Source of the DNA: Halorhabdus tiamatea SARL4B
GTDB lineage: Archaea > Halobacteriota > Halobacteria > Halobacteriales > Haloarculaceae
Direction of reading: 5' to 3'
Assembly: GCF_000470655.1 (NCBI RefSeq)
Contig: NC_021921.1
Span: 1,116,001 to 1,180,000 of the forward strand
DNA length: 64,000 nt
Positions 1 to 64,000 of this stretch are shown piece after piece. Made by a program: the position numbers and the translations under genes. The notes beneath the pieces were generated by a model. That model was not told the DNA's origin, made no database searches, and was given only the letters and a program-made list of their open reading frames with translations. Positions within the stretch are counted from its first letter, which is position 1. Each line of letters starts with the position of its first letter.

Positions 1-318
1 TACCTCTATCGGGCGGTCGCACGTCCTGCGATCGTCGACTACATGCGCATCGGCGACCAGGCGGAAGTCTTCGAGATCTCCGTCACCGAGAACGCGCCGA
101 TTGCGGGAAAAACACTCACCGAGGCTGGCGAGGAGGACATCCTTGGGGACGACGTTCTTATCGTGGCCATCGAACGCGAGGGCGAGGACAGCCCGCTGAC
201 GCCCCGCGGGAACATTCAGATCCAGCCGAACGACATGCTGACGGTCTACTCGGCGAGAGGCGCAGATCCGGATCTCACTGACGTCTTCGGGCACTACGAG
301 GACAAAACCGTTCAATAG
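1..318 (+). CDS. TrkA-type RCK protein, C-terminal part (cut by window start)
   Basis: The reading frame is open from base 1 to the stop at 318, so the gene starts upstream of the window. The 105 visible residues are the TrkA-C (RCK_C) ligand-binding half of a regulatory subunit for a Trk/Ktr potassium channel; the Rossmann half is missing. It ends in a tail ('FGHYED...') closely like that of the TrkA at 4819-5508. Bases 1-78 are identical to 5191-5268, after which the two genes diverge, so the pair are recent paralogs or have undergone gene conversion. By context it belongs to the Trk cluster that follows. Family assignment is secure through that paralog; the full length is unknown. Confidence 0.85.
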   Translation, partial: YLYRAVARPAIVDYMRIGDQAEVFEISVTENAPIAGKTLTEAGEEDILGDDVLIVAIEREGEDSPLTPRGNIQIQPNDMLTVYSARGADPDLTDVFGHYEDKTVQ

Positions 319-675
319 CGACCAACGGCTCGCCGCCCGGGTTGTCGTCGTTGCGCGGTAGCGGCTGCTCCCCAGTTTCGGGACGTGGGTCGCGTGACAG
401 ATCGACCCGTCGTGGATTCGCGATCCTCGATGTTCTACCAGTCGCTCCGACAGACCCCATCAGTCCAGTTCAGAAACAGCTCCGTCTACATGCATTTCAA
501 TACTGCTAGGATGACTGAATGCCAAATATAATCGAAATCGGCAACGCTTTCCATAAAATACCGGATTCTTTATATCGATAGAGAAATCACGTAGCTCACG
601 AACACGACGCGACGGCCGCGATGAATACCGGTCAGTCGCCAAAGACGCGTCCAGAGACGGAATGTTGACCCAACT
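319..675. other. intergenic region upstream of trkH
   Basis: No convincing gene in these 357 bases. The first part is GC-rich and the second half is AT-rich. A TATA-like tttatatcg lies at 569-577, which would place a transcription start near 600 and leave a leader of about 75 nt before the trkH start at 676. No terminator or operator was recognised. Confidence 0.6.
569..577 (+). promoter_or_regulatory. TATA box, putative trkH promoter
   Basis: tttatatcg stands out in an AT-rich patch between the truncated trkA and trkH. It is about 100 bases upstream of the ATG, so a leadered transcript is implied, which is less common in haloarchaea. Inferred from sequence only. Confidence 0.4.
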
Positions 676-2322
676 ATGTCCGATTCACCTGCGTCGTTTC
701 GATCCAGAATTGACCGATTGAGCGCCCCCACAGCGGCGAAAACAGTCCTCAGGGACATCGGTGCCCTCCAGGTACTCATCGGGCTGTTGATGCTGATTCC
801 GTTCGTCGTGTCGCTGCTCTACGGGGAGTGGTACAGTGCCGTTTCGTTTCTTATCGGATCAGGTGTCACGGCACTCGTCGGCGGCGTGACGTACAAACTG
901 TGTGAAGACGCGCCCGAGCCAAAGCGCCATCACGCGATGATCGTCGCGGCGCTCGGGTGGCTCGTCACGGCGGCGTTCGGTGCCGTCCCGTTTATTGTCG
1001 CGGCCTACATCACGCCCGAGGGAGTCCTCAACTCGTTCATCCCGGCGGGGGCGGATTATGCGCGTTCGAGCCTCCTCAACTTCCGGGATCCGCTGCACGC
1101 CTTCTTCGAGAGCGTGAGTGGGTACACGACGACCGGCCTGACGATGAGCGTCCACGAACCTTCGATCGGCCACGGCTTTCTGTGGTATCGCTCCCAGATG
1201 CAGTGGATCGGCGGCGCGGGGATGATCGTCCTCTCGCTGGCGATCCTTCGCCAACCGCACGGCACGGCCGGTATCTCGCTCTATCGCTCGGAGGGCCGCG
1301 ACGAGAAGCTGCGGCCGAGCATCGCGGGAACGGCCAAGGCGATCTGGAAGATCTACCTCGGGGTCACTGCGTTGCTTGCCGTCTATCTCGCGGCGGCGAC
1401 GTTTCTCGTCCAGCCGGGCTACGGAATCGAGAACACGATCTTCGACGCGCTCAACCACGCGATGACCGGCCAGTCCACCGGCGGGTTCAGTACCCTCGAT
1501 AACTCCATCGCTGGCTATGGCTCCTACGCGATGGAACTCGTCCACATCCCCGCGATGATCACCGGGGCGATCGCGATCCCGGTCTACTACGGCGCGATCT
1601 CCGAGCGCGACATCCGGGAGTTCACCCGCGACCCGCAGGTTCGGCTGCTGTTCGGGATGTTCGTCGTCGGCGTGATCGGCCTGACGGCCTTCCTGGCCCG
1701 CTGGGTCGGCGTCCCCTATCACGGCGACCCGATCGGCTACGTCGGCCGCGTGGCGACGAGCAAAGCGTTCCGTGATGGCCTCTTCCAGTTCATCAGCGCA
1801 CAGAGCACAACTGGGTGGCAGACCTCCGCGATCGGCGACTGGGTCCCCGGCGGCGTGATGTTCATCGTCTTCGGGGCGATGCTGCTGGGCGGGTCCGCCG
1901 GGGCGACCGTCGGCGGGATCAAGATCCTCCGCGGGTACATCCTCGCCCGCGGGATCGGCTGGGAAGTCTCCCGGTCGTTCCTCCCGGAGCACGCGATCGA
2001 GGACCTCCGCATCGGGGATCGGATCTTCACGGCCGAGGAAGCAAACGACGAGATCCGGGCCGCCGCGACGCTGGCCGTTGCCTACCTCGTCGTGTTGGGC
2101 CTCTCGCTGTTCGTCCTCCTTGCCGTCTTACCGTCGGAGTTCACGCTTGCGGACGCGATCTTCGAGGTCGCGACGGCACAGGGGACCGTCGGACTCTCCT
2201 CGGGCATCACCGGACCGGGGATGCCCGCCGTCGCCGAGATCCTCTTCATCGTCCAGATGTGGATGGGCCGCCTGGAGATCATCCCGATCCTGGTCCTGAT
2301 TTCGAGCCTCTTCAGGCGGTGA
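676..2322 (+). CDS. trkH: TrkH family potassium uptake pore
   Basis: 548-residue polytopic membrane protein of the TrkH/KtrB superfamily, the ion-conducting subunit of Trk K+ uptake. The four selectivity-filter P-loops can be read in order as TTTG (SGYTTTGL), STGG (TGQSTGGF), STTG (SAQSTTGW) and GTVG (TAQGTVGLSSG), followed by the conserved C-terminal 'MGRLEIIP'. Length is normal for the family. TrkA regulators lie on both sides, and the downstream trkA start at 2445 follows after 122 bases, so they are probably co-transcribed or closely linked. High-salt cytoplasm strategies require massive K+ uptake, which fits the multiplicity of Trk genes here. Confidence 0.95.
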   Translation: MSDSPASFRSRIDRLSAPTAAKTVLRDIGALQVLIGLLMLIPFVVSLLYGEWYSAVSFLIGSGVTALVGGVTYKLCEDAPEPKRHHAMIVAALGWLVTAAFGAVPFIVAAYITPEGVLNSFIPAGADYARSSLLNFRDPLHAFFESVSGYTTTGLTMSVHEPSIGHGFLWYRSQMQWIGGAGMIVLSLAILRQPHGTAGISLYRSEGRDEKLRPSIAGTAKAIWKIYLGVTALLAVYLAAATFLVQPGYGIENTIFDALNHAMTGQSTGGFSTLDNSIAGYGSYAMELVHIPAMITGAIAIPVYYGAISERDIREFTRDPQVRLLFGMFVVGVIGLTAFLARWVGVPYHGDPIGYVGRVATSKAFRDGLFQFISAQSTTGWQTSAIGDWVPGGVMFIVFGAMLLGGSAGATVGGIKILRGYILARGIGWEVSRSFLPEHAIEDLRIGDRIFTAEEANDEIRAAATLAVAYLVVLGLSLFVLLAVLPSEFTLADAIFEVATAQGTVGLSSGITGPGMPAVAEILFIVQMWMGRLEIIPILVLISSLFRR

Positions 2323-2444
2323 TCGAGCATGCGCTACCGACCACCATCCAGTCGATCCGTCCACGACGTTCCGGGACCGCCCCCTGCCGGACGACTTCAG
2401 CCCGCCCGCACAGTTTCCCAACCGTCACCCACACCACAGCACCA

Positions 2445-3119
2445 ATGTACGTAATCGTCGTCGGCGCAGGCCGTACGGGAAGTACCGTCATCGAACTCGC
2501 GACCCGGGACGACCACGAGGTGGTCGTCGTCGAGCGCATTCCGGAACTCGCCGAGGAGGTGAGTACGAACTACGACTGTCTGGTCATCAACGCGGACGCA
2601 GCCTCGAAGGACATCCTTGCGGAGGCTGGCATCGAGGAGGCGGACGCCCTCATCTCGACGACCGCCAGTGACTCGACGAACCTCATGATCAGCATGTTCG
2701 GCAAGCAGTACGGCGTCGAGACGCTCGTGAGTTCGATCAACGATCCCGAGAACATCGAGCTGTTCGAGGATCTCGGCGTCAACATCGTCGAGAGCCCCCA
2801 CCGACTCAACGGCCAGTACCTCTACCGGGCCGTCCAGCACCCGGCAATTCAGGACTTCATGTCGATCGCCGGCGAGGCCGAGATCTTCGAGGCGTCGGTC
2901 GAAGCCGGCGCGCCGATCGCCGGGCTGAGCCTGATCGACGCCGACCGGGAGGACTTGCTGCCCGAGGAGACGATCATCGTCGCCATCGTCCGGGCGAACG
3001 GTGAGTTGCTCATCCCGCAGGGTGAGACCGAGTTCCAGGCTGGCGACACCGTCACGATCTTCGCCAGGAACGGGGCTCGAAACGGGATCACCGAGCAGTT
3101 CGTAGGTGACGGCCCATGA
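2445..3119 (+). CDS. trkA: TrkA potassium channel regulator (RCK_N + RCK_C)
   Basis: 224 residues. The N-terminus has a Rossmann nucleotide-binding motif VGAGRTG at residues 5-11 followed by an acidic residue at the end of beta-2 (VVVVE); the C-terminal third is an RCK_C domain. It binds NAD(H)/ATP-type ligands on the cytoplasmic face and gates TrkH. The open frame extends upstream to 1815 but overlaps trkH; the start at 2445 gives the canonical 'MYVIVVGAG' and is chosen for that reason. Its stop overlaps the start of the following Usp gene (ATGA), implying translational coupling. Confidence 0.95.
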   Translation: MYVIVVGAGRTGSTVIELATRDDHEVVVVERIPELAEEVSTNYDCLVINADAASKDILAEAGIEEADALISTTASDSTNLMISMFGKQYGVETLVSSINDPENIELFEDLGVNIVESPHRLNGQYLYRAVQHPAIQDFMSIAGEAEIFEASVEAGAPIAGLSLIDADREDLLPEETIIVAIVRANGELLIPQGETEFQAGDTVTIFARNGARNGITEQFVGDGP

Positions 3120-4249
3120 CTGACGAGCCACCCGACGTGCGGATCACCGTCGATAGCGAGAGTGACGGTTCGGAGTCCGACCCGTACCTCCACGAGGGGC
3201 CGCGAGTTCACACGCCGGAGCATACCCTCGTCGTCCCCGTCACCGAGACGCTACTCGATGGGAGTTCCGGGATCGACGTCCAGCGGTTCCTCCGGACGGC
3301 GACGGCACTCGCGGCGGACAACGACGGCCGGGTGTTACTGTTCGGCGTCGAGGCTGTCGGGAGCGAGTCGGCCCTGGAAACTGTCCGGGAACACAGCCGG
3401 ACGGCCCAGCCGGCCGACGACCGGGACGCCGTCGTCGAGACCGTCGAGAAACGCCGCCGGCAACTCGCACAGATCGCGGACGTGGCCCACCAGCTGGATC
3501 CGGAGGTTCCGGTCCATGCGGTCGTCCGGGCGACCACGGACACCACGGCGGCGATTCTCGACGCAGGCGACGACAGCAGTGGTACGGCGATCCTGCTGGC
3601 CCGCGGGACTGGCCTCGACGACGGGTGGCTCCTCGCCCGGAGTACGGTCGATGTCGTCCTGGCGGACGCCGAGTGTAACGTGTTCGTCGAGAACATCGGC
3701 TCGCCCGGCGGGGACAACGCCCTGTACGTGCCGGACGTCTCGGAGCACGTCGTCGCGTCGCTCTCGGAGTCGGACGCGGAGCCGATCGATTCGATCCTCC
3801 TGGCGGTCAACGACGGACCACACGCGGCCCTCGCAACAGAAGCGGCACGGGCCGTAGCCAGCGCGGCCGACGCCTCGATCACCGTTCTGCACGTCGTCTC
3901 TGACGAGGACGGTCCCCAGGCGACATCCGATGGGTATGACCTGCTGAAGTTCACCGAGAGCATCATCGGCGAGGATGTGCCGGTCGAGACGGAACTCAGA
4001 GAAGCGGCCGACGAGACCGAGGAGATCCTCGCGGAAGCGACGGCCCACGACGTCGTCACGATCGGCGCCCCCGAGGAGCAGTCCCGGCTGGAGGGGCTCG
4101 TGTTCAACTCCATCCAGCAAACGCTTTCGACACAGAGTGAGGCCACTGTCCTCATGGCCCGAGACACCGATCGAACGATGCGCTCGCTCTATTACCGATG
4201 GAAGAACGGTATCGAGTCGGCCGACGAGGAAAGCGAGTCGACTAACTGA
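3116..4249 (+). CDS. Universal stress protein-like protein, probably two Usp domains
   Basis: 377-residue acidic soluble protein. The C-terminal half (from about residue 225, 'DSILLAVNDGPHAALA') is a UspA alpha/beta domain ending in a typical 'EATVLMAR' strand; the N-terminal half looks like a second, more diverged Usp fold. The usual ATP-binding G-x2-G-x9-G-S/T loop is degenerate (GAPEEQSRLEGLVFNS). It starts on the last bases of trkA (4-bp overlap), so it is translated with the Trk regulator. Usp domains commonly associate with transporters as nucleotide sensors; here a role in K+ uptake control is inferred from position only. Confidence 0.8.
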   Translation: MTDEPPDVRITVDSESDGSESDPYLHEGPRVHTPEHTLVVPVTETLLDGSSGIDVQRFLRTATALAADNDGRVLLFGVEAVGSESALETVREHSRTAQPADDRDAVVETVEKRRRQLAQIADVAHQLDPEVPVHAVVRATTDTTAAILDAGDDSSGTAILLARGTGLDDGWLLARSTVDVVLADAECNVFVENIGSPGGDNALYVPDVSEHVVASLSESDAEPIDSILLAVNDGPHAALATEAARAVASAADASITVLHVVSDEDGPQATSDGYDLLKFTESIIGEDVPVETELREAADETEEILAEATAHDVVTIGAPEEQSRLEGLVFNSIQQTLSTQSEATVLMARDTDRTMRSLYYRWKNGIESADEESESTN

Positions 4250-4258
4250 CTCAAACCG

Positions 4259-4608
4259 CGGACGGCAGTTCGGTATCTCCAGATCGGCGATCGTCGACTC
4301 GACGAGGAGCAGGCCAATCGGGAATTCACCGAGGCGGCGGTGGTCACCATCCTCTGGATTTCGTTTCTCGCGATCGGCGTCGCCGTCCACTTCGCGTGTT
4401 GTCCCCCGACCATCCCCTCGAATACGTCATCTTCGACGTGATGAGCGCCCAGAGCAACGTCGGGCTCGACTCCGGGACCACCGGACCGACCATGCCCGCC
4501 ACCGCCAACAGAATGTTGATCGTCAACATGTGGGTCGGTCGCCTGGAGATCATCCCCATCGCGGTGTTGCTCGGGGCGATCTTCCAGCGCTTGGATCTGT
4601 TTCGATAA
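4259..4608 (+). pseudogene. trkH remnant (C-terminal part only, frameshifted)
   Basis: Directly after the Usp gene the DNA encodes the last ~115 residues of a TrkH in two frames. From about 4262 one frame reads TAVRYLQIGDRRLDEEQAN, matching the TrkH at 5595 (SAVRRLDIDGRRLTEEEVN). Near 4390 the homology switches frame and continues with the P-loop 'SAQSNVGLDSG' and 'VGRLEIIPIAVLL' to the stop at 4608. No start codon, the first ~75% of the gene is absent, and a frameshift is needed, so it cannot encode a pore. It shows that the ancestral unit here was trkA-usp-trkH or similar, with the pore lost by deletion. Confidence 0.85.
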
Positions 4609-4818
4609 CGAACACGTGGACGACGACTGACCGATACGACTCGGTGAGATAACCGCAATTGGGGCGTGAAAGCGTGCTGTGTGGCCGGGACCGGTGTCGT
4701 CGGCAACTTCGTCATCTATTAACCGATCCATCCAGTGCATCCGTCCATGAACGGAGTCGTCGCGACGAACGGACGTTCCGAACGCCTCGAACGCGCGAGG
4801 CAGGGGGCTTGATCGCGC

Positions 4819-5508
4819 ATGTACATCGTCATCGTGGGCGCGGGCGACATCGGCACGCCACTCATCGAGATTGCGACGCGATCCGGCAACGAGGTCGTCG
4901 TCATCGAGCGCGACACCGAGCGGGCCAATCGGGCCGCGGACCGTTTCGACTGTCTCGTCCTCGAAGCCGACGCCACCACCAACGCGACGCTCGAAGACGC
5001 AGGCATCGAGCGGGCCGACGCCGTCGTCTCGACGACCGACCGGGACGCGACCAACGTCATGGTGTGTCTGCTCGCCAAGGAGTACGGCGTGCCGTCGATC
5101 CTCTCGGTCGTCCACGATCCCGAGCACATGAACCTCTTCGAGCAGATCGGCGTCAACACGATGGAGAATCCCCAGCAACTCATCGCCGAGTACCTCTATC
5201 GGGCGGTCGCACGTCCTGCGATCGTCGACTACATGCGCATCGGCGACCAGGCGGAAGTCTTCGAGATCAGCGTCACGGAGAACGCACCTGTCGCGGGGAA
5301 GACCCTCCAGGAGACTGCCGACGAGGATTTACTTTCGGACGACATACTCATCGTCGCGATCGAACGTGACGGTGCGAACGCGCCGATCACACCGCGTGGG
5401 AACACGACCATCCATGCGGGCGATGTCCTGACCGTCTACTCGGCCGTGGGAGCCGAACCGGAGATCACGGACATCTTCGGCCATTACGAAGATCGGGTCG
5501 ACGAGTGA
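4819..5508 (+). CDS. trkA: TrkA potassium channel regulator (RCK_N + RCK_C)
   Basis: 229 residues with VGAGDIG at residues 5-11, an acidic beta-2 end (VVVIE) and an RCK_C domain in the last third. It precedes the trkH at 5595 by 86 bases and is likely its partner. Bases 5191-5268 are identical to the first 78 bases of the window, which encode the same part of the truncated TrkA there. The ATG at 4819 gives the standard family N-terminus 'MYIVIVGAG'. Confidence 0.95.
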   Translation: MYIVIVGAGDIGTPLIEIATRSGNEVVVIERDTERANRAADRFDCLVLEADATTNATLEDAGIERADAVVSTTDRDATNVMVCLLAKEYGVPSILSVVHDPEHMNLFEQIGVNTMENPQQLIAEYLYRAVARPAIVDYMRIGDQAEVFEISVTENAPVAGKTLQETADEDLLSDDILIVAIERDGANAPITPRGNTTIHAGDVLTVYSAVGAEPEITDIFGHYEDRVDE

Positions 5509-5594
5509 GACAGGATGAGTACAGGATCGAAGCCTAACCGGCGCAATCGGACACTGGCGGCGAACGCCACCGCGGGCACCGCGGGGACACAACC

Positions 5595-7136
5595 ATGAAC
5601 CGGACGACGGCGACCATCGGACGCGACGTCGGACGGATCCTCGAAGCACTCGGCGGGCTGATGGCCGTCTCGGTGGTCGTCCCGCTCGTCTGGGGCGAGT
5701 GGTTCGGGGTACTGGCCTTCGGAGTGGCTGGGATCGTCCCGTTCGCCGTCGGTTACGGACTCCACCATCGGTTCAGGGACGCCGACTCGCCCTCGCGGCT
5801 GCACGGCATGATCGTCGCCGCGACGGGGTGGCTGTTCGTGGGCGTCTTCGGGTCGGTTCCCTTCTTGCTGGTCGCCTGGGGCGTCCACCTCGGCCTCCCG
5901 ACGGGGCTGGAAGGGACGCCGACACTCGCGGCCTTCCGGGACCCGCTGAACGCCATCTTCGAGAGCATGAGCGGCTTCACCGGGACCGGCCTGACGATGA
6001 CCGACAACGAGGAAGTCCTCCCGCGGACGCTGCAGTGGTGGCGGACGTTCAGTGAGTGGATCGGCGGCGTGGGCGTGATCGTCCTCACGACGGCGATCCT
6101 GTCCCGACCCGGATCTGGGTCGCTCACCCTCTACAAAAGTGAGGCGCGATCCGAGAAGATCCACCCGAGCATCGTCTCGACGGTCCGGACGATCTGGTGG
6201 ATTTTCATCCTCTTTACGTTCGTCTCGATCCTCGCGCTATTCGCGGCCGGCATGCCGCTCTGGGACGCGATCAACCACGCGATGACCGGGCTGGCGACGG
6301 GCGGGTTCTCGATCACCGACAACTCGATTGCGACCTACGACAGCGCCGTGATCGACGGCGTGTTGATCCCGATCATGCTGCTCGGCTCGATTGCCTTCCC
6401 GGTCCACTACCTCATCCTGCAGGGCGACATCCGGAACCTCTACGAGGATCTCCAGACCCGGTGGGTGTTCATCTACATGAGTCTGGGGTCGGCGTTGCTG
6501 GGGGCGTTCCTCTACGTCGGTCCCTACGACACCCCCCTGTCCGCGCTGCGCTACAGCGGCTTTCAGTTCGTCTCGGCGGCGACCTGTACGGGCTTTCAGA
6601 CCGCCGTCGACACGACGAACGTCGCCCTGGGTTCGTGGCCGGCCCAGGCCCAGCTGCTGGTGGCCTTCGGCATGTTCGTCGGCGGGGCAGCGGGGTCGAC
6701 CGTCGGCGGGATCAAACTCATCCGTGGATTGACCCTGATCAAGGGGATTCGCTACAAGATCGGTGACGTGTTCTACCCCGACAGCGCCGTCCGTCGGCTC
6801 GACATCGACGGGCGTCGGCTCACCGAAGAAGAAGTCAACCGGGAGTTCGTCGAGGCGGCGATCATCGCCGTCCTCTGGACGACGTTTCTCGTCGTCGGCA
6901 CGTTTCTCTTGCTGGTCGTCTTGCCCGCAGAGGAGTTCTCGCTTTCGAACGCGTTCTTCGAGGTCGCCAGCGCCCAGGGCAACGTCGGCCTCTCCTCGGG
7001 TATCACCGGGCCTGAATCGCTCCCGACCCTCGGCAAAATATCCTTCCTCGGACACATGTGGATCGGTCGCCTGGAGATCATCCCCGTCCTGGTCGCGCTT
7101 CGGACGCTGTTGCGTCGCGGGGGGATGTATCAATGA
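5595..7136 (+). CDS. trkH: TrkH family potassium uptake pore
   Basis: 513-residue membrane protein, second complete TrkH. P-loops in order: SGFTGTGL, TGLATGGF, SAATCTGF and SAQGNVGLSSG; C-terminal 'IGRLEIIPV' conserved. The third filter loop has Cys-Thr-Gly where the other pore has Thr-Thr-Gly. The stop codon overlaps the start of a small membrane protein gene (ATGA, 7133-7136), so the two are translationally coupled, and the matching TrkA lies just upstream. Confidence 0.95.
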   Translation: MNRTTATIGRDVGRILEALGGLMAVSVVVPLVWGEWFGVLAFGVAGIVPFAVGYGLHHRFRDADSPSRLHGMIVAATGWLFVGVFGSVPFLLVAWGVHLGLPTGLEGTPTLAAFRDPLNAIFESMSGFTGTGLTMTDNEEVLPRTLQWWRTFSEWIGGVGVIVLTTAILSRPGSGSLTLYKSEARSEKIHPSIVSTVRTIWWIFILFTFVSILALFAAGMPLWDAINHAMTGLATGGFSITDNSIATYDSAVIDGVLIPIMLLGSIAFPVHYLILQGDIRNLYEDLQTRWVFIYMSLGSALLGAFLYVGPYDTPLSALRYSGFQFVSAATCTGFQTAVDTTNVALGSWPAQAQLLVAFGMFVGGAAGSTVGGIKLIRGLTLIKGIRYKIGDVFYPDSAVRRLDIDGRRLTEEEVNREFVEAAIIAVLWTTFLVVGTFLLLVVLPAEEFSLSNAFFEVASAQGNVGLSSGITGPESLPTLGKISFLGHMWIGRLEIIPVLVALRTLLRRGGMYQ

Positions 7137-7351
7137 AGTTCTCGAAGATGCCGTTCGTCTCGGCCGTCCTCGAGTCCGGGGCCGACGACCACGTCTACGA
7201 CGGACTGTTGCTGATTGGTCCCGTCGTGATTCTCCTGATCGCGGTCCTCGAACCCATACTCGCCCTCTCCGGGGTCGCCCAAGCGCTCGCGATCGCGTAC
7301 GTGACGGCGTTCGTCGTCTACGTGCTCTATCGCGGTGTACGTGCGAACTGA
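7133..7351 (+). CDS. Small membrane protein coupled to trkH
   Basis: 72 residues with two hydrophobic segments (roughly residues 24-45 and 48-67) and a basic C-terminus. The ATG at 7133 overlaps the trkH stop by 4 bases, which fixes the start; the open frame upstream is inside trkH. No family recognised. The tight coupling suggests an accessory or stabilising subunit of the K+ transporter, but this is inference from position. Confidence 0.75.
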   Translation: MKFSKMPFVSAVLESGADDHVYDGLLLIGPVVILLIAVLEPILALSGVAQALAIAYVTAFVVYVLYRGVRAN

Positions 7352-7476
7352 GGGCGTCGATCTCGTATGGCCGCCGTTCACCCGAACTGGAACGAATCCG
7401 ATCGACCCTGAAGGGGACCAGTCAATCGGGCAGTGAATTGCCCTACTTGGTATGTGAACTGAAAGTATGCCAAAGC

Positions 7477-7485
7477 CTTAAGTGT
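7477..7485 (+). promoter_or_regulatory. TATA box of the TFB gene
   Basis: ccttaagtg lies about 27-35 bases before the ATG at 7512, the distance expected for a leaderless haloarchaeal transcript starting at or just before the start codon. Purine-rich 'aaag' immediately upstream could be the BRE. Confidence 0.5.
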
Positions 7486-7511
7486 GATTACACTGCTACT
7501 ATATAAGTGCG

Positions 7512-8477
7512 ATGACACGGTCTACCCGCCAGCGGGAGCGCGAGCGCGAATCCGAGACCGAAACCGACGAACAAGAGGGGGTGGAGGAGTGTCCGGAGTG
7601 CGGATCCGATAGCCTGGTGAAGGACGCGGACCGGGGTGAGTTGATCTGTGAGGACTGTGGGCTGGTCGTCGAGGAGGGCAACATCGACCCCGGCCCCGAG
7701 TGGCGGGCGTTCAACCACCAGGAACGCCAGGAGAAGTCCCGCGTGGGTGCGCCGACGACCCAGACGATGCACGACAAGGGGCTGACGACCACTATCGACT
7801 GGAAGGACAAGGACGCCTACGGCCGGTCGATCTCGAGCAAGAAGCGCAGCCAGATGCACCGCCTGCGAAAGTGGCAGGAACGCATCCGGACGAAGGACGC
7901 CGGCGAGCGCAACCTCCAGTTCGCCCTGAGCGAGATCGACCGGATGGCCTCGGCGCTGGGCGTCCCCCGTTCGGTTCGGGAGGTCGCCTCGGTCATCTAT
8001 CGCCGGGCGCTGGACGACGACCTCATCCGTGGCCGATCGATCGAGGGCGTCGCCACCTCGGCGCTGTATGCCGCCTGTCGGAAAGAAGGCATCCCCCGCA
8101 GCTTAGAGGAGATCAGCGAAGTATCGCGGGTCGAACGCAAGGAGATCGGCCGCACCTATCGGTACATCTCCCAGGAACTCGGCCTCGAGATGGAGCCCGT
8201 CGACCCCAAGAAGTACGTCCCCCGGTTCTGTTCGGAACTCGAACTGAGCGAGGAAGTCCAGAGCAAAGCCAACGAGATCATCGAGACCACCGCCGAGAAG
8301 GGGCTGCTGTCGGGCAAATCCCCGACGGGCTACGCCGCCGCCGCGATCTACGCCGCCTCGCTCCTGTGCAACGAGAAGAAGACCCAGCGGGAGGTCGCCG
8401 ACGTCGCCCAGGTGACGGAAGTCACGATCCGCAACCGGTATCAGGAGCAGATCGAGGCGATGGGCATCCACAGCTGA
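7512..8477 (+). CDS. tfb: Transcription initiation factor IIB (TFB)
   Basis: 321 residues. N-terminal zinc ribbon with Cys27, Cys30, Cys46 and Cys49, a B-finger/linker region, then two cyclin-like repeats (about 115-215 and 215-315) that bind TBP-DNA and BRE. It recruits RNA polymerase to promoters. Haloarchaea usually carry several TFB paralogs; this one has a charged N-terminal extension ([14 protein letters not shown]) before the ribbon. Monocistronic by context, with its own TATA box. The TBP gene is 16 kb away in this window. Confidence 0.97.
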
Positions 8478-8577
8478 GTTTTCACGCTGCTCGATCGAAC
8501 CCGTCCCGTCGACGGTTCTCGTCCATCACTCCCGGCCAGCGAACGACGAGCGCGAAAAGAGCAAGTGCCCCGCCCGC

Positions 8578-8919
8578 TCAGGGACGGCGATACAGCGAGT
8601 AGGTGATGAACGCGAGCCCGACGAACTGCGAGACCCGGGCGAGGAGGCGGATCGGGGTTTCGAAGTTCGACGGGAAAACGTCCCATCGAAGCAACAGCGT
8701 CCCGAAGGCCGCCACCGAGAACGACACCGCCGTCAACAGGATGAGCCCGATCGAGAGGTATCGCATCGACGTACTCTCGTGGCGGCGAAAACCCCGGTAG
8801 GCCTGGTAGCCGATCACCAACCCCAGGACAGCGGAGGCCAGCGGAATCGAGATAGTAGCGACCTCGACGGGGTCGACAGCGCCGACGAGCGGGGACGGAA
8901 ACGCTGTCGCGGCGATCAT
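8578..8919 (-). CDS. Small three-helix membrane protein paired with a winged-helix regulator
   Basis: 113 residues from the ATG at 8919, with three hydrophobic helices (residues about 20-42, 58-80, 92-110). The upstream GTG at 8931 is possible, but the ATG overlaps the stop of the preceding regulator gene by 4 bases (ATGA), which favours it. This membrane-protein/winged-helix pair resembles a recurrent haloarchaeal gene pair (DUF7521-like); the function is unknown. Confidence 0.75.
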   Translation of the reverse strand: MIAATAFPSPLVGAVDPVEVATISIPLASAVLGLVIGYQAYRGFRRHESTSMRYLSIGLILLTAVSFSVAAFGTLLLRWDVFPSNFETPIRLLARVSQFVGLAFITYSLYRRP

Positions 8920-9269
8920 AGGTCTTGCCACATCCTGGTGAAGCGATCGGCCGGGTCTTCCTCGGCCGGTTGGCGTCGTTCGAGTTCGACCCGGTACTCA
9001 CCGTCGTCGAAGGTGACGGTCACCGACTCCAGGCGGGAGACGTAGACGCTGTAGTGGTGGCCGTCCGGATCGAACTGCGTCTGTTCGTCGATCAGATCGT
9101 GAGTTTTCAGCCGGTCGACGCGCCGGTAGATCGTCGAGTCCGAGGCGTCACAGTGCTGGCTGAGTCGTTCTGCTGACATGGGTTGGGCACTCGTGGCTGC
9201 GAGGATTTCGCGGGCGTAGTCGTCCTCGAGGAGGGCGAGCAATTCGGCGTCGTCGCTGTCGCCGCTCAC
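8916..9269 (-). CDS. ArsR-type winged-helix transcriptional regulator
   Basis: 117 residues. Residues about 5-65 form a winged helix: 'YAREILAATSAQPMSAERL' is helix 1-2 and 'DASDSTIYRRVDRLKTHDLI' the recognition helix and following helix, ending in a beta wing and a short C-terminal strand domain. No metal-binding cysteines apart from one at about residue 40, so it is not an obvious metal sensor. It heads a two-gene minus-strand operon with the membrane protein at 8578. Confidence 0.85.
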   Translation of the reverse strand: MSGDSDDAELLALLEDDYAREILAATSAQPMSAERLSQHCDASDSTIYRRVDRLKTHDLIDEQTQFDPDGHHYSVYVSRLESVTVTFDDGEYRVELERRQPAEEDPADRFTRMWQDL

Positions 9270-9409
9270 GACCCAGACTCACTGCGCGGACGCTTAAAAA
9301 CCCGCCCCCGACTGCCGAGGCTGGGACCGTGGCCCCCTCGATTGGCGACTTCGAGGCGGCATTCGACGCGAGGGCAAGGTTCCTTATCGGCCGGAACCAA
9401 CGGACTGGC

Positions 9410-11389
9410 ATGGTCAGACGACGCGCACCGCCGACGGTCGAAGGCTGGTACGCACTCCACGAGTTCAGAACGATCGACTGGGACGCCTGGCGCGAGGCCC
9501 CCGAGCGAGTTCGCGAGCGTGCGATCACCGAGGGCGAGACGTTCTTCGCGGACGCTATCGGTGTCACCGACGCTGCTGCGGGCGATTCGGCCGTCTACGC
9601 GATGCTCGGCCACGAGGCCGACCTCCTGGTGGTCCACCTCCGGCCGACGACGGCCGACGTCGAGCGCCTGACGCGGCGCTTCGAGCACACTGCTTTCGCC
9701 GGCTTCACCGAGCCGACCGACTCCTTCGTCTCCGTGACGGAAGCCTCGGGGTACTCAGAGAAGGGCCGGGAGTTCATCGAAGGCGAGGTCGAGGACGACT
9801 CCGGACTGGCGCGGTACATGCGCTCGCGCATCGAACCCGAGATCCCCGACGCCGAACACGTCAGCTTCTACCCGATGGACAAGCGCCGGGACCCCGAGTA
9901 CAACTGGTACGATCTGCCCTTCGAAGAGCGCGCCGAGCACATGGACGCTCACGGCGATATCGGGCGGGAGTACGCCGGGAAGGTGACCCAGATGATCACC
10001 GGCGCGATCGGGATGGACGACTGGGAGTGGGGCGTGACGCTGTGGGCCGACGACCTCACCGACGTCAAGGAACTCCTCTACGAGATGCGATTCGACCCCT
10101 CCAGTTCGAAGTACGCCGAATTCGGCCCGTTCTGGATCGGCCGAAAGATGGCACCCACCGACCTCGCTGCCTACATGGCCGGCGAGCCGATCGCGGGCGA
10201 CGGTGACCACTCCGCGGCGGACCACTCGACCGTCCCCGCGACGCCCGAGGACGCTGCCGAGAGTGACAGCGAACACCACGCTGGCGACGACACCCACGGT
10301 GACGACGGCCATCCCGCTGCCGACGGCGAGTCCTCCGACGACACAGACGACGGCCATCCCGGCAGCGGCGGGCGACCGTCGGTCGGCGACGTCTCGTATT
10401 CGACGGTCGAGGACCTGCCCGAGCGGCTCTTCCAGCTCGGGCTGCGGGCGGGCGACGATTACGAGGGCGGCGAGTACGGGCTGCTGTTCTATGCCGAGGC
10501 CGACGCCAAGGAACTCGCCGAGGAGGTCGCGGGGCTCAGGGAGAACTTCGATCACTACGACCGCCACGTCGCCACGCTCGTGCGAGCCTCCGGCGGACGG
10601 TCGGCCGTCGTCTCGGTCTGGACCGCCGAGGAGGCCGCCGAGACGGCGGCGGGTTTCCTGGGCGACCTCCCTGGAATCACCGAACAATACGGGGGCGTCC
10701 TCGAGGCCGAAAACGAGGCGGACGGCGGCGTCGAAGAAGACCACGGCGCGACCACCGAGGCAGGAACGGACGAGGCCACAGCCGCGTCTGTCCGGGACGA
10801 ACTTTCCGAGGCCGGCGTCTACGCTGGCCAGCCTCACGGCGAGGACGTCTACGCGATGGTCGTCTACGCCGAAGCCGACGCCGACGAACTCGTCGAACCG
10901 GTCAGCGAACTCCGGGACCGTTTCGCCGAGACCGAGGGCCACGTCAGGACCGCGATCTACGAACCCGAAGTGGGGGAGGTGACCACGGTCGGCGACAGCG
11001 AAGCGACCGCGGTCGTCAGCCTCTGGGAGGGGGCGGCCGACGCCGAGTCCGCGGCCGACACCCTGGCGGAGTTGCCGGGCGTGCTTGCCCGCGCCGGCGA
11101 GGGCGACGGATTTGGCACGATGGGGATGTTCTACCGGGTCAAGCCCGACTACCGCGAGGAGTTCGTCGAGACCTTTGGCGTCGTCGGCGAGAAACTCGCC
11201 AAGATGGACGGCCACCGAGGGACGGCGTTGCTAGTCAACGACGACGACGCGACCGACATGTTCATCGCCTCGAACTGGGACGCCCGCGAGGACGCCATGG
11301 CCTTCTTCCGCTCGGATGACTTCCGGGAGACCGTCGAATGGGGCAGGGAGGTCCTGGCCGACCAGCCACGCCACGTCTTCCTGGCGTGA
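9410..11389 (+). CDS. pitA: PitA-type fusion: chlorite dismutase-like domain plus antibiotic monooxygenase domain
   Basis: 659 residues. Residues 1-250 are a chlorite dismutase/HemQ-like heme domain with the HemQ-like motif FYPMDKRR and the proximal heme histidine His181 in 'DAHGDIGR'. A linker of about 262-325 is rich in Asp and His. Residues ~326-424 and ~459-558 are two related units (both with 'YAEADA.EL' and 'A.VS.W'), and ~567-659 is an ABM domain. The Cld-ABM fusion is known in haloarchaea as PitA, but its exact reaction is unsettled; heme decarboxylation or heme handling is the likely role. ATG 9410 gives the usual 'APPTVEGWY' N-terminus; upstream extension is not family-like. Confidence 0.9.
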   Translation: MVRRRAPPTVEGWYALHEFRTIDWDAWREAPERVRERAITEGETFFADAIGVTDAAAGDSAVYAMLGHEADLLVVHLRPTTADVERLTRRFEHTAFAGFTEPTDSFVSVTEASGYSEKGREFIEGEVEDDSGLARYMRSRIEPEIPDAEHVSFYPMDKRRDPEYNWYDLPFEERAEHMDAHGDIGREYAGKVTQMITGAIGMDDWEWGVTLWADDLTDVKELLYEMRFDPSSSKYAEFGPFWIGRKMAPTDLAAYMAGEPIAGDGDHSAADHSTVPATPEDAAESDSEHHAGDDTHGDDGHPAADGESSDDTDDGHPGSGGRPSVGDVSYSTVEDLPERLFQLGLRAGDDYEGGEYGLLFYAEADAKELAEEVAGLRENFDHYDRHVATLVRASGGRSAVVSVWTAEEAAETAAGFLGDLPGITEQYGGVLEAENEADGGVEEDHGATTEAGTDEATAASVRDELSEAGVYAGQPHGEDVYAMVVYAEADADELVEPVSELRDRFAETEGHVRTAIYEPEVGEVTTVGDSEATAVVSLWEGAADAESAADTLAELPGVLARAGEGDGFGTMGMFYRVKPDYREEFVETFGVVGEKLAKMDGHRGTALLVNDDDATDMFIASNWDAREDAMAFFRSDDFRETVEWGREVLADQPRHVFLA

Positions 11390-11438
11390 TCGGCCTACCG
11401 ACGCCAGCCCTCAAGTGTATCGCTCCCCAGGGCGAGGT

Positions 11439-11801
11439 ATGCCCACCGACAACGACGAGGGGTCAGCAGTCCCTCCCGGTTCCGACGATGTCGACGACGT
11501 GCCGATGATCACCTGTGAGCGCTGCGGGCGCGAGTGGAACCTGACCTACGAACTCGACGAGCTGGCCGTCGGCAACCAGGCGCTCGAACAGTTCGCCCTG
11601 GATCATCAGCGCCATACCGGGCACTTCCCCGACGGCGTCTCGACCTGGCAGGCCGACTGTCGACAGTGTCCCGAGTCAGTCCAGCGTCTCGACGAGCGCG
11701 GGGCGCGACGGTGGGCACAGACCCACGCCAGACACACCGATCATGCGGTCGAGGTCACGCACGCCGACGAGGAGTCGGCGCTGATCGAGCGATCCGAGTG
11801 A
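11439..11801 (+). CDS. Haloarchaeal small zinc-binding protein
   Basis: 120 residues, very acidic N-terminus, then a putative zinc site made of 'CERC' (about residues 28-31), histidines in 'DHQRHTGH', 'CRQC' (about 70-73) and a second 'HARHTDHAVEVTH' cluster. The start at 11439 is the only ATG giving a typical acidic N-terminus; the longer frame overlaps pitA. No specific family known to me; a DNA/RNA-binding or regulatory zinc protein is possible. Confidence 0.75.
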   Translation: MPTDNDEGSAVPPGSDDVDDVPMITCERCGREWNLTYELDELAVGNQALEQFALDHQRHTGHFPDGVSTWQADCRQCPESVQRLDERGARRWAQTHARHTDHAVEVTHADEESALIERSE

Positions 11802-11844
11802 ACGAAAAGACGGCCAGCGTGACCCGGCGAAGCCGACCGATCAG

Positions 11845-12288
11845 CTACTCCTCGTGGACGTCGTCGTCTTCAGTACTCGTCGCGTCGAGGTCCTTCTCGC
11901 CGAAGTAGATCTCCGCGCCGTCCTGGGCGACCTTTTCGGCGAGGACGGCACACTTCACGCGCATCGGCGAGATGTCCACCCCGAGCATGTCGATGACGTC
12001 GTCGCGATCTAGTCCTTCCAGCTCCTCGATCGTCATGCCCTGAAGCCGTTCGGAGAGCATCGACGCCGAGGCCTGGGAGATCGCACACCCGTCGCCGCGG
12101 AAGGCCACGGCTTCGATAGTCTCCTCGTCGTCGTCGTCGAGGACGACGTCCATCTCGATAGTGTCGCCACACATCGGGTTCTCGCCGACGTGCGTGAACG
12201 TCGCGTCCTCGAGCTCCCCGTGATTCCGGGGGTTCTTGTAGTGATCGAGGATCTGCTGTCGGTACATGTCGCTGCCACCGATTCCCAT
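11845..12288 (-). CDS. sufU: SufU/IscU-like iron-sulfur scaffold
   Basis: 147 residues. The three scaffold cysteines are Cys40 (NPMCGD), Cys68 (GDGCAIS) and Cys113 (VKCAVL), and the SufU-typical insertion between Cys68 and Cys113 is present. It would receive sulfur from the cysteine desulfurase SufS, encoded nearby on the same strand at 13923-15167 with one opposite-strand gene between. The ATG at 12288 is used; 12267 ('MYRQQIL') is an alternative. The acidic C-terminal tail is a haloarchaeal trait. Confidence 0.93.
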   Translation of the reverse strand: MGIGGSDMYRQQILDHYKNPRNHGELEDATFTHVGENPMCGDTIEMDVVLDDDDEETIEAVAFRGDGCAISQASASMLSERLQGMTIEELEGLDRDDVIDMLGVDISPMRVKCAVLAEKVAQDGAEIYFGEKDLDATSTEDDDVHEE

Positions 12289-12445
12289 AGTATCCCGCGG
12301 TAGGCGATACCGGCCGAAAAACGTTCCGCTGGCGGCGTTGTCACCTGACGTGACGCCGGCGCTGAAAGTGGCCGAAAAGCGTATTATTAATACACTACAA
12401 CGAGATAACACACAAAAGGGAGTGGTCCCGGCGGGAGCGACACCA

Positions 12446-13723
12446 ATGTTCGACAGAGTGAACGACCTATCCGACTCGTTGATTGGGGGTGGAGACGGCG
12501 ACGTGGATCTCGACCCGACCGCGTTCGCCGAGTTGCTGGAAAACGGCGAACAGCCCCAGCACGTGCTGGCGAGCGACAGCGTCGAGCACGAAACGGACGG
12601 CCGGACGACGACCGTCGAGCCCGAGGGTGACCACGCCGCGTATCTCCTCGTGACCGACGAGCGGGTCGTGATCCTCCTCGGCGATCAACCCGACGAGGCC
12701 GAGATCGCCTTCGAGATGGACACGATCACGACCTGCGACGTCGACTCCGGGTTGTTAAACGAGACAGTGGTCGTCGGCCACGACGCGGAGTCAGTCACCT
12801 TCTCGCCGACCGCAGGCGACCTCGAAACCACGGCGACGTACGTCGAGACCGTCGCCGAGACCTACCGGACGGTCGAGGGGGCCATCGAGACCGCCATGGA
12901 GCGTCTCGAGGCCCTGGAAGAACGTATCCGCGAGGACGAACCGACGGAGAACCGCCTGGTTCGCACCCGCTCGAAACTCTCGGAAGCGCGCCACGAGGCA
13001 GCCAACGCCGAGTTGGCCCCGCGCGAGAAGTTGGGTGAGCGCGTGACTGAAGCCGAAGCGGAGTTCGAACGGCGATACGTCACGACCTGGCTCGACCGCG
13101 GTGAGGAAGCTCTCGAAACGGCGGAATCGGCGAGCGAGGGCGACTACGAAACCTTCTGTGAGGCCTACACGACCGCGGCCACTGCGGCCGACACGCTCGG
13201 GAACGTCGACGAACGCTTCGATCACGTGCCTGAGTCCCTGCTCGATCGCGTCGACGCTCTGGTGGAGGGTGTCAGCGGTCTCGACACCCGCTACGTCGAG
13301 GCGACCCGGAACGCAATTGACGCCGCGGAGGACGCCGACGATCCGGAGACGGCAGTGTCTCACTGGCTCGAGGCCTACCGGCGGTACGCAGCCGCTCACG
13401 AGGCAGACTGGGAGCGAACGGCCGACCTCCCGGAGCTATCAACCGAGTACGAACTCGAAGACGTCGCCGAACACACCGTCGAAGCGCTCGTCGAACACGC
13501 CGAGCAGTTGGAAGACGAGGGGGAGAACCGCGAGGACGAGGACGCCGAGGCGGCCCGCTCGCTGTACGAGGACGCAGCCGAGCGGCTCAAAAGCGCACAG
13601 GGAATCGCCGAGGAGTGGACGTCCGTCGACAGTGCGGACGCCTTCGAGACACAACTGGCGACCCTCGAAGAGAAAGTCGACCGCACCAAGTGGGAGTGGG
13701 GATCGCCCGGCGACACTGAGTAA
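12446..13723 (+). CDS. Coiled-coil haloarchaeal protein of unknown function
   Basis: 425 residues. The N-terminal ~130 residues contain a PH-like small beta domain ('YLLVTDERVVILL'), followed by a long alpha-helical, very acidic region with heptad patterns (about 140-300 and 340-415). ATG 12446 is chosen because the upstream in-frame sequence is non-coding in character and holds AT-rich promoter-like bases (attattaatac near 12385). Convergent with sufS; the 199 bases between them hold the repeat structure described separately. No function can be assigned. Confidence 0.75.
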   Translation: MFDRVNDLSDSLIGGGDGDVDLDPTAFAELLENGEQPQHVLASDSVEHETDGRTTTVEPEGDHAAYLLVTDERVVILLGDQPDEAEIAFEMDTITTCDVDSGLLNETVVVGHDAESVTFSPTAGDLETTATYVETVAETYRTVEGAIETAMERLEALEERIREDEPTENRLVRTRSKLSEARHEAANAELAPREKLGERVTEAEAEFERRYVTTWLDRGEEALETAESASEGDYETFCEAYTTAATAADTLGNVDERFDHVPESLLDRVDALVEGVSGLDTRYVEATRNAIDAAEDADDPETAVSHWLEAYRRYAAAHEADWERTADLPELSTEYELEDVAEHTVEALVEHAEQLEDEGENREDEDAEAARSLYEDAAERLKSAQGIAEEWTSVDSADAFETQLATLEEKVDRTKWEWGSPGDTE

Positions 13724-13733
13724 CGGAAGCCGT

Positions 13734-13799
13734 GACCGGCGAAACGCGGCCACAGGCCGCGTCTGCTTACCCGAACAGCTCTCGCGCGTCGTCGATCGC
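13734..13799 (-). repeat. Duplicate of the sufS 3' end, distal copy
   Basis: These 66 bases match 13890-13955 with three mismatches. On the minus strand they repeat the last ten codons of sufS (IDDARELFG), the stop codon and a downstream hairpin CGCGGCC-aca-GGCCGCG. The copy is 156 bases downstream of the authentic gene end, so it lies outside the gene and is not translated from it. Confidence 0.9.
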
Positions 13800-13803
13800 C
13801 ACG

Positions 13804-13865
13804 CCACCTTTTTCCCGCTCGGGTCGCCTTCGGCGACCACTCGCGGCAAAAATCTGGACCAAAAA
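13804..13865. repeat. Palindromic element, copy 1
   Basis: 62 bases beginning CCACCTTTTTCC and ending CTGGACCAAAA, with a central perfect stem GGTCGCC-ttc-GGCGACC and outer T5/A5 arms. A second copy with the same ends lies at 21218-21284, where the stem is GGTAGCC/GGCTACC: one pair has changed on both sides, so base pairing is conserved. Located between the two copies of the sufS 3' end. Confidence 0.8.
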
Positions 13866-13889
13866 CCCGGTCCCTCGAAACCGCCTCGG

Positions 13890-13955
13890 GACCGGCGAAA
13901 CGCGGCCACAGGCCGCGTATGCTTACCCGAATAGCTCTCGCGCGTCATCGATCGC
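13890..13955 (-). repeat. Duplicate of the sufS 3' end, proximal copy (inside the gene)
   Basis: This is the genuine 3' end of sufS from the final codons through the stop at 13923-13925 and the hairpin CGCGGCC-aca-GGCCGCG, probably a transcription terminator. It is 63/66 identical to 13734-13799. Confidence 0.9.
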
Positions 13956-15167
13956 TTCGATCAGCACGTCGATCTCCTCGCGCGTGTTGTAGAGGTAAAA
14001 CGACGCTCGGGCAGTCGCAGCCACGCCGAGTTTGTCGTGTAGGGGCTGCGTGCAGTGATCGCCGGCCCGGATTGCGACCGCGTAGTCGTTGAGAATCGAA
14101 GAGAGGTCGTGGGCATGGACGGATTCTAGGTTGAACGAGACCAGACCGCCGCGTTCCTCGCCGGCGGGCGGACCGTAGATCTCGATGTCGTCGAACTCGC
14201 CCAGCCGGTCGATGGCGTACTGGGCGAGTTCGTTCTCGTGGCGGGCGATTCGGTCCATCCCGATCTCCTCGAGGTAGTCGGCGGCCTCCGCCAGGGCGAT
14301 TCCCTGGGCGATCTTCGGCGTGCCGGCCTCGAACTTCCAGGGGAGTTCGTTCCAGGTCGCGTCATCGAAAGTTACCTTCGTGATCATGTCGCCGCCGTAG
14401 TTGAACGGCTCCATGTCCTCTAAGATGGCCTGCTTGCCGTAGAGACACCCGATCCCGGTCGGGCCAGCCATCTTGTGACCCGAGAACGCGTAGAAGTCGG
14501 CGTCGATGGCCGCGACGTCGACCGGCCGGTTGGGCACCGCCTGGGCACCGTCGACGAAGATCAGGGCGTCCTCGGCGTGGGCCATCTCGGCGAGGTCGGC
14601 GACGGGGTTGATCGTCCCGAGCGTGTTCGAGACGTGGACCACCGAAACCATCGCCGTCTCGGGGCCGATCAATTCCTTGGCGTGGTCGATGTCGAGATGC
14701 CCGTCGTCTGTCACGCGGATGTACCGGACCGTCGCGCCGGTCCGCTTGGCGATCTGTTGCCAGGTCACCAGCGAGGCGTGGTGTTCCATCTCGGTGAGGA
14801 CGACCTCGTCGCCCGGACCGAGTTCGTTCAGCCCCCAGGCGTAGGCCACCAGGTTCTCGGACTCTGTGGTGTTGCCGGTGAAGACGAGTTCCTCGCGACC
14901 GCTCGCGCCGACGAACTCGGCCATTCGGTCGTGGGCCGCCTCGTAGGCCACACTGGCTTCCTGACTGAGGTGGTGGAGTCCGCGGTGGACGTTGGCGTTG
15001 TAGTGCTCGTAGTACTCGGAGATGGCGTCGATGACCCGCTGGGGCGTCTGGGTCGTCGCGGCGTTGTCGAGGTAGACCAGCGGCGTCCCGTCGAACTCCC
15101 GCTCCAAGACGGGGAAGTCCGTCCGGATGGCCGAGACGTCGAGGTCCCCGGATTCGCGTACCGTCAT
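13923..15167 (-). CDS. sufS: Cysteine desulfurase SufS
   Basis: 414 residues, the normal length for SufS (class V aminotransferase fold, group II desulfurase). The PLP lysine is Lys232 in 'FSGHKMAGPTG', and the persulfide-forming cysteine is Cys372 in 'RAGDHCTQPLH'. It removes sulfur from cysteine for Fe-S cluster assembly, with SufU at 11845-12288 as likely partner. The start at 15167 gives MTVRESGDLDVSAIR; the longer frame to 15233 lacks family similarity. The 3' end is duplicated downstream around a palindromic element. Confidence 0.95.
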   Translation of the reverse strand: MTVRESGDLDVSAIRTDFPVLEREFDGTPLVYLDNAATTQTPQRVIDAISEYYEHYNANVHRGLHHLSQEASVAYEAAHDRMAEFVGASGREELVFTGNTTESENLVAYAWGLNELGPGDEVVLTEMEHHASLVTWQQIAKRTGATVRYIRVTDDGHLDIDHAKELIGPETAMVSVVHVSNTLGTINPVADLAEMAHAEDALIFVDGAQAVPNRPVDVAAIDADFYAFSGHKMAGPTGIGCLYGKQAILEDMEPFNYGGDMITKVTFDDATWNELPWKFEAGTPKIAQGIALAEAADYLEEIGMDRIARHENELAQYAIDRLGEFDDIEIYGPPAGEERGGLVSFNLESVHAHDLSSILNDYAVAIRAGDHCTQPLHDKLGVAATARASFYLYNTREEIDVLIEAIDDARELFG

Positions 15168-15314
15168 TGGGGGGACTCGGGGACCGAGACTCAACTTTCC
15201 TTCGGTCGACCTAGAAACGGTGGACGGCCGCAAAATGGACCGGCGACGTGACCGTCTGCTTCACGGTGCGGTCGTCGAACGACCGGTCGACTCGCCAACG
15301 GCTCGTGTTCGTGT

Positions 15315-15590
15315 TCAGATACTACGCTGGCCCAGCAGTCCGCGGACGAGGACCACGTAGATGGCGTACAGCATCAGGATCACGCCACCAATGGTGATCA
15401 GCAGGGCGCGCCAGTACGGGTCGATCGTGACGCCTGCGGCGACCGATCCGTCGGCGATCGGGCTGTACGGTTTGCCGCTGAAGACCTCGATGAGACCGAG
15501 AATGACGACGCCGAGGATCATGAGACCCCCGCCGAGCGCCATCGCGATCTGATCGGCCAGCGTTTCGTCGGTGTTAGTTGTTGTTGACAT
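15315..15590 (-). CDS. Two-helix membrane protein next to DoxX
   Basis: 91 residues, hydrophobic segments about 16-37 and 62-85 joined by a polar loop containing 'GKPYSPIADG'. It follows the DoxX-family gene by 14 bases on the same strand, so the two form an operon. No catalytic motif or known family; a partner of the DoxX protein is inferred from position. Confidence 0.75.
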   Translation of the reverse strand: MSTTTNTDETLADQIAMALGGGLMILGVVILGLIEVFSGKPYSPIADGSVAAGVTIDPYWRALLITIGGVILMLYAIYVVLVRGLLGQRSI

Positions 15591-15604
15591 TTTTTATCAC
15601 CTCG

Positions 15605-16132
15605 TTAGCCTAGTAGGTACCGCATCCAGGGGTTATTCTGGACGAATACGGTTCGTTCGAGTATCGCGTCGATCCCCCAGATGCGACCAGCAGCCAGGAC
15701 GATCATCGTGACGAACAACAACAGTCCCATCATGTCGCTGTTGACGAACCCGTGGCCCCAGCCGCGGTTGGTCGTCACGAAGAAGATCATCAGGAACGCG
15801 CCGAAAAAGGACGCGAGCCTGACGAGACACCCGACCAGCAGTCCGAGTCCGATCAGAGTCTCACCGACCGGGATCATGAACTGGACGATTCCGTAGGGAA
15901 TCCCGGACTGGAAGAGGTTCATGATCGGCGAGAGGACGAGTCCCTTCTGTGCGACGAACCAGCTGGCATTGTAGGAGACGCCACTCTCAAGTATCTTCGT
16001 GAAGCCGGCGTGGAAGAACCACCAGCCGACCATCAATCGCAACAGGAACGTCCAGTAGGCCAACCACCGGCCTCCTATTTCGTACGATACGTCCGTCCCG
16101 AACAGTGTCGTATCCACCTCAGTGTTTACCAT
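15605..16132 (-). CDS. DoxX/DoxD family membrane protein
   Basis: 175 residues, four transmembrane helices. 'RLMVGWWFFHAGFTKI' and 'IPVGETLIGLGLLVG' are typical of the DoxX/DoxD family, whose best-studied member is a subunit of thiosulfate:quinone oxidoreductase in Acidianus; most members are uncharacterised. First gene of a two-gene minus-strand operon with 15315-15590. Confidence 0.85.
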   Translation of the reverse strand: MVNTEVDTTLFGTDVSYEIGGRWLAYWTFLLRLMVGWWFFHAGFTKILESGVSYNASWFVAQKGLVLSPIMNLFQSGIPYGIVQFMIPVGETLIGLGLLVGCLVRLASFFGAFLMIFFVTTNRGWGHGFVNSDMMGLLLFVTMIVLAAGRIWGIDAILERTVFVQNNPWMRYLLG

Positions 16133-16444
16133 TACTACCTACCTCACACACACACCTTCAACACAATCACGTATTAATGGGAAACGCTATTTTCAGGATC
16201 TGGGAACTATCGTCAAATCAGTCCACTAACGAATCAAATATTCGGTAATCCGAATACTGCAATGGAGAAGGGGTTCACGATTCAAAGGGCCCGTTTCGGT
16301 TCCTGAATATGGGTTGCATAACAGATATAGGTAATACTTGGGATCGTTATATTATTATCTTTCCTGTGGATTCATGAGCCGCGAAAACACCGCCCTTCAC
16401 ACGGCGGTCCGAGCGTTTATCGCCGGGCCACGCGAATCCTCGGT
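16133..16444. other. Divergent promoter region between doxX and the NUDIX gene
   Basis: 312 bases, much more AT-rich than the genes around it, with no convincing ORF. On the minus strand cattaatac at about 16172-16180 could serve the DoxX operon. On the plus strand gttatattatt (about 16347-16357) is a TATA candidate, but it is about 90 bases before the NUDIX start. No operator-like repeat was recognised. Confidence 0.55.
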
Positions 16445-16990
16445 ATGGACGAGAGATTGGCCTGGGAAACGCTGGCGGCTGAGACCGCCTACACCTGCGA
16501 GGGCTTCGACGTCATTACCGAGACGGTCCGACTGCCCGACGGCACCGAAACCGAGTTCGACTATCTCTCGGAGGGCGAAAGCGTCGTCATCCTGCCACTG
16601 ACACCGGACGGCGACGTCGTCGTCATCGAGGAGTGGCGGCAAGCGGTCAGGCGAGTCAACTACAGCCTGCCGGCCGGCAGCGTCGAGTCCGAAGACGACG
16701 ATCTCCGGACCACAGTCGCGCGTGAACTCGAAGAAGAGACCGGCTACGAACCCGGCGACGTGACCCACCTGACGACCGTCGAGCCCGCAAACGGCTTCTC
16801 GGACGCCGTCTTTCAGTATTTCCTCGCCGAGGACTGCATGCCGACCGGCGAGCGTGACCTCGATTACAACGAGTCGATTCAGGTCACGACGACGACCGTT
16901 CAATCGCTCCGCGAAGCAGCCAGCAACGACGCGTTACGTGACGGCCGGACGATGCTCGGCGTGCTGTACTACGCGGCCGTCGAACGCTGA
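16445..16990 (+). CDS. NUDIX hydrolase, ADP-ribose pyrophosphatase type
   Basis: 181 residues. The central 'LPAGSVESEDDDL' and 'RELEEETGY' form the Nudix helix that binds Mg2+ and the pyrophosphate; compared with G-x5-E-x7-R-E-U-x-E-E-x-G-U there is one extra residue before RE and Asp in place of the first Glu. The layout before the box (VVIEEWRQAVRR) is typical of ADP-ribose pyrophosphatases, which hydrolyse ADP-ribose to AMP and ribose 5-phosphate. Substrate is not certain. Confidence 0.88.
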   Translation: MDERLAWETLAAETAYTCEGFDVITETVRLPDGTETEFDYLSEGESVVILPLTPDGDVVVIEEWRQAVRRVNYSLPAGSVESEDDDLRTTVARELEEETGYEPGDVTHLTTVEPANGFSDAVFQYFLAEDCMPTGERDLDYNESIQVTTTTVQSLREAASNDALRDGRTMLGVLYYAAVER

Positions 16991-17036
16991 GAACGAGCGA
17001 TGTCAGCCCGCCCAGAGCAGACGACCGGCGGCGCAC

Positions 17037-18215
17037 TCAGAGTGCGTCCTGGACGAGTCCGAGGGCCTGTTCGCGGTCTTCCCAGGGGACGAAGACGGCG
17101 ATCGACGTCGCGCTGGTGATGACGTCGAGTAAGTTGATGTGGGCCTCCGAGACCGGGTCGATGACCTGCTTGATCGCGCCCGGCTGGTCGGGCAGTTCCC
17201 CGCCCGTGACCCGGATGACGGCGACGTCCTGGATGACGGTGATGCTCGAGAGGACGTCGTCGTCGACGACTTCCTCGTGGAGAATCGTCTCGGCGGTCTC
17301 TGCCACCTCGGTGTCGAGGTAGAACGTGATCGAGTCCATCCCGCTGGAGACGGCCTCGACGTTGATGTCCTCGGCGGCGAGGGCGTTCGAGAGCTGTGCG
17401 AGGATGCCCGACTGGTTGCGGATCGCCCGGCCAGCGACGGTCAGACAGCACAGCCGGTTCTCCTGGAGGTCGATGAGCTTCTGGAACTCGCCCTCGATGG
17501 AGGTCCCGCCCTTCAGCAGGTCGTCGTGCTGGTAGTGGACGACGCGGACGTCCATGTTGGTGTCTTTATACGAGAGTGCGCTCGGCGCGATGACCTCAGC
17601 GCCGCGAAAGGAGAGGTTCCGGAGTTCGTCGACGGAGATCTCCCCGACGTTGCGGGCCCCCTCGACGACTCGCGGGTCACCGGTCATGACGCCCTCGACG
17701 TCGGTGACGATGACGACCTCGTCGGCGTCCATGTACTTGCCAAGCATCACGGCGCTCGTGTCACTGCCACCCCGACCCAGCGTAGTGACGTTCCCGCTGT
17801 GGTCTTCGGCCAGGAAGCCGGTCATGACGGGGACAACGTCCTGGAGTTGGCCGGCCAGCGCGTGGGCGCGCTTGGTGGTCTCCCCGACGTCGACCTCGCC
17901 GTACTCGTCGGTGATGATCGGCCACTCTTCGCTGCCGGGTTCGAGGAAGTCGGCACTGATGCCGCGGGCCGACAGCGCCCCCTTGAGCATCCGGACGGAG
18001 GTCCGCTCGCCCATGCTGACGATCTCGGCCTGATCGGCCTCGTCGGCCTCGAACTCGATCTCCTCGAGGAGATAGTCCGTCGTCGATCCCATCGCGCTGG
18101 CGATGACAGCGACCTCGTGACCCTGTTCGACGACGGCCGCGATCGAGTCGGCCGCCCGCTCGATGCGATCGCCGCTGCCCAGACTCGTCCCGCCGAACTT
18201 GACTACGACGCGCAT
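17037..18215 (-). CDS. lysC: Aspartate kinase
   Basis: 392 residues. N-terminal amino acid kinase domain with the signature 'VVKFGGTSLGSG' and 'GRGGSDTSAVML'; two ACT domains in the last ~140 residues imply feedback control by lysine and/or threonine. It makes aspartyl phosphate, the first step to threonine, methionine and lysine. The start at 18215 is chosen because 'MRVVVKFGGTS' is canonical and a GGTGATC ribosome-binding sequence lies just before it; an in-frame ATG at 18260 would add 15 residues. Confidence 0.95.
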   Translation of the reverse strand: MRVVVKFGGTSLGSGDRIERAADSIAAVVEQGHEVAVIASAMGSTTDYLLEEIEFEADEADQAEIVSMGERTSVRMLKGALSARGISADFLEPGSEEWPIITDEYGEVDVGETTKRAHALAGQLQDVVPVMTGFLAEDHSGNVTTLGRGGSDTSAVMLGKYMDADEVVIVTDVEGVMTGDPRVVEGARNVGEISVDELRNLSFRGAEVIAPSALSYKDTNMDVRVVHYQHDDLLKGGTSIEGEFQKLIDLQENRLCCLTVAGRAIRNQSGILAQLSNALAAEDINVEAVSSGMDSITFYLDTEVAETAETILHEEVVDDDVLSSITVIQDVAVIRVTGGELPDQPGAIKQVIDPVSEAHINLLDVITSATSIAVFVPWEDREQALGLVQDAL

Positions 18216-18431
18216 ACGATCACCGCCCCTGTGAGAGTGTGACTCATCGTGGCTCGTCATTAGCCCCCTGTCGAATAACTGCTTTCATTCGTCTCGACTG
18301 GAAGCGCCAGCGAGACCGGGTAACGCCGAATCGGGGATCACCCGAAAACAGCGCAAAAGCAACCCGGAGACACAACACCAAACCGCCGCAATTATGTGCG
18401 AAAACAGCGAACTGAACCCACTACCCCGCGC

Positions 18432-20207
18432 ATGACAGCACCGGACTCGGTCCCTACCCTCTCCCGTCGCAAGTTGCTCGGCGGCGTCAGTGCTGGTCTG
18501 GCCGCCGGCAGCGCCGGCTGTCTTCAGTACGCTCGGAGCCTGGCCAACCGTGAGTCCCCCGAACAGGTGTCGGTGACGATCAAGACGGTCCCCGCGGACG
18601 ACGACGAGGCCGCGGTCCAGATCGCGCGGACCCTCCAGAAGAACATGACTGCGGTCGGCATCGACGCCGATATCGAACTCGTAGAGATCACGAGACTGTT
18701 CCGGGACGTCCTCTTGAACCAGGCCTTCGACGTCTACGTCGGGCAGTTTCCGCCGTATCACGACCCCGACTTCCTGCGATCCGCGCTCCACTCGACGTTC
18801 GTCACCGAGCAGGGGTGGCAAAATCCCTTCGGGGTCTCGGATCTCGGGCTCGACGAGCAGTTGACCGCCCAGCGAACGACCGCCGGGGCCGACCGACAGC
18901 GCACCGTCGCCGACGTCGCCAACTCCGTCGCGGAGATACAGCCGTTCGCGACGGTGTGTTTCCCCGAGGAGATCACAGTCGCCCGGACTGACCGCTTCGG
19001 GAACTGGGATGGAGGCCGGTTCGCAAAGCCGATCAGTTACCTGACGCTCGACCAAGCCGAAAGCGGGCCCGACGACGCGACCACGCTGGGACTCGTGCTG
19101 ACGGACGACCGGATCACGAAGAATCTCAACCCGATCGCCGTCGAGTACCGGCGGCCGAACCCGCTGACTGACCTGCTGTACGATCCACTCATGCGCCGCG
19201 AAGACGGCGATGTCCGTCCGTGGCTGGCGGGGGACGTGACGTGGCGACGGACCGAGGCGACTGGCGTGACGGCGACGGTCGAACTCCGTGAGGAGACGTC
19301 CTTCCACGACGGAGAAGCCCTGACGGCGGCAGACGTCGTCTTCACGTATCGATTTCTCGACGATACGAGCCTGGGGACGGGGGACATGCACGTCCCGTCA
19401 CCCACGTTTCGGGGCCGGACATCGCTGGTCGAGTCGATCGAACGGCTCGACGATCGGACGGTCCAGATCGGATTCGGCGAGACCACCGAGGAGGTCGCCG
19501 TGCGTGCGTTGACGGTACCGATCTTGCCCGCCCACGTCTGGGAGGCGAAGACGGGCAGCGCCAACCTCGCCGGGATCGACATCTCGGAGGGTGTGACCCA
19601 GGCACTGGTGTGGGCCAACACCGACCCGGTCGGGAGTGGTCCGTTTCGCCTCGAGTCCAGGACGCCCGCGGAACGACTCGTCCTCTCGCGCTTCGACGAT
19701 CACCCCCTGATCGGTACCGGTCCGGAACAGTTCGACGTGCCCTTCGAACGCATCGCCGTTCAGGTCGCCCCGTCGGACGGAGCGGCCGCCTCGCTCGTCA
19801 CCGAGGGAACGGTGGACGCGACGGGCGACCCCGTCCATCCGAAGGTACTCGAAAACGTGACGGGCGAGGAACCGATCGAGCGGTTCGTCGCCGACTCGCG
19901 GGCGTTCTATCACGTCGGGTTCAACGCGCGACGCGAGCCCTTCGGGAACGTCCGCTTCCGGCAGGCCCTCGCCCGACTGCTCGATTCCGAACACGTCGCC
20001 GAGACGGTCTTCGACGGCTACGCCGCCCCCGCCGCGACGCCGCTTGCCGGCACCTCCTGGGAACCCCCGGAGTTCCGCTGGGACGGGACGGACCCGGTCG
20101 TCCCGTTCGCCGGCACGGACGGGGACCTCGACGCCCCGACAGCCAGAGCGACATTCCGTGAGGCGGGGTACGCCTACGACAGTGACGAGGGGCGATTGCT
20201 CAAATGA
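18432..20207 (+). CDS. ABC-type solute-binding lipoprotein, family 5 (peptide/nickel type)
   Basis: 591 residues. Signal: twin arginine at residues 12-13 (SRRKLLGG) and lipobox GSAGC with Cys30, so it is exported and anchored by lipid in the outer leaflet. The rest is an SBP_bac_5 (DppA/OppA) fold ('LNPIAVEYRRPNPLTDLLYDPL', 'HDGEALTAADVVFTYRF'). No permease or ATPase gene is adjacent; instead its stop overlaps the start of a PAP2 phosphatase (ATGA). Either it serves a transporter encoded elsewhere or has another role. The N-terminal third also contains an SBP-like stretch, so it may be a rearranged or duplicated fold. Confidence 0.85.
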   Translation: MTAPDSVPTLSRRKLLGGVSAGLAAGSAGCLQYARSLANRESPEQVSVTIKTVPADDDEAAVQIARTLQKNMTAVGIDADIELVEITRLFRDVLLNQAFDVYVGQFPPYHDPDFLRSALHSTFVTEQGWQNPFGVSDLGLDEQLTAQRTTAGADRQRTVADVANSVAEIQPFATVCFPEEITVARTDRFGNWDGGRFAKPISYLTLDQAESGPDDATTLGLVLTDDRITKNLNPIAVEYRRPNPLTDLLYDPLMRREDGDVRPWLAGDVTWRRTEATGVTATVELREETSFHDGEALTAADVVFTYRFLDDTSLGTGDMHVPSPTFRGRTSLVESIERLDDRTVQIGFGETTEEVAVRALTVPILPAHVWEAKTGSANLAGIDISEGVTQALVWANTDPVGSGPFRLESRTPAERLVLSRFDDHPLIGTGPEQFDVPFERIAVQVAPSDGAAASLVTEGTVDATGDPVHPKVLENVTGEEPIERFVADSRAFYHVGFNARREPFGNVRFRQALARLLDSEHVAETVFDGYAAPAATPLAGTSWEPPEFRWDGTDPVVPFAGTDGDLDAPTARATFREAGYAYDSDEGRLLK

Positions 20208-21067
20208 CGGTGCCACTCGCCCTCCTGGCGATGATCGTGACCGTCACAGTCGTGCTGACGTGTGTCACCGCTGCGTTCGTCGTCGAATGGCGACTGATCG
20301 CGCGACTCCGAACGGAGTATCGCTCGACGATCCGGACGGCGATCCCGTCGCTGTCCGTCCTCGCGGGGGTACTCGCGATCAACAGCGTCGTCCGAGACGT
20401 CGGGGTCGAACTCTCCTGGCTCATCGGCTGGAACATCACGGGCGAGATCTACGCGGTCGAGGGCAACCTCGTCCCGGCGATCCAGTCGCTTGCCCATCCG
20501 TGGCTGACGACGTACTTCTCGCTCACCTACGTCTACGGCTACGTCTTCCTTTTGGTGTTCCCGCTCGTGGCCTATCTCGTCCTCGAGAACATGGAGTGGT
20601 TCCGGACGGCCGCGACGGCCTACGCGCTCAACTACGCCATCGGGCTGGGGCTGTACCTCGTCTTCATCGCCTACGGCCCGCGAAACCTGCTGCCGGACCT
20701 CACGGAGCCACTGCTGTACACGAACTGGCCGAGTTCGCAGTTCCTGGTCAGCGAGGTCAACGCCAACACGAACGTCTTCCCGTCGTTACACACGTCGCTG
20801 TCGGCGACGGTGATCGTCCTGGCCTATCGGACACGAGACGTCTACCCGCGGTGGCTCCCGATCGCAACACTCGTCGGCGGAAGCGTCATGCTCTCGACGA
20901 TGTACCTGGCGATCCACTGGGGGACCGACGTCGTCGCGGGCGTCGCCCTCGGCGTCGGGAGCGTCTGGCTCGCGCGTCGACTCCTCGAGTCGGCGGCCGT
21001 CGAAACGCTCGCCGATTTCGGTCGCGGATCGCTTCGGACGCTCCGCCGCGAGATATCGAATCGGTGA
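20204..21067 (+). CDS. PAP2-family membrane phosphatase
   Basis: 287 residues with six or so transmembrane helices. The PAP2 core motifs are 'FPSLHTSL' (motif 2, catalytic His) and 'MYLAIHWGTDVVAG' (motif 3 with the second His and the Asp). Such proteins dephosphorylate lipid phosphates or transfer inositol phosphate on the membrane; the substrate is unknown here. It is translationally coupled to the SBP lipoprotein by a 4-bp overlap. Confidence 0.88.
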   Translation: MTVPLALLAMIVTVTVVLTCVTAAFVVEWRLIARLRTEYRSTIRTAIPSLSVLAGVLAINSVVRDVGVELSWLIGWNITGEIYAVEGNLVPAIQSLAHPWLTTYFSLTYVYGYVFLLVFPLVAYLVLENMEWFRTAATAYALNYAIGLGLYLVFIAYGPRNLLPDLTEPLLYTNWPSSQFLVSEVNANTNVFPSLHTSLSATVIVLAYRTRDVYPRWLPIATLVGGSVMLSTMYLAIHWGTDVVAGVALGVGSVWLARRLLESAAVETLADFGRGSLRTLRREISNR

Positions 21068-21133
21068 GGAGAAGCTGTCGAGTCAGTGCCGACCGGACCG
21101 CAGCAGCCCCCAAAATCCGTCAAAACCGGATCT

Positions 21134-21219
21134 CACTCCACAGCGACCGAATCGGCTGACTCGACTTCGACGGCTGTCCCTTCGGGCAACGGCGTCCGTT
21201 CGACCACCGTCCCAGTCCC
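21134..21219 (-). pseudogene. Detached C-terminal tail of the radical SAM gene
   Basis: On the minus strand this stretch reads GTGTVVERTPLPEGTAVEV and ends SADSVAVE followed by TGA at 21134-21136. The intact gene at 21297 contains 'DGTVVERTPLPEVSAE' near its end, so eleven residues (GTVVERTPLPE) occur in both. The most economical reading is that this was the original C-terminus, displaced when the intervening palindromic sequence was inserted. Nucleotide identity in the shared part is about 28 of 34. Confidence 0.7.
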
Positions 21220-21284
21220 ACCTTTTCCTCCTCGGGTAGCCGCGCTTCGCTTGGCTACCTCTCGTCGTAAAAGCTGGGCCAAAA
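21218..21284. repeat. Palindromic element, copy 2
   Basis: 67 bases with the same ends as copy 1 at 13804-13865 (CCACCTTTT... and ...CTGGGCCAAAA). The central stem is GGTAGCC / GGCTACC with a longer TTCG-containing loop. The C:G pair of copy 1 is an A:T pair here, a compensatory change. A further palindrome, CCGCCtcacttcgctcGGCGG, follows at 21330-21350. Confidence 0.8.
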
Positions 21285-21296
21285 CTACCACGGATC

Positions 21297-22337
21297 TCAC
21301 GCCGTTCGATCCGGGCGAACCGCCTCACTTCGCTCGGCGGAGACTTCCGGAAGTGGGGTCCGCTCGACCACCGTCCCGTCCACGGTGGGATACTGCTCGA
21401 CGACTTCGCCCTCCTCGAGATCGCCCTCCTGGATCATCTCCTCTAAGAGCCACCACGCGAGTTCGACGTGCTTGGACTTCTCGACGTAGTACTCCTCGGG
21501 GACGCCCAACTCTTCGAGTCGCTCGGCGTCGACCCAGGTCTTGCCGTAGACCAGCGTTCCGTCGTCGGTCGTTTCGTCGAAGGGTCGGCGGACATTCCTG
21601 GCCATGCGCTTGAGGCGATTGCGGTGCTGGGCGGCGTCTTTGAACACCGACGTACAGAAGTAGACTTTCGGGTGTTTGGCCATCGAGTCGAGCACGTCGT
21701 GACTCCCCTCGACGGCGCTCATGTGGCCGTCCTTCAGGTCGAAGCCCTCCTGTTGCATCCGACGGTAGTTGCCGTCGCTCATCTCGAACTCGTTGACGTT
21801 GACGAACTCGGCGGCCCCTTCCTCGACGAACGTGATAAACTCGTCTTCCGGTCGGATGCCGGGGATCTCGAACGCCGGCGTGAGCCCCTCCTCGCGGGCG
21901 ATGTAAAGGATGTCCTCCCACTCGGTGCCGTGGAGGTCACCCCACATGTCCAGGGGCGGGTGGAACCGAATTTCGTCGAGGCCGGCCTCGGCGAGCCGTC
22001 GCATGTTCTCGCGCCCGCCGGTGATGCCCGTGTACAGGTGGATGTGGTGGTCCTCGCCGAACTCGTCTTTGAGCAGGGAGATGTACCGCGTCGTGCGGTC
22101 CATGACCTCCTGGGGTTCGCCGCCAGTCAGCGACGACCCCATCGCGTCCATGCGTTTTGCTTCCTCGATGATGTCCTGGTCGTCCTCGACTTTCCGCTCG
22201 TTGGCGTAGACGTCGGTGACGTTCTTGCGGTTCTCGCCGAGCGGACAGTAAAAACAGTCACGCTGGTCGCAGTAGCCATACACGAAGATGACCATCTTCC
22301 CGCCCTTGGCGCACTGCTCGCAGCCCTCTGAAATCAT
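21297..22337 (-). CDS. Radical SAM protein related to pyruvate formate-lyase activase (COG2108-like)
   Basis: 346 residues. The [4Fe-4S]/SAM cysteines are in 'GYCDQRDCFYCPLGENR', spaced CX4CX2C rather than the usual CX3CX2C; an extra CxxC precedes them ('CEQC', residues about 6-9). 'SSLTGGEP' is the SAM-binding GGE motif. The ATG at 22337 gives the family-like start 'MISEGCEQCAKGGK'. Reaction unknown. The last ~15 codons appear to derive from an inserted palindrome, since a better-looking original tail lies detached at 21134-21219. Confidence 0.88.
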   Translation of the reverse strand: MISEGCEQCAKGGKMVIFVYGYCDQRDCFYCPLGENRKNVTDVYANERKVEDDQDIIEEAKRMDAMGSSLTGGEPQEVMDRTTRYISLLKDEFGEDHHIHLYTGITGGRENMRRLAEAGLDEIRFHPPLDMWGDLHGTEWEDILYIAREEGLTPAFEIPGIRPEDEFITFVEEGAAEFVNVNEFEMSDGNYRRMQQEGFDLKDGHMSAVEGSHDVLDSMAKHPKVYFCTSVFKDAAQHRNRLKRMARNVRRPFDETTDDGTLVYGKTWVDAERLEELGVPEEYYVEKSKHVELAWWLLEEMIQEGDLEEGEVVEQYPTVDGTVVERTPLPEVSAERSEAVRPDRTA

Positions 22338-22555
22338 TGCGTGGAGACGTATACCCGACTCACGACTAAAAGCCGTGCGGCTCACGCAAACCCGGCCGCT
22401 TGCCAACCAGAGACACGAGCCTCCCACGGTTCGTCGAGATGGGGACGCGTGAGCAGCACGAATCTAGCCGATGACTCCCTTTCCCCGTGTGATTATATGT
22501 CACTATATTCTCCGTACGATTAATACTTAACAATAGCGACCCCATGTACAGGAGT

Positions 22556-22711
22556 ATGCCACACTCCCAGGACGTCGAGAACGACACCGCGAACGTGACC
22601 TCGAAGTTCGAATGTATGGGCTGTGGGCGGATCGTCGAGGCCGAGACCCACCCCGGCCAGTGCTCGGAGTGCGGTGGAGAGTTCCAAAACCGAGCGAAGT
22701 CCCTCGAGTAG
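22556..22711 (+). CDS. Rubrerythrin-like zinc-ribbon microprotein
   Basis: 51 residues, with two CxxC knuckles: Cys20/Cys23 (CMGC) and Cys36/Cys39 (CSEC), which would hold one Zn or Fe. Haloarchaeal genomes contain many such short proteins, some labelled rubrerythrin-like. A TATA-like ttaatactta at 22521-22530 sits about 27 bases upstream, fitting a leaderless start at 22556; an in-frame ATG at 22544 would add four residues. Confidence 0.8.
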   Translation: MPHSQDVENDTANVTSKFECMGCGRIVEAETHPGQCSECGGEFQNRAKSLE

Positions 22712-22731
22712 ATTCGAACGAGGACTTCGAG

Positions 22732-23766
22732 TTAGCGCCGACGATCGAGCACGTGGATGAATCGATCGAGCGAGCGGTGGACGCGGCGCTTGAACTGTGC
22801 CGAGACGGTCCAGCCAGCCTCGCGGGCGACCCCAGCCCAGGGGCGATCCCCCACGACGACCGCCCGCGGTGCCACCCGGCGGGCTTCCGCAAGCGCGTCT
22901 CGTAGGAGCGCGGCCAGCGAGTCCGCCGACACCTTCGTCTGTCGACCGTACGGTGCGTCGACGACGACGGCGTCGAACGCGTCGGCTTCGAGCGGAAGCC
23001 GTCTGGCGTCGCCCCGGCAGACATCGAAGGCATCAGCGCGAGCGGCAGCCAGATTCTCGCGCGTCCCCCGAACCATCTTCGCTAAGGCATCGACGCCGAC
23101 GACTGCCGAGCCGACGCGACTTGCTTCTAACAGGAGACCACCAGTCCCACACATCGGATCGAGGACGCGTGCGTCGGGACGCGCTCCGGCAACGTTGACC
23201 AGCGCACGCGCGAGACTCGGGTCCATGCTCCCCGGCTGGAAGAACGGGCGATCGGTGGGCGCTCGATCGGTGAAGTCACGCTCGGGTTCGACCGCGAGCC
23301 AGCCGAGCGCGCAGATACCCTCCTCGCCGGCATCGGGCGCGAGTTCGATCCCGTCGCCGTCCCACTCAGTCGTGGATGGCGGGCCGGCGAAGACCGCACG
23401 GAGTTCGTGATCGGGATCGTCCAGGTCGACTGTGAACCCCCGATCGACGAGAACTGATCCGAGCGCGCGCTCGACGGCCTGCGTGCTCACGCCAGTCGCG
23501 CCGCGAATATCCCGCGCCCGCACGGCGACCGACCCCGAGCGGTCGAAGCTGGCAGCCTCGAGTAGTGCGCGGGCGCTGTCGAGATCCGGGGCGGCCGTGC
23601 CGAGCAGTTCACTCACTCGGTGAGTCAGCGCCAGCTGTGACACCCGGTCTGTGATACCCCGAGCGGTCGCGACACCCCCGCCGCGGACGGTGACCCGACT
23701 GGCCGCACTCGCGGCCTCGTAGGCGGCGAAGGCGTCGTCGGTGCCGGCGAGTTCCAGCAGGAACAC
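22732..23766 (-). CDS. tRNA (guanine10-N2)-methyltransferase, Trm-G10 family
   Basis: 344 residues from the GTG at 23766. The N-terminus 'VFLLELAGTDDAFAAYEA' starts the THUMP-containing domain; the C-terminal half is a Rossmann methyltransferase with the SAM motif 'VLDPMCGTGGLLLEA' and catalytic 'VVDAPYGRQ' (normally N/D-PPY). It methylates G10 of tRNA. The frame stays open to 23958; an ATG at 23919 lies about 27 bases below a minus-strand TATA (tttataagc), so transcription may start there with translation at the GTG, or the protein may carry a 51-residue extension. Confidence 0.88.
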   Translation of the reverse strand: MFLLELAGTDDAFAAYEAASAASRVTVRGGGVATARGITDRVSQLALTHRVSELLGTAAPDLDSARALLEAASFDRSGSVAVRARDIRGATGVSTQAVERALGSVLVDRGFTVDLDDPDHELRAVFAGPPSTTEWDGDGIELAPDAGEEGICALGWLAVEPERDFTDRAPTDRPFFQPGSMDPSLARALVNVAGARPDARVLDPMCGTGGLLLEASRVGSAVVGVDALAKMVRGTRENLAAARADAFDVCRGDARRLPLEADAFDAVVVDAPYGRQTKVSADSLAALLRDALAEARRVAPRAVVVGDRPWAGVAREAGWTVSAQFKRRVHRSLDRFIHVLDRRR

Positions 23767-23937
23767 GCCTCTGCAAAGCAAGGCTCGACGCTTGGTTCTG
23801 GCGATCGGACGGCGAAGACGAGTCGATCGCAGTGACCCAGGGACAGTTGCCGGGACGACTGTGCGTCCACGGTCGGACGGCTCACCGAACCCCCCGCGTT
23901 CACCCCTGAAACCGTCCATACCTCGAATACAGGGGTG

Positions 23938-23978
23938 CTTATAAACGTTAAATACCAACCTTTATAAACCTTAAATAC
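23938..23978 (+). promoter_or_regulatory. Tandem TATA repeats upstream of the TBP gene
   Basis: Two nearly identical 18-base units, cttataaacgttaaatac (23938-23955) and tttataaaccttaaatac (23961-23978), lie 23 bases apart directly before the TBP start at 23996. Each contains two TATA-like cores. The second unit is at the right distance for a leaderless TBP transcript; the first, read on the other strand, can serve the divergent methyltransferase gene. TBP binding to its own promoter is an obvious possibility. Confidence 0.6.
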
Positions 23979-23995
23979 GACTTATAGTTCGAGTC

Positions 23996-24556
23996 ATGGT
24001 TGACCCCAAGGAAACAATCAACATCGAAAACGTCGTCGCCTCGACCGGCATCGGCCAGGAGCTCGATCTCCAGAGCGTGGCGATGGACCTCGAAGGGGCC
24101 GATTACGATCCCGAGCAGTTCCCCGGCCTCGTCTATCGGACCCAGGAACCCAAGTCGGCGGCACTGATCTTCCGGTCGGGCAAGATCGTCTGCACCGGCG
24201 CAAAGAGCACCGACGACGTCCACGAGAGTCTCCAGATTGTCTTCGGGAAGCTCCGGGACCTGAACATCCAGGTCGACGAGGACCCCGAGATCGTCGTCCA
24301 GAACATCGTGACCTCCGCGGACCTCGGTCGGAATCTCAACCTGAACGCGATCGCGATCGGACTGGGTCTGGAGAACATCGAGTACGAACCCGAGCAGTTC
24401 CCCGGCCTCGTCTACCGGCTGGACGATCCCGACGTCGTCGCGCTGCTGTTTGGCTCCGGAAAACTCGTCATCACCGGCGGCAAGGAACCCGACGACGCCA
24501 AGAAGGCCGTCGACAAGATCGTCTCCCGGCTCGAGGAACTCGGCCTGCTCGAATAA
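23996..24556 (+). CDS. tbp: TATA-box binding protein
   Basis: 186 residues made of two direct repeats of the saddle fold, marked by 'EQFPGLVYR' in each half and by 'SGKIVCTGAKS' and 'SGKLVITGGKE'. Length and architecture match archaeal TBPs. It binds TATA boxes and recruits TFB (one is encoded at 7512). The C-terminal region is short and acidic. Monocistronic by context. Confidence 0.98.
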   Translation: MVDPKETINIENVVASTGIGQELDLQSVAMDLEGADYDPEQFPGLVYRTQEPKSAALIFRSGKIVCTGAKSTDDVHESLQIVFGKLRDLNIQVDEDPEIVVQNIVTSADLGRNLNLNAIAIGLGLENIEYEPEQFPGLVYRLDDPDVVALLFGSGKLVITGGKEPDDAKKAVDKIVSRLEELGLLE

Positions 24557-24590
24557 CAACCCACAAACGACTGCGACCGGAATCGCGAGT

Positions 24591-25040
24591 ATGTCGCCGC
24601 TATCTCCGTCTTTCTCTCTAGGGCTCGACGCGCCAGTGGCGTCACTCACGACGGTCCCACTTCAGCGTGGCTTACCCGGCGGGAGCCTCCTCGCGCTCGT
24701 CGTGACGTTTCTGGGCGTCTGGGTGTTCTACGCCGTGACGCTCCACCTCGCGGCGACTTTCTTCATCGGCGAGGTCCGCTCCCAGCGGGCCGCCTACGCC
24801 GGTGTCGTCCCGGCGATCGTCTCCTTGCTGCTCCAGCGCTACGGCGTGGCGAGCGTCGGGATCGTGTCCCCCGGGTTGGGCGTCGGAATCGTCGTCGTCG
24901 CGACAGTTCTGGCCGACGCCGCCGCGATCGCCCGGGTTTATGATCTCCCGCGCCGGGCGACCGTTGCGCTGACGCTTCTGCACCTCGCCTTCGCAACGGC
25001 CCTCGGGATCGCGCTGGCGAACCTCTTTGGCATGCTCTAA
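24591..25040 (+). CDS. Haloarchaeal membrane protein of unknown function
   Basis: 149 residues with four hydrophobic helices (about 33-57, 66-86, 90-115 and 122-145). The ATG at 24591 lies 34 bases after the TBP stop; the longer frame overlaps tbp. No family recognised with confidence. Possible readthrough from tbp. Confidence 0.7.
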   Translation: MSPLSPSFSLGLDAPVASLTTVPLQRGLPGGSLLALVVTFLGVWVFYAVTLHLAATFFIGEVRSQRAAYAGVVPAIVSLLLQRYGVASVGIVSPGLGVGIVVVATVLADAAAIARVYDLPRRATVALTLLHLAFATALGIALANLFGML

Positions 25041-25202
25041 ACCGAAACGCGTCGGGTACTGTCTTGCAATATTGTTCCAGAACTGTTTGCCGAGATCGAC
25101 AGTCACAGCCCGCCCAAACATGACTATTCATGCAGAATTCAGCAGTTTCCCTGTCCCGAAGCGAGTCGTTTATACGCGACGGTATTGTACTATAGACACA
25201 CA

Positions 25203-26114
25203 ATGGCTGACGTAGCGATCATCGGCGGCGGACCGGCCGGGTTGGCCGCAGCCGTCTATACGGCACGCGCAGATCAGGAGACGCTCGTCTTCGATGCGGG
25301 CGGCGGCACGACCAGAGACGTCGACTGGATGGAGAACGTCTATGGGTTCCCGGAGGGCGCGAGCGGCCCCGAACTCGTCGACGTGGGCCAGGAACAGGCG
25401 ACCAAATTCGGCGCGGAGATCGTCGAGGAAGAGGTCGTCCAAGTCGGCGAGGAGGGCAACGGCTACCGCATCGAGACCGAGGTCGACGAGTACGCTGTCA
25501 AGGGCGTTATCCTCGCGACCGGCGCGTCCTACGAGACGCCGGCGATCCCTCACGTCGACGACTACGAGGGCGGCGGCGTCTCCTACTGTGTCGAGTGTGA
25601 CGCCTTCTTCTACCGCGACAAACCGGTCGCGGTCGTCGGCGCGGGCAACTACGCCGCAAAGGAGGCGATGATGCTGCTGGATTACACCGACGACGTCCGC
25701 GTGCTCACCAACGGCAACGACCTCGAGGTGGACGACGCGCTGCTCGACCAGCTCGAGGGCGAGGACATTCCGGTCATCGAGGAGCCGGTCGATCACATCG
25801 TCGGCGAGGAGGTCGTCGAGGGCGTCGAACTCGACTCCGGCGAACAACTCGACGTCGAAGGCGTCTTCATCGCGCTCGGCGCAGCGGGCGGGACCGACAT
25901 CGCCGACATGCTGGGCATTCCACGGGACGGCTCGTACCTCGACGTCGACGAAGACCAGTACACGGGCGTCGACCGCGTCTACGCTGCCGGCGACCTGACC
26001 GGCGGGCAACGCCAGGTCAACGTCTCCGTCGGCGAGGGGACGACCGCGGCGATCAACCTCCTGGAGGACTTCCGCGGCGGCGAGTACATCGACTACAAGA
26101 AGATCGAAGCCTAG
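25203..26114 (+). CDS. Thioredoxin reductase-like FAD/NAD(P) oxidoreductase
   Basis: 303 residues. FAD-binding GGGPAG at residues 8-13, NAD(P)-binding GAGNYAAKEA, C-terminal FAD motif 'YAAGDLTGG'. The redox pair is Cys129-Cys132 in CVEC, where classical thioredoxin reductases have CATC. Note Asn in the nucleotide-binding loop. It probably reduces a thioredoxin-like protein. A TATA-like gtttatacg near 25168 supports a leaderless start at 25203. Confidence 0.9.
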   Translation: MADVAIIGGGPAGLAAAVYTARADQETLVFDAGGGTTRDVDWMENVYGFPEGASGPELVDVGQEQATKFGAEIVEEEVVQVGEEGNGYRIETEVDEYAVKGVILATGASYETPAIPHVDDYEGGGVSYCVECDAFFYRDKPVAVVGAGNYAAKEAMMLLDYTDDVRVLTNGNDLEVDDALLDQLEGEDIPVIEEPVDHIVGEEVVEGVELDSGEQLDVEGVFIALGAAGGTDIADMLGIPRDGSYLDVDEDQYTGVDRVYAAGDLTGGQRQVNVSVGEGTTAAINLLEDFRGGEYIDYKKIEA

Positions 26115-26156
26115 GGCGGACGATCAAGAGCGATCAGTCCGGGTGTGACTGCGATC

Positions 26157-26717
26157 TCAGGGCAGTGACTCCACAGCACTGAGAAGTTCGTCCTCAGTTC
26201 GCCAGCGGTACAGGCGTCCCTCACGTTCGAACAAGTCGAAGACGCCATCTTGCATCCAGCCGAACGGATGGTCTTCGTCTTCGTACTCGCGTTTGAGGAC
26301 GTGACTCCTCGCGAAGTACTCTGTAGTGCCGACAAGCAGCCCCTGCTCGACGAGGAAATCACTGGGTTCCTTCTCGGCGACACCGACGAGATACGTCACG
26401 AGATCCGCGATCAGACAGAACTTCTGAATGCTGTTGTCCCACTCTCCCTGAACGTCGACCATCCGGAACGCGTAGGCATCGGTGCGTCGATTGAGGCGGT
26501 CGACGACCAGGTTGAGTCGCCGGATCTGCTCTCGATCGTAGTTCCCGAGGACGAAGTACGATCGGTCGTTCTCATAGACGGGCGTTAACTCGCTCAACGC
26601 GTGGAGAATCTCCTCGTTGTCGGAAAGCGAGAGTTCCTCCTCGTCAAGTTGCTCGCTCGCACTCCTGAGGACTTCCTCAGGGACAGGCGGCGCGTCCATG
26701 CGCCACATTTCAGACAC
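26157..26717 (-). CDS. Conserved haloarchaeal protein divergent from a HTH regulator
   Basis: 186 residues, soluble, acidic. No catalytic motif is visible; 'VYENDRSYFVLGNYDREQ' and the helical middle suggest a compact alpha/beta protein (possibly a DUF7509-type family, not certain). Transcribed away from the regulator at 26828, sharing a 110-base promoter region that contains the repeated operator GTAGTTTAC, one copy of which is only 8 bases from this gene's start. Probably under control of that regulator. Confidence 0.75.
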   Translation of the reverse strand: MSEMWRMDAPPVPEEVLRSASEQLDEEELSLSDNEEILHALSELTPVYENDRSYFVLGNYDREQIRRLNLVVDRLNRRTDAYAFRMVDVQGEWDNSIQKFCLIADLVTYLVGVAEKEPSDFLVEQGLLVGTTEYFARSHVLKREYEDEDHPFGWMQDGVFDLFEREGRLYRWRTEDELLSAVESLP

Positions 26718-26725
26718 GCTAAAAT

Positions 26726-26800
26726 GTAGTTTACGAAATGGTTGACGAGCATCATTATAGTCCGCTTTACCCTAGGGTAGTTTACCAAAGAGTAAACTAC
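26726..26800. promoter_or_regulatory. Operator with three copies of GTAGTTTAC
   Basis: GTAGTTTAC occurs at 26726-26734 and 26777-26785, and its exact reverse complement GTAAACTAC at 26792-26800. The last two form a perfect 9-bp inverted repeat with a 6-base spacer; the first is 51 bases away, about five DNA turns. A separate 12-bp palindrome TACCCTAGGGTA (26768-26779) overlaps the left arm. This sits between the divergent genes at 26157 and 26828 and is a strong candidate binding site for the HTH protein encoded there. Confidence 0.7.
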
Positions 26801-26827
26801 TTGTCGCCGGAGCGCGAACAGTAACTC

Positions 26828-27238
26828 ATGAGCACCGATCTGGAAACCATTGAGGGGACAGAAACACGCGAACTCGTCCACTTCGTCACCCAGCAGACGC
26901 GGTTCGCGCTCCTCAACAACATCCTTCAGCATCCCGAACAGCTCCCGTCGATGTACGAACTGGAGGAACTCAACCCCAGCGTGAGCGAGGCCACCGTCTA
27001 CAAGCATGTCCAGAAGTTGATCGACGCCGGCATCGTCGAGGAAGTCGCCCTCGCGGACGACCGGCGACGGCAGGGCTACCCCTGGAAGTTCTACGGGCTG
27101 ACCGAGGAGGGGCGGGCGTTCCTCGAATCCCACAATCTGCTCGCGGCCGAGGAGACGCTCCAGCGGATCTACGAGACGATCTCGGACAAACCCGAGAAGA
27201 TGGTCAAATACGAGAACGCGCCGCGTCCTGAGTCATAG
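26828..27238 (+). CDS. Winged-helix transcriptional regulator (PadR/ArsR-like)
   Basis: 136 residues. Residues ~22-90 form a winged helix with the recognition helix in 'PSVSEATVYKHVQKLIDAG' and the wing in 'DDRRRQGYPWKFYGLTEEG'; the C-terminal helix is a likely dimerisation element. Starts 27 bases after the inverted repeat 26777-26800. It probably represses itself and the divergent gene at 26157. Confidence 0.88.
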   Translation: MSTDLETIEGTETRELVHFVTQQTRFALLNNILQHPEQLPSMYELEELNPSVSEATVYKHVQKLIDAGIVEEVALADDRRRQGYPWKFYGLTEEGRAFLESHNLLAAEETLQRIYETISDKPEKMVKYENAPRPES

Positions 27239-27345
27239 ATGCCTGAGACGGCCGATCGAGGCTTCATTCTCCGAGCGGTCTCCAAAGCGTGCATCCCACG
27301 CCGGAGACAGCACACTAAAGGCCGTCCCCCTTCGCAGTACCCTCA

Positions 27346-28302
27346 ATGACGAGTTTGGGCACGGCGAGCGCCGATCCCGGCGAGGTCGCCACCGGGCGAC
27401 TGTACGTCGGCGAGACACGAGACGGGAGTCAGGTCGGCCTACCGGTGGCGGTCGTCAACGGAGCCATCGAGGGCAAGACGCTGTATCTGCAGGCCGCCAG
27501 TGACGGCGACGAACTCAACGGCGTCGGCGTGCTCCAGCGGCTGGTCCCGCGACTCGATCCGACTGAGATCAGTGGGACCATTCTGATCGTCGGGATCGTC
27601 AACTACCACGCCTTCCAGGTGGCCGAACACCGCAACCCGATCGACGACACGAAGATGAACCGGGCCTACCCCGGCGAGGAAGCGGGGACGACCAGCGAGC
27701 GCATCGCCGCAGCCACCTTCGAGGCCGCGATGCGGGCCGACCTCGTCGTCGACCTCCACCAGGGCTCGACCAGCCGGATGATCGACGAGACCCGGGTCCG
27801 GTGTGGCACCCGCCATCGCCTCCACGACGAGTGTCTCGAACTCGCGAAGGCCTTCGACTGCGGGACTGTCCTCGACAAAAAGGGACCCGACGGCCAGCTC
27901 GCCCGGGCCGCCCCCGACGAGGGCGTGCCGACGATCGACCCGGAACTCGGCGGTGCAGTCGGGTTCGACGAGGAGTCGATCACGATCGGCGTCACGGGCG
28001 TCCGGAACGTGCTCAGACACTACGACTTCCTCGAGGGCGAGGCCCCGATGGACCCCCAGACGCGGGCGAGTTCGTTCGACCAGTACGGCGCGCCGGCCGG
28101 CGGGCTCGTCGACTTCGAACCCGAGCTGGGCGAGCGGGTTGATCGGGGCGAGACGCTGTTCACTGTCACCGACGTCTTCGGGACGGTCAAAGAGCGGGTG
28201 ACCGCCGACTCGACGGGCATCTTCTGGCGGACGCGCCGGCTCCCGCAGGTCGCGACCGGCGAATACGTCTGTTCTGTCGGTACCGACATCGACTCGTACT
28301 GA
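27346..28302 (+). CDS. Succinylglutamate desuccinylase/aspartoacylase family protein
   Basis: 318 residues, M14-type zinc carboxypeptidase fold of the AstE/AspA group, which cleaves N-acyl amino acids. Conserved are 'NPIDDTKMNRAYPG' and the zinc ligand His138 in 'VDLHQG'. The first zinc motif, normally H-G-x-E, reads Asp53-Gly-Asp-Glu56 ('SDGDELNG'), so the first His is Asp. The C-terminal ~80 residues are a beta-rich lipoyl-like cap. Activity with an Asp ligand is plausible but unproven. Confidence 0.85.
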   Translation: MTSLGTASADPGEVATGRLYVGETRDGSQVGLPVAVVNGAIEGKTLYLQAASDGDELNGVGVLQRLVPRLDPTEISGTILIVGIVNYHAFQVAEHRNPIDDTKMNRAYPGEEAGTTSERIAAATFEAAMRADLVVDLHQGSTSRMIDETRVRCGTRHRLHDECLELAKAFDCGTVLDKKGPDGQLARAAPDEGVPTIDPELGGAVGFDEESITIGVTGVRNVLRHYDFLEGEAPMDPQTRASSFDQYGAPAGGLVDFEPELGERVDRGETLFTVTDVFGTVKERVTADSTGIFWRTRRLPQVATGEYVCSVGTDIDSY

Positions 28303-28385
28303 CGTTCTTGGACGGTCTCAAATTGTGACGGTATCGTACCGGCAAAATGCCAAGGGTTATCTGTCATATACCAGTACGGTATGAT

Positions 28386-29876
28386 GTGAACAGACGCGAA
28401 TTGGTCCTCGCGAGTGCCGGAGCACTAACAACCTCGCTGGCCGGCTGTGGACAGCTTGACGGCGTCCTCGGCGGAGATTCCGTCGACGGACCGATGGTCG
28501 ACAACTGGGGCACGTTCAGGGGCGATGTCGCTCGAACGGGCCGGATCGCTGCCGAGGACGGACCGGGCGAATCGGTGTCGGTCGCCTGGCAGGTGACGAT
28601 CGAGGACGTTGTCGACGCATTCGAAGACGACAGTTCCTGGGACGAGGCGATACTCCAGAGTGATCACACGCAGCCGATCGTCGCCGACGACTACCTCATC
28701 CTGATGGTGCAGTACCAGCAATTGCGAGATCAAGACGTTGGAAGTCGACAGCTGCTCGCGATCGATCCGTCCGGCTCGATCGAGTGGACACGGGAGTTTC
28801 CGAGGGTAGCAGTCCTCGACGGACTCCGGTTTTTGATGCCGAAACTCGACGACGGGTTACTCTACCTGCCGAACCCGCCCGAAGACTACCTATCGAACGA
28901 AGGCGACGAAGACGGTGACTCGAACGGAACCCGGAAGACACTGGGCGTCACCGTGCTCGATCCGGAAACCGGTGACCTCGAGCGCGAACTCGATCTCGGA
29001 TCGCCCTCGACGGGGAGTCTACTCGTCGAGGACGGAACGATCTTCGCGGCGACGTTCGATCCCGATCACTCCGGCGTGTCCGCGTTCGACGCCGAATCCG
29101 GCGCTGAGCAGTGGTCCGTCGATACGTATCCGTACCACGACTCGTCCGTGTTCGGTTCCCTCTTTGCGGACACCATCGTCTACGGCAGACGGACCGGAGA
29201 CGAGGTCCCCACGGTGCTCGTCGCGCGGAATATCGAGGACGGGAGCCTCAGGTGGGAGACGACGCTCGATTTCTCGGATCCTTATTTCGAGTTCGCGGAG
29301 GCCCCACTCGATTTCGTGCCAGTGACGATCGTCGACGATATCTACACCACCGGCAGTGGGTTCTATAGTGGACGTCCGACGCCGCTCGTCGCGCTCGATA
29401 CCGACGAGGGGACCGAACAGTATCGATATCGGCCACCGGGGATCGAGGGCGAGAACAACCCGCTGGCGGAGTCTTCCGAGATGAGCGGGCAAGACATAGA
29501 CGAACTGCCGCCGGCCTCGGGCGTCTACGGAATGCCGCTCCCGATGGACGATCTCGTCGTCGCGACGGGATACGGCGCTATCGACGGCAACGACGACCCC
29601 GACGTCCGCTATTGCCTGGGGATCGAAGACGAATCGCTCGCCTGGTCGCTCGAAATTGAAGCAAATGATCTCGGTTCTCCCGTGGCCGCCGGTGACGTCA
29701 TCTATCTCTCGACGGAAACAGGCGTGAAAGCCATCTCGACCGGCGGGGAACGCCTCGACTCGATCGAGTACGAAGACCACGAGAGCGTTACTGGGTCCGG
29801 AGGGACGTCAGTGCCGGCCATCGGGAACGGACTGCTGTACGTCCCGACCGAGACGGGTATCGCCGCGATCGAATAG
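28386..29876 (+). CDS. PQQ-like beta-propeller lipoprotein
   Basis: 496 residues from the GTG at 28386, which starts a clean signal: RR at residues 3-4, hydrophobic core and lipobox 'SLAGC' ahead of Gly-Gln-Leu. The remainder has repeating blades such as 'WGTFRGDVARTGR', 'VLVARNIEDGSLRWETTL' and 'LVALDTDEGTEQYRY', typical of the BamB/PQQ-dehydrogenase propeller family without visible cofactor residues. Extracellular, membrane-anchored, function unknown. An ATG at 28347 is in frame but gives a poor signal peptide. Confidence 0.85.
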   Translation: MNRRELVLASAGALTTSLAGCGQLDGVLGGDSVDGPMVDNWGTFRGDVARTGRIAAEDGPGESVSVAWQVTIEDVVDAFEDDSSWDEAILQSDHTQPIVADDYLILMVQYQQLRDQDVGSRQLLAIDPSGSIEWTREFPRVAVLDGLRFLMPKLDDGLLYLPNPPEDYLSNEGDEDGDSNGTRKTLGVTVLDPETGDLERELDLGSPSTGSLLVEDGTIFAATFDPDHSGVSAFDAESGAEQWSVDTYPYHDSSVFGSLFADTIVYGRRTGDEVPTVLVARNIEDGSLRWETTLDFSDPYFEFAEAPLDFVPVTIVDDIYTTGSGFYSGRPTPLVALDTDEGTEQYRYRPPGIEGENNPLAESSEMSGQDIDELPPASGVYGMPLPMDDLVVATGYGAIDGNDDPDVRYCLGIEDESLAWSLEIEANDLGSPVAAGDVIYLSTETGVKAISTGGERLDSIEYEDHESVTGSGGTSVPAIGNGLLYVPTETGIAAIE

Positions 29877-29979
29877 CGACGACGGGCCAGGCACTCATCG
29901 GTACACAGTTGCGATCCGGAAGCGCCCCCACTTCGACAGGACTTTCATCGCGATGGGACGAACCACACGAGGAAGCCAC

Positions 29980-30285
29980 ATGATCGTACTCCACGCGTCG
30001 TTCCCGATCAAGCCCGAGAAACGCGAGCGAGCCATCGAACTCACCGACGACCTGGTCGCGGGTTCGAACCAGGAGGACGGTACCATCGAGTACCGCGCCA
30101 CCGTCGACCTCCAGGAGGAGAACGTCATCCGGTTCATCGAGCGCTACGAGGACGCCGAAGCCCTGGAGACCCACGCCCAGACCGACCATTACCAGGCCTT
30201 CGGCGAGCACCTCCCGGACCTGCTGGACGGCGAGCCAGAAGTGCTTCGATTCGACGTCGAGTCGATGGAAGAACTCGAACTCTGA
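29980..30285 (+). CDS. ABM-domain protein (putative quinol monooxygenase)
   Basis: 101 residues, a single antibiotic biosynthesis monooxygenase ferredoxin-like domain ('IVLHASFPIKPEKRERAIEL', 'GTIEYRATVD', 'HAQTDHYQAF'). Small cofactor-free members oxidise quinols or flavonoids or act in heme handling; the substrate is unknown. Short distance (22 bases) to the next gene suggests co-transcription. Confidence 0.88.
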   Translation: MIVLHASFPIKPEKRERAIELTDDLVAGSNQEDGTIEYRATVDLQEENVIRFIERYEDAEALETHAQTDHYQAFGEHLPDLLDGEPEVLRFDVESMEELEL

Positions 30286-30307
30286 GAGCACCCACTCTGA
30301 ATACCCA

Positions 30308-31369
30308 ATGCAACGCGTCTGCACTGACTGCGGAGGGACCTACCCGAGCGACGGCCCCTGGCGGTGTGCGTGCGGGAGTCCCCTCGACCTGCAGGGACTC
30401 CCCGAATTGCCCGCGGAACCGCCGGCACTCGACCGGGACGCCGGACTCTGGGCTTGCGAGGACTTCCTCCCCGTCGAGCCCCATGTGACGCTCGGCGAAG
30501 GGTGGACGCCGCTGATCGATGCCAAGGAAGACGGCGTTACGTACAAACTCGAACACCTGTTTCCGACGGGGAGCTTCAAGGATCGCGGCGCGGCGGTCGT
30601 GATCTCTCACGCCCTCGAGCGCGGGGCCGACCGGGTGCTCGAAGATTCCTCGGGCAACGCGGGGCTGGCGATCGCGACCTACGCTGCCTGTACCGGCATC
30701 GACGCCGAGATCTTCGTCCCTGCCGACGCCAAGCCGGGGAAACTTCGGGCGATCGAACGGACGGGAGCCGCCCTGCGGCAGGTCGACGGTGACCGTGAAG
30801 CTGTGACCCAGGCCTGCACCGAGGTGGTCGAGGCCGGCGAGGGCTACTACGCCAGCCACGCCTGGGAGCCCCTGTTTCTGGCCGGGACGGCGACGTTCGC
30901 ACTGGAGGTCGCGGCTCAGCGCGACTGGGAAGCCCCTGACGCCGTGGTGACGCCGCTCGGTCACGGGACGCTGTTCCTGGGGGCTGCCTGGGGATTCGAC
31001 CGCCTCCAGCGTGCGGGATGGATCGACGACGTTCCCCGACTCTTCGGCGTCCAGGCGAGTGGCGTCGCACCGATCGCTGCCGCCCGCGGGAACGACCGCG
31101 ACGCCGGCCGGAACGACCTCGCCGACGGCATTCAGATCGCCGAGCCGGTCCGGCGAGAGGGGATCCTCGACGCAATCGAGAGGAGTGACGGCGACGCGAT
31201 CGCCGTCACGGCCGGAGAGACCGAGCAGGCCCACGATCGACTCGCCGCGCGTGGGCTGGCCGTCGAGCCCACCAGCGCGACGGCGGTCGCCGGGCTGAAC
31301 CGGCTTCGCGAGCGGGGCGTGGTCGACGAGAGTGACGAGGTCGTCGTCCCACTCACCGGACAGAATTGA
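30308..31369 (+). CDS. Threonine synthase-like PLP enzyme
   Basis: 353 residues, fold type II. An N-terminal zinc ribbon is formed by Cys5, Cys8, Cys20 and Cys22; the PLP lysine is Lys91 in 'PTGSFKDRGA', and 'SSGNAGLAIA' contacts the cofactor phosphate. The family makes threonine from phosphohomoserine, but paralogs with other specificities are common, and this one is shorter than classical archaeal ThrC, so the exact substrate is open. Confidence 0.85.
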   Translation: MQRVCTDCGGTYPSDGPWRCACGSPLDLQGLPELPAEPPALDRDAGLWACEDFLPVEPHVTLGEGWTPLIDAKEDGVTYKLEHLFPTGSFKDRGAAVVISHALERGADRVLEDSSGNAGLAIATYAACTGIDAEIFVPADAKPGKLRAIERTGAALRQVDGDREAVTQACTEVVEAGEGYYASHAWEPLFLAGTATFALEVAAQRDWEAPDAVVTPLGHGTLFLGAAWGFDRLQRAGWIDDVPRLFGVQASGVAPIAAARGNDRDAGRNDLADGIQIAEPVRREGILDAIERSDGDAIAVTAGETEQAHDRLAARGLAVEPTSATAVAGLNRLRERGVVDESDEVVVPLTGQN

Positions 31370-31456
31370 GCGCGGGCGGCGTCAGCGAAATCGAACGGCA
31401 GCCCGAGCACGGCCGACAAAAAGGCTTTACCGCCGTCATCGCCTATCAGTCCGTAA

Positions 31457-32854
31457 ATGGTACTCGACGATCTGGGATCGTCTCTACGGGGGGCCCTCGA
31501 CGGCCTCCGGGGGAAGTCCCGCATCAGTGAGGAGGACGTCCAGGCGGTCGTCAAGGAGATCCAGCGATCGCTGCTCCAGGCCGACGTCGACGTCGATCTG
31601 GTGATGGACCTCTCCGACAGCATCGAGACCCGGGCCTTAGAGGAGGAGCCGCCGGCCGGCACCTCCGCGCGGGACTGGGTGCTGCGCATCGTCTACGAGG
31701 AACTCGTCGAGCTGGTCGGCGAGTCGACCGAACTCCCCCTGGAACCCCAGACGATCGTGCTGGCGGGCCTCCAGGGATCGGGGAAGACCACCTCCGCGGC
31801 GAAGATCGCGTGGTGGTTCTCGAAGAAGGGGCTCCGGCCGGCGGTCATCCAGACCGACACCTGGCGACCCGGAGCGTACGAACAGGCCGAGGAGATGGCC
31901 GAGCGAGCGGAAGTCGACTTCTACGGCGATCCCGACGAGGACGACGCCGTCAAGATCGCCCGAGAGGGGCTCGAAGCGACCGCGGACGCCGACGTCCAGA
32001 TCGTCGACACCGCCGGTCGACACGCCCTCGAGGACGGGCTGATCGACGAACTCGAAGACATCGAATCGGTCGCCGATCCCGACCACAACCTGCTGGTGCT
32101 CGACGCCGCGATCGGTCAGGAGGCCAAAGAGCAGGCCAGCCGCTTCGAGGGCGCGGTCGGCATCGACGGCGTCGTGATCACCAAACTCGACGGGACGGCG
32201 AAGGGTGGCGGCGCACTCGCGGCCGTCAACGAGACCGACTCCACCATCGCGTTCCTCGGCACCGGCGAGACGGTCAAGGACGTCGAGCGCTTCGAGCCCT
32301 CGGGGTTCATCTCCCGGCTGCTCGGGATGGGCGACCTCAAGCAACTCACTGAGCGCGTCGAGCGCGCCATGGAGGAGACCCAGGAGGAAGAAGGTGACTG
32401 GGGCCCGGAGGACATGCTCGATGGCGAGTTCACCCTCAAGGACATGCGCAAGCAGATGGAGGCGATGAACAAGATGGGCCCCCTCGACCAGGTCATGGAC
32501 ATGATCCCCGGCCTCGGCGGCGGGATGATGGATCAGCTCCCCGACGACGCCATGGACGTCACCCAGGAGCGCATGCGCGACTTCGAGGTCATCATGGACT
32601 CGATGACCGACGACGAACTCGAGAACCCCCGCCAGATCGGTCGCAGCCGAACCGAACGCATCGCCCGTGGCTCGGGCAAACCCGAGGAGCGGATCCGGGA
32701 ACTCTTAGAACAGCACAAGATGATGGACCGCACCCTCAACCAGTTCCAGGGCATGGGCGACGCCGACATGGAGCGTATGATGAAGCAGATGGATCAAGGC
32801 GACATGGGGGACATGGGAGATATGGGCGGCATGGGCGGCGGCAACCCGTTCTGA
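31457..32854 (+). CDS. srp54: Signal recognition particle protein SRP54
   Basis: 465 residues. N domain (1-90), GTPase G domain with '[13 protein letters not shown]' (P-loop), '[16 protein letters not shown]' and '[11 protein letters not shown]', then a methionine-rich M domain from about residue 310 that binds signal peptides and 7S RNA. The C-terminus is a run of Gly-Asp-Met repeats (about 20 residues). Targets membrane and secreted proteins to the Sec translocon. Well conserved throughout. Confidence 0.97.
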
Positions 32855-32960
32855 GCGTCGCTGTTGACGGGTCGTTCCCCGCCCCTGATCGAAGCACGGA
32901 AGTAATTCATCACCATTTATTCGATGGTCTTTTCTCCGGGCAAGCCTTCGAGCCAGGCGA

Positions 32961-34880
32961 ATGAGCATCGATCTCGACGACGACGAGGTGTTCGAGGACG
33001 TCCGCGACCGTGCGGATCGCCCGATGCGCCGGCTGTTTGCCGAATACGGGGGCCGATATTCGTTCCCGTTCGTAATCGGATTCGTCAGTAGCGTCGCCGC
33101 CCGGATCCTCGACCTCCTCCCGCCCCTCCTGCTGGCCGTTGCGATCGACGCCATCTTCGGCGAGCAGCAGTACACCCTCTGGCTGGTTCCCCAGTCACTG
33201 ATCCCCGAGGCCCAGGGCGCACAACTCTGGCTGACTGTCGGTATCATCGCCGCCGCGTTCCTGATCGGGGCCGCCTTCCACTGGACGCGCAACTGGGGCT
33301 GGAACACCTTCGCCCAGAACATCCAGCACGACGTCCGGACGGACACCTACGACAAGATGCAGCGCCTGAACATGGACTTCTTCGCCGACAAGCAGACCGG
33401 CGAACTCATGTCGATTCTCTCGAACGACGTCAACCGATTGGAGCGGTTCCTCAACGAGGGGATGAACGCCTTCTTTCGGCTGTCGATCATGGTGCTCGGC
33501 ATTTCGGTCATCCTCTTCACGATGAACTGGAAGCTCGCGCTGATCGCGCTGGTTCCCGTCCCCGTGATCGCCTTCTTCACGAAGAAGTTCATCGAGACCA
33601 TCCAGCCGAAGTACGCCGACGTCCGCTCCTCGGTCGGTCAGCTCAACTCCCGGCTGGAGAACAACCTCGGCGGCATCCAGGTGATCAAGGCCGCAAACAC
33701 CGAGACCTTCGAGTCCGACCGCGTCGACGACGTCTCCGAGGACTACTTCGACGCCAACTGGGACGCCATCGACACCCGGATCAAGTTCTTCCCCGGCCTC
33801 CGGCTGATCGCCGGGTTCGGGTTCGTCCTGACGTTCATCGTCGGTGGGCTGTGGGTGATCGGGGAACCACTTGGCCCGCTCTCGGGCTCGCTCCGTCCCG
33901 GCCAGTTCGTCGCGTTCATCCTCTACACCCAGCGGTTCATCTGGCCGATGGCCCAGTTCGGGCAGATCATCAACATGTACCAGCGGGCCCACGCCTCCAG
34001 CGAACGCATCTTCGGGCTGATGGACACGCCCAGCCGGATCGTCGAGGACCCCGACGCCGAGCCTCTCGAGGTCACCGAGGGCCACGTCGAATTCGACGAC
34101 GTCTCCTTTGGCTACGACGACGAGGAAACCATCGTCGAGGACATCGCCTTCGACGTCGAGGGCGGCGACACCGTCGCCCTGGTCGGCCCGACGGGGGCCG
34201 GCAAGTCCACCGTGATGAAGCTCCTGCTGCGGATGTACGACGTCGACGAGGGGGCGATTACAATCGACGGGACGGACCTCCGGGACGCCACGATCCCGAG
34301 CCTCCGACAGACCCTGGGATACGTCAGCCAGGAGACGTTCCTGTTCTATGGGACCGTCCGTGAGAACATCGAGTACGGCACGTTCGACGCCCAGAAGGAA
34401 CAAGTAGTCGAGGCGGCGAAGATGGCCGAAGCCCACCGCTTCATCCAGAACCTTCCCGACGGCTACGACACGAAAGTCGGCGAGCGCGGCGTGAAACTGT
34501 CGGGTGGCCAGCGCCAGCGCATCGCCCTCGCCCGGGCCATCCTCAAGGATCCCGAGATCCTCGTCCTTGACGAGGCGACCTCCGACGTCGACACCGAGAC
34601 GGAGATGCTGATCCAGCGCTCGCTCGACAAACTGACCGAAGACCGGACGACCTTCGCGATCGCCCACCGACTCTCGACGATCAAGGACGCCGAGCACATC
34701 GTCGTCATCGAGGACGGCCGGATCGTCGAACGCGGCACCCACGAGGACCTGCTCGTCGAGGACGGGCTTTACGCCAAGCTCTGGGCCGTCCAGGCCGGCG
34801 AGATCGACGAGCTCCCCCAGGAGTTCATCGAGCGGGCCGCCGAACGCCGCGCTCAGACGGAGTCGGAAGCCGACGACTGA
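32961..34880 (+). CDS. ABC exporter, fused membrane and ATPase domains
   Basis: 639 residues. Residues ~30-340 hold six transmembrane helices of the type IV exporter fold (MsbA/LmrA-like); the ATPase domain has Walker A 'GPTGAGKST', signature 'LSGGQRQR' and Walker B 'ILVLDEATSD'. Works as a homodimer or with a partner to export a substrate not predictable from sequence. Followed after 31 bases by a 59-residue membrane protein. Confidence 0.93.
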   Translation: MSIDLDDDEVFEDVRDRADRPMRRLFAEYGGRYSFPFVIGFVSSVAARILDLLPPLLLAVAIDAIFGEQQYTLWLVPQSLIPEAQGAQLWLTVGIIAAAFLIGAAFHWTRNWGWNTFAQNIQHDVRTDTYDKMQRLNMDFFADKQTGELMSILSNDVNRLERFLNEGMNAFFRLSIMVLGISVILFTMNWKLALIALVPVPVIAFFTKKFIETIQPKYADVRSSVGQLNSRLENNLGGIQVIKAANTETFESDRVDDVSEDYFDANWDAIDTRIKFFPGLRLIAGFGFVLTFIVGGLWVIGEPLGPLSGSLRPGQFVAFILYTQRFIWPMAQFGQIINMYQRAHASSERIFGLMDTPSRIVEDPDAEPLEVTEGHVEFDDVSFGYDDEETIVEDIAFDVEGGDTVALVGPTGAGKSTVMKLLLRMYDVDEGAITIDGTDLRDATIPSLRQTLGYVSQETFLFYGTVRENIEYGTFDAQKEQVVEAAKMAEAHRFIQNLPDGYDTKVGERGVKLSGGQRQRIALARAILKDPEILVLDEATSDVDTETEMLIQRSLDKLTEDRTTFAIAHRLSTIKDAEHIVVIEDGRIVERGTHEDLLVEDGLYAKLWAVQAGEIDELPQEFIERAAERRAQTESEADD

Positions 34881-34911
34881 ACAGATCGCAGCGAGAACAC
34901 AACTCCCAACG

Positions 34912-35091
34912 ATGACCGAACATGCTATCGACCACCTCCGACAGCTCGATCACTGGGCCTTCCTCGTCGCGCTCGCGCTGGCGGCGATCGACGCCGTCCG
35001 GACGCGCCGTCGCCGTCCTGCAGTCGTGACCGGTTTTCTCACCGTTGCGCTGGTCTACGACGCCTACGAGTTCATGCAAAAAGACGGCTGA
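34912..35091 (+). CDS. 59-residue membrane protein downstream of the ABC exporter
   Basis: Encodes 59 residues with two hydrophobic segments (about 13-27 and 37-50) separated by a basic stretch TRRRRP. It starts 31 bases after the exporter stop, so it may be a small associated subunit. No family recognised. Confidence 0.65.
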   Translation: MTEHAIDHLRQLDHWAFLVALALAAIDAVRTRRRRPAVVTGFLTVALVYDAYEFMQKDG

Positions 35092-35132
35092 AACGCCGAC
35101 GAGGACAGCGTGGGAACTCGAATGCAAAGCCG

Positions 35133-35939
35133 CTACTCGACGACGTGGCGCGTATCGTAGGAGCCGAGTCGTTTGATCCAGCCATCGCTGGCCAGTGCCT
35201 CGATGTCGTCGAGGGCGTCCTGGAGGCGCTGTTCGTAGAGGCCGGCCTCGACGTCGATGTGGAAGACGTAATCCCCGAGTCGTTCACCGCTTGGCCGCGA
35301 TTCCAGTCGCGAGAGGTTGACGTCCCGGTCGGCGAACGGTTCGAGGAGTTCGAGCAGGAGGCCGGGATAGTCGACGTTCGGGTAGACGATCAGTGACGTG
35401 TTCCCGCCCTCGATCGAGCGCTCCTCCGGGCCCGCGATGGCGAAGAAGCGCGTCGCGTTCGAGGACCGGTCCTGGATGTCCTCGGCGAGGACGGACAGTT
35501 CTTCGCCCGCGTTGTCCGGATGGGCGATAGCAGCGACCGTGGCGTCTTCACGAGCACGTTCGACGCCGCGGGCCGTGCTCGCGACGGCCTCTAACTCGGC
35601 GTCGGGATAGTGGTCTTCGAGGTAGCTCCGACACTGGGCCAGCGCCTGGGCGTGGCTCGCGACGAGGTCGAACGCCTCGTCCTGGGCGATGAGGCCGTGC
35701 CGGACCGGCGTGATGATCTCCGCGACGACGGCGACATCGGAATCCGCCAGCGCGTCCAGCGATTCGGTGACGCTGCCCTCGATGCTGTTCTCGATGGGGA
35801 TGACCCCGCGCTCGTACTCGCCGTCGGCGACCGCCTCGACGATTGCCGTGACGGACTCGGTGAACTCAACAGATTCCGAGAGTGCTGAGGCGGCCCGGTG
35901 AGAGTAGGTGCCCGACGGGCCGAGCGTGATCGTTCGCAT
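35133..35939 (-). CDS. pheA: Prephenate dehydratase
   Basis: 268 residues. The PDT domain carries 'GPSGTYSHRAA', 'IPIENSIEGSV' (catalytic region with the S/T of the 'TRF' motif at 'NATRFFAI'), and a C-terminal ACT domain (~190-268, with 'ESRPSGERLGDYVFHIDV') that senses phenylalanine. Converts prephenate to phenylpyruvate. The ATG at 35939 gives the standard start MRTITLGPSGTYSH; the longer frame to 36056 is not family-like. Confidence 0.95.
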   Translation of the reverse strand: MRTITLGPSGTYSHRAASALSESVEFTESVTAIVEAVADGEYERGVIPIENSIEGSVTESLDALADSDVAVVAEIITPVRHGLIAQDEAFDLVASHAQALAQCRSYLEDHYPDAELEAVASTARGVERAREDATVAAIAHPDNAGEELSVLAEDIQDRSSNATRFFAIAGPEERSIEGGNTSLIVYPNVDYPGLLLELLEPFADRDVNLSRLESRPSGERLGDYVFHIDVEAGLYEQRLQDALDDIEALASDGWIKRLGSYDTRHVVE

Positions 35940-36055
35940 ACAGGTCGATTCGGCGCAGTGGCTCAAAAACGCCCCGGTCACGCCAGGACCACCGAGGGGC
36001 GTGTGACGACCGTCTGACTGAGGTTCTTGGTGACTGGGACAGATAGCTTTCCCCA

Positions 36056-37504
36056 ATGGGAACCGAGACCGGCAGCGGGGACGAGGCCACCCGTCGTGCG
36101 GCCGAGCCCGATCCGGCGGACGTCCTCTCGCTGGTCCTCCCGTCGGTACTCGACGGCCTGGCCGCCGAGGCCCGCCGGGCGCGCGTCAGCGCCGCCTGGA
36201 CGGCCTGCCGGCTGGCCGACGAACGCCCCGACCTCGGGGCCGAACTCGCCACCCGTCTCGTTCGATCCGCCGGGGAGGCCAACCGGGAAGCCCTGGTCCG
36301 GACGCTCGCGAGCCTCCACGAGCGCCACCCCGAGCAGGTGGGGGACGCCCTCCGCGCGTTCGACGGCACGGTCGTCCGGGCCGTCCGGAAAGCCGGCAGC
36401 TGGGACTTCGACGCGGAGTTGCGTGCCGACGGCGGGGCGACGACGGCCTCCGGGAGCCAACAGATCGTCGAGACGTCCCAGCAGGGCGTCTCCGTCTACC
36501 AACGATCGCTGCCCGACGAGCCGGTCGAACCCGAACCACCGGACCGGATCGTCGACGATGACGTCGAATCGGAATCCGAACCGTCGCCGGACGTCGACGG
36601 GAGCGTCCCCGACGAACCGGGGACGCCGGAGCACGTCGAGGAGCGACGCCGGCGCATCCAGGCCGCCGAGAACTCGGAGGCTTTCGCCGCCGTCCAGCTG
36701 GTGAGCGCCTTCGACGAGATCAGCGTGATCGACCCACCCGAGCGCGGTCGCTACGGCCACATCCTGCCCTCACGGGCACGCATGGACCAGGCCGAGTACG
36801 GCGTCGACCTCCTGTTTTTCGACGAACCCGGCGAGGACGCTCGTGAGTTCGGGTCGGCCGTCCACGAGCGCCTCCACCAGTGGTACTGCGCCGACGAGGC
36901 GACGGGGATCGTCGCCGTCGCGGACTACGGCGACCACCCCCGGCCGTGGGTCGCGACGCCGCGGGCCGAACACACACTCGCCGATCGGCGACCCGCCGAC
37001 CTCGACGTGGCGCTGCGGGACGCCCGGGACCTCGCCGCCGGCCTCGCGGCCGTCAACGAACGCGGGCTTGTCCACGGCGGGATCGACCCCCACGACGTGG
37101 TCTACCCCTCGGTCGGCTTCAAGGAAAATCCCGCGCCCAGCCTCGCCAACCTCGGCGTCATGACCGTCTTCCGGCGGCACTTCCAGCCCGCCGAGTACGT
37201 CGACCCCCGCTACGCCGCTCCGGAGTACTTCGACGACCGCTACGGCTCAGTCGACCACGCGACCGACGTGTATCACTTCGGGACCGTCCTGTTCCGGCTC
37301 CTCACCGGCGAGGCTCCGTACCGCGGCGACTACGACGACGTCCGGGCGGCCATCCTCGCCGAGGAGACACCCGTCCCCAGCGACGTCCGCCCGGATGTGC
37401 CCGAGCCCGTCGACGAGATCGTCGCCAAAGCGATGGCCCCCCGAAAGCTGACCCGTTTCGAGACGGCAGCCCAGCTGCATCGACAGCTCGATCAACTCGT
37501 TTGA
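36056..37504 (+). CDS. Protein kinase-like protein, probably a pseudokinase
   Basis: 482 residues. The N-terminal ~220 residues are helical and acidic with no known domain; residues ~220-482 are a kinase fold. The catalytic loop reads HGGIDPHD (residues 340-347) where active kinases have HRDxKxxN, and the DFG position reads 'LANLG' (363-367). Structural motifs APE (388-390) and DVYxFG (404-409) are conserved. Loss of the catalytic Asp, Lys, Asn and metal-binding Asp indicates no phosphotransfer; a scaffold or nucleotide-sensing role is more likely. Starts about 115 bases from the divergent pheA. Confidence 0.8.
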   Translation: MGTETGSGDEATRRAAEPDPADVLSLVLPSVLDGLAAEARRARVSAAWTACRLADERPDLGAELATRLVRSAGEANREALVRTLASLHERHPEQVGDALRAFDGTVVRAVRKAGSWDFDAELRADGGATTASGSQQIVETSQQGVSVYQRSLPDEPVEPEPPDRIVDDDVESESEPSPDVDGSVPDEPGTPEHVEERRRRIQAAENSEAFAAVQLVSAFDEISVIDPPERGRYGHILPSRARMDQAEYGVDLLFFDEPGEDAREFGSAVHERLHQWYCADEATGIVAVADYGDHPRPWVATPRAEHTLADRRPADLDVALRDARDLAAGLAAVNERGLVHGGIDPHDVVYPSVGFKENPAPSLANLGVMTVFRRHFQPAEYVDPRYAAPEYFDDRYGSVDHATDVYHFGTVLFRLLTGEAPYRGDYDDVRAAILAEETPVPSDVRPDVPEPVDEIVAKAMAPRKLTRFETAAQLHRQLDQLV

Positions 37505-37569
37505 GTGGGATTGGACGGTCGATGAGATCGTCGGGTAGGTGCGTCACGTTGTCAGCGGCCGGAAACGTT

Positions 37570-37851
37570 CTAATCGTCGCCTGGCTTGTAGGCCCCGCCA
37601 CGCCGTTCGATCGTGTAGATGTCGAGAACCTGCTCGTCGTGGTCACACTCGGCACCGAGCCGAAATTGGCCGATCCGGAGCTTCGAATGTGGTGCCCCGG
37701 TCAGCGGTTCGAGGTAGTCGTCGGGCTCGCGCCACCGATCGGTGACGATGTCGTCGAGCTTGTCTGTGATCCGCGATCGTGCGTGTTCGTCGAGATCGTC
37801 GTACGTCCGCTTGGCTGGTGCTCGAAGCTGTCACGTCCACTCTTCACTCAT
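37570..37851 (-). pseudogene. RelE/ParE-type toxin, interrupted by TGA
   Basis: The frame from the ATG at 37851 encodes MSEEWT, then TGA (37831-37833), then a complete RelE-like body: 'AKRTYDDLDEHARSRITDKL', 'EPLTGAPHSKLRIGQFRL', 'DIYTIERRGG' to TAG at 37570-37572. In related toxins the residue after 'WT' is usually Trp, so TGG to TGA is a single G-to-A change. The ATG overlaps the stop of the antitoxin frame, the normal antitoxin-toxin coupling. Without readthrough the toxin cannot be made. Confidence 0.8.
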
Positions 37852-38128
37852 CGTCGTTCAGCAACTCGTCGCGGGAGAACGTCTCGCTGTCGCCCGTGCG
37901 GCGTGCGTGCTCGACCGCCGCGATCTCCTTCCAGCTCTCGCGGGTAAGTCCCGGATGCCGGACGGCATCGCGAAGGGTTTCCCGAATGAACTCGCTTCGG
38001 CTATTGTACCCCTCCTCGCCCCACGTCGCGTCGATATCTTCGAGTAACGTCTCCGTGAGACGGACGTTGATATTCGTCTTCTCCGGCCCACCACCGCTAT
38101 TTGTATCTGCATCAGATATACAAGCGTG
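37844..38128 (-). pseudogene. RHH (CopG-type) antitoxin, start codon lost
   Basis: An open frame from 38128 to TGA at 37844-37846 encodes a ribbon-helix-helix protein: strand 'TNINVRLTETLLEDID', then helices containing 'YNSRSEFIRETLRDAVRHP'. The expected start before 'SDADTNSGGG' is ATA (38117-38119), and no ATG, GTG or TTG occurs in frame before the domain. The ATG at 38112 is in another frame. So the antitoxin is likely dead or starts poorly from ATA. It overlaps the toxin start by 8 bases. Confidence 0.75.
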
Positions 38129-38379
38129 TTACGTTCAGGGCCGAATAAGTGTTCGGGGTCAACGGCTGTCCTCTCGGGGAATGGACGAGTCCCTCGATAT
38201 TTCGATCGAAACTCGCCTGAACGAGTCGGACGCCGGTGAGAGATCTGACAGGCGGTATTGCAGAAAATGAACGTATAGAAATAATCCCATCTGCGATATG
38301 AACGAATATTCCACTCAGTAAGTTTGTTCACCGACCGATTTACTGAGGTGCTTAGTTGCAAACAGGCTTCCAGCCGGAC

Positions 38380-38868
38380 TTAGTCGCTACATAACGAGGC
38401 TTCTGGCTCTGGTTCCCAGTTCTCTACGTCAAGTTCAGCCGATGTTTGGACCAAGACGCGAACTCTCGTACAGTTCGGGTTCTCGACAGTATGTTGGTGG
38501 CTCCACTGGATGCCTGCCGTAGATGTGGTTTGGTCCGTCTCTGCTCCATCCAGTCGCGCGAGAACAGTGTACTCGACAGGTTTCGATGGGAGGGACAGGT
38601 CGAGCGTGCCATTCGTGTGTTCTGATTCCGGTTGTTCGGCGGAGGCTAGTTCAAGTGTCTCCCAATATTCAACTTCTCCTTGAATCGAAACGACAAGGTC
38701 GAGGGTATGTGGAGAGTTATCGAAATTCGCGTATCCGATCACACCCGGTTGAAGCAAACTCTTCTCTCTCGCCTCCTCGTTGTGACCGCTTATCGCTGAA
38801 CACCCTCCTACGACCGAAGCTGTTGCGGCAGACACCAGACCAATTGTTTGGCGGCGGGTGGGGGCCAT
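38380..38868 (-). CDS. Tat-type secreted lipoprotein of unknown function
   Basis: 162 residues from the ATG at 38868. Signal: RR in 'PTRRQTIGLV', hydrophobic core and lipobox 'VVGGC'. The mature part looks like a small beta-sandwich ('DLVVSIQGEVEYWETLELA', 'KPVEYTVLARLDG'). Base composition is lower in GC than the neighbours and the region around is gene-poor with a dead toxin-antitoxin pair, which suggests an accessory insertion. Function unknown. Confidence 0.75.
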   Translation of the reverse strand: MAPTRRQTIGLVSAATASVVGGCSAISGHNEEAREKSLLQPGVIGYANFDNSPHTLDLVVSIQGEVEYWETLELASAEQPESEHTNGTLDLSLPSKPVEYTVLARLDGAETDQTTSTAGIQWSHQHTVENPNCTRVRVLVQTSAELDVENWEPEPEASLCSD

Positions 38869-39175
38869 TGTGCCAACCTTTTCAGAATGCACCGATAATT
38901 CTTATGATTGGAGTGGTACGAAGTAGACATTCCCAGAACGTTACAGCTATATTCTGTATTGAAGAGTGTTATAAAAACGAAAAACTTCGTCGAATCTGGT
39001 AGTTCGCGTCCGCGAGCCAAGCGGACGGCAAGCGATGGCGTCAAGCAGTAGCCGTGGGGGCTGATGTGATGTTGACCGACTTCGCCTCGCGGGTCATGTT
39101 AAACGAGGCCTCGCTTCGCTCGGCCTCGCATTCCCCGCTCGGCATTTCGAGGGCCGTACTTCGTACGCCCCTCGC
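38869..39175. other. Intergenic region downstream of thermosome gene
   Basis: 307 bases without a credible gene. The first 130 bases are AT-rich and probably hold the promoter of the lipoprotein gene at 38380. The remainder is palindromic: a hairpin CGAGGCC...GGCCTCG at 39104-39128 and another at 39148-39174 immediately after the thermosome stop. Confidence 0.6.
39148..39174 (-). terminator. Hairpin at the end of the thermosome gene
   Basis: CGAGGGcCGTAC-ttc-GTACGcCCCTCG begins one base after the stop codon and pairs over 11 positions with a single C.C mismatch. A likely 3' processing or termination hairpin; no long T-run follows, so intrinsic termination in the bacterial sense is not claimed. 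Confidence 0.5.
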
Positions 39176-40864
39176 TTACATCGCGCCGCCCATGCCACCC
39201 ATACCGCCCATGCCGCCCATGCCGCCGCCCATACCGCCAGGGCCGCCGGCGGGCGGGCCGCCGTCGTCGCCGTCGTCACTGCCGCCGCCCTTGAGGTCGC
39301 CGGCGGCGATCACGTCGTCAATCCGGAGGATCATCACGGCGGCCTCCGTCGCACTCTCGACAGCCTGAGTCTTGACGCGCAGCGGCTCGTAGACGCCGTC
39401 CTCGGTCATGTCGACGATGTCACCGGAGTAGGCGTCGAGCCCGACGCCGATGTCGCCGGCGTCGTGCTGACTGCGGAGGTCCACGAGGGAGTCGATCGGG
39501 TCGTGACCCGCGTTCTCGGCGAGGGTTCGCGGGACGACGTCGATCGCGTCGGCGAACGCCTCGACGGCGAGCTGCTCGCGGCCGCCGACGGAGTCGGCGT
39601 GGTCACGCAGTCCCAGCGCGAGTTCGGCCTCGGGGGCCCCGCCACCGGGCAGGACCTTGCCGTCCTCGAGGGTGACGCGAACGACGCCAAGGGAGTCCTC
39701 GATGGCGCGTTCGACCTCGTCGACGACGTGCTCGGTGCCACCGCGGAGGATGAGGGTGACGGCTTTGGCGTCCTCGACGTCCTCGACGAAGACGCGCTGG
39801 TCGCCCGCGACGTCGCGCTGGGCGACGCTGCCGGCGAAGCCGAGATCGTCCTCGGTGATGTCGTCGATGTTCGAGACGACGCGTGCGCCCGTGGCTCGCG
39901 AGAGCGCCTTGATGTCGGACTTCTTCGCCCGGCGGACCGCGAGGATGCCCTCCTGGGCGAGGTAGTGCTGGGCCATGTCGTCGATGCCCTTCTGACAGAA
40001 GACGGCGTCGGCTCCCGCGTCGGCGAGCTGATCGACCATCTCCTGGAGCTGGGCCTCTTCCTGGTCGAGGAACTCCTGGAGCTGGTCCGGGTCCGAAACG
40101 TTGACCTCGGCGTCGATCTCGGTCTCCTGGACCTCGATCGCAGTGTCCAGCAGCGCGACGTTGGCGTCCTCGACGGCGTAGGGCATGTTGTCGTGGACGC
40201 GCTCCTTGTCGATGATGACGCCCTCGACGAGTTCGGACTCGTCGGTCGAGCCGCCGACGACGGTCTCGATCTTGACGTTGTCCGTGTCGATGTCCTCACC
40301 GTTGGCAACGGACTGCACGGCGCTGACGACGAGTTCGGCGAGCGTCTCCTTTGAGTTCTCCGCGCCCTTGCCGGTCATCGCGGTCGCCGCGATCTGCTCT
40401 AAGATCTCGTCGTCCTCGGGGGTGACCTCGATGGCGTTGTCCTCTAAGATCTCCTTTGCCTGCTCGGCGGCCCGGCGATACCCCTGGGCGAGGATCGTGG
40501 CGTGGATGTCCTGCTCTAGGAGGTCCTCGGCCTTGCTCAGAAGTTCACCGGCGATGATGACGGCTGTGGTCGTGCCGTCGCCGACCTCGTCTTCCTGGGT
40601 CTCGGCGACCTCGACGATCATGTTCGCCGCGGGATGTTCGATGTCCATCTCGTCTAAGATGGTGACGCCGTCGTTCGTGACGACGACGTTGCCCGTCGAG
40701 TCGACGAGCATCTTGTCCATCCCTTTCGGACCCAGCGTCGTCCGAACGGCCTCGGCGACGGCGGTCCCGGCGGTGATGTTCATCGATTGGGCGTCCTTTC
40801 CGGAGGTTCGCTGGCTGTCCTCGGAAAGTACGATGAGGGGCTGGTTACCCATCTGTTGAGCCAT
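39176..40864 (-). CDS. Thermosome subunit (group II chaperonin)
   Basis: 562 residues, full length. Contains the ATP-binding '[14 protein letters not shown]', '[17 protein letters not shown]' and 'GDGTTTAV' segments, and a flexible C-terminal Gly-Met repeat tail (GGMGGMGG...). Forms a double-ring ATP-dependent folding machine with other thermosome subunits. A TATA-like cttatatag on the minus strand at about 40891-40899 precedes the start at 40864. Hairpin follows the stop. Confidence 0.97.
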
Positions 40865-40888
40865 AGTCAGGCAAGGATTGAATGTCCT

Positions 40889-40901
40889 TCTATATAAGTA
40901 T
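40889..40901 (-). promoter_or_regulatory. TATA box of the thermosome gene
   Basis: On the minus strand ttatacttatata runs into the start of the gene about 27-35 bases upstream of the ATG, the standard position for a leaderless haloarchaeal promoter. Exact core (ttatac or ttatata) is not decided. Confidence 0.55.
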
Positions 40902-41055
40902 AACGGACCAGGGTGAGACGGGCGGCCGAGACCGACGCGTCACGAACTATGCGACATGTTCACAGACGAATTTAAAAGGCGATAGGGCAAACAGAGGGAC
41001 CAACGCACACGCACACGCATAGCCGGAGTGACACCGTCTATTGCAGCGGGAGAAC

Positions 41056-41604
41056 TCACCCGGTAAACTGGTGGTACTCCAGACCCTGGTTTTTCATCTC
41101 GTTATGGCGGCGTTCAAGGAACGAGTACACGGAGCCGTGAGGTGCGCCGTCGAGGATCATCTCAGCGGCCTCCCGGACGGCCTCGACCTGCTCGGGGCCG
41201 CCGATGATCGACAGCGTCGAGCCGTAGATGGCGACGTCCGCACCCGTCAGGTCCTCCATCAGCTCGCGAGTTCGGCCGTCTTCACCGATGAGTCGGCCTT
41301 TCAGACGCTTGCGATCGTTCGGATTGCGCGCGACCGCGTCGATGTCGATGACGTCGAACAGCATCATGTCGTTTTCGAGCAGCCGGAGGGCGTCCTCGGG
41401 AGCGAATCCGCGGCCGATGGCCTTGACGATGTCCGGCCCTTTCAGCGCCGTGACGGGGTCGCCGACCGACTCGACGGCGACCGCACCGGTCTCGCTATCG
41501 ATGTCGAGGCGGACTTCAGCTTCCTGTTCGATCTCCCGCATCGTCTCACCACCCTCGCCGATCACCACGCCGATCCGGTCCTGCGGAATCTTCACGTGTT
41601 GCAT
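41056..41604 (-). CDS. KH-domain RNA-binding protein (Dim2/PNO1-like)
   Basis: 182 residues with two KH folds. The first has 'RIGVVIGEGGETMREIE' (GxxG loop GEGG); the second has 'RLKGRLIGEDGRTRELME' (GEDG). The arrangement corresponds to archaeal Dim2/Krr1-like proteins that bind the 3' end of 16S rRNA with aIF2alpha. Likely role in small-subunit maturation. Start at 41604 gives MQHVKIPQDRIG, typical for the family. Confidence 0.9.
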   Translation of the reverse strand: MQHVKIPQDRIGVVIGEGGETMREIEQEAEVRLDIDSETGAVAVESVGDPVTALKGPDIVKAIGRGFAPEDALRLLENDMMLFDVIDIDAVARNPNDRKRLKGRLIGEDGRTRELMEDLTGADVAIYGSTLSIIGGPEQVEAVREAAEMILDGAPHGSVYSFLERRHNEMKNQGLEYHQFTG

Positions 41605-41685
41605 ATAGCAGGCGTAGCGGCCGCGTTCAGTTAAGTATCTCGCACTGCCGATTCGGCGGGGACGCCCCCTCTACCGCCTGAAACC

Positions 41686-42732
41686 TCACTCGGCCATCAG
41701 GCCGCCCTCTTCGACGCGCATGACGCCCTCGCCGTCGGGCAGGTTGGGAGCGTCGACGAGGCGGACGATCCGCTTGTCGCCCTTGGATTTCCGGAGGTAC
41801 AGCCGGAACGTCGAGGTGTGGCCCAGGATGTTCCCGCCGATGGGCTGGGTCGGGTCACCGAAGAAGGAGTCGGGGTTGGCGGCGACCTGGTTGGTGACGA
41901 CGACGGCCGTGTTGTTGAGGTCGCCGACCCGCATGAGGTCGTGGAGGTGCTTGTTGAGCTTCTGCTGGCGGTCGGCGAGTTCACCACGGCCGACGTACTC
42001 CGCCCGGAAGTGTGCGGTCAGCGAGTCGACGGCGAGCAGCCGGACGGGGAACGCCTCGTCCTGGCCCTCACTGGCGAGTTCCTGGGCCTTCTCGGCGAGC
42101 AGGATCTGGTGGTTGGAGTTGAACGCCTTCGCGACGTGGATCTTGTCGAGGATCGACTCGACGAGGTCGTCGAAGAGAGCGTCGTCACCGGGATCGGCCT
42201 CCCCCTCCTCGGCGACGTCGTGGAGGACCATCGTGTCGGCGATCACGTCGTCTTCGAGGCCTTCGACCATCTGCTCGATACGCTCGGGGCGGAACGTGTC
42301 CTCGCTGTCGATGAAGATCGAACTCCCCTCGAGGCCGCCGTGCTCGGCCGGGAGCTGGACGTTGACCGCGAGCTGGTGGGTGACCTGGGACTTGCCCGCG
42401 CCGAACTCGCCGTAGACCTCGGTGATCGACTGGGTCTCGACGCCGCCGCCGAGCAACTCGTCGACCTCCTCGACGCCCCACGAGAGCTTGCCGATCTGTT
42501 CGCGGCGTTCGAGCACCTCGGCCCCGCTCTCGAACCCGCCGATGTCGGCGGCCTCGCGGGCGGCCTGGATGATGTCTGCCGCGCTGGATTCGCCGACGTC
42601 GGCGGTGTTGCTCAACTCGCCAGGACTCGCGACGGCGATGCCCTGATAGGAGTCGTAGCCGTTTTCGGTGAGCTTCTCTGCGGTCGCCGGACCCACGCCC
42701 GGCAGGTCTTCGAGGTCTTCGGATGCTGCCAT
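41686..42732 (-). CDS. radA: DNA recombinase RadA
   Basis: 348 residues. Helix-hairpin-helix DNA-binding N-terminus (~1-60), then a RecA core with Walker A '[12 protein letters not shown]' and Walker B '[12 protein letters not shown]', and '[10 protein letters not shown]' of loop L2. The archaeal Rad51 ortholog; it catalyses strand exchange. No intein is present here, unlike RadA of some other archaea. Confidence 0.97.
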
Positions 42733-42871
42733 ATCAATCGCTTTGCCCGCCCTGCCATATAAAGCCTCGTTAACACCGGGGTGAAAGTGAAATCAGTAGG
42801 TCGGAAATTGGAGGGCACACGGTGAGGCGGCACTCAACCGATAGCCACCACAACGGTTCCGAAACGGTCGA

Positions 42872-43198
42872 TCAGGATCGATCAGCAGGTTCGGGCAGTT
42901 CGACGTCGGCCGGATCAGGCATCCAGAAGTAGTCGATCGTCACCCCGATCGTGAGCGGGCCGACGACGGTCACGCCGAGGACGGCCGCGCGACTGTCGAG
43001 GTTCGGGCCGAGGCCGAGAAAGCCGGCCAGCACCAGCGTCGTGACGACTAACGCGAGTGATCCGAACACCACAGCGTAGAACAGGCTGCCCCAGCGGGTG
43101 TGCAACCGGACGCGGAAAAAGCGAGTCGAGAGTGCCACGATCGCGGTGTTGACCAGGACGATCACCGCGAGCCCGACGGCATCTGTCACGGCTGACAT
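42872..43198 (-). CDS. Membrane protein of unknown function
   Basis: 108 residues from the ATG at 43198, three transmembrane helices (about 8-28, 42-65 and 72-92), ending in a polar tail with 'WMPDPADVELPEPADRS'. The frame runs upstream to 43423 without family support. No assigned family. Confidence 0.7.
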   Translation of the reverse strand: MSAVTDAVGLAVIVLVNTAIVALSTRFFRVRLHTRWGSLFYAVVFGSLALVVTTLVLAGFLGLGPNLDSRAAVLGVTVVGPLTIGVTIDYFWMPDPADVELPEPADRS

Positions 43199-43274
43199 AC
43201 CTGCGATCAGGCGAGCCAGCCTCTTTGGCGTGTCGCTGCCGGCAGCCCGCCGCGGCCACGACGACTCGGGTGTT

Positions 43275-43505
43275 TCACTCGAGACAGATGTACGATCGGG
43301 TGTCGGTGACGTCTTCGAGGTCACGAATACCGCTGGCGACGGACTCCATGATCTCGTAGACGGAGTCCCGTTCGGCCTCGACGACGAGATCGTACTGTCC
43401 GGCCACGACGTGAGCCTCTTCAACGCCGATCGCCGTCCGAGCCTCCCCGAGCAGTCGTTCCGCCGTGCCTGCGGCCGCCTTCACCAGAATGAACGCTTTG
43501 ACCAT
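43275..43505 (-). CDS. Stand-alone Lrp/AsnC ligand-binding (RAM) domain
   Basis: 76 residues, no DNA-binding part. Pattern 'MVKAFILVKAAAGTAERLL', 'VEEAHVVAGQYDLVVEAE' is the RAM fold, which binds amino acids or other small molecules at the dimer interface. Divergent from the TrkA at 43623 with 117 bases between, and paralogous to the RAM gene at 44311 on TrkA's other side ('HVVAG.-DL' shared). A regulatory role with TrkA is plausible. Confidence 0.85.
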   Translation of the reverse strand: MVKAFILVKAAAGTAERLLGEARTAIGVEEAHVVAGQYDLVVEAERDSVYEIMESVASGIRDLEDVTDTRSYICLE

Positions 43506-43622
43506 CGCAAACTATGGTACGATGTGACATGACATGAACGTTTCCCTCCCGAAGTCGATCGGAGTCCCGCCGGTTTCGCCGGCGAAGATACCTTTATTCG
43601 TCCGCACGTGAATGACACACAT

Positions 43623-44309
43623 ATGCGATTCGTTATCGTGGGATCCGGACGGGTCGGCCTCCGGACGGCCCGGGCGCTTGGGGAGAGCGGACACGACGTC
43701 GTCCTCGTCGAGGCCGATCCGAAGACGGCCGACCGGGGGCGTGAGGCGGGCTTCGAGGTGATCGTGGGCGACGGGTCCGTCGAATCTGTCCTCGAGCAGG
43801 CAGACCTCGAATCGGCAGACGCCGTGGGCGCGCTCACCGGCGACCTCAACGCCAACTTCGCGACGTGTCTGATCGCCAGCGAACACGGGTGTCGAACGGT
43901 GTTACGCATCGACGAGGACTACCGCGAGGACGTCTACCGGCAGTACGCCGACGCCGTCGACGAGGTGATCTACCCCGAGCGACTCGGCGCAATCGCGACG
44001 AAGAACGCGCTGCTCGGAGGAAGTAGCGTCGCCATCGCCGACATCGCCCAGCATCTCCAGTTGATCGAGTTCACCGTCACCGCCGACGCACCAGTGAACG
44101 GCTACAGCCTGAGCGAACTCGAACTCCCGGCCAAATCGCGACTCCTCGCCTTCGGCAAGCGCGACGGGTCGGTCGGCGTCCCGAACGTCGACGCGTCGCT
44201 GGAGGTCGGCGATCGACTGGTCGTCCTGGCCGATTTCACTGTCCTCGGCGACGTCCGGCAATTGATCGTCGGCAACACGACGGCGGAAACAGCACTCGGA
44301 GGGGCCTAA
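43623..44309 (+). CDS. trkA: TrkA family protein (RCK_N + RCK_C)
   Basis: 228 residues. Rossmann motif VGSGRVG (residues 5-11), acidic end of beta-2 (VVLVE), and an RCK_C domain from about 140 ('IEFTVTADAPVNGYSL'). Start ATG 43623 gives MRFVIVGSG; a GTG at 43608 is alternative. TATA-like ctttatt at about 43590 fits a leaderless start. Unlike the TrkA genes at 2445 and 4819 it has no TrkH nearby; a RAM-domain gene follows after one base. Confidence 0.92.
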   Translation: MRFVIVGSGRVGLRTARALGESGHDVVLVEADPKTADRGREAGFEVIVGDGSVESVLEQADLESADAVGALTGDLNANFATCLIASEHGCRTVLRIDEDYREDVYRQYADAVDEVIYPERLGAIATKNALLGGSSVAIADIAQHLQLIEFTVTADAPVNGYSLSELELPAKSRLLAFGKRDGSVGVPNVDASLEVGDRLVVLADFTVLGDVRQLIVGNTTAETALGGA

Positions 44310-44310
44310 C

Positions 44311-44541
44311 ATGGTCACAGCATACGTCATGGTCAAAGCACACACGGGCGAGGCGGACCGACTCAAGAACAGTATCGAAGCGATCGACGGCGTGGCGAGC
44401 GCCCACGTCGTGGCCGGTGACGTCGACCTCATCGCGAAAGTCGACGTTCCAGCGCCGGCGGACGTCAAGGAGATCGCCGCCGGCGAGATCCAGGAGATCG
44501 ACGGAATCGAGGACACCCAGACGTACGTCGCGATGGAGTGA
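44311..44541 (+). CDS. Stand-alone Lrp/AsnC ligand-binding (RAM) domain
   Basis: 76 residues beginning MVTAYVMVKAHTGEADRL with 'SAHVVAGDVDLIAKVD'. Same fold and length as the RAM protein at 43275. Starts one base after the trkA stop, so it is co-translated with TrkA. Probably provides small-molecule sensing to the TrkA complex, inferred from position. Confidence 0.88.
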   Translation: MVTAYVMVKAHTGEADRLKNSIEAIDGVASAHVVAGDVDLIAKVDVPAPADVKEIAAGEIQEIDGIEDTQTYVAME

Positions 44542-44545
44542 TCCC

Positions 44546-45061
44546 CTACAGCGGGGTCCCGCTGCGCTCGTTGTCGCCAGCCGTCTTCGAGGCCTGGAGT
44601 AGATCGGATACCGGCGGCTGGTAGTCGTACCCGGGCACGACCCCCTCGACGTAGGTTCCTTCGACGTACTCGACGAACGTCTTGGCGATCTCGGCGGCCC
44701 GCCCCGGATCACCGTACGAGAAGACGAGCGTCGCGACTGCCTGGCTGTCGTCGACACGAAGCCGGTGCTCGTCGAGGTCGACTCGCGCCCGCGTGGCTCC
44801 AGCCGCGTCTTCGAGTCGGCGTTCGAAAGTCTCGAACCAGCCGTCCTCGACGGCCGGCCCCACGACTTCGCCCTCGACGGCCGCGTCGAGCATCGGCGTC
44901 CGGACGGTCACCGTGTACTCGTGGCCGACGCCGTCGGTGTCGGTCGCCGTCACCGTCGCGTCGAAGACGGTCGTCGTCACGCGATACCCCTCCTCGCTCG
45001 CTTCGAACGGGTCGTGGTCGTCGAAGGCATCGGCGACAGCCGGCGGCAGCGTGTCAGTCAT
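44546..45061 (-). CDS. Conserved haloarchaeal protein (DUF5813-like)
   Basis: 171 residues, acidic, soluble. 'GYRVTTTVFDATVTATD', 'VRTPMLDAAVEGE' and 'PVSDLLQAS' look like the haloarchaeal DUF5813 family. No catalytic residues seen; function unknown. Convergent with the RAM gene, only 4 bases between stops. Confidence 0.75.
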   Translation of the reverse strand: MTDTLPPAVADAFDDHDPFEASEEGYRVTTTVFDATVTATDTDGVGHEYTVTVRTPMLDAAVEGEVVGPAVEDGWFETFERRLEDAAGATRARVDLDEHRLRVDDSQAVATLVFSYGDPGRAAEIAKTFVEYVEGTYVEGVVPGYDYQPPVSDLLQASKTAGDNERSGTPL

Positions 45062-45185
45062 CGATCGCTCGTTGGGCCGGGATATAAAAAAGCACGTCGC
45101 GTGAGTCGTTCACATCACGGTACCCCGGCGAATGTCTCATCGAGCGTCGGCCTAGATTTAACAATTGTGGCTGTCACGCTCCGGT

Positions 45186-45686
45186 GTGCCGCTGACGCCC
45201 TTCCACCTTGGTCCCGCACTCTTGGTCGGCAGTCTGGCCAACCGACGGCTCGACCTGCCGGCGCTCTGTCTCGGAAGCGTCGTCATCGACGTCCGCGCCG
45301 CGCTGGTCATCTTCGGCCCGCTGGAGCCGCCGATACACGGCCCGCTCACGACGTTGCTTGGCGGCGCTCTCGTCGCTGTCGCCGTCGCGATCGCCGTCCT
45401 CGCTGGGTACGAACTCGCGAGCCCCTCGATCGAGCGATACGGCCTCGACCTCCGCTGGTCTCGTTCGAGTATCGCTGCTGGTGCGCTCGTCGGCACCTGG
45501 TCGCACGTCGTCCTGGACGCGATCCTGTACATTGACGCCCGACCGCTGGCTCCGCTGTCCGCGAACCCGCTGCTCGGCCTGCTCTCTCCCGCGATCGTCT
45601 ACGCGGGGTGTGTTCTCGCCGGCGCAGCAGGGGCTGGCCTCCTCTGGCTTCGGGCCACTGGAGCGTGGAAGAGCGTGCGGACCTGA
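45186..45686 (+). CDS. YdjM-like membrane protein (metal-dependent hydrolase family)
   Basis: 166 residues, four to five transmembrane helices. The N-terminus 'VPLTPFHLGPALLVGS' and 'GTWSHVVLDAILY' contain conserved His residues typical of YdjM/DUF457-type membrane hydrolases. GTG 45186 is chosen because relatives start 'PLTPFHLGP'; TTG 45165 would extend it. A TATA-like gattta near 45155 supports a start close by. Substrate unknown. Confidence 0.75.
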   Translation: MPLTPFHLGPALLVGSLANRRLDLPALCLGSVVIDVRAALVIFGPLEPPIHGPLTTLLGGALVAVAVAIAVLAGYELASPSIERYGLDLRWSRSSIAAGALVGTWSHVVLDAILYIDARPLAPLSANPLLGLLSPAIVYAGCVLAGAAGAGLLWLRATGAWKSVRT

Positions 45687-45880
45687 AACAGGGGTCTCGA
45701 ACCCGTCGCTGTTGGGATCAATCGACCCAGTGTGGCGCGACTTTGCGCCGCGCACTGATTCACGGTTCGCTCACCGTTCGTACTTTCGGAGACACTCACT
45801 CCGTTCGTGTCTCCCTGCTCGCGGCTCACTACGTTCACCGCTCGCGATAATCGAGACGTTCGCTTCGCTCACGTCTCGCT

Positions 45881-45903
45881 ATGCGAGGGAGGGGATTCGA
45901 ACC
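45881..45903 (-). repeat. Copy of tRNA-Leu 3' end (T-arm to discriminator)
   Basis: These 23 bases are identical to 46006-46028, the 3' part of the tRNA-Leu gene (T-loop GGTTCGAATCC, acceptor strand and discriminator). The copy lies 125 bases beyond the tRNA 3' end in the same orientation. Attachment-site-like. Confidence 0.8.
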
Positions 45904-45960
45904 AGAGGAAGACGTTCCGGGGTGCTCGCTTCGCTGCGCTCCCGGGACTGCGACTTCCAG

Positions 45961-45980
45961 GGTTCGAATCCCGCTCGCAT
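45961..45980 (+). repeat. Inverted partial copy of tRNA-Leu 3' end
   Basis: GGTTCGAATCCCGCTCGCAT is an imperfect reverse complement of 45881-45903. It gives the spacer between the two direct copies a dyad structure. Confidence 0.65.
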
Positions 45981-46006
45981 CGCTCCTCACTTCCGTTCGT
46001 CGCAGA

Positions 46007-46089
46007 TGCGAGGGAGGGGATTCGAACCCCTGGACCCCTTCGGGAGCGGGTCTTAAGCCCGCCGCCTTTGGCCGCTCAGCCACCCTCGC
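46007..46089 (-). tRNA. tRNA-Leu (anticodon TAA)
   Basis: Acceptor stem GCGAGGG pairs with CCCTCGC (46083-46089 with 46008-46014) and A is the discriminator. The anticodon loop CTTAAGA carries TAA between stems GCGGG and CCCGC; a variable arm CTCCCGAAGGGG typical of tRNA-Leu and T-loop GGTTCGAATCC follow. No CCA encoded, no intron. About 110 bases upstream, on the other strand, begins trpD. Confidence 0.95.
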
Positions 46090-46160
46090 GCATCCATCCC
46101 TCAGCCCGACAGCGGAAAATCGGTTTCGGTCACGACCGACGACCGACCCTCGTCCCGACA

Positions 46161-46199
46161 TGCTTAAGTTGTTGTACGAAGTTGTACATTACAACCCGA
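46161..46199 (+). promoter_or_regulatory. trp operon promoter with TTGTAC repeats
   Basis: A TATA-like gcttaagtt at 46162-46170 is followed by two direct TTGTAC motifs (46172-46177 and 46182-46187) exactly 10 bases apart, and by an inverted ACAAC (46191-46195). One helical turn spacing next to the start of trpD suggests a repressor site at the transcription start; archaeal trp operons are commonly regulated by tryptophan, but the regulator is not in this window. Confidence 0.55.
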
Positions 46200-47222
46200 A
46201 TGAGTACAACAATGTCTACACTACAGTCACACATCGAACGCGTCACCGACGGTGAGGATTTGACCGTCGAGGAGGCAAAGCGAGCGTCGAGCGCCGTCTT
46301 CGAGGACGCCACGGAGGCCCAGATCGGCGCGCTCCTGAGCGCGCTCCGGGCGAAAGGCGAGACCGAGGCCGAGATCGCTGGCTTCGCCCAGGGGATGCGC
46401 GAGGCCGCCCGGACGATCGAACCCGATCGCGACCCGCTGGTCGATATCGTCGGGACTGGCGGTGACGACTACGACACGATCAACGTCTCGACGACGAGTT
46501 CGATCGTCGCCGCTGGCGCGGGCGTCCCGATCGCCAAGCACGGCAACTACTCCGTCTCGTCGTCGTCCGGGAGCGCCGACGTCCTGGAGGAAGTCGGCGT
46601 CACTGTCGACGCCGAACCGCCCGCCGTCGAGGATGCCATCGAGAACAGGGGGGTCGGATTCATGCTCGCGCCGGTCTTCCATCCAGCGATGAAGGCCGTC
46701 ATCGGCCCGCGGAAGGAGCTCGGGATGCGGACTATCTTCAACATCCTCGGCCCGCTCACGAACCCCGCCGGTGCTGACGCACAGGTTCTGGGCGTCTACG
46801 ACCCCGAACTGGTCCCGCTCATCGCGCGCTCGCTCGCGCACATGCCCGTCGAACACGCCCTGGTCGTCCACGGCGGCGGCCTCGACGAGATCGCCGTCCA
46901 CGACGAGACGACCGTCGCCGAGGTCACGGGCGAGTCCGTCGAGGAGTACACGCTGGCCCCCGAAGACATGGGTCTCGATCGCCACGACATCGCCGACGTC
47001 GCGGGTGGATCGCCCGAAGAGAACGCCGACGCCCTCCGCGGGATCGTCCACGGCGAGGAAAACGGCGCGAAGCGGGACATCATCCTGGCGAACGCCGGCG
47101 CGGCGATCTACGTCGCGGGCGAGGCCGACTCGATCGAAAACGGCGTCGAAGTCGCCCGCCAGGCGATCGACTCGGGGGCGGCCGGCGAGAAACTCGCCGG
47201 GCTTCGCGGCGTGGTCGCATGA
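46200..47222 (+). CDS. trpD: Anthranilate phosphoribosyltransferase
   Basis: 340 residues from ATG 46200 (46212 is an alternative four residues in). Conserved 'VGTGGDDYDTINVST' binds PRPP, with 'KHGNYSVSSSSGSADVLEE' and 'GPLTNPA' following. Transfers phosphoribose to anthranilate. First gene of trpDFEG, each pair overlapping by 4 bases. The longer open frame upstream crosses the antisense of tRNA-Leu and is rejected. Confidence 0.96.
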   Translation: MSTTMSTLQSHIERVTDGEDLTVEEAKRASSAVFEDATEAQIGALLSALRAKGETEAEIAGFAQGMREAARTIEPDRDPLVDIVGTGGDDYDTINVSTTSSIVAAGAGVPIAKHGNYSVSSSSGSADVLEEVGVTVDAEPPAVEDAIENRGVGFMLAPVFHPAMKAVIGPRKELGMRTIFNILGPLTNPAGADAQVLGVYDPELVPLIARSLAHMPVEHALVVHGGGLDEIAVHDETTVAEVTGESVEEYTLAPEDMGLDRHDIADVAGGSPEENADALRGIVHGEENGAKRDIILANAGAAIYVAGEADSIENGVEVARQAIDSGAAGEKLAGLRGVVA

Positions 47223-47857
47223 CGCGCGTGAAGGTCTGTGGACACACCCGCGAAGCGGACGTCCGAGCGAGCGTCGACGCTGGCGTCGACGCGATCGGCG
47301 TGATCAGCGACGTTCCAGTCGAGACGCCACGGGAGGTGTCCCGAGAACGTGCCACCGAACTGCTTGAGGCGGTACCGCCACTCGTCTCGGGCGTGCTCGT
47401 GACGATGTCCGAGACCGTCGAAGCGGCCCGGGAACTCGCCGCGGAAACCCAGCCGGACGCCGTCCAGATTCACGGGACGCTCGATCCCGACGAAGTGGCG
47501 GCACTCGCGGCGGCGATCCCCCAGTCAGTCCTGGTCGCGCTCGATCACGACGCCGATCTGGACGCCTACGCCGCGGCCGCCGACGGACTCGTCGTCGACT
47601 CACTCGGCGAGGCCGGCGGCGGGGGGACCGGCCGAACCCACGACTGGGATCGAACCGCCGAGGTTGTCGAGACCCTCGACGTCCCGATCCTGCTGGCTGG
47701 CGGCCTCACCCCAGAGAACGTCGCCGAGGCCGTCGAGACCATCCAGCCGTTCGGTGTCGATACCGCAAGCGGCGTCGAGCTCGAAGGAGGGGTCAAAGAT
47801 CACGACGCCGTCGAGCGGTTCGTCGACCGGGTCGAAAGTGATCAGGTGGTCGCATGA
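47219..47857 (+). CDS. trpF: Phosphoribosylanthranilate isomerase
   Basis: 212 residues, TIM barrel with 'VKVCGHTREAD' at the N-terminus (catalytic Cys7-type region), 'QIHGTLDPDEV' and 'LLAGGLTPENVAEAV'. Converts PRA to CdRP in tryptophan synthesis. Coupled to trpD and trpE by ATGA overlaps. Confidence 0.95.
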   Translation: MTRVKVCGHTREADVRASVDAGVDAIGVISDVPVETPREVSRERATELLEAVPPLVSGVLVTMSETVEAARELAAETQPDAVQIHGTLDPDEVAALAAAIPQSVLVALDHDADLDAYAAAADGLVVDSLGEAGGGGTGRTHDWDRTAEVVETLDVPILLAGGLTPENVAEAVETIQPFGVDTASGVELEGGVKDHDAVERFVDRVESDQVVA

Positions 47858-49515
47858 CTGGCGAGCCATCGCTGTCCCGCGAGGAATTTGTAGCATTCGC
47901 CGACGCCGACGAGCCGGGCGTGATCCGGGTCGCCGTCGAACTCGACGCCGACGTGGATCCGCTCGCGGCTTACGCGGCGGTGACCGGCCGGGAGGGCGAC
48001 GCTGGTACCGTCGATTCCGACGCGGGCGAGTACGCTTTCCTGCTGGAAAGCGCCGAGAAAGTCGCCTCCAGCGATCCCAACGGCGCGTTCGCGCCAACGA
48101 CCGACGACCGTCACGCTCGCTATTCCTTCGTGGGCTACGATCCTGTCGCGGTCGCGACCGTCGAGCCCGACGGGACGGATCTTGACATCCTCGACGACCG
48201 CTATGGTGCCCTGCTCGAAACCAACGGCGGTGACGTCCTCGATGACCTCCGGGCCGTCCTGCCCGACGTCGAGCGGCGTGGGTTCCCCGAACACGATCGC
48301 CAGACGCTCTCGGGCGGGCTCGTCGGGTTTCTGGCCTACGAGGCCGTCTACGACCTCTGGCTCGACGAGGTGGGGGTCGATCGGCCGGACTCGCGGTTCC
48401 CGGACGCCCAGTTCGTGCTCGCGACGAAGACGCTCGTGTTCGATCACGCCGAGGGGACCGTCTCGTTGGTGTTTACGCCGGTCGTCAGGCCGATCGAGGA
48501 CGCCGACGCGCGGTACGACGAACTACTCGACGAGGCCGCGCGCGTCGAGACCGCGCTGGCAGCGGCCGGCGAGCCAGAGACTGGCGGCTTCGACCGCGTT
48601 CGAGAGGACGCCGGGCCACAGGACGACTACGAGGACGCCGTCGAGCGGGCCAAGGACCACGTCCTGGACGGCGACATCTACCAGGGCGTGATCTCCCGGA
48701 AACGAGAGCTGTACGGCGACGTCGACCCCCTCGCGCTGTACGACTCGCTGCGCTCGATCAACCCCTCGCCGTACATGTACCTGCTGGGCTACGACGACCG
48801 CACGATCGTCGGCGCGAGTCCCGAGACGCTGGTCTCAGTGGGGGGAGACCTTATTACGTCGAATCCGATCGCGGGGACGTCAACGCGCGGAAACAGTCCC
48901 GTCGAGGATCGCCGGCTGGCGGGCGAGATGCTCGCCGACGAAAAAGAGCGGGCCGAACACACGATGCTCGTCGATCTCGCGCGCAACGACGTCCGCCGCG
49001 TGGGCGAGCCGGGCAGCGTCCGGGTCGAGGAGTTCATGAACGTCCTGAAGTATAGCCACGTCCAGCACATCGAGTCGACGGTGACGGGGACGCTCGCCGA
49101 GAGCGCGGACGCTTTCGACGCGACGCGGGCGGCCTTTCCGGCGGGGACGCTTTCGGGTGCGCCGAAGATTCGCGCGATGGAGATAATCGACGACCTCGAA
49201 CCCGACCCACGCGGGATCTACGGCGGCGGCGTCGGGTATTTCTCCTGGAACGGCGACGCCGACTTCGCGATCGTCATCCGGTCGGCAGCGATCGAACACG
49301 GGATCGACGCCGTCGACGGAAGTGGCGAGAAGCGAACGCAGGACCGCATCACCGTCCAGGCCGGGGCGGGCATCGTCGCTGACTCCGATCCGGCAAGCGA
49401 ATACGAGGAGACCGAACAGAAGATGGGCGGCGTGATCGACGCGCTCGAACGGATCGAGTCGGAACCGAACGTCGAGGTCGACACCGAGGCTCCGATCGAG
49501 GAGGTGTCTCGATGA
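47854..49515 (+). CDS. trpE: Anthranilate synthase component I
   Basis: 553 residues of the chorismate-binding family: 'IYQGVISRKRELYGDVDPL', 'SPSPYMYL'-like 'INPSPYMYLLGY', 'GTSTRGNSPVEDRRLAGEML', 'LARNDVRRVG' and 'GAPKIRAMEIIDDLE' are all present. Makes anthranilate from chorismate with TrpG. Feedback-site motif LLES occurs near residue 63 ('YAFLLESAEK'), consistent with tryptophan inhibition. Confidence 0.96.
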   Translation: MTGEPSLSREEFVAFADADEPGVIRVAVELDADVDPLAAYAAVTGREGDAGTVDSDAGEYAFLLESAEKVASSDPNGAFAPTTDDRHARYSFVGYDPVAVATVEPDGTDLDILDDRYGALLETNGGDVLDDLRAVLPDVERRGFPEHDRQTLSGGLVGFLAYEAVYDLWLDEVGVDRPDSRFPDAQFVLATKTLVFDHAEGTVSLVFTPVVRPIEDADARYDELLDEAARVETALAAAGEPETGGFDRVREDAGPQDDYEDAVERAKDHVLDGDIYQGVISRKRELYGDVDPLALYDSLRSINPSPYMYLLGYDDRTIVGASPETLVSVGGDLITSNPIAGTSTRGNSPVEDRRLAGEMLADEKERAEHTMLVDLARNDVRRVGEPGSVRVEEFMNVLKYSHVQHIESTVTGTLAESADAFDATRAAFPAGTLSGAPKIRAMEIIDDLEPDPRGIYGGGVGYFSWNGDADFAIVIRSAAIEHGIDAVDGSGEKRTQDRITVQAGAGIVADSDPASEYEETEQKMGGVIDALERIESEPNVEVDTEAPIEEVSR

Positions 49516-50150
49516 GCGAGTCCGCAGCGACCGTCGACGGTGACGCGACGACCGAGACGCCCACCGACGACCTCGAGGTGCTGTTCGTGGACAACTTCGA
49601 CTCGTTCACGTACAACCTGGTGGAGTACACGTCCGAACACGCGGACACGACCGTCGTGAAGAACACGGCCTCGCTGTCGGACGTCCGGGCAGCCGACCCG
49701 GACGCCATCATCATTTCGCCGGGCCCGGGCCATCCGAGAAACGACCGCGACGTCGGGGTATCGACCGACGTCCTCCGGAAGATCAGTCCGGACGTGCCGA
49801 CGCTGGGCGTCTGTCTGGGTCTCGAGGCTGCAGTCTACGAATACGGTGGGACCGTCGGCCACGCACCCGAACCGATCCACGGCAAGGCCGCCGCCATCGA
49901 TCACGACAGTGAGGGCGTCTTTGCCGGTCTCGACCAGGGGTTCCAGGGTGGGCGCTATCACTCTTTGATCGCCAGCGATGTCCCCAACTGCTTCGAGATC
50001 ACGGCGACGACCGAGGCCGACGATGGAACGGAACTCGTCATGGGCATCCGCCATCGCAAGCATCCAATCGAAGCCGTCCAGTTCCATCCCGAGTCCGTCC
50101 TGACCGCGGTGGGCCACGACGTGATCCGGAACTTCCTGGCGAGTGTCTGA
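49512..50150 (+). CDS. trpG: Anthranilate synthase component II (glutamine amidotransferase)
   Basis: 212 residues. Class I amidotransferase with 'ISPGPGHP', nucleophile Cys in 'LGVCLGLEAAV' and the His-Glu pair in 'QFHPESVL'. The residues after CLG are Leu-Glu instead of the common His-Gln, but the catalytic triad is intact. An N-terminal acidic extension of ~20 residues precedes the domain. Last gene of trpDFEG. Confidence 0.94.
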   Translation: MSESAATVDGDATTETPTDDLEVLFVDNFDSFTYNLVEYTSEHADTTVVKNTASLSDVRAADPDAIIISPGPGHPRNDRDVGVSTDVLRKISPDVPTLGVCLGLEAAVYEYGGTVGHAPEPIHGKAAAIDHDSEGVFAGLDQGFQGGRYHSLIASDVPNCFEITATTEADDGTELVMGIRHRKHPIEAVQFHPESVLTAVGHDVIRNFLASV

Positions 50151-50482
50151 AACAGCATCGGCCGTGGACCAACCCCCGCTTTTCGGGTCCGATCCGCCGG
50201 ATCGGAGTCGGTTCGGACCGCGATCGAATCACTTTCACTCCGGTCTACGAACCCTTATGTATCCCCATCTCGTTGGGTGAGAGCGTGTGAGCCAACCCTC
50301 TGAGCCTCGGGCTTGAGCGATAAACATACGAAATATGACAGCGGCTCGAACAGCAAATAATCACGCAAGCCAAAGCGTTATGAGGCATCCAGTCTAACAG
50401 AAGTTCCCCTATATATGATACAAACGAGAGCGAAGATGACGGGACACGGCGACGAGTGGACCATCGCGCGGAGGGCCGAACA
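50151..50482. other. Leader region of the ribonucleotide reductase gene
   Basis: 332 bases without a gene. Two plus-strand TATA candidates occur, cccttatgtat (about 50251-50261) and cctatatatga (50408-50418). The second predicts a transcript start near 50436 and a leader of ~47 nt. I could not find the conserved B12-box or a fold typical of a cobalamin riboswitch, although the gene product needs B12. Confidence 0.55.
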
Positions 50483-53400
50483 GTGAGCGACGCCGAACTG
50501 AGCGTCGACGAGGTGACCCTGCCGATCAAGCGCACAGAGGGAGAGACCCTCGCCGACCGACTAACCGACAACGCCTACCAGAATATTCTCCCGGCGCGGT
50601 ACCTCCGGAAGGACGCCGACGGCGAACTCGTCGAAGGCCAGGAGGACCTCTTCGAGCGCGTCGCGAAGAACATCGCGCTGGCCGAGGCCGTCTACGAAGC
50701 ACGAAACCAGGACGTCGAGATCACCGTCACGCCGGACCAGCTCAAACCCGACCACCCCCGGCGGGACGAACTCGCCGAGGAGGTCTTCGGGAAAGGGACG
50801 TCCCTCAGCGACGACGCTGAAACGACGCTGTCGGTCTACAACGTCAACAAGTTCGCCTACGAGACGGTCGTCCCCGAACTCCCCGCGGACGTTCGCGAGC
50901 ACGTCGAGGAGACCGCCACGGCGTTCCAGGACCTGATGGAGGACCTCTCTTTCATGCCGAACTGCGTTCCACCCGCGTCGCGGGTCGCAGCCCAGGGAGG
51001 GCTCAAACCCCTCGGGGATATCGAACCAGGGGAACGTGTCTATGACGACCAGGACGGGACCGCCCGTGTCGACTCGAAGTTCGAGAACGGTGAGAAACTG
51101 GTCACGGAGATCGAGACAGAGTCAGGATATACAGTCCAGGCCACGCCCGAGCATTATTTCCGAGTTATCTCAGCGAGCGGCGAATACGAATGGCGGCAGG
51201 TCAAAGACCTCCAACCGGACGACGTGATCGCGCTCCAGAAGAACTTCCTCGACGACGAAGGGACGACAGCCAGTCTGCTCCCGCCGATGGCAGCTGATGG
51301 GGGGACAGTCGCCGCGGAAACGACTGACTTCGGCAGGCCGCGAGGGGACATCGATATGCCCGCCTCCATGACGCCTGCACTCGCGGAATGGCTAGGTCTC
51401 TACGTCGGTGATGGGACCGCACGGGAGAGTGGGGTCAGAGTTGCGTTCGACGAACAGGACGACGACCTCGTCGAGTACTGGGGAGAACTGACTGAGTCAG
51501 TGTTCGGGTTCGAACCGACGACACGACATCGAAACGATGCCGCGTGCGTGGTCGGTCAGGCCGGGAGACGTGATCTATACGATCATCTCGACCAAAACGA
51601 TCTCTTGAAAGACGCCTCGAAGACTGCCGCGGTTCCGGACGCAGTGCTCGAATCAGGTCGGACCTGTATCGAAACGTTCCTCAGCGGGCTATTCGAGGCA
51701 GACGGGACCGTCGGTGAACGGGCGATCGAGCTGTACACGCACAGTGAACTGCTCGCCGATCAGGTACAGAAGCTACTGCTCGGTCTCGGCATTCGTTCGT
51801 CCGTGAGCGAAAAGCGGGACGGGTACCGGGTAACGATCCGCAAGAACGTCTGTGGCAAACGGTTCGTCGAGCGGGTCGGGTTCCTGAGCGAACGAAAGCA
51901 GACGGACGCGAAACGCTTCGAGAACGTCGCCGAGAACGCTACCTCGATAGAGATCCCGAACCAGACCGACCGTCTCCACGAGTGGTTCCAGCAGAGCGAT
52001 CTCGGCCACGACGCCTACCGTGATCTCTCGCAGTTCCTGATCGATCCGGACTCGGAACACCATCAGGAGATCGGCGTCGGAATATTCCGCCGCTACGCGG
52101 AGAAATATCCCGAACTGTGGAACTCCCCGGTCGCCGAGTTCGTCGAGCGAGACCAATTCTACGAGCGGGTTTCGACGGTCGACGACGTCGGTCGAATGGC
52201 CGTCGAAGACATGCAGGTTCCGCGTCGGAACACCTACGTCGTCGAAGGGTTCGTCAGTCACAACAGCCCGACGCTGATGAACGCCGGCGACGAACTCCAG
52301 CAACTCTCGGCGTGTTTCGTCGATAGTCCCGAAGACGACATTGATGACATTCATCAGACAGCGAAAGAAGCCGCACAGGTTTTTCAGTGTCTGACTGACG
52401 ACACGAATGTCTACGTCGAGGGCAAAGGCGTTGTTTCCATTGCCGATGTCGAACCCGGAGATAGGATCGTACAGCGGAACGGTGACGACCACCAGGTACG
52501 GAACGTCGACGAAACCCACGCCTACGACGATTCACCGGTCAATCGAGTTGAAACGGAGGCTGGCGTGGAACTGACGGGAACGCCGAATCACAAGCTGCTC
52601 GTCGACGGGGACTGGACGCGTATCGACGAGATCGAACCCGGAGACACGCTCTCGCTTCGACTCGATTGGATCGACGACGTGGACGCGACCACCGAACTCA
52701 CGACCGTCGCCGGCGGTGCACAGTGGGTGGAGAACCGCACGGTTTCGAACGACGATATCCTCGAACTCTACGCCGATGGGCACAGCGACTACGAAATTGC
52801 CGACCGACTCGACAGTTCGGCCTCGACGATCCAGCGCCGCCGATCGCTCGAACTCGGACTGGATCCCAACGGCAGCGGTGGACGCCCCGGCGGAAACGTG
52901 AGTTTCGACGAGAGCGAGTTCGAAGCGCTCTACGACGGCGGCCACTCCGACGGCGAGATCGCAAAGGAACTTGGCGTCTCGACCCGAAGTGTGGCCCGAT
53001 ACCGCCAGAACAACTCGCTCGACGCCAACGGCGAGGCCGTCAAGGTCGTCGACCAACCGACCGAACTCACGCCGGCCCTGGCTGAGTTGGTGGGAATGTG
53101 GGTCGGCGACGGTTCGAAACACGAGGACGGGATTCGATTCCATCTCAACCGCGAGGAGACGCTCGAACACGCCGACCGACTGGCCCGCGATCTCTTCGAC
53201 GTCGGTCTCGACTGGCGCTGGGACGAGGGCTGTTACGAGGCTGTCGTCCACAGCCACGAGGTCAAACGCTGGTGGCTCGCTAACTTCGGGGATGCAAAGC
53301 CCGATGCGACGTCGGCGTCCGTGCCCGAGTCCGTTCAACAAGCGGATCGCGAGACGATCGGCGCGTTCCTCCGGGGACTGTACTCGACCGACGGCAGCCT

Positions 53401-56400
53401 CCAGAAGGACGTCTATCCGCGACTGTGGAGCTCTTCCGCGGAGCTGATCGACGACGTCCAGCAGTTGCTCCTCGGACTCGGCGTTCCCGCGATCAAGTGG
53501 GAGTACGACACCGAAGATCGCGACTACTTCAACGTCGGACCGACCGGCGGGCAAGGCCTCGAACAGTTCCAGGATCTGATCGGCTTCGTCGACTCCCGCT
53601 CGGAGACGATGGCCGAGACGCTCGCATCAATCGACTCGGAGGGCCCGAGCGTCGGCACGCGCGACGGTTCGACGTGGCACGTCCCTGTCGAGGCCGTCGA
53701 AGATGCTGGAACAGCCACCGTCTACGATGTGACCGTCGCCGACAATCACGAGTACGTGGCGAGTTCGGTCGTCTCGCACAACAGCGGCGGCGGAATGGGG
53801 TACGCTTTCTGGCGATTGCGTCCCTACGGAGATGCTGTCGGTTCGACAGGAGGTATCGCGTCTGGTCCGATTACGTTCATGCGGACTTACGACCAGATGT
53901 GCGAGACGATCGCTCAGGGCGGCGCGCGCCGCGGTGCCCAGATGGGCGTCATGCGCGTCTCCCATCCGGATGTCATCCAGTTCATCCACGCCAAGAACAA
54001 GGACGTCTCCCTGGCGCGGACCCTGCGGCTGAACGACCCCGACGACTTCACGCACAACTCCTTCGCCGACGCCCTCGAAGAGGCGCGAGAACTGATCGAC
54101 GACGAGGGTCGGGTTCCCGAACACCTCCGCAACGCCGTCGAGGGCCACCTCTCGAACTTCAACATCTCGGTGGGCATCACCGACGACTTCATGGAGGCCC
54201 TCCAGAACGACGAAGAGTTCACGTTCACTAACCCACGGACTGGCGACCCCCACATTGTCACTGAGGAGACCAAAGAGCTGTACGACATGTTCGGCCTCGG
54301 CGAGTACGTCGAGGTCGGCGAGGAACTGTCGATCCCGGCCGCCGAACTCTGGGACGACATCGTCGAGGGCGCTCACGAGAACGGCGAACCCGGCGTGATC
54401 TACCTCGAACGCGCAAACAAGGAACATTCCTTCGACGTGGAGGAACATCCTGATCACCGCATCCTCGCGACAAACCCCTGTGTCACGGGTGACACACTCA
54501 TCAGTACCGACAACGGACTCGTCCCGGCCGAGGACCTGTACGAACAGGGTGTCGCACAGGACGTCGTCGTCGACGGCCGTCTCAGCGAAGACAGCGTCAA
54601 GGAGGCCAGCAGTGTCTTCAAGACCGGTGAAAAGGACGTCTACGAACTCACGACCGAGGAAGGCTACGAACTCCGCTTGACGGCAGACCACCGTATGATG
54701 ACCGACGACGGCTGGGTCGAGGCCCAGAACCTCGAACCCGGGGATACTGTGCACGTTCAAAACCGGAAGGGTGAGTTCGGTCAACACGGATCGGTTGAGG
54801 AGGGGCGTGTCCTCGGGTGGCTCGTCGGCGACGGCCATCTCAAGCACGGTGAAGAGCGTGCAGTGCTGAACTTCTACGACGAAGACACGACCATCTCAGA
54901 GCGGTTCGCCGACGACGTCAACGAGATCGTTCGCGAACCGTTCGGAAACGCCGACTACGAGGTCGGCGTCAGCGACATCAGCCGCGGTGACGACTATCGC
55001 GGCGCGCAGGCACTCGAACAGCGTATCCGGTCTGCCCGTCTCTACGAGTACGCCGAGGAGACTGGCCTTGCCGAGGAGAAACTCCAGGTTCCCGACGCAG
55101 TCATGCGCGGCAGCGAGGAGATGGCGAGGGGATTCCTGCGGGCGCTGTTCAGTGCCGACGGGAGCGTACAGGGTAACGTCGAGAAGGGCGTCTCCGTGCG
55201 ACTGGCGAGCGTCGACGCCGACTTCCTCAAGGAAGTCCAGCAGTTGCTTCTCAACTTCGGCATCGCCAGCAAAGTCTACGAGGACCGGAAAGAGCCCGGG
55301 ACGGTCGAACTTCCCGATGGGACCGGCGACACGGCCGAGTACGAGACGGAAGGCTTTCACGAACTCGTCGTCGTCAAGGACAACCTCGTCCGCTTCGGCG
55401 AGGAAGTCGGATTCCTGCTCGACACCAAGGACGTGGCCCTCGACGAGCGTCTCGCAGAGTACGATCGTGGCCCGTACAGTGAGTCCTTCGAGGCGACGGT
55501 CGAATCAGTCGAGTACGACGGGCACGAAGCCGTCTACGACCTGACGGAGCCGGATACGCACTCGTTCGTCGCGAACGGGCTCGTCTGCCACAACTGCGGC
55601 GAGCAGCCGCTCGAGGAGTACGAGGCCTGCAACCTCGGACACATCAACCTCTCGACGCTGGCGGCCGGGGACGCCCCGGACTGGCGAGTCTGGTCGACGC
55701 GCCACGCTGAAGAGTACGAGAACTTCGAGGCGGCGGTCGAAGCGTACCTCGAGGAAGCCATCGACGTCGAGGAACTCGAATATCGGATCGAGACGGCCAC
55801 CCGGTTCCTCGAGAACGTCGTCACGATGTCGGACTTCCCGGTCGAGAAGATCGAGGAGAAAGTCCGGAACATGCGCAAGATCGGGCTGGGCATCATGGGA
55901 CTGGCCCAACTGTTCATCCAGCTCGGCGTGAAGTACGGCAGCGACGAGGGCGACGCGATCGCCGGCCAGCTCATGCAGAAGATCAACCACGACTCCAAGT
56001 GGGCGAGCCACGAACTCGCCGAGGAACGTGGCGTCTTCAACGACTGGGAGGATTCGAAGTACGCCGACCCGACCGAGTACCGCGAGTGGTTCGAACACTA
56101 CGTCGGCGAGGACGCCGACGACTTCGAAGACGGGTTCGCCATCCGCAACCACAACACGACGACTATCGCGCCGACCGGGACGACCAGCATGGTCGGCAAC
56201 ACGACCGGTGGGTGTGAACCGGTCTACAACGTCGCCTACTACAAGAACGTCTCCGACGACGTCCAGGGCGACGAAATGCTCGTGGAGTTCGACGACTACT
56301 TCCTGCGGGTCCTCGAGGAGAACGGCATCGACGTCGACGCCGTCAAACAGGAGGCTCAGGAGCAGATGGCCGCAAACGAGTTCGACGGCGTCGAGGGGCT

Positions 56401-58669
56401 CTCGACGGTCCCCGACGCCATCGGCGAGCTGTTCGTCACGACGGGCGATCTCTCGCCCAACCAGCACGCCTCGATTCAATGTACACTCCAGGACGGCGTG
56501 GACTCGGCCATCAGCAAGTGTCTCGAGGAGGGAACGCTCGTCCAGACGGACTCCGGCGTCCGTCCGATCGAGTCCTTCGTCGACGAAGATCCCGAGCCGG
56601 GTGAGTTCACCGATGTCGACGAAGACGTGACGATCGATGGCGTTCAGGTCGAGTCACAGTACTATGCCGGTGAGAAAGATGCGACACGGGTGCGAGTCGA
56701 CAACGGCACGGAGATCGTTGGCGCGACAGACTCCCATAAAGTATTGACACCCAGCGGATGGACGGTACTCGGAGATCTGCAGCCGGGCGATCACGTGGTC
56801 GGCCGACACGTAGAGTCTCACGGCGAGGGCGGGGCATCGATCGACGCCGGTCCAGTATGCGATGTGGCCTTCGATGGAGGCACGGCGACCGTAGTCGGGA
56901 ACAGCAGCCGCTCACCCCACGAGAAAGACGTCACACTCCCCGACAGGATGTCACCACGTCTCGCGAAGTTCCTCGGGATGTACGCAGCTGACGGGAGTGC
57001 GATCGATTCCCGGTATGGAATCGAGATAAGCACCGCATCAAAGGCGGTTCGCGACGAAGCACGCGAGTTGTTCGAGGAGTTGTTCGACCGTGAGCCAACC
57101 GTGGAGGAGGACACGCGTCGTGGCGACGAGCGCAAGACTGTCTACGGAGTGCAGCTAAACTCGAAGCCGGTCTGGGAGTTCGTGACAGAACTGTGTGGCT
57201 CCGGCGCGTACGAAAAGCGGGTACCGCGTACCGTCCTCAGGGGCGGTCCGGACGAGAAACTGGCCTTCGTTAACGGCGTTACTCTCGACGGGTATGTGTC
57301 CTCGCAGTCCCTCGTCGTCTACGGCGGGATGTCCGAGCGACTCGCCGACGGCGTTGCAGAATTGCTGCGGAGCTTCGGAGTTCCCAAGGTGTACGTTGGC
57401 ACCAAATGGGTCAAGGAGTCCAGCGCATATGCGTATCAGGTCCACGTGACCAACGAGGCCCAGGAGCTGGTGACGCCGATCGAGCAACACAAGCGTGTCG
57501 ATCGGTTCGACCAGCGGTATCGCGTCTACGTCTCACCGGATCGAGTCGACAAGACGGAATTCAACTCCCGCTCACCGGAATATTACGCGGCACGGAACTT
57601 CGAGTACCGTGGCCGGAATTACATGTTCAACACAACGGCCGAGCAGCTCGGTATCACCGATGCACCACCGCTGTACGAGGTAACGGATGTCGAAGACGCC
57701 GGGACGCGCGAGATGTACGACATCGAACTTGCTGGACCTCACGAGTACGTTGTCGGTGGTCTTGTCTCACATAACACCGTCAACGCGCCCAACGACTCCA
57801 CGATCGAGGACGCCAAGGACGTCTTCGAGTACATCTACGAACACGGCGGCAAGGGCGTCACCTACTACCGCGACGGCACCCGGAGCAAGCAGGTGCTGAC
57901 GACGCGGGCCGACAACACCGACTTCGCCGACATGGACGTCGAGGAGGTCATCGCCCAGATCGAGGCGGTCTTCGGCGGCATCGAGGCCTTCCTCGAAGAC
58001 GACGACGTCCAGGCAGTCGTCGACGACGAGATCGAGGCCCTCGTCGAGCTCGCCGACGGCGACTACGAGGAGTTCGCCAAGAAGCGTCCGCGTCCGGACG
58101 TCCTTCACGGCGTGACCCAGCGCATCGACACCGGCTACGGGAAGCTCTACGTCAACATCAACGAGGACCCCGAGGCCGAGCGCCCCTTCGAGCTGTTCGC
58201 CAACATCGGCAACTCCGGCGGCTTCACGGCGTCGTTCACCGAGGCGCTGGCGAAGACCATCTCGACGGCGATGCGGGCGGGTGTCGACCCCGGCGAGATC
58301 GCCGACGAACTCCAGGGCATCCGCTCGCCGAAGGTCGCCTGGGACAAGGGCGAGCAGATCCAGTCGATCCCGGACGCCATCGGCACCGCGATGCGTCGGT
58401 ACCTCGACGGCGACATCGAGCGCGCCTACCCACAGCAACAGACGCTCGAGGAGACTGCCGACGAGGACCGCGAGACGGCTGAAGCAGAGATGCGTTCGAC
58501 CGACAGCGATACGACAGCCGCTCCGAGCGAACCAACCGAGCCGACCGGTGACCAGCAGGAACTCATCGAGAACGGCGAGAGCCCCGAGTGTCCCGAGTGT
58601 GGCTCGATGTCACTGTATTACTCCGAAGGCTGCAAGACCTGCGAGTCCTGTGGCTGGTCGGAGTGTTGA
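50483..58669 (+). CDS. nrdJ: Adenosylcobalamin-dependent (class II) ribonucleotide reductase with four inteins
   Basis: 2728 codons; removing the four inteins leaves a mature enzyme of 1038 residues in five exteins (1-160, 595-635, 1101-1332, 1705-2012, 2432-2728). Exteins rejoin to the class II motifs 'SPTLMNAG', 'LSACFV', 'SGGGMGYAF', 'NPCGEQPL', 'PTGTTSMVGNT' and 'SKTVNAPN'; the C-terminus has CxxC pairs (CPEC, CKTCESC) that shuttle reducing power. Reduces NDPs/NTPs to deoxynucleotides via a B12-generated thiyl radical. GTG 50483 is preferred over the GTG at 50456 because GGAGGG at 50470-50475 is 7 bases upstream. Name nrdJ follows the class; nothing adjacent encodes B12 functions. Confidence 0.95.
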   Translation: MSDAELSVDEVTLPIKRTEGETLADRLTDNAYQNILPARYLRKDADGELVEGQEDLFERVAKNIALAEAVYEARNQDVEITVTPDQLKPDHPRRDELAEEVFGKGTSLSDDAETTLSVYNVNKFAYETVVPELPADVREHVEETATAFQDLMEDLSFMPNCVPPASRVAAQGGLKPLGDIEPGERVYDDQDGTARVDSKFENGEKLVTEIETESGYTVQATPEHYFRVISASGEYEWRQVKDLQPDDVIALQKNFLDDEGTTASLLPPMAADGGTVAAETTDFGRPRGDIDMPASMTPALAEWLGLYVGDGTARESGVRVAFDEQDDDLVEYWGELTESVFGFEPTTRHRNDAACVVGQAGRRDLYDHLDQNDLLKDASKTAAVPDAVLESGRTCIETFLSGLFEADGTVGERAIELYTHSELLADQVQKLLLGLGIRSSVSEKRDGYRVTIRKNVCGKRFVERVGFLSERKQTDAKRFENVAENATSIEIPNQTDRLHEWFQQSDLGHDAYRDLSQFLIDPDSEHHQEIGVGIFRRYAEKYPELWNSPVAEFVERDQFYERVSTVDDVGRMAVEDMQVPRRNTYVVEGFVSHNSPTLMNAGDELQQLSACFVDSPEDDIDDIHQTAKEAAQVFQCLTDDTNVYVEGKGVVSIADVEPGDRIVQRNGDDHQVRNVDETHAYDDSPVNRVETEAGVELTGTPNHKLLVDGDWTRIDEIEPGDTLSLRLDWIDDVDATTELTTVAGGAQWVENRTVSNDDILELYADGHSDYEIADRLDSSASTIQRRRSLELGLDPNGSGGRPGGNVSFDESEFEALYDGGHSDGEIAKELGVSTRSVARYRQNNSLDANGEAVKVVDQPTELTPALAELVGMWVGDGSKHEDGIRFHLNREETLEHADRLARDLFDVGLDWRWDEGCYEAVVHSHEVKRWWLANFGDAKPDATSASVPESVQQADRETIGAFLRGLYSTDGSLQKDVYPRLWSSSAELIDDVQQLLLGLGVPAIKWEYDTEDRDYFNVGPTGGQGLEQFQDLIGFVDSRSETMAETLASIDSEGPSVGTRDGSTWHVPVEAVEDAGTATVYDVTVADNHEYVASSVVSHNSGGGMGYAFWRLRPYGDAVGSTGGIASGPITFMRTYDQMCETIAQGGARRGAQMGVMRVSHPDVIQFIHAKNKDVSLARTLRLNDPDDFTHNSFADALEEARELIDDEGRVPEHLRNAVEGHLSNFNISVGITDDFMEALQNDEEFTFTNPRTGDPHIVTEETKELYDMFGLGEYVEVGEELSIPAAELWDDIVEGAHENGEPGVIYLERANKEHSFDVEEHPDHRILATNPCVTGDTLISTDNGLVPAEDLYEQGVAQDVVVDGRLSEDSVKEASSVFKTGEKDVYELTTEEGYELRLTADHRMMTDDGWVEAQNLEPGDTVHVQNRKGEFGQHGSVEEGRVLGWLVGDGHLKHGEERAVLNFYDEDTTISERFADDVNEIVREPFGNADYEVGVSDISRGDDYRGAQALEQRIRSARLYEYAEETGLAEEKLQVPDAVMRGSEEMARGFLRALFSADGSVQGNVEKGVSVRLASVDADFLKEVQQLLLNFGIASKVYEDRKEPGTVELPDGTGDTAEYETEGFHELVVVKDNLVRFGEEVGFLLDTKDVALDERLAEYDRGPYSESFEATVESVEYDGHEAVYDLTEPDTHSFVANGLVCHNCGEQPLEEYEACNLGHINLSTLAAGDAPDWRVWSTRHAEEYENFEAAVEAYLEEAIDVEELEYRIETATRFLENVVTMSDFPVEKIEEKVRNMRKIGLGIMGLAQLFIQLGVKYGSDEGDAIAGQLMQKINHDSKWASHELAEERGVFNDWEDSKYADPTEYREWFEHYVGEDADDFEDGFAIRNHNTTTIAPTGTTSMVGNTTGGCEPVYNVAYYKNVSDDVQGDEMLVEFDDYFLRVLEENGIDVDAVKQEAQEQMAANEFDGVEGLSTVPDAIGELFVTTGDLSPNQHASIQCTLQDGVDSAISKCLEEGTLVQTDSGVRPIESFVDEDPEPGEFTDVDEDVTIDGVQVESQYYAGEKDATRVRVDNGTEIVGATDSHKVLTPSGWTVLGDLQPGDHVVGRHVESHGEGGASIDAGPVCDVAFDGGTATVVGNSSRSPHEKDVTLPDRMSPRLAKFLGMYAADGSAIDSRYGIEISTASKAVRDEARELFEELFDREPTVEEDTRRGDERKTVYGVQLNSKPVWEFVTELCGSGAYEKRVPRTVLRGGPDEKLAFVNGVTLDGYVSSQSLVVYGGMSERLADGVAELLRSFGVPKVYVGTKWVKESSAYAYQVHVTNEAQELVTPIEQHKRVDRFDQRYRVYVSPDRVDKTEFNSRSPEYYAARNFEYRGRNYMFNTTAEQLGITDAPPLYEVTDVEDAGTREMYDIELAGPHEYVVGGLVSHNTVNAPNDSTIEDAKDVFEYIYEHGGKGVTYYRDGTRSKQVLTTRADNTDFADMDVEEVIAQIEAVFGGIEAFLEDDDVQAVVDDEIEALVELADGDYEEFAKKRPRPDVLHGVTQRIDTGYGKLYVNINEDPEAERPFELFANIGNSGGFTASFTEALAKTISTAMRAGVDPGEIADELQGIRSPKVAWDKGEQIQSIPDAIGTAMRRYLDGDIERAYPQQQTLEETADEDRETAEAEMRSTDSDTTAAPSEPTEPTGDQQELIENGESPECPECGSMSLYYSEGCKTCESCGWSEC
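50963..52264 (+). mobile_element. Intein 1 of the RNR (434 aa)
   Basis: Starts with Cys (CVPPASRVAAQGGLKPLGDI, block A) and ends 'FVSHN' before Ser of 'SPTLMNAG'. Block B is 'VQATPEHYFRV'. It contains a LAGLIDADG homing endonuclease with first motif 'LAEWLGLYVGDGTA' and second 'FLSGLFEADGTVG', so both acidic catalytic residues are kept. A long segment after the second motif separates it from the C-terminal splicing block ('NTYVVEGFVSHN'). The insertion point is the conserved MPN/SPTLMN motif. Confidence 0.92.
52388..53782 (+). mobile_element. Intein 2 of the RNR (465 aa) with two HTH motifs
   Basis: Starts 'CLTDDTNVYVEGKGVVSIAD' and ends 'SSVVSHN' before Ser of 'SGGGMGYAF'. Block B 'LTGTPNHKLLV'. 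LAGLIDADG motifs 'LAELVGMWVGDGSK' and 'FLRGLYSTDGSL' (second Asp kept). Between the N-terminal splicing part and the endonuclease lie two resolvase-like helix-turn-helix units, 'EIADRLDSSASTIQRRR' and 'EIAKELGVSTRSVARYRQ'. It is only 41 residues downstream of intein 1. Confidence 0.92.
54479..55594 (+). mobile_element. Intein 3 of the RNR (372 aa)
   Basis: Starts 'CVTGDTLISTDNGLVPAEDL' and ends 'GLVCHN', directly before Cys of 'CGEQPLEEYE'. Block B 'LRLTADHRMMT'. Endonuclease motifs 'VLGWLVGDGHLK' and 'FLRALFSADGSVQ'. The downstream Cys is the active-site radical Cys of the NPCGE motif, so it also acts as the splicing +1 nucleophile. Smallest of the four inteins. Confidence 0.92.
56519..57775 (+). 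mobile_element. Intein 4 of the RNR (419 aa), endonuclease motif degenerate
   Basis: Starts 'CLEEGTLVQTDSGVRPIESF' and ends 'GLVSHN' before Thr of 'TVNAPNDSTIED'. Block B 'VGATDSHKVLTP'. First endonuclease motif 'LAKFLGMYAADGSA' is good, but the second reads 'FVNGVTLDGYVSS', in which the LFxADG pattern is lost although Asp-Gly remains. The splicing blocks look normal, so splicing is expected while cleavage activity is doubtful. Confidence 0.9.
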
Positions 58670-58757
58670 TTGCCCGCTGAACTGACCCGTTCTCTGCAGC
58701 GATCTGTCGATTTTCCGCCTTCCGAACTGTCAAGCAGCGCGCTCCCAACAACAGCAC

Positions 58758-58877
58758 ATGGACGAGACCGGCGGGCGACCCTGTCCACGCTGTGGTCGCC
58801 CGCTGTTCGAACGTCACTGCAAGTACGTCTGTCCCGCCCACGGCGTCGTCTACGACTGTGCGGACACCTTCTACTGA
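58758..58877 (+). CDS. Zinc-finger microprotein, HVO_2523-like
   Basis: 39 residues with Cys9, Cys12 (CPRC), Cys21, Cys25 and Cys34 and 'HCKYVCPAHGVVYDC', matching the haloarchaeal CPxCG microprotein family first noted in Haloferax volcanii as HVO_2523. Likely holds one zinc. Short distance (88 bases) from the RNR stop; no function known beyond regulatory suspicion for such microproteins. Confidence 0.82.
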   Translation: MDETGGRPCPRCGRPLFERHCKYVCPAHGVVYDCADTFY

Positions 58878-58909
58878 CGAGAACCGGCCATCGGAGAGGA
58901 CGGATCCGA

Positions 58910-59590
58910 TCACTGCGAGCCGAAGGGATCGGGAAACGGCACGCGATCGTATTCGGCGAGATGACGAATCGCAGGACCGGCGAGGACGAGCACGCCGACC
59001 GCAGCTGCCCCGACGACCAGGGGGAGGCCACCGGCGCTGCCCTCGACGGCGAGCGTCCGCATCGAACTCCCGGCGACGACGCCCGCGAGCACCCAGGGGA
59101 CCTGGCCCACGAGCGTCCCGGCGACGAACGATCGCGTCGAGACCGACGAGAGGCCGGCCCCATAGGAGATCGCGTCCGCCGGGAGCGGGAGAAGTCGAGC
59201 GGCCGCCACACCGCGGAACGCGCCGGTCGTCTCGACGACACGCCTGCCGCGTTCGTGTAATCGGCCGAAAATGCCCTGCTCGCGCGGGGCGTGTCGGGCG
59301 AGGAGGTACGCCGGCAGCGAGGTACAGACGGCTCCGATGAGGCCGACAGGAACGCCAAGCGGGACGCCGAGACCGTAGCCGACGAAGATCGAGACTGCAG
59401 ATATCGGCCACAGCACCAGCGGTCGAACGGTGTAGACAGCGAGCACCACGGCAGCGAACGCGAGCGGCGACCCGACCGCCGTCTCGACGACCGAGCGCAG
59501 CGCGTCGGGCGAGCCAAAGACGGCGACTGCACCAGCGACGACGGCGACGCCAGCGATCGCGGCGAGTTGGCGTCTGACTGCCGGTTGCAT
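58910..59590 (-). CDS. TVP38/TMEM64 (VTT-domain) membrane protein
   Basis: 226 residues with five to six helices and the VTT signature region 'GYGLGVPLGVPVGLIGAVCTSLPAY' and 'RLLPLPADAISYGAGL'. Belongs to the DedA/TVP38 group of membrane proteins linked to lipid transport and membrane homeostasis. Start ATG at 59590. Confidence 0.9.
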   Translation of the reverse strand: MQPAVRRQLAAIAGVAVVAGAVAVFGSPDALRSVVETAVGSPLAFAAVVLAVYTVRPLVLWPISAVSIFVGYGLGVPLGVPVGLIGAVCTSLPAYLLARHAPREQGIFGRLHERGRRVVETTGAFRGVAAARLLPLPADAISYGAGLSSVSTRSFVAGTLVGQVPWVLAGVVAGSSMRTLAVEGSAGGLPLVVGAAAVGVLVLAGPAIRHLAEYDRVPFPDPFGSQ

Positions 59591-59710
59591 TACCGAAAAA
59601 CGGTGCGGGAGTCGACAAACCTCTTGTGGTCATAGGCTGCTCAACCAGCGCTGAGAATCCGTCGCCAACGGAGGCCAACGATTCTTGGCGGCGGAGCACG
59701 AACGAGCGGT

Positions 59711-60076
59711 GTGGACGAGACGACCGACCCGGTGGAACTCGGCGTGACACTGCTCGCCCATTGGGAGGACGCCGAACTGTCGATGGCCGAAGCGGTCGAC
59801 CGGATCGAGACGGTCACGACCGACCCGCACGTGACCCGTGAGATTCTCGATACCGCCGAACGCCGCGGGATCATCGAGCGCGAGGATGGATTCGTCCGCC
59901 CCACGACCGGACAGTACGTCTCTTTCGAGAGTCAGGTCGTCACTCGCGAGGGCGAGTTCTCGTGTCGACGCTGTGGCGCGGAGCTCTCGACGGGCCATTT
60001 CATCCGATTCGAGGACGACCGCGAACTGGGGCCGTTCGGGTCGTCGTGCATCCGAAAAGTGACCGGCAGGGAGTGA
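59711..60076 (+). CDS. Conserved haloarchaeal protein with C-terminal zinc site (DUF5830-like)
   Basis: 121 residues, GTG start. Residues ~1-70 look like a winged helix ('LSMAEAVDRIETV', 'REILDTAERRGII'); the C-terminal 50 contain 'CRRC' and a final Cys in 'GSSCIRKVTG', a probable zinc site. The protein resembles the haloarchaeal DUF5830 family. Possible DNA-binding protein. Confidence 0.78.
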   Translation: MDETTDPVELGVTLLAHWEDAELSMAEAVDRIETVTTDPHVTREILDTAERRGIIEREDGFVRPTTGQYVSFESQVVTREGEFSCRRCGAELSTGHFIRFEDDRELGPFGSSCIRKVTGRE

Positions 60077-60091
60077 GAGACAGTCGGGAAA

Positions 60092-61249
60092 CTACTGGTC
60101 GCGAAGCTCACCGAGCAGCTGTTTGATCGCGTTGTGTTGCTTCTTGAGCAACTGGTTTTGCTGTTGGACGGCCGCAGACAGCTCCGAGACCTGTTCGCGA
60201 AGCGCTTCGACGTCGTCGGCAGTGGCTACGTCTGTGTCGGCTGCCGACGGATCGGCAGTCGTGCGATCGGATGGGGCGGTCGCTGTGGCTTCCGATTCCG
60301 TGGCGATTCGATCGTCGTGTGAGCGGGCCCCCTCACGTTGCTCACTCGTCGAAGGTTCGGCGGCAGATTCTCGTCGTTCACGACCGCCAGTAGCGGAACT
60401 GTCCTGGGGCTCCCAGTCCGCGGTTTCGTCTGTCTGAGAGCCGGCGGCAGGATTCGACGTCGCTTCTCGCTCGACCGTCGAGTCACCCCCACGTTCGCTC
60501 CCGCTTTCAGCCCGATCTGGCGAGTCGCGTTCGGTCCCAGAAACGAGCGGGTCGATGTCCGAGCCGAGCGTAAGATCGTCCACCTCGTCGTCGGCCGGAG
60601 CCTCCTCGTCGGTCGGTTCCACGACCTGTCGGAGTTCCGCCATCGTGGCCACGTCGTAGAACTCGAAGACGGCCTTCTTGATCGTCTCCTCGACGAGGCG
60701 AGCGTCGTCCCGCGGGGTCTTGATCCGCTGTGGGCGGCCGTCGATCGAGACGACGATCTCCGTCGCGACGCTACCCTCCTCGAAGTCCAGTCCGGTGAGA
60801 TCGGCGTACTCGTACTGGGTGAAATCGTCGTCCCAGGCGGTCTCGCCGATGTGTCTGACGAGACGGTTCTCGGCAATGACGAGCGTGAGTTCGCTGAATC
60901 GGAACGCACCGACGACGGATTCGCCCTCGTCGAGGACGCCGTCGACGCCCAGGATCCCTTCGAGCAGGAGCGTCAGGACCTCCCGACCGTGGCTTGCCGG
61001 GACAGAAAACGAGCGCGTGCCGTCGACATACGTGAGCTTGAACGTCGTCTTGCGTCGGCCCTCCGAGAGCATCAACCGGTCGGCGTCGTGTGGATACTCC
61101 TCGATACGTTCGTCGCTCAGGATACCTTCAGACCGATAGACGAGCGTCCGCGAGGGCGTCGCACAGACGACTTCCTCGTCACCGATCGCGACCCCCGAGC
61201 GGATCTCTTCGCCCCCCAGTTCCTCGTGAACGAGGTCTGGAATCTCCAT
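60092..61249 (-). CDS. Conserved haloarchaeal protein with PH-like N-terminus and coiled-coil C-terminus
   Basis: 385 residues from ATG 61249. The first ~210 residues contain two PH-like beta units ('GDEEVVCATPSRTLVYRSEG' and 'VVGAFRFSELTLVIAENRLV'), residues ~225-345 are a low-complexity Ser/Glu/Asp/Thr-rich linker, and the last ~40 form a coiled coil ('EALREQVSELSAAVQQQNQ'). Similar proteins occur widely in haloarchaea (DUF7115-like); function unknown. Confidence 0.75.
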   Translation of the reverse strand: MEIPDLVHEELGGEEIRSGVAIGDEEVVCATPSRTLVYRSEGILSDERIEEYPHDADRLMLSEGRRKTTFKLTYVDGTRSFSVPASHGREVLTLLLEGILGVDGVLDEGESVVGAFRFSELTLVIAENRLVRHIGETAWDDDFTQYEYADLTGLDFEEGSVATEIVVSIDGRPQRIKTPRDDARLVEETIKKAVFEFYDVATMAELRQVVEPTDEEAPADDEVDDLTLGSDIDPLVSGTERDSPDRAESGSERGGDSTVEREATSNPAAGSQTDETADWEPQDSSATGGRERRESAAEPSTSEQREGARSHDDRIATESEATATAPSDRTTADPSAADTDVATADDVEALREQVSELSAAVQQQNQLLKKQHNAIKQLLGELRDQ

Positions 61250-61398
61250 GTCCAAGGTGTACCGGTCCGGTATGATAAATCCGCGGGTGCGCCGCGTCGA
61301 GCACCCACTCGCGAGACCGGCACGATGCCGGGCAGGGCGTCGCCGGTCGATCGACAGATGAGAAGCTTAAAGAAGACCCTCACGCAATCTCGGGGTGA

Positions 61399-61534
61399 GC
61401 CCGGGTGGCTTAGCTGGACATAGCGCCGCACTCATAGGGTCTTTCCAATGTGTGCGCCATCGGCATGGCCACGGGGTTCGTCACCCCGGACCTGGGTCAT
61501 GCGGAGATCGAGGGTTCGGAGCCCTCCCCGGGCA
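61399..61534 (+). tRNA. Elongator tRNA-Met (CAT) with intron
   Basis: Acceptor GCCCGGG (61399-61405) pairs with CCCGGGC (61527-61533), discriminator A. The anticodon stem CCGCA/TGCGG encloses CTCATA; a 62-base intron (61437-61498) lies after position 37, the known haloarchaeal location in tRNA-Met. T-arm GGGTTCGGAGCCC. Intron removal relies on a BHB structure and the splicing endonuclease. Confidence 0.93.
61437..61498 (+). other. tRNA-Met intron
   Basis: 62 bases between nucleotide 37 and 38 of the tRNA. It contains stem-forming segments (CCATCGGCATGG and CGGGGTTCGTCACCCCG) expected for the bulge-helix-bulge and for the conserved haloarchaeal intron that guides 2'-O-methylation in related tRNAs. 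Boundaries are deduced from the anticodon stem. Confidence 0.8.
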
Positions 61535-61661
61535 CTTCTCAACGCGCCACTCACTCCGTTGAGTGGCAACTCCAGAGTGTGCCGGTGGAGGGCGGAGAGC
61601 CCTGAAAGGTCTCGCGCGAACGCCAGTGAGCGCGAGGGAGGGAAATATCTGATTTCCCGTC

Positions 61662-61682
61662 GTTCGGAGCCCTCCCCGGGCA
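61662..61682 (+). repeat. Copy of tRNA-Met 3' end
   Basis: 21 bases identical to 61514-61534 (T-loop through discriminator of tRNA-Met), 148 bases downstream in the same orientation. Typical of integration at a tRNA 3' end. No integrase gene or other element genes lie between the copies. Confidence 0.85.
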
Positions 61683-61687
61683 TTTCC

Positions 61688-61699
61688 AAAAAAAAAAAA
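61688..61699 (-). terminator. T12 tract on the minus strand
   Basis: Twelve consecutive A on the plus strand, exceptional in this GC-rich sequence. In the minus-strand direction it lies about 156 bases after the acetyltransferase stop and is a plausible archaeal oligo-T terminator. Confidence 0.45.
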
Positions 61700-61854
61700 T
61701 ACAACGCACAGAAGTGGTGACGCTGGAAAGCGCCAAATAGCAGGTCGGGGCCTGGACAGAGCCGGGCCGGCTACAGTGTTCCTCAGGATAACGAGTTTTG
61801 CCAACTATGAGACCGGAAGACAGCCATAAAAAGCCACCAGGAGCACGGAACAGA

Positions 61855-62421
61855 CTACTTGTCCGTCTCGAGTTCTTTGACGACGGTCGCGGGGTTCCCC
61901 TGGACGACGACGTCGGCGGGAACGTCCTCGGTGACGACAGCACCGGAGGCGACGACAGCGTTGTCGCCGACCGTGACACCGGGATTGAGGACCGCCTGGC
62001 CGCCGATCCAGACGTTGTCGCCGATCGTCACGGGCTTGCCGTACTCCGGGCCCTTGATGCGCTCGTCCGCGTCGAGTGGGTGGGTCGCGGTGTAGATGTG
62101 GACGCCGGGACCAAGTTGGCAGTTCCGACCGATCTCCACCCGGCAGACGTCTAAGACGACACAGTCGAAGTTCGCGTAGAAGTTCTCGCCGACGTGGATG
62201 TTCTCGCCGTAATCACACCGGAACGGCGGCTCGATGTGACATTCGTCGCCGAGCGACCCGAGCAAGTCCTCCAGCACGTCCCGGCGTTTCCCGTGTTCGC
62301 CCGGTTCGGTTCGATTGTACCGCTGGGTCAATCGACGGGCACGCTCCCGGTCGGCGACGAGTTCGGGATCGGACGCGTCGTAGAGCTCCCCGTTCAGCAT
62401 CTTCTCTCTTTCACTGTCCAT
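61855..62421 (-). CDS. Maltose/galactoside O-acetyltransferase-like (left-handed beta helix)
   Basis: 188 residues. Hexapeptide repeats ('[17 protein letters not shown]', '[19 protein letters not shown]', '[20 protein letters not shown]') form the left-handed beta helix trimer, with the catalytic His in '[12 protein letters not shown]'. N-terminal Mac domain '[19 protein letters not shown]' is present. Transfers acetyl from acetyl-CoA to a sugar hydroxyl; exact sugar unknown. Confidence 0.93.
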
Positions 62422-62526
62422 GCGTTACCTGATTCGGCGAACCAGATATGTACACCGGACGCCCTGGCACGCGAGGGACGGACCGACCCATCGAACGACC
62501 AACGAGTCGACCGGAGCGATTTGGAG

Positions 62527-63012
62527 TCACTCCTCGACGAGTTCATCGAGGAGCGTGTTGAGTTCGTAGGCCTCTAGGGCCCGCTGGCTGTCCTTGAGTG
62601 TCGAGATCACGAACGTCGAGTTCGTCCGCTCGACCTCTTCGAGAGCCTCGAAGTCGCTGACGAGTCGTTCGACCATGTCCGAGTCGGTCAGGTGGGCGAT
62701 GACGATGAAGTCAGTCTCGCCCATCGTGAGGTAGACCTGCGTGACCCCCTCGATCGCGCCGAACTTCTCGGCGACGTCGTCGTAGGTCCCGCTGTATTCG
62801 GCGAGCACTTCGACGATGACCGTCACGCCCAGACCGACCGCGTCCAGGTCGATGTCGTTGAGATCGTTCTCGATGACGCCGTCCTCCCGGAGGTTGTTGA
62901 GTCGGTAGTGGATCGTCGAGATCGGGATATCCGTCTCCTCGTGGAGGCGCTCGGGGCTGTCCGTCCCGAGGTCGGCGATCGCCTTGAGTATCCTGACGTC
63001 GCGCTCGTCCAT
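62527..63012 (-). CDS. Lrp/AsnC family transcriptional regulator
   Basis: 161 residues. N-terminal winged HTH ('DERDVRILKAIADLG', recognition helix 'ISTIHYRLNNLREDGVI') plus a RAM sensing domain ('GVTVIVEVLAEYSG', 'GETDFIVIAHLTD'). Start ATG 63012 gives MDERDVRIL; a GTG three codons upstream is an alternative. It may control the divergent transporter at 63180, inferred from position. Confidence 0.93.
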   Translation of the reverse strand: MDERDVRILKAIADLGTDSPERLHEETDIPISTIHYRLNNLREDGVIENDLNDIDLDAVGLGVTVIVEVLAEYSGTYDDVAEKFGAIEGVTQVYLTMGETDFIVIAHLTDSDMVERLVSDFEALEEVERTNSTFVISTLKDSQRALEAYELNTLLDELVEE

Positions 63013-63179
63013 GCGTGACACCCTCGGCGGTGACCGGTAAGTATGCTCCGCTCGCCGCTCTCGGCGTGATGACCGACGAGAGACAGAATTATCGAACTAG
63101 CGCCCACTGAAGATAGGATTATTGAATCAGATTTAGGTTATCGACAGATTGTTATAGCTACCTATGGAATAGTCGCGTG

Positions 63180-64000
63180 ATGCGATCGAAAACGCTCGTG
63201 CTCTCGCTGCTCGTCGGCGTCCTCTGGGGGAGTTCGTTCCTCGCGATCGACGTCGGGCTGGCGTATTTCCCGCCGCTTCTGTTCGCCGGATTACGGTACG
63301 CGATCGTCGGCGTGGTCGTGCTCGCGGTCGCCGCGGTGATGGTACAGCGGTGGTATCCCCAGTCGCAGGCTGACGTGGGGACCGTTCTCATCGCCGGCGT
63401 GTTCATGATCGCCGGCCACCACGCTTTCCTCTATCTCGGCCTCGAAGAGGTCCCCTCGGCCGTCGCAGCCATCGTCGTGAGTCTCTCGCCGGCGCTGACG
63501 GCCGTCTTCGCAAGCGCGTTGCTACCCGACAGCGACCTCACTGGGCTGCAGGTCGTGGGACTGCTCGTCGGTCTCGGCGGCGTCGTCGTCATTTCCGACA
63601 TCGGCGTGGGGACGGTCGCGGACGTGAACCTCTTCGGCGTTGGGCTGGTCGTCCTCGCCACGGTGAGTTTCGCCTTTGGTTCGGTCGCGACGCGACCCCT
63701 GCGGACGGACCTCTCGGCAGTCGCACTCCAGGGCTGGGCGATGGTCCTCGGCGCTGGATTGCTCGGTGTGACGGGGTACGCGACCGGCGAGTCCGCAGCC
63801 ACCATCGTCTGGACGCCGCTGTCGATTGTCTCGCTGGCCTTCCTCGTCGTTGGGCCGGGCATCGTCGCGTTCTCGATCTACTTCAGCCTCCTCGATCGGG
63901 TCGGCCCGACCGAGAGCAACCTCATCGTCTACCTGGAACCGGTCGTCGCGACCGCGCTGGGCTGGGCGGTACTCGGCGAAGTGATCGACTCGACGACCGT
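63180..64000 (+). CDS. DMT/EamA family transporter (cut by window end)
   Basis: At least 273 residues are open to the end of the window with no stop. Two EamA repeats: 'LLVGVLWGSSFLAID' and 'GVGLVVLATVSFAFGS' start the halves, about nine helices visible, and the last part 'IVYLEPVVATALGWAVLGE' is the typical EamA ending, so only a short tail is missing. Exports metabolites or amino acids. Divergent from the Lrp regulator. Confidence 0.9.
   Translation, partial: MRSKTLVLSLLVGVLWGSSFLAIDVGLAYFPPLLFAGLRYAIVGVVVLAVAAVMVQRWYPQSQADVGTVLIAGVFMIAGHHAFLYLGLEEVPSAVAAIVVSLSPALTAVFASALLPDSDLTGLQVVGLLVGLGGVVVISDIGVGTVADVNLFGVGLVVLATVSFAFGSVATRPLRTDLSAVALQGWAMVLGAGLLGVTGYATGESAATIVWTPLSIVSLAFLVVGPGIVAFSIYFSLLDRVGPTESNLIVYLEPVVATALGWAVLGEVIDSTT

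Follow-up and report, generated by a model that had tools for sequence, protein, structure and literature searches.

A hairpin family tied to duplicated gene 3' ends in Halobacteria, with a putative 164-bp cassette at a radical SAM gene of Halorhabdus tiamatea

A radical SAM gene of Halorhabdus tiamatea SARL4B ends in a new, probably imported tail, and a 3' end of the native type lies stranded beyond a conserved hairpin, here termed H. We assign a probability of about 0.6 to the reading that a small cassette without a gene of its own was imported into the homologous gene end and left the native tail stranded behind it. Four things are observed directly: the anatomy of the unit, the link between H and copies of gene tails, the conserved fold of H, and the presence of foreign against native tails at three genes.

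The host gene lies on the minus strand of the window (the whole 64,000-nucleotide stretch analysed; 21297..22337) and encodes a radical SAM protein of 346 amino acids (Pfam Radical_SAM, E 7e-8) with orthologs across Halobacteria. Its stop codon is at 21297-21299. The 164-bp unit (21214..21377, minus strand) consists of the attached tail, the stop codon, a spacer, the hairpin and a GACT linker, and is 97-98% identical to both units of another Halorhabdus genome, G005. The attached, foreign gene 3' end (T; 21297..21377, minus) was delimited by sequence and ortholog comparison and reads GTVVERTPLPEVSAERSEAVRPDRTA up to the stop codon. It includes the palindrome CCGCCTCACTTCGCTCGGCGG (21320..21340, no strand), which encodes part of the new C-terminus. 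The spacer of 19 bp 3' of the stop codon (21278..21296, minus) finishes in the T-tract TTTTGGC, directly ahead of the 60-bp hairpin (CCAGCTTTTACGACGAG...CGAGGAGGAAAAGGTGG; 21218..21277, minus). H was identified by pattern match, folds and family covariation, with z-scores of -4.0 for the single-strand DNA fold and -4.5 for the RNA fold. Four bases further on begins the detached native tail (T'; 21133..21213, minus), an in-frame copy of the gene end on the same strand that reads GTVVERTPLPEGTAVEVESADSVAVE and a stop codon and matches the attached tail type of the genome G006. The unit is mostly non-coding and contains no gene of its own. Palindromes of the CCGCCTCACTTCGCTCGGCGG type also occur directly 3' of stop codons in other units, where the spacers are similar.

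The original prediction had described the old tail of the gene on the minus strand, displaced beyond the element and 164 bases downstream. The in-frame copy is indeed found at 21213-21133, and the distance from the start of the attached tail to the start of the detached tail is 164 bp. The prediction had also derived the new tail from the palindrome, which is correct in part, as CCGCCTCACTTCGCTCGGCGG encodes a portion of it, but the moving unit also holds the last part of the gene itself.

Seven Halorhabdus genomes, including that of the window (G000), were compared at this locus. In G006, which has no hairpin, the gene ends in GTVVERTPLPDGSIEGTESAQSVRAE and a stop codon, and the detached tails of G000 (GTAVEVESADSVAVE) and G005 (DGSIDGTESAQSVRAE) are of the same kind. 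G005 carries two tandem units followed by a detached tail ending in PDGSIDGTESAQSVRAE and a stop codon, whose DNA is 91.4% identical to the attached tail of G006. The proposal that the gene had acquired a new tail from the insert and that its old tail had been displaced is borne out by this comparison: the C-terminus of the element-free ortholog is of the detached type, and the palindrome-encoded tail has a sole carrier among the orthologs, G005, which itself contains the element in two copies. Judged from these sequences, the detached tails are most likely the vertically inherited ones. The unit of G000 is identical to that of G005 at 159 of 164 positions (97.0%), and to the second G005 unit at 161 of 164 when the extra 54 bases of the latter are set aside. 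Identity between the two genomes is 91.2% in the gene body (79.2% at third positions), 85.6% in the PAP2 gene region downstream and 69% in the detached tails. An identity of 159/164 has a P of 3e-11 under the third-position divergence and of 0.003 under that of the whole gene body. Because the unit is more alike than either the gene body or the detached tails, it points to horizontal sharing, and the unit was most likely exchanged between the two species after their split.

The consequence for the protein may be limited. The element had been predicted to alter C-termini, and tail residues are indeed swapped here, but most haloarchaeal radical SAM orthologs stop directly after VERTP(L/V)A; the swapped residues thus belong to a variable extension and their effect may be small. 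In many other copies of H both tails are identical, so the protein is unchanged there. In the draft assembly of G001, contigs break inside the radical SAM-type unit (end of C17 and start of C24; L097, L103), and such repeats may therefore split contigs in short-read assemblies.

Foreign and native tails were also distinguished at two further genes. At hisE, the detached tail of G004 (MDLSDLRAELRERR) equals the tail of its relative G003, which has no H, while the attached tail (MDLADLRAELRERR) matches G002. At gatA, H is absent from four genomes; G001 and G002 have an attached tail type and H in common, and the native DNA that flanks their outermost tails is shared. The radical SAM gene of Haloarcula amylolytica has a detached tail (SNGADAGRATADD) as found in Haloarcula japonica and Haloarcula sebkhae, and its attached tail is non-native. 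The presence or absence of H thus varies at one and the same gene (radical SAM, hisE and gatA). Among 80 radical SAM orthologs, the arrangement is scattered over members of Salinibaculum, Haloferax, Halorussus, Saliphagus and Haloarcula, whose close relatives lack it.

H was searched for with the pattern CCANNTTTT-N20-80-AAAAGGTGG (H form CCAnnTTTT...AAAAGGTGG), and the reversed pattern served as control. The pattern matched 18 sites in G000; at family level 77 of 96 members had matches and at class level (Halobacteria) 140 of 194 genomes, the control remaining almost silent. Many genomes contain 10 to 48 copies, and the hairpins mostly measure 46-80 bp. Since the pattern fixes both ends of H, the invariance of the end columns is partly by construction and copies with other ends are missed, for example in Haloarcula (L074) and Saliphagus (L073). 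Across 23 copies of a single length class, compensatory changes maintain the stem, with 52 double-sided cells where shuffles gave 12.7, and 96.5% of the stem cells are paired compared with at most 56% in slid controls. Of 118 copies, 89 have internal GA/GA (G.A) mismatches, which the pattern does not fix, on the H strand, and 4 have them on the complementary strand. This strand specificity implies that one particular strand of H is selected to fold. A role as single-strand DNA rather than RNA is favoured, because T-tracts of the kind that terminate transcription in Haloferax (PMC7237163) sit ahead of the right arm. In an Rfam scan of the window at gathering thresholds, one tRNA was the only match, and H matched no Rfam model. 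A second palindrome (CCGGGAGAGCAAGCTCTCCCGAGCC...), which looks like an element that itself targets H, was observed to follow TTTTTGGTCCA within the foot of the hairpin at L202 (G000, C2, about 798,020-798,080), at L190 and in the radical SAM flank of G002.

A one-strand fold of this kind is what would be expected if H were a palindrome mobilised by a transposase that acts on single-strand DNA and leaves a long target duplication, and small mobile repeats whose mobilisation is unexplained occur in Haloquadratum (PMC3119063). A variable duplication of tens of bases is, however, atypical of such enzymes, and an attached tail can be as unlike its detached counterpart as the tails of different species are; we consider this origin very improbable. 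Inverted repeats between the right and left flanks of H were at background level only. A virus-borne element was also considered and rejected, as the 24 viral contigs that matched two patterns were judged near chance for the size of the collection.

The association of H with gene ends was evaluated in 118 copies with flanks. In 56 of them a direct repeat of the 3' end of the left gene follows H, and in 54 of these 56 the gene points into H. In the aligned repeats, the tail copy begins 0-9 nt past GGTGG, with two exceptions. The inserted segment is about 100-240 bp long and always carries the same H, at many unrelated genes; the targets include hisE, gatA, pheT, polC, dapD, sufS, argF, spt5, citrate synthase and panE, among others, with names assigned from sequence except for those run through Pfam. 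A census covered 864 kb of G000, the window included, with 757 predicted genes; four of these had a copy of their last 60 nt within 500 nt downstream (score of at least 44), against none in two control sets. For both the census and the orientation test, the gene calls were open reading frames with codon-position composition, as distinct from curated annotation. In three of the four matches H separates the two copies, and the remaining one is a short tandem repeat; the radical SAM gene is absent from them because its stop codon has moved. Tail duplication as a general haloarchaeal habit was accordingly rejected, tail copies occurring essentially only at H.

The window contains a second unit of this type (13767-13925), downstream of a cysteine-desulfurase-type gene (Pfam Aminotran_5, E 1.6e-149; stop codon at 13923-13925). 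H, found by the pattern, lies at 13804..13857 on the minus strand, and is followed by the detached 3' end of the gene (AIDDARELFG and stop codon; 13767..13799, minus; census score 56) and then a copy of its spacer. The same site is occupied in G005 and G006.

A hairpin followed by sequence matching a gene is also the layout expected if H formed the right end of an IS1341/TnpB element that used the tail copy as its guide. This possibility is largely refuted and has almost no probability left: only 1 of the 26 tnpB genes in G000 lies within 500 bp of any of the 18 H copies, a position that led us to reject an omega-RNA guide, and the tail matches exceed the guide length and keep codons with synonymous changes. 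Template and variable repeats as in DGR systems were dropped as well, because many tail differences are synonymous and not adenine-directed.

The remaining 62 of the 118 copies have no tail copy. In 28 of these, a convergent gene on the GGTGG side has its stop codon no more than 6 nt away from H, and in only 2 does one on the other side; others adjoin tRNA ends. T-tracts terminate transcription in Haloferax volcanii (PMC7237163), and H carries T4-T6 tracts in both directions, adjoining gene ends. These tracts and the distance of 0-6 nt from convergent stop codons suggest that H may act as a terminator.

Partial 3' ends of tRNA-Pro and tRNA-Arg were observed beside H (L003, L002, L102), as left by insertions at tRNA ends, and in G000 these displaced pieces lie 190-240 bp from the intact tRNA gene. 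Two copies of H about 0.8 kb apart (L104, L109; G006, C1, 1,842,635-1,843,532) are flanked by a tRNA-Arg and, on the other side, by an aminopeptidase-like gene with a duplicated tail.

H units could also be the remnants of integrative elements whose integrase used the 3' end of a gene as attachment site, as at tRNA genes, with only the borders remaining. Attachment sites are integrase-specific, however, whereas here one short segment with the same H sits at unrelated genes, and no larger island with such borders was seen. The proposal draws on the displaced tRNA 3' ends near some H copies and on the restored gene end and displaced native end at radical SAM, hisE and gatA, which are the classical anatomy of integrative elements (PMC4383910, PMC8371274). 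On balance we regard it as improbable.

Tandem arrays of units were detected in Salinibaculum, Haloferax, G004, G005 and G027, in line with the cassette reading. In a further explanation, the duplication arose in place. Replication would stall at H and the new strand would slip back by one unit, giving a tandem gene end with hairpin; the last hairpin would later be lost, and ordinary recombination between strains would produce mixed patterns. Perfect 171-bp tandem units in Salinibaculum, repeated units in other genomes, last copies that often break off inside the left arm of H, and the gatA gene of G004, where both tail copies are of the native type, are in agreement with slippage. Slippage alone leaves unexplained why attached tails are foreign at radical SAM, hisE and gatA, why distant genera have the same junction and why a hairpin is usually absent after the last tail, and as a full account it is unlikely, though it deserves serious consideration. 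It is the main rival for the first step, in which H and a gene end were joined and duplicated, and the two processes may each hold, one after the other. The two tails are nearly identical in about half of the cases with a duplication; together with the native pair at gatA of G004, this means that in-place duplication fits there as well as import followed by gene conversion.

In the cassette reading that we prefer, the mobile unit would comprise a copy of the 3' end of the host gene with its stop codon, the spacer and H, with the foot of the H stem as right border. Its donor would have been a related haloarchaeon, and recombination inside the conserved gene end its way in. The gene would keep a working 3' end, now that of the donor, and its own end would be pushed beyond the hairpin. 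The two tail copies could then serve as homology arms: recombination between them would remove the cassette cleanly, giving a state like that of G006, or multiply it into tandem units or pass it to another strain. Recombination through the tails is thus, we infer, the route of spread, and once two tails flank H, ordinary homologous recombination can carry out these steps. H would probably be kept through its T-tract terminators, which face both ways between convergent genes. Against the cassette count the half of the H copies that have no tail copy and the fact that no recombinase, circle or excision product was seen in this analysis. A bolder version, which we put forward tentatively and consider rather doubtful, is a dedicated recombination system in Halobacteria, in which the folded H strand would be the end of small circular cassettes that homology would direct to the 3' ends of core genes. 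Species would in this way exchange gene endings and terminators by an integron-like process with no fixed attachment site.

A protein family of 180-190 amino acids was observed with 20-40 copies per genome in one genus (G041, G053, G064; relatives G009 and G075; loci L253, L255-L259, L262-L267 and L269). It had no match in Pfam or PHROG and none that was convincing in NCBIfam. The copies inspected mostly have H about 80-180 bp past the stop codon, some with their own detached tails. As an autonomous element, this open reading frame with H, multicopy in five genomes of the genus, was rejected: it is absent from Halorhabdus and almost all other genera, and is therefore not required.

A class-wide hairpin linked to gene-end duplication would give archaea a new way of exchanging the last codons and terminators of essential genes, and H units would cause C-termini to be misread in annotation. 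With its two tail copies, each site is a natural marker of gene transfer from one haloarchaeal species to another, and the conservation of the fold on one strand offers a concrete starting point in the search for the protein acting on H.

In the open-access literature we found no description of haloarchaeal intergenic hairpins tied to gene-end copies. For REPs, to our knowledge, tail duplication is not known. REP/REPIN sequences with their RAYT transposases share with H the many-copy intergenic palindromes downstream of genes, a possible role in termination and a one-strand fold (PMC2817692, PMC3116915). The SMRs of Haloquadratum walsbyi are repeats of 80-110 bp with inverted ends and no transposase gene (PMC3119063). 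Like SMRs and MITEs, H is short, multicopy and of inverted-repeat structure, with no transposase. The two families are set apart by description: SMRs target transposons and PATEs without target duplication (PMC3119063), whereas H occurs where core genes end and goes together with copies of these gene ends. Islands at gene 3' ends (Islander, PMC4383910; archaeal tyrosine recombinases, PMC8371274) likewise restore the 3' end and displace the native one, but they differ from the short H insert, which has no recombinase and belongs to one hairpin family at many unrelated genes; the 164-bp unit, with no gene of its own, carries no site-specific integrase. In architecture, the attC sites of integron cassettes, archaeal ones included, are similar to H: the hairpin is imperfect, has unpaired bases and a tip that varies, and closes a short cassette on its 3' side; integron cassettes also form tandem arrays (PMC9668308). 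An integron cassette was rejected, as there is no shared attI platform and the integron integrase IntI (TIGR02249) gave no match above cut-off in seven Halorhabdus genomes, the weak matches being like those in all controls. Finally, H differs from the T-tract terminators of Haloferax volcanii (PMC7237163) in being a conserved, horizontally shared structure that is linked to tail copies.
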